Assembly (NCBI GenBank): GCA_946482365.1
Contig: CAMLQY010000046.1
Span: forward strand, 1 to 10,322
Length of the DNA stretch: 10,322 nucleotides
Direction: 5' to 3'
Source: an uncultured Actinomycetes bacterium
GTDB taxonomy: Bacteria > Actinomycetota > Thermoleophilia > Solirubrobacterales > 70-9
Shown here in pieces: positions 1 through 10,322 of the stretch; within the stretch, counting starts at the first letter, position 1, and the number at the start of each line of letters is the position of its first letter. Under the pieces are notes generated by a model. It had not been told where the DNA came from and searched no databases. It worked only from the letters and a program-made list of their open reading frames with translations. Position numbers and translations under genes: made by a program.

Positions 1-326
1 GCGACCTGGTCGTTGCGCGAGCGCCCGGTGTGGAGCTTGCCGGCCAGGGGGCCGATCTCCTCGCCGAGCAGCCGCTCGATCGCCATGTGGATGTCCTCGT
101 CGGCCTCCTCGAACTCGAAGCCGTGCTCGCCCATGCGGGCGCGGACGCGCTCCAGGCCGGCGTCGATCCGGTCGAGCTCGGCGTCGTCGAGGACCCCGAT
201 CTTGCGCAGGCCGCGAGCGTGGGCCTGCGACTGGTCGATGTCATAGGGAGCCAACCGCCAGTCGAACTCGATCGAGCGGTTGATGCGCCAGAAGCGCGGG
301 TCCGGGTCTTTGCGAAAGCGGGACAT
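1..326 (-). CDS. argH: Argininosuccinate lyase, N-terminal 108 residues (3' end outside window)
   Basis: ArgH splits argininosuccinate into arginine and fumarate, the last step of arginine synthesis, as a cytosolic homotetramer of the fumarase/aspartase superfamily. The visible part aligns by eye with the family: an N-terminal segment with FDWRLAPYDI (residues 21-30), DEDIH (76-80) corresponding to the AEDIH region of the E. coli enzyme, and the family-typical GKLHTGRSRNDQV (96-108) at the window edge. Most of the lyase body, including the GSSxMPxKxN loop, lies beyond base 1. The start is ATG at 326-324; its A is the last base of the upstream gene's TGA (TGATG), so initiation is probably coupled to translation of the DegT aminotransferase. 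The usual WGGRF-type beginning is replaced by MSRFRKDPDPRFW. I am confident of the family; completeness cannot be judged. Confidence 0.95.
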   Translation of the reverse strand, partial: MSRFRKDPDPRFWRINRSIEFDWRLAPYDIDQSQAHARGLRKIGVLDDAELDRIDAGLERVRARMGEHGFEFEEADEDIHMAIERLLGEEIGPLAGKLHTGRSRNDQV

Positions 327-1453
327 CAGCAGAGGGATTGGGCGAGAGCCTCGCACACGCGCCCGACCTCAGACTCGCCCATCGCCGGGAAGAAGGGCAG
401 CGCGATCGAGCAGGCCGAGGCGGCTTCCGCGACCGGGAACTGCCCCTCGCCGTAGCCGAGCTCGCGCAGGTGGGGGAAGAGGTGGATGCAGGGGAGGTAG
501 GCCTTGCTCGCCACGCCCCGCTCGGCGAGCCCGGCGACGGTCGCGTCGCGATCGGCGGCGGCGGGCAGCTGGACGGTGTAGACGAACCAGCTGCGGAGCT
601 CGGGCCCGCGGGCAGCGACCGGCACCCGCACGCCCTCGACCCCCGCCAGGGCGTCTTCGTAGAGCGAGGCGACGCGGGCGCGGCCGGCCAGCATCGCGTC
701 GAGCTTCTCGAGCTGGGCGACGCCGAGCGCGGCGGCGACGTCGGGGAGCCGGTAGTTGAAGCCGAGGCGGGTGTGGTCGAGCCAGCCCATGTCCGCTTCG
801 CGACCCTGGTTGCGCGCGCTGCGGAAGAGGCTCGCCGCGGCGGGGTCCGTCGGGACGATCATCCCCCCCTCCCCCGTCGCCAGCTGCTTGTTGGCGTAGA
901 AGGCGAACGTCGCGAGGTTGCCGCGGGTGCCGACCCGGCGACCCTCGGAGTCGACCGCGCCGAGGCTCTCGCAGGCGTCCTCGACGATGCCGAGGCCATG
1001 GCCGGCGGCGAGCCGCTCCAGCTCGGGCATCGCCGCCGGGTAGCCGAAGATGTGGACCGGGAGGATTCCCACCGTGCGCTCGCCGGCGGCCGCCGCCGCC
1101 GCGCCGGGGTCGATGTTGAGCGTCTCGGCGTCGACGTCGCAGAAGACCGGGCGGACGCCCTCGTAGAGCAGGCAGTTGGCGGAGGCGACGAAGCTGAAGG
1201 GGGTGGTCAGGACCTCGTCTCCGGGCCCCCATCCGAGAGCCCGCACGCAGAGGTGCAGCGCCGCCGTGCCGCTGGAGACCGCAACCGCGTCCTCGACCCC
1301 GAGCCACTCCGCGAACTCGCGCTCGAAGCGAGCCCCCATCGGGCCGAGGGAGAGCCGCCCGGAGCGCAGGACCTCCAAGACCAGCTCCTCCTCGCGGGCG
1401 CCGATCTCGGGCCGGGCGAGCGGAATCGTCTCCGTGTCGGGCACGCCACCCAT
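326..1453 (-). CDS. DegT/DnrJ/EryC1/StrS-family PLP aminotransferase
   Basis: A 375-residue fold-type I PLP enzyme of the family that mostly aminates nucleotide-linked keto-sugars. Visible marks are SSGTAALH (60-67) for phosphate binding, EDACESLGA (158-166) with the PLP-ring aspartate D159, FAFYANKQ (183-190) with the Schiff-base lysine K189 followed by GEGG, and the GFNYRLPD segment (231-238). Length is normal for the family, so it looks intact. It starts 12 nt after the cimA stop, and its TGA overlaps the argH ATG by one base. The annotated ATG at 1453 has GGGAG directly against it; GTG at codon 4 (1444) would give that GGGAG a better 9-nt spacing and may be the real start. No sugar-nucleotide gene is visible nearby. 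The substrate is therefore unknown: a sugar role is the family default, while an amino-acid role is suggested only by context. Confidence 0.9.
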   Translation of the reverse strand: MGGVPDTETIPLARPEIGAREEELVLEVLRSGRLSLGPMGARFEREFAEWLGVEDAVAVSSGTAALHLCVRALGWGPGDEVLTTPFSFVASANCLLYEGVRPVFCDVDAETLNIDPGAAAAAAGERTVGILPVHIFGYPAAMPELERLAAGHGLGIVEDACESLGAVDSEGRRVGTRGNLATFAFYANKQLATGEGGMIVPTDPAAASLFRSARNQGREADMGWLDHTRLGFNYRLPDVAAALGVAQLEKLDAMLAGRARVASLYEDALAGVEGVRVPVAARGPELRSWFVYTVQLPAAADRDATVAGLAERGVASKAYLPCIHLFPHLRELGYGEGQFPVAEAASACSIALPFFPAMGESEVGRVCEALAQSLC

Positions 1454-1465
1454 CTCCCAGGCACC

Positions 1466-3028
<1,563 letters not shown>

Positions 3029-3034
3029 CTGATG

Positions 3035-3039
3035 CCTTT
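3035..3039 (-). promoter_or_regulatory. Ribosome binding site of cimA
   Basis: AAAGG on the minus strand, 6 nt before the ATG at 3028. It fixes the cimA start and indicates that cimA is initiated independently rather than by coupling to ilvE. Confidence 0.6.
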
Positions 3040-3101
3040 CGAATCGGGAGATCGAGGGGAGGGCCTGCCGGCCCCCTGCGCGCGGGTGGTGTGAACCGCG
3101 C

Positions 3102-3118
3102 CAGCCGCTAGGCGGCTG
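3102..3118 (-). other. Small stem-loop between ilvE and cimA
   Basis: A perfect 7-bp inverted repeat (3102-3108 with 3112-3118) around a TAG loop, in the 126-nt ilvE-cimA interval. A second, weaker stem (3061-3065 with 3070-3074, GGGCC/GGCCC) lies closer to cimA. Neither is followed by a T-run on either strand, so they are not canonical intrinsic terminators. They may slow polymerase, protect the ilvE 3' end or shape the cimA leader. I see no convincing -35/-10 pair in this interval. Confidence 0.35.
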
Positions 3119-3154
3119 CGGTAATTCGCCCGATCAGCTCGAAACGCAGGAACA

Positions 3155-4105
3155 TCAGGAACTGACCTTACTGGGTCGGTCCGCCTCGGCCGCAACCTCG
3201 ACGAAATCGAGCCACTCCAGGTACTCCTCGGCGCGCCCGTGCAGGGCGTCGTCGAGCTTTGCCTGGACCACCCGGGTGATCTCGCCCGGCTCGCCGATCG
3301 CGTGGTCGTCGATCTCCCGCACCGGCACCAGCTCGGCCGCGGTCCCCGTGAGGAAGACCTCGTCGGCGAGGTAGAGCTCGGCCCGGGCGATGTCGCGCTC
3401 CTCGACCTTGTAGCCGAGGTCGCCGGCGATCTGCATCACCGAGGCGCGCGTGATCCCGTCGAGGATGGCGTTGGAGTGGCCGGGCGTGGCGAGCACGCCG
3501 TCGCGGACCACGAAGACGTTCTCGCCCGAGCCCTCGGAGACGTGCCCGTGCTGGTCGAGCAGGATCGCCTCCTCGTAGCCGGCCTTCTGCGCCTCGGTCT
3601 TGGCCAGGATCGAGTTGAGGTACTGGCCGGCGGCCTTGGCGTGCGGGATCAGGCTCTCGCCGGAGATCGTCCGCCAGGAGGAGACGGTGGCGCGGATCCC
3701 GTGCTTCTGGCCCTCCTCGCCGAGGTACACGCCCCAGGGGAAGGCGGCGACGATGACGTCGATCGGGGCACCGGTCGCGTAGAGGCCGAGGTCGCCGTAG
3801 CCGCGGTAGGCGAGCGGGCGGATGTAGCAGGAGGCGAGCCCGTTGCGGCGTATCAGCTCCCGCGTCGCCGCAGCGAGCTCCTCGGTCGAGTAGGGAAGCT
3901 CGAAGTAGTAGAGCTCGGCGGACTTCGCCAGCCGGTTGAGGTGGTCGGCGTGCCTGAACACGGCCGGGCCGCGCTCGGTCTCATAGCAGCGGACGCCCTC
4001 GAAGACGCCGGTGCCGTAGTGCAGGCCGTGGGTGAGGACGTGCGTCTTGGCGTCCTCCCAGGCGACGAACTCGCCGTTCTGCCAGATCAGCTCCGCGGTC
4101 TCCAT
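3155..4105 (-). CDS. ilvE: Branched-chain amino acid aminotransferase
   Basis: IlvE transfers the amino group of glutamate to the 2-oxo acids of leucine, isoleucine and valine, using PLP. This 316-residue fold-type IV enzyme shows LIWQNGEFVAWEDAKTHVL (6-24), THGLHYGTGVFEGVRCY (25-41), HAKAAGQYLNS (155-165) with the likely Schiff-base lysine K157, and EGSGENVF (191-198) with the PLP-contacting glutamate E191. Length and order match E. coli IlvE (K159, E193 there). I chose ATG 4105 because homologues begin at the WxNGEF strand; the frame stays open to a GTG at 4150, but those extra 15 codons run through an arm of the inverted-repeat element. No good Shine-Dalgarno precedes the ATG: an AAGG lies 14 nt upstream, right after the element. 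It probably shares a transcript with leuB. Confidence 0.94.
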   Translation of the reverse strand: METAELIWQNGEFVAWEDAKTHVLTHGLHYGTGVFEGVRCYETERGPAVFRHADHLNRLAKSAELYYFELPYSTEELAAATRELIRRNGLASCYIRPLAYRGYGDLGLYATGAPIDVIVAAFPWGVYLGEEGQKHGIRATVSSWRTISGESLIPHAKAAGQYLNSILAKTEAQKAGYEEAILLDQHGHVSEGSGENVFVVRDGVLATPGHSNAILDGITRASVMQIAGDLGYKVEERDIARAELYLADEVFLTGTAAELVPVREIDDHAIGEPGEITRVVQAKLDDALHGRAEEYLEWLDFVEVAAEADRPSKVSS

Positions 4106-4125
4106 GGTCGCGAAGTATGCCTTAC

Positions 4126-4239
4126 GAGGCCGTCCCGGTAGGGGTTCCACTTAACTTTTTCGAGGATCGGCGATGGCTGGCGCTCGGACGAGCGCCCGCG
4201 AAAAAGTACAAGACGTTCCACCCCTACCGGGACGGCCTC
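4126..4239. mobile_element. Palindromic MITE-like element between leuB and ilvE
   Basis: The ends, 4126-4145 and 4220-4239, are perfect 20-bp inverted repeats (GAGGCCGTCCCGGTAGGGGT and its complement). Inside lie a second perfect inverted repeat of 9 bp (4154-4162 with 4199-4207, ACTTTTTCG/CGAAAAAGT) and a central 7-bp stem (4179-4185 with 4190-4196) with loop GGAC. GTTCCAC also occurs twice in the same direction, at 4144-4150 and 4215-4221. TAC flanks both ends (4123-4125, 4240-4242), as a 3-bp target duplication would. The outermost base supplies the third base of the leuB TAG; removing the element plus one TAC gives leuB a TAA stop and leaves 16 nt before the ilvE ATG. It encodes no protein. 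The alternative is a purely RNA-level hairpin that evolved in place. Confidence 0.6.
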
Positions 4240-5315
4240 TACGCGGACAGCTGAGCTAGGACGGCGTCGGTGATCTCGGCGGTGCCGATAGCTGTCTCTC
4301 CCCGGATGGCCAGGTCGGGGGTGCGCAGGCCGCTGTCCAGGACCGCGTCGACGGCGGACTCGATGCGGGTGGCGTCGTCGGGGCGGTCTAGGCCGTGGCG
4401 GAGCAGCATTGCCGCCGAGAGGAAGGTGGCGAGGGGGTTGGCAACGCCCTGGCCGGCGATGTCGGGGGCGGAGCCGTGGACGGGCTCGAAGAGGCCCGGC
4501 TCGCCCTCGGCGCCGAGGCTGGCGGAGGGCAGCATTCCCAGCGAGCCGGTCAGCATCGCCGACTCGTCGCTGAGGATGTCGCCGAAGAGGTTCTCGGTGA
4601 CGATCACGTCGAAGTCGGCCGGGCGGGAGACCAGCTGCATCGCGGCGTTGTCGACCAGCAGGTGGTCGAGCTCGACGCCTGGGTATTCCGGCGCGACCCG
4701 GCCGACGACCTCGCGCCAGAGGCGCGAGGTCTCCAGCACGTTCGCCTTGTCGACGGAGGTGAGGCGGGGCTTGCGGCCGGAGCCTGCCGCACGGCGTTGC
4801 GCGGCCTCGAAGCCGACCCTCGCGATCCGTTCGACTTCGGCGGCCGAGTACTCGCAGGTGTCGTGCGCCACCTCGCCGTCGCGACCGCTGTCGCCGAAGT
4901 AGATGCCGCCGGTCAGCTCGCGCACCACGAGCAGGTCGGTGCCGGCGATCACGTCGGGACGCAGCGGGCTGGCGCCGACCAGGGCCGGGCTGGGCCGGAC
5001 CGGACGCAGGTTGGCGTAGAGGCCCATCCCCTTGCGCAGGCCGAGCAGGCCCTGCTCCGGGCGCGGCGCGGCCGGGTCGGTGGTGTCCCACTTGGGACCG
5101 CCGACGGCCCCGAGCAGGACTGCGTCTGCGGCGCGGCAGGCGGCGAGAACCTCGTCGGTGAGCGCCGTGCCATGGGCGTCGATCGAGCAGCCGCCCATCA
5201 GGTGCTCGCTGAACTCAAACTCGCCGAGCGCCTCCAGCAGCCGGCGCGCGGCGGCGACGATCTCCGGGCCGATCCCGTCGCCGGGCAGCAGGACTATGCG
5301 GGGCACACCGCTCAC
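4239..5315 (-). CDS. leuB: 3-isopropylmalate dehydrogenase
   Basis: LeuB oxidises and decarboxylates 3-isopropylmalate with NAD+ to 4-methyl-2-oxopentanoate. Related enzymes also handle the 3-methylmalate made from citramalate, which matters because cimA is in the same locus. The 358-residue protein is full length and shows [10 protein letters not shown] (9-18), [10 protein letters not shown] (132-141), VDKANVL with the catalytic lysine K190, VDNAAMQLV (221-229) with D222, the signature [10 protein letters not shown] (242-251) with metal-binding D246 and D250, and the nucleotide loop HGSAPDIAG (280-288). The start is GTG 5315, which overlaps the methyltransferase TGA as GTGA, so coupling is likely. 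A second GTG at codon 4 is possible, and neither has a clear Shine-Dalgarno. The TAG stop uses the first base of the palindromic element; without the element the stop would be TAA. Confidence 0.96.
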
Positions 5316-6091
5316 GAAGCGGGCACTCTAGCTTCGATGTTGAGGCGCACGTAGTGGAGGGTGAGCGGTTGGGGCGACTCCTCGAGAACGGCTTCGGCAA
5401 ACGGACGCCGCAGCTCCTCGGGAAGCCTCGCGAGCTGAGGGACCATCGTCGCGGTCATCGTGAACCTGAGCGGGTCGTCCGGGGTGACCGGCTTGGGCTC
5501 CAGCCAGCAGCGCGTCTCGGCGAAGCCGGCATCGCGCAGCCGCGCTTCGGTCTCCCGCGGGCCGGCGAAGTTCCACATCGCGGCCATCTCGGCGGCGAGA
5601 TGCGGCGCGAACTCAGGTCGCGCCGCGACCGCCTCGATCGCCTCTGCGTGCTGGGCGACGTTGCCCTCGCCGCCGCACTGGGCGACGAGCCTCCCGCCCG
5701 GGCACAGCACCGCCCGCAGGCGCCGGAAGAGACTCTCGTGGTCGAGGATCCAGTGAAAGGTCGCGGTCGAGAAGACGAGGTCCAGCGGCTCGCCGGCCTC
5801 CAGCTCGCAGAGGTCGGCGACCAGGTAGGAGGCTCGCTCGCCCAGTCGCTCGCGCGCCTTGGCGACCATCGCCTCGGAACCGTCCACGGCGAGCACGCTT
5901 CCGGACGGAAGGCGCTCCAGCAGCTGCTCTGTCACTCGCCCCGAGCCGCAGCCGGCGTCGAGCGCGTCCTCGTCCCCTCGCAGCTCGAGCCTTTCGAGAA
6001 CCTCCATCCCCCAGCCGAACTGGGGATCGGAGATCTCGTCGTAGGTCTCCGCGTCCCACTCGCGCGGCCCGCGGTACATGGGCTCGTGCAC
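5312..6091 (-). CDS. Class I SAM-dependent methyltransferase, trans-aconitate methyltransferase-like
   Basis: A 259-residue Rossmann-fold methyltransferase. It shows [18 protein letters not shown] (11-28), motif [12 protein letters not shown] (44-54), an acidic end of strand 2 in VLAVDGS (66-72), VADL (91-94), the post-motif region [11 protein letters not shown] (107-117) and PGGRL (131-135). The N-terminal segment and the FHWILDH stretch resemble E. coli Tam, which methyl-esterifies trans-aconitate. This is recognition by eye, and generic methyltransferases share much of it. It lies 12 nt after leuD and overlaps leuB by GTGA, so it is an integral member of the leu run. Yeast Tmt1, of the same group, methylates 3-isopropylmalate as well as trans-aconitate, so isopropylmalate or an isomerase by-product is a reasonable substrate guess. 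The start is GTG 6091; ATG at codon 5 (6079) is an alternative. It is intact and soluble, with no signal peptide. Confidence 0.87.
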
Positions 6092-6103
6092 GGCCGAGCC
6101 AGC

Positions 6104-6664
6104 TCAGAGAGCCGTGGTGACGGGGCCGTGCGCGGCCCCGGACCGCTCGAACTCGTCGATCGCGCCGGCGTTCTCCAGGGTGATGCCGATGTCGTCGAGG
6201 CCGCCCAGCAGGCGGTGCTTGACGTCGGGCTCGATCTGGAACTCGAAGACCCCGGCGGCGCAGTTGACGGTCTCGTCGTCGACGTCGATCCGCGCCTCCC
6301 CCGCCTCGGCGACGGCCCGGCAGTGCTCCTCGTCGAGGATCACCGGCAGCAGCCCGATCTTGGTGCAGTTGGAGTAGAAGATGTCGGCGAAGGAGGGCGC
6401 GACGATGGCCTGGAAGCCGAAGTCCTCCAGCGCCCAGGGAGCGTGCTCGCGCGAGGAGCCGCAACCGAAGTTCGCCCCCGTGACGAGGATCGGGTTCGGC
6501 TCCAGCTCGATCTCGCCATCGCGGATCCAGTCGTAGAAGAGGAACTCGCCGAAGCCGGTCCGCTCGACCCGCTTGAGGAACTGCTTGGGGATGATCTGGT
6601 CGGTGTCGACGTCAGCGCGGTCGAGCACCGACACCCTGCCCTCGATTACGTCTATCGGCCTCAT
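6104..6664 (-). CDS. leuD: 3-isopropylmalate dehydratase small subunit
   Basis: LeuD is the swivel-domain subunit of isopropylmalate isomerase and pairs with LeuC to convert 2- to 3-isopropylmalate. The same enzyme can act on citramalate. The 186-residue protein has the family's DVDTDQIIPKQFL (18-30) and the phosphate/carboxylate-binding GANFGCGSSREHAPWAL (63-79), then the C-terminal part of the swivel domain. Length matches bacterial LeuD of the LeuD type 1 kind (about 190-200 residues). ATG 6664 was chosen although the frame is open further upstream: GGAG at 6671-6674 lies 6 nt before it, the leuC TAG ends 2 nt before it, and homology begins here. The Shine-Dalgarno lies inside the last codons of leuC, so LeuC and LeuD are likely made in balance. 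Confidence 0.96.
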   Translation of the reverse strand: MRPIDVIEGRVSVLDRADVDTDQIIPKQFLKRVERTGFGEFLFYDWIRDGEIELEPNPILVTGANFGCGSSREHAPWALEDFGFQAIVAPSFADIFYSNCTKIGLLPVILDEEHCRAVAEAGEARIDVDDETVNCAAGVFEFQIEPDVKHRLLGGLDDIGITLENAGAIDEFERSGAAHGPVTTAL

Positions 6665-6666
6665 CT

Positions 6667-8052
6667 CTAGCTCCAATCCCTGATGTCGACGAAGTGTCCC
6701 TCGATCGCGGCCGCCGCCGCCATCTTCGGGCTGACCAGGTGGGTCCGCCCCCCCTTGCCCTGGCGCCCCTCGAAGTTGCGGTTCGAGGTCGAGGCGCAAC
6801 GCTCCCCTTCGGAGAGCGTGTCCGGGTTCATCCCCAGGCACATCGAGCAGCCGGCCTCGCGCCATTCGAAGCCGGCCGAGCGGAAGACCTCGTGCAGGCC
6901 CTCCTCTTCTGCCTGCGATTTCACCTGCTGGGAGCCGGGCACGACCATCGCCTGGACGGAGCCGGCGACCTTGCGGCCGTCGACGATCTCGGCTGCCTCG
7001 CGCAGGTCCTCGATCCGTGAGTTGGTGCAGGAGCCGATGAAGACGCGTTCGGGCGCCACATCGGTCATCGGCGTGCCGGCCTCCAGGCCCATGTAGGCGA
7101 GTGCGCGTTCTGCCGACTCGCGGTCGGCGGGGCTGTCCATCGTGGCCGGGTCGGGAACCGAGTCAGTCACCTCGACCACCATCCCGGGCGTGGTGCCCCA
7201 GGTGACCATCGGCGAGATCTCGCTCGCGTCGATCTCGACCTCGGTGTCGAAGGCGGCGCCCGGCTCGGTCTGCAGCCGGCGCCAGCGCTCGACGGCGGCC
7301 TCGAAGTCCCCTGGTGCCGCGGGCTTGCCGCGGACCCACTCGAAGGTGGTCTCGTCGGGGGCGATCATCCCGGCCCGGCCACCGCCCTCGATCGTCATGT
7401 TGCAGACGGTCATCCGCCCCGGCATCGAGAGCGCCTCGATCGCCGGCCCGGCGTACTCGACCGCATGGCCGACCATGCCGCCGGTGCCGAGGCGGCCGAT
7501 CGTCGCCAGGATCAGGTCCTTGGGAGTGACGCCCGCCCCCAGCTCGCCGCCGTAGAGGATCCGCATCGTCTTCGGCCGCTTCTGCACCAGGCACTGGGTG
7601 GCGAGCACGTGCTCGACCTCGGAGGTGCCGATGCCGAAGGCAAGCGCGCCGAAGGCGCCGTGGGTGGAGGTGTGGCTGTCGCCGCAGACGATCGTCATCC
7701 CCGGCTGGGTCACGCCCAGCTCCGGGCCGATCACGTGGACGATCCCCTGGCGCTCCGACCCCAGCGAGTAGATCGGGATGCCGAACTCCTCGCAGTTGCG
7801 CTCCAGGGTCTCGACCTGGACGCGAGAGAGCTCGTCGGCGATCAGCTTCGCCGCCATCGTGCCGTCCGTGGGGACGTTGTGGTCGGCGGTGGCGATCGTC
7901 TTGTCGGGGCGCCGCACCGGCCGGCCGGCCATCCGCAGCCCGTCGAAGGCTTGCGGCGAGGTGACCTCGTGGACCAGGTGCAGGTCGATGTAGATGAGGC
8001 CGTCGGAGACCTCGTGGGCCTCCCAGAGCTTGTCGAACATCGTTTGCGGCAT
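6667..8052 (-). CDS. leuC: 3-isopropylmalate dehydratase large subunit
   Basis: LeuC is the aconitase-superfamily catalytic subunit that binds the [4Fe-4S] cluster of isopropylmalate isomerase. At 461 residues it is the bacterial type 1 length. Cluster ligands are C342 in IGSCTNSR (339-346) and C402 and C405 in [10 protein letters not shown] (401-410). Other marks are [20 protein letters not shown] (21-40), ATADHNVPT (54-62), [20 protein letters not shown] (124-143) and NRNFEGRQG (424-432). It begins at ATG 8052 behind a strong Shine-Dalgarno, 11 nt after the XRE-cupin gene. A second ATG at codon 5 is possible but less well placed. leuD follows after 2 nt. Everything needed for activity is present. 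Confidence 0.97.
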
Positions 8053-8056
8053 CGGG

Positions 8057-8065
8057 CCTCCTCCT
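8057..8065 (-). promoter_or_regulatory. Ribosome binding site of leuC
   Basis: Two overlapping AGGAGG motifs on the minus strand, 4 and 7 nt before the leuC ATG. They overlap the TAG stop of the XRE-cupin gene. This is the strongest Shine-Dalgarno in the window, so leuC can be translated well even if the regulator is made in small amounts. Confidence 0.75.
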
Positions 8066-8657
8066 AGCTCCGGCGCAGGCCGGCGGCGATCACGGCGATG
8101 AAGCGCGTCGGCTCCTCGCCTTCGTTCTCGAAATGGTGGGGCAGGTCGGCGTCGAAGGTGACGCTGTCGCCCTCGTTCAGCTCGTGACGGGTCCCGTCGA
8201 CCACCAGCACGAGCGTGCCGGAGAGGACGACGGCGGTCTCCCGGCTGCCCGGCTCGTGCATCGGCGGGTCGTCCCGGCCTCCGGTCGTCGCACCGGGGTC
8301 GAGCGAGTGCACCGAGACGTCGGCTCGCTGCCCGGGCAGCGGCGGGGTCAGCTCCTCGAAACCGTGCCCACCGCGTTCGAGCTTGCGCCGCGCGCCGGCG
8401 CGGCTGACCGCGACGTGCTCGCCCTCGTCCAGGCGCAACAGCTGCGAGAGGGTCAGCTCCAGCCCGGCGGCGATCTTCGCCGCCACGGCCAGGGTCGGGC
8501 TGGTCTCCCCCCGCTCGACCTGCGAGAGCATCGGCGCGCTGACGCCGGAGCGCTCGCCCAGGTCCCGCAGCGAGAGCCCCATTGCCTCGCGGAGAGCGCG
8601 TACGCGATCCCCGATCGCGGGGCTCTCGGCGACCCTGGTGTCGACCGCGGTGCTCAT
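8064..8657 (-). CDS. XRE-family transcriptional regulator with C-terminal cupin domain
   Basis: A 197-residue protein with an N-terminal XRE helix-turn-helix (about 14-72) including [20 protein letters not shown] (30-49), followed by [20 protein letters not shown]. The C-terminal cupin_2 barrel (about 115-192) shows MHEPGSRE (133-140), [13 protein letters not shown] (143-155), [19 protein letters not shown] (160-178). HTH plus cupin is the layout of ligand-sensing regulators in which the barrel binds a small molecule; the ligand cannot be read from sequence. It lies 11 nt ahead of leuC in the same direction, so it is probably cotranscribed with leuCD and may control this operon and itself. 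The ATG at 8657 has no Shine-Dalgarno, but a TAACGT hexamer ends 7 nt before it, the layout of leaderless actinobacterial mRNAs. The frame is open 26 codons further upstream, but that extension overlaps the DUF559 gene and lacks homology. Confidence 0.92.
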
Positions 8658-8696
8658 CGTGCGTACGTTATCACATACGTTTGTATTCAAGAGCAA
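8658..8696 (-). promoter_or_regulatory. Probable leaderless promoter/operator for the XRE-cupin-leuCD run
   Basis: On the minus strand a TAnnnT-type -10, TAACGT (8665-8670), ends 7 nt before the ATG at 8657. It overlaps GATAAC (8667-8672), preceded by TG as an extended -10, with TTGCTC (8691-8696) 18 bp further upstream as a weak -35. On the plus strand TACGTT occurs twice, 12 bp apart (8664-8669, 8676-8681), and ATAC-GTTT-GTAT (8675-8686) is a short palindrome. Both are possible operator sites for the XRE protein. The segment doubles as the last codons of the DUF559 gene, which are much more A/T-rich than the surroundings. Confidence 0.5.
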
Positions 8697-9639
8697 GGAA
8701 GGCACGCAGGTCGGCGGCGATGGCCTCTGGTTCATCGTCGAGCTGGGCAGAGGAGACGCGCGTCACGGCGTAGCCCGCCGTGCGCAGGACCCGGTCACGA
8801 GTGCGGTCCTCTCTGAAGGCGGAGCGTGTGCCATGTGCTTCCCAGCTGTCGAGCTCGACGACCTGGCGCGCGCGAGGCCAGTGGCAATCGACCTGGAACC
8901 TCTTCGTGCCCACGACGATCCAGTCGTTGAGGCGTGGCAGCGGGAGCCGGTAGCGCCGCAGGAACCGCACGAAGCGTTCCTCCAGCGGACTCCTCGTGCG
9001 CCCGGGCGGCGCCCCTTCTACACGCTCGAGCGCCGCCCGCAACCGCTGCACCCCGCGGCGGCCGGGATAGCGCTCGATCAGGTCGGGAAGCGAAAGGGGA
9101 TCGTAGAGCCGCAGGTATTCCACCTGACGGATCGCGCTCTCGACCCGGTCAACTGAGAAAGTGGCTGCGAGGTCCAAGACCGTGCGAGGAACGGTCGTAA
9201 CCGGAACCCCATCGTGCACGGTCGTCTCATCGTCGGGCAGCACGGACAGATGGCGGCGGATCAACCTCGATGAGGTGCTCCTCCCCGAAACGGTTACATG
9301 GATCGACCCCGACCCTGGATCACGGATGTTCCACAGCGCCGCGGCCGAGTGGTGACTGAGAACCGCACTCGGACCCGACGAAAGCACCGCGGCCATCCAC
9401 CGTCCTTTCGAGGAGAGGACTCGATGGCCGACCGCGTAGACGCCATGCGCCACGGGATGCAGCCGGCCTACCGTCACACGATGTTCGATGGCTCGCTCAC
9501 TCAGCCCAAGGTAAATCAACTGCCACCTCCCCACCACCCCATGCTGCCTCTCTGCCAGGGACGCCACTGCAGCGTCTGCACTCGCGCGAGTCCGTCTCAG
9601 CCCACATATATCGGGGGTTGAGACGGACTCGGCGGGCAT
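8671..9639 (-). CDS. AbiEi-like N-terminal domain / DUF559 endonuclease-like protein
   Basis: A 322-residue protein of a type common as scattered singletons in actinobacteria. Residues about 25-75 (LAERQHGVVGRWQL ... LHPVAHGVYAVGH) form the winged-helix AbiEi_4-like domain found in type IV antitoxins. Residues about 218-300 resemble DUF559, related to Vsr-type PD-(D/E)XK nucleases: E220/E221, FQVD with D251, VVELD (260-264) with E262 and D264, then HG, EDRTRD and a late GYAVTRV strand. Nuclease activity is inferred from this pattern only. No AbiEii-type nucleotidyltransferase toxin adjoins it. Codon use is somewhat less G/C-biased than in the leu genes. The start is uncertain: ATG 9639 precedes the inverted repeat at 9587-9631, whereas GTG at codon 25 (9567) would leave the repeat in the leader. 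Its stop is 13 nt before the XRE gene. Confidence 0.75.
   Translation of the reverse strand: MPAESVSTPDICGLRRTRASADAAVASLAERQHGVVGRWQLIYLGLSERAIEHRVTVGRLHPVAHGVYAVGHRVLSSKGRWMAAVLSSGPSAVLSHHSAAALWNIRDPGSGSIHVTVSGRSTSSRLIRRHLSVLPDDETTVHDGVPVTTVPRTVLDLAATFSVDRVESAIRQVEYLRLYDPLSLPDLIERYPGRRGVQRLRAALERVEGAPPGRTRSPLEERFVRFLRRYRLPLPRLNDWIVVGTKRFQVDCHWPRARQVVELDSWEAHGTRSAFREDRTRDRVLRTAGYAVTRVSSAQLDDEPEAIAADLRAFLALEYKRM
9587..9631. repeat. 17-bp imperfect inverted repeat downstream of leuA
   Basis: Arms 9587-9603 and 9615-9631 (CGAGTCCGTCTCAGCCC and its near-complement) pair at 16 of 17 positions around an 11-nt A/T-rich loop, acatatatcgg. The outer 13 bp are perfect. It lies 71 nt after the leuA stop. 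No T-run follows on either strand, so as a leuA terminator it would be of the tail-less kind reported in high-GC bacteria. Its position at the start of the DUF559 gene, with a TATATG -10-like hexamer in the loop on the minus strand, also fits an operator for the AbiEi-like domain. Confidence 0.6.
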
Positions 9640-9702
9640 GCCCCGACGGTGCCATGCCCAACGCTACGCGTGGTGCGCACGGCCGCGCGGATGTGTGACG
9701 TT

Positions 9703-10322
9703 TTACGGACCCGGGGTGCGTTCGACTGCGGCCTCGGCGGTGGCCGCCTCGGCCTCGCGGATCGCGGCGCCCTCCAGGGCGTTGGAGAGGGCCCGCACAT
9801 AGGCTCGGGCCGATGCCTCGAGGATGTCCGTCGCCACGCCCTGGCCAGTCGCCAGGCGGCCGGCGGCACGCAGCATCACGGTCACCTGGCCGAGGGCGTC
9901 CTCCCCCCCGGTCACCGCCTCGACCGTGTACTGGCGCAGCTCGCACTCCGTCCCGGTCGCCTGCTGGATCGCGTGGAAGATCGCGTCGACGGGGCCGTCG
10001 CCGCCGGACTCCCCAACCACCTCCTCGCCGGAGGGCATCTTCACGGAGACGCGGGCCAGGGGCTCCCGCCGGGAGCCCGCCTCCACCTCGAACCAGGCCA
10101 TCTCGTGGGCGTCCGCCCTCTCGCGCATCTCGTCGGAGACGATCGCCTCCAGGTCCAGCGCGGTCACCTGCTTCTTGCGGTCGGCCACCTCCTTGAAGCG
10201 CTTGAAGGCGGCGTTGAGGGCGTTGCCCTCGACCTTGAAGCCAAGCTGCTCCAGCGCGTCGCGCAGGGCGTGGCGGCCGGAGTGCTTGCCGAGGACGATC
10301 GAGTTCGACTCCAGGCCGACTT
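9703..10322 (-). CDS. leuA: 2-isopropylmalate synthase, C-terminal part (start outside window)
   Basis: LeuA condenses 3-methyl-2-oxobutanoate with acetyl-CoA to 2-isopropylmalate, the committed leucine step, and is inhibited by leucine. The visible 205 residues begin VGLESNSIVLGKHSGRHALR, the conserved linker segment after the catalytic barrel. They continue through FKRFKEVADRKKQVTALDLEAIV into the LeuA regulatory/dimerisation domain, with GESGGDGPVDAIFHAI, YTVEAVTGGEDALGQVTV and GVATDILEASARAYVRALSNAL. This pattern is of the bacterial type 1 LeuA, and distinct from cimA in the same window. The reading frame is uninterrupted and ends with TAA at 9705-9703. The stop is followed by 63 nt, then the DUF559 gene; leuA is thus separated from leuCDB. 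The catalytic barrel lies beyond the window and cannot be checked. Confidence 0.95.
   Translation of the reverse strand, partial: VGLESNSIVLGKHSGRHALRDALEQLGFKVEGNALNAAFKRFKEVADRKKQVTALDLEAIVSDEMRERADAHEMAWFEVEAGSRREPLARVSVKMPSGEEVVGESGGDGPVDAIFHAIQQATGTECELRQYTVEAVTGGEDALGQVTVMLRAAGRLATGQGVATDILEASARAYVRALSNALEGAAIREAEAATAEAAVERTPGP

What the first reader, a model, noticed from the sequence alone, without database searches (positions are those of the whole stretch)
4123..4242. A 114-bp nested palindromic element appears to have inserted into the leuB stop codon
Seen: perfect 20-bp terminal inverted repeats, an inner perfect 9-bp pair, a central 7-bp hairpin, and TAC on both flanks. Deleting the element and one TAC gives GCG-TAA: leuB keeps the same last amino acid, gains a TAA stop, and ends 16 nt before the ilvE ATG, a typical operon gap. 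At present the gap is 133 nt and the element donates the G of the leuB TAG. No transposase is encoded, so a MITE mobilised in trans is the simplest reading. Inference: insertion into a stop codon without loss of either gene. The flank match is only 3 bp and could be chance.
Basis: partly seen in the sequence, partly recalled or inferred. Interest (0 to 1): 0.7.

Follow-up and report, generated by a model that had tools for sequence, protein, structure and literature searches.

The report
Repeated hairpins placed after stop codons
The DNA palindrome between two amino-acid synthesis genes belongs to a repeat family found in one small group of Solirubrobacterales bacteria; many copies sit just behind the end of a gene in one fixed direction, and their arms change in matched pairs so that the hairpin survives, which suggests a structural job at gene ends and not a fresh jumping-gene insertion.

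Summary
The palindrome is real and as described (4126-4239, perfect 20-bp arms). It is one copy of a dispersed family: 12 of 232 genomes searched in the order of G003 carry it, against 1 of 396 sampled from the phylum, the centre genome itself. I analysed 109 places, window included. The 'terminal inverted repeats' differ between copies and stay complementary: all 20 outer pairs show two-sided changes. What is conserved is an internal asymmetric motif (GTCTTGTACTTTTT / AAAAAGTTAAG). Target-site duplications are not supported (4 of 109, 1.6 expected); the one transposase family searched (PF01797) is absent. Many copies sit at the same gene junctions in different species. Where only one side abuts a stop codon it is the 3' side in 46 of 49. 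In-frame copies inside genes and the short leuB-ilvE junctions of relatives show that the family did spread. Best reading: an ERIC/RPE-like palindromic family, once mobile, now held as structured gene-end elements. The window's copy has the rarer orientation. Function is inferred, not shown.

The parts
4220..4239 (-). 5' arm of the element (element-sense strand is -), GAGGCCGTCCCGGTAGGGGT; its first base is the G of the leuB TAG
   Evidence: paired changes in all 20 columns
4199..4219 (-). conserved left core GGAACGTCTTGTACTTTTTCG
   Evidence: alignments A1 and A2
4163..4198 (-). variable centre with a short hairpin (4179-4196)
   Evidence: centre poorly conserved
4146..4162 (-). conserved right core CGAAAAAGTTAAGTGGA
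4126..4145 (-). 3' arm, exact complement of the 5' arm
4124..4240 (-). whole match to covariance model R1, 108.3 bits; the other strand scores 46.0 (the window is a member of the model's training set)
4239..5315 (-). leuB; its TAG shares one base with the element
   Evidence: name by homology as given in the finding
3155..4105 (-). ilvE, starts 18 nt beyond the end of the model match

Best explanation
The feature is one member of a clade-restricted family of about 115-bp dispersed palindromes. The family spread by some past copying process, as RPE and ERIC elements did, and most copies are now held just behind stop codons at the ends of transcription units. There the long hairpin probably acts as a gene-end element: blocking or ending read-through, or fixing the mRNA 3' end through a nuclease or other factor that reads the conserved asymmetric internal loop. 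Shown: family, covarying arms, conserved core, position, preferred orientation, sites shared between species. Inferred: the function, the factor, and how it once moved. The window's copy lies in the rarer orientation between two co-directional genes, so it may be a stray or non-functional copy.
For: 12 of 50 genomes in the family of G003 carry copies. 34 copies: 244 two-sided changes over 34 pairs against 70 in shuffles, all 20 outer pairs affected; 87 copies: 722 against 179. Shared sites: 168 arm columns changed on both sides to another Watson-Crick pair, 60 on one side, of 600 compared. Of 109 places 64 have a stop codon within 45 nt of the 3' side, and of the 49 with a stop at one side only 46 have it there. 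Element-bearing gene pairs are convergent in 29 of 71 against 8 of 173 pairs without (Fisher p 1.4e-11). Co-directional junctions: antisense 30, sense 10. Some wide convergent junctions carry two copies, one behind each gene (L174, L177, L087). Gene ends without the element lack such stems: 8 of 94 have a perfect stem of 10 bp or more.
Against: No U-tract follows the hairpin, so it is no canonical intrinsic terminator. In 42 of 109 places no stop was found within 45 nt of either side, among them intragenic and apparently divergent ones. Copies inside genes keep almost as good arms (2.1 non-Watson-Crick of 20 in 9 copies, 1.6 behind stops in 64), which a gene-end function does not predict. G.U exceeds A.C in the element-sense strand (61 to 39, p 0.035, mostly from G004), the strand opposite to the mRNA of the abutting gene. 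The window's own copy has the minority orientation. Genes were called by my own script; shared sites are counted more than once.
Confidence: 0.5

Rival explanations
1. A selfish, non-autonomous palindromic element (MITE- or RPE-like) without host function. Its place and orientation behind stop codons come from target preference and from removal of harmful insertions, and its arms stay complementary through template-switch correction of palindromes.
For: In-frame copies inside genes; copies 93% identical at different sites of G009; centres resemble other copies of the same genome slightly more than the shared-site partner; arms kept paired inside genes too.
Against: No conserved ends, no duplication, no PF01797, no gene-carrying version seen; sites and core kept across species; orientation 46 to 3.
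Confidence: 0.33
2. A strand-specific single-stranded hairpin made from the element-sense strand: an independent small RNA, or an ssDNA recombination site placed behind genes somewhat as integron attC sites are.
For: Fixed G.U in one core pair (82 of 87) and G.U over A.C elsewhere; fixed side behind stop codons; stem sequence free, structure fixed. GTTAAGC fits the attC R' box GTTRRRY (recalled).
Against: Watson-Crick pairs make up 1932 of 2080 outer cells, so wobble is hardly used; attC has no 20-bp perfect arms outside its boxes (recalled); no integrase or promoter was searched for.
Confidence: 0.1
3. One reading: a recent MITE insertion into the leuB stop codon with a 3-bp TAC duplication.
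For: TAC on both sides; shorter element-free junctions in relatives.
Against: No family-wide duplication; a probable relic of the arms at the same junction in L003; the closest copy among 90 others compared is only 80% identical.
Confidence: 0.05

Closest known systems
Rickettsia palindromic elements (RPE)
   Same: Short palindromes spread over a genome, with in-frame copies inside genes (PMC10969869, passages)
   Different: RPEs are described as about 150 bp and placed largely inside ORFs; here gene ends dominate, arms covary, the core differs and the hosts are unrelated
ERIC, QMITE2 and Correia elements
   Same: Palindromic repeats of about this size; QMITE2 mostly in 3' untranslated regions, ERIC at gene 3' ends altering mRNA, Correia cut by RNase III (PMC10969869, passages)
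   Different: Their repeats are recognised by sequence (recalled); here the stem sequence is free and an internal asymmetric loop is fixed, with a preferred orientation to the stop codon
REP sequences with RAYT (Y1) transposases
   Same: Gene-end palindromes, sometimes in inverted pairs (recalled)
   Different: REPs are about 35 bp (recalled); no PF01797 in any of the 12 genomes
Intrinsic transcription terminators
   Same: Hairpin directly behind stop codons, enriched between convergent genes
   Different: No trailing U-tract, a 20-bp stem with a large conserved inner part, and dispersed homologous copies

Membership tests
MITE | Multi-copy, short, without a transposase gene | tested here: met
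   about 115 bp
MITE | Terminal inverted repeats conserved between copies (and shared with a partner IS) | tested here: not met
   Arms differ between copies with paired changes in all 20 columns; no partner IS identified, but only PF01797 was searched
MITE | Target-site duplications | tested here: not met
   3 bp: 4 of 109, 1.6 expected; 4-6 bp: no excess; old copies could have lost them
Rickettsia palindromic elements | In-frame copies inside genes | tested here: met
   P0001 in G003; P0002 in G003, G001, G321; P0004 site in G003, G004, G001, G269
Rickettsia palindromic elements | Sequence homology to RPE families | not tested
   No RPE sequence was compared
REP / RAYT | Y1 transposase of the RAYT type in the genome | tested here: not met
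   0 of 12 genomes; control positive in 5 of 14 known genomes
Rfam RNA family | Score above a family's gathering cut-off | tested here: not met
   Only MIR820 (23.5 of 196 bits) and mir-629 (36.4 of 72) at element places
Intrinsic terminator | Hairpin followed by a U-tract | tested here: not met
   Flanking bases of the copies printed show no T-run on the gene strand; read by eye, no statistic
Intrinsic terminator | Stops or defines transcript ends | not testable with these tools
   No expression data
Integron attC | R and L boxes at the hairpin base and an IntI integrase | not tested
   Only a recalled likeness of one box; no integrase search, no attC model on hand

The most novel reading that the evidence does not exclude
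A new class of orientation-preferring, structure-defined gene-end element: a hairpin whose stem sequence is free to change in paired steps while an asymmetric internal loop is fixed for a dedicated factor (nuclease, termination factor or recombinase). It is carried by one family of Solirubrobacterales and spread by copying to many gene ends.
Probability: 0.3. Interest if true: 0.75.

Novelty: new variant of a known kind. Interest (0 to 1): 0.55.

Why it matters
Bacterial palindromic repeats are usually recognised by conserved ends (recalled). Here the ends are free to change as long as they pair, the inside is fixed, and the element keeps a preferred orientation to stop codons across species. 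That makes 'selfish repeat or gene-end device' directly testable, offers about a hundred natural replicates, and gives a clean case for how near-perfect palindromes change with few visible intermediates. I found no description in print in the searches, which cover one open-access library only.

Tried and rejected
Fresh MITE with TAC duplication: rejected as the main reading. Core inserted into the loop of pre-existing terminators, so that arms would be host DNA: rejected, because many copies in several genomes share CCGGTAGGGG in the arms and gene ends without the element mostly lack such stems (8 of 94 with 10 bp or more). REP/RAYT: rejected. Phage or plasmid carriage: exact arm and core patterns are absent from the viral contigs, and plasmids gave only short matches at E of 1 or more. 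tRNA remnants beside copies: none in the 24 loci scanned. RNA or DNA by G.U against A.C: only a weak hint. Loss of pairing inside genes as a test of function: no clear difference. A first run of that script stopped half-way on a missing field after printing the shared-site counts; the rest was repeated. Papers: searches 29 and 62-65 seen as listings; of PMC10969869 only passages were read.

Rows dropped: one search gave 171 matches; I kept 109 and left out 62 that by eye were weaker reverse-strand echoes of the same places. L091 was fetched but has no model match. 5 of 109 were left out of the arm count. Alignment A1 used 34 copies, leaving out L074, L080 and one other short-armed or odd copy by an arm-length rule. 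A2 holds only the 87 matches at E up to 1e-9 from 77 of the 94 sources. L014's junction was misread by my script because of N's and is not used. L266 (G005) was not printed because its motif did not match; G005's lack of the GT4 insert rests.

Full report
The window holds a 114-bp palindrome at 4126-4239 with perfect 20-bp arms, an inner 9-bp pair and a central hairpin; the leuB TAG takes its G from the element, and the gap to ilvE is 133 nt. The arm is found twice against 0.01 expected in shuffles, and the fold is 6 standard deviations below shuffles. Rfam gives only matches far below the gathering score at element places.

The window's own genome is not held. Its ilvE protein placed it among Solirubrobacterales MAGs (best 82% in L001 and L002, 80% in L003; L002's record is labelled Acidobacteria). 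Searching the element as DNA in 18 such genomes gave 32 matches at E up to 1e-3 in G001, G003, G004, G005, G006 and G011 (72-94% identical, the most identical ones short pieces). From 34 copies I made alignment A1 and covariance model R1. R1 finds the family in 12 of 50 genomes of the family of G003 (E up to 1e-3), 12 of 232 of its order (E up to 1e-4), 8 of 299 sampled from its class, one of them a weak single match (G122), and 1 of 396 sampled from its phylum, the centre itself. Searches over more than 40 genomes used stricter filters and scored a capped number of candidates, so weak copies and copy numbers are lower bounds.

Anatomy. In A1 every one of the 20 outer pairs shows changes on both sides; over the whole 34-pair structure 244 cells do, against 70 in shuffles. 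In the larger A2 (87 copies) it is 722 against 179, with 96.6% of cells paired (A2 was aligned to the model and leans towards it). A check that does not start from the model: the 15-nt left core alone, with up to one mismatch, occurs 70 times in seven genomes against 2 for the reversed pattern. Held against, 68 of these lie in model copies (one of them a 27.5-bit match); G321:C76:7735 and G004:C28:61578 do not and were not followed. Inside the arms lie a small purine loop, the asymmetric strand pair GTCTTGT / TAA, an inner stem usually ACTTTTTCG / CGAAAAAGT, and a variable centre. In copies of G009 and G011 the inner stem itself is replaced in a paired way (ACCCT... / ...AGGGT).

Not an ordinary MITE. 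The arms of a transposase-recognised element should be conserved; here they are not. There is no duplication signal over 109 copies. PF01797 is absent from all 12 genomes while the control works. No gene-carrying version was seen, but only the left core was searched for on its own, and no other transposase family was searched.

Resident at shared sites. Comparison of neighbouring proteins shows the same junctions occupied in several species, for example L078/L089/L090, L159/L072/L063, L162/L082/L084, L050/L189 and L187/L177, with neighbours 74-100% identical. Over 30 pairs from 12 shared sites (600 columns) 344 arm columns are unchanged, 168 changed on both sides to another Watson-Crick pair, 60 changed on one side and 28 otherwise (pairs within one site are not independent). 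Arms resemble the shared-site partner more than other copies of the partner genome in 50 of 66 ordered comparisons; the centre beats the mean of same-genome copies in only 26 of 66, a sign of some homogenisation or spread within genomes. G009 has copies 93% identical at different sites (91 copies compared).

Placement. Genes were called with a codon-usage script trained on seven window genes. Of 109 places a stop codon lies within 45 nt of the 3' side only in 46, of both sides in 18, of the 5' side only in 3, of neither in 42. Gene pairs with an element between them are convergent in 29 of 71, against 8 of 173 pairs without (shared sites count more than once). In co-directional junctions the element is antisense to the genes in 30 and sense in 10. 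Some wide convergent junctions hold two copies back to back, one behind each gene (L174, L177, L087 and one pair in L175). Read along the gene, the usual order is stop codon, then the reverse complement of the element. The window is an exception: the leuB stop is at the 5' edge and ilvE follows in the same direction; the other nine sense copies have the stop 47-530 nt away.

Copies inside genes. The GT4-type protein P0001 of G003 holds the element in-frame between FSPA and VVFVGK; the 29 homologues aligned and five more do not show it, though their linkers vary in length. The double-ABC protein P0002 holds it at the same linker in G003, G001 and G321 (67.7, 58.9 and 76.6 bits). At the P0004 site the peptide SAPADI(V/A)PGLL upstream and the frame downstream are kept on both sides of the element in G003, G004, G001 and G269. 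P0003 (40.6 bits) is less certain. Sense copies inside genes use one frame, reading CTF in the left and KL in the right core. The GT4 and ABC cases need an insertion event, so the family has been mobile. Gene names here are from recalled motifs, not from a family search.

leuB-ilvE in relatives. Of the 20 loci L001-L020, adjacent junctions without the element are 60 (L006), 20 (L008), 21 (L010), 14 (L012), 100 (L016), 99 (L017, L018), 82 (L019) and 86 nt (L020); in six (L001, L004, L005, L007, L011, L015) about 870-950 nt separate the genes; in three leuB was not found nearby; L014 was misread. The model finds no copy in any of the 20. L003 (76 nt) begins its junction, right after the TAG, with GGCCTATCCCGGTAGGG and has a partial pairing partner; the model scores it 10.2 bits with filters off, E 0.024 for 401 bases. 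CCGGTAGGG occurs only three other times outside elements in 447,594 bases of loci. I read this as a worn relic, so the element probably entered before the window and L003 lineages parted.

Mechanism (inferred). A long, near-perfect hairpin directly behind stop codons, enriched between convergent genes and with a preferred orientation, works most like a gene-end device: an end-point or block for transcription, or a processing site that sets the mRNA 3' end. The lack of a U-tract speaks against a classical intrinsic terminator. Pairing that is clean on both strands (1932 Watson-Crick, 61 G.U, 39 A.C and 48 other of 2080 cells) would suit a device read from both sides, or a DNA-level palindrome. 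The faint G.U excess in the element-sense strand (p 0.035, mostly from G004) points away from an mRNA-strand role and keeps a strand-specific RNA or ssDNA site open. Copies inside genes keep nearly as good arms, which fits a DNA-level correction or youth better than selection at gene ends. How arms change in pairs with few intermediates is unsolved.

Place among known things. In behaviour it lies between RPE (in-frame copies) and ERIC or QMITE2-type repeats (gene 3' ends), described in PMC10969869, of which I saw only passages. It fails the conserved-TIR and duplication criteria of a MITE, so I do not file it as one. I rate it a new variant of the known kind 'dispersed bacterial palindromic repeat'.

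Noticed in passing
window 4113-4121 (- strand); upstream of ilvE in L001-L007, L009, L011, L015: A kept GGCATA(C/A)TT-like box ends about 8-10 nt before the ilvE ATG, as for a -10 element of a nearly leaderless transcript; in the window it lies just downstream of the element.
   Followed up: no
L001, L004, L005, L007, L011, L015: About 870-950 nt separate leuB and ilvE in these relatives, with another sequence in between.
   Followed up: no
L075 1988-2237; G004:C28:61578 beside 61444-61557: Two element copies in tandem 20 bp apart, and a left core right beside a full copy.
   Followed up: partly
L178 after 1835, L189 after 3917, L145 near 282: Other perfect 12-14 bp stems right behind genes, without the conserved core; possibly other repeat families.
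   Followed up: no
L155 1193-1332: A c-di-AMP riboswitch (RF00379, 68.6 bits) in a locus that also holds an element copy.
   Followed up: no
L047 678-797 and 964-1084: Two back-to-back copies lie downstream of a 23S-5S rRNA end in G011 (for the rRNA, for the copies).
   Followed up: no
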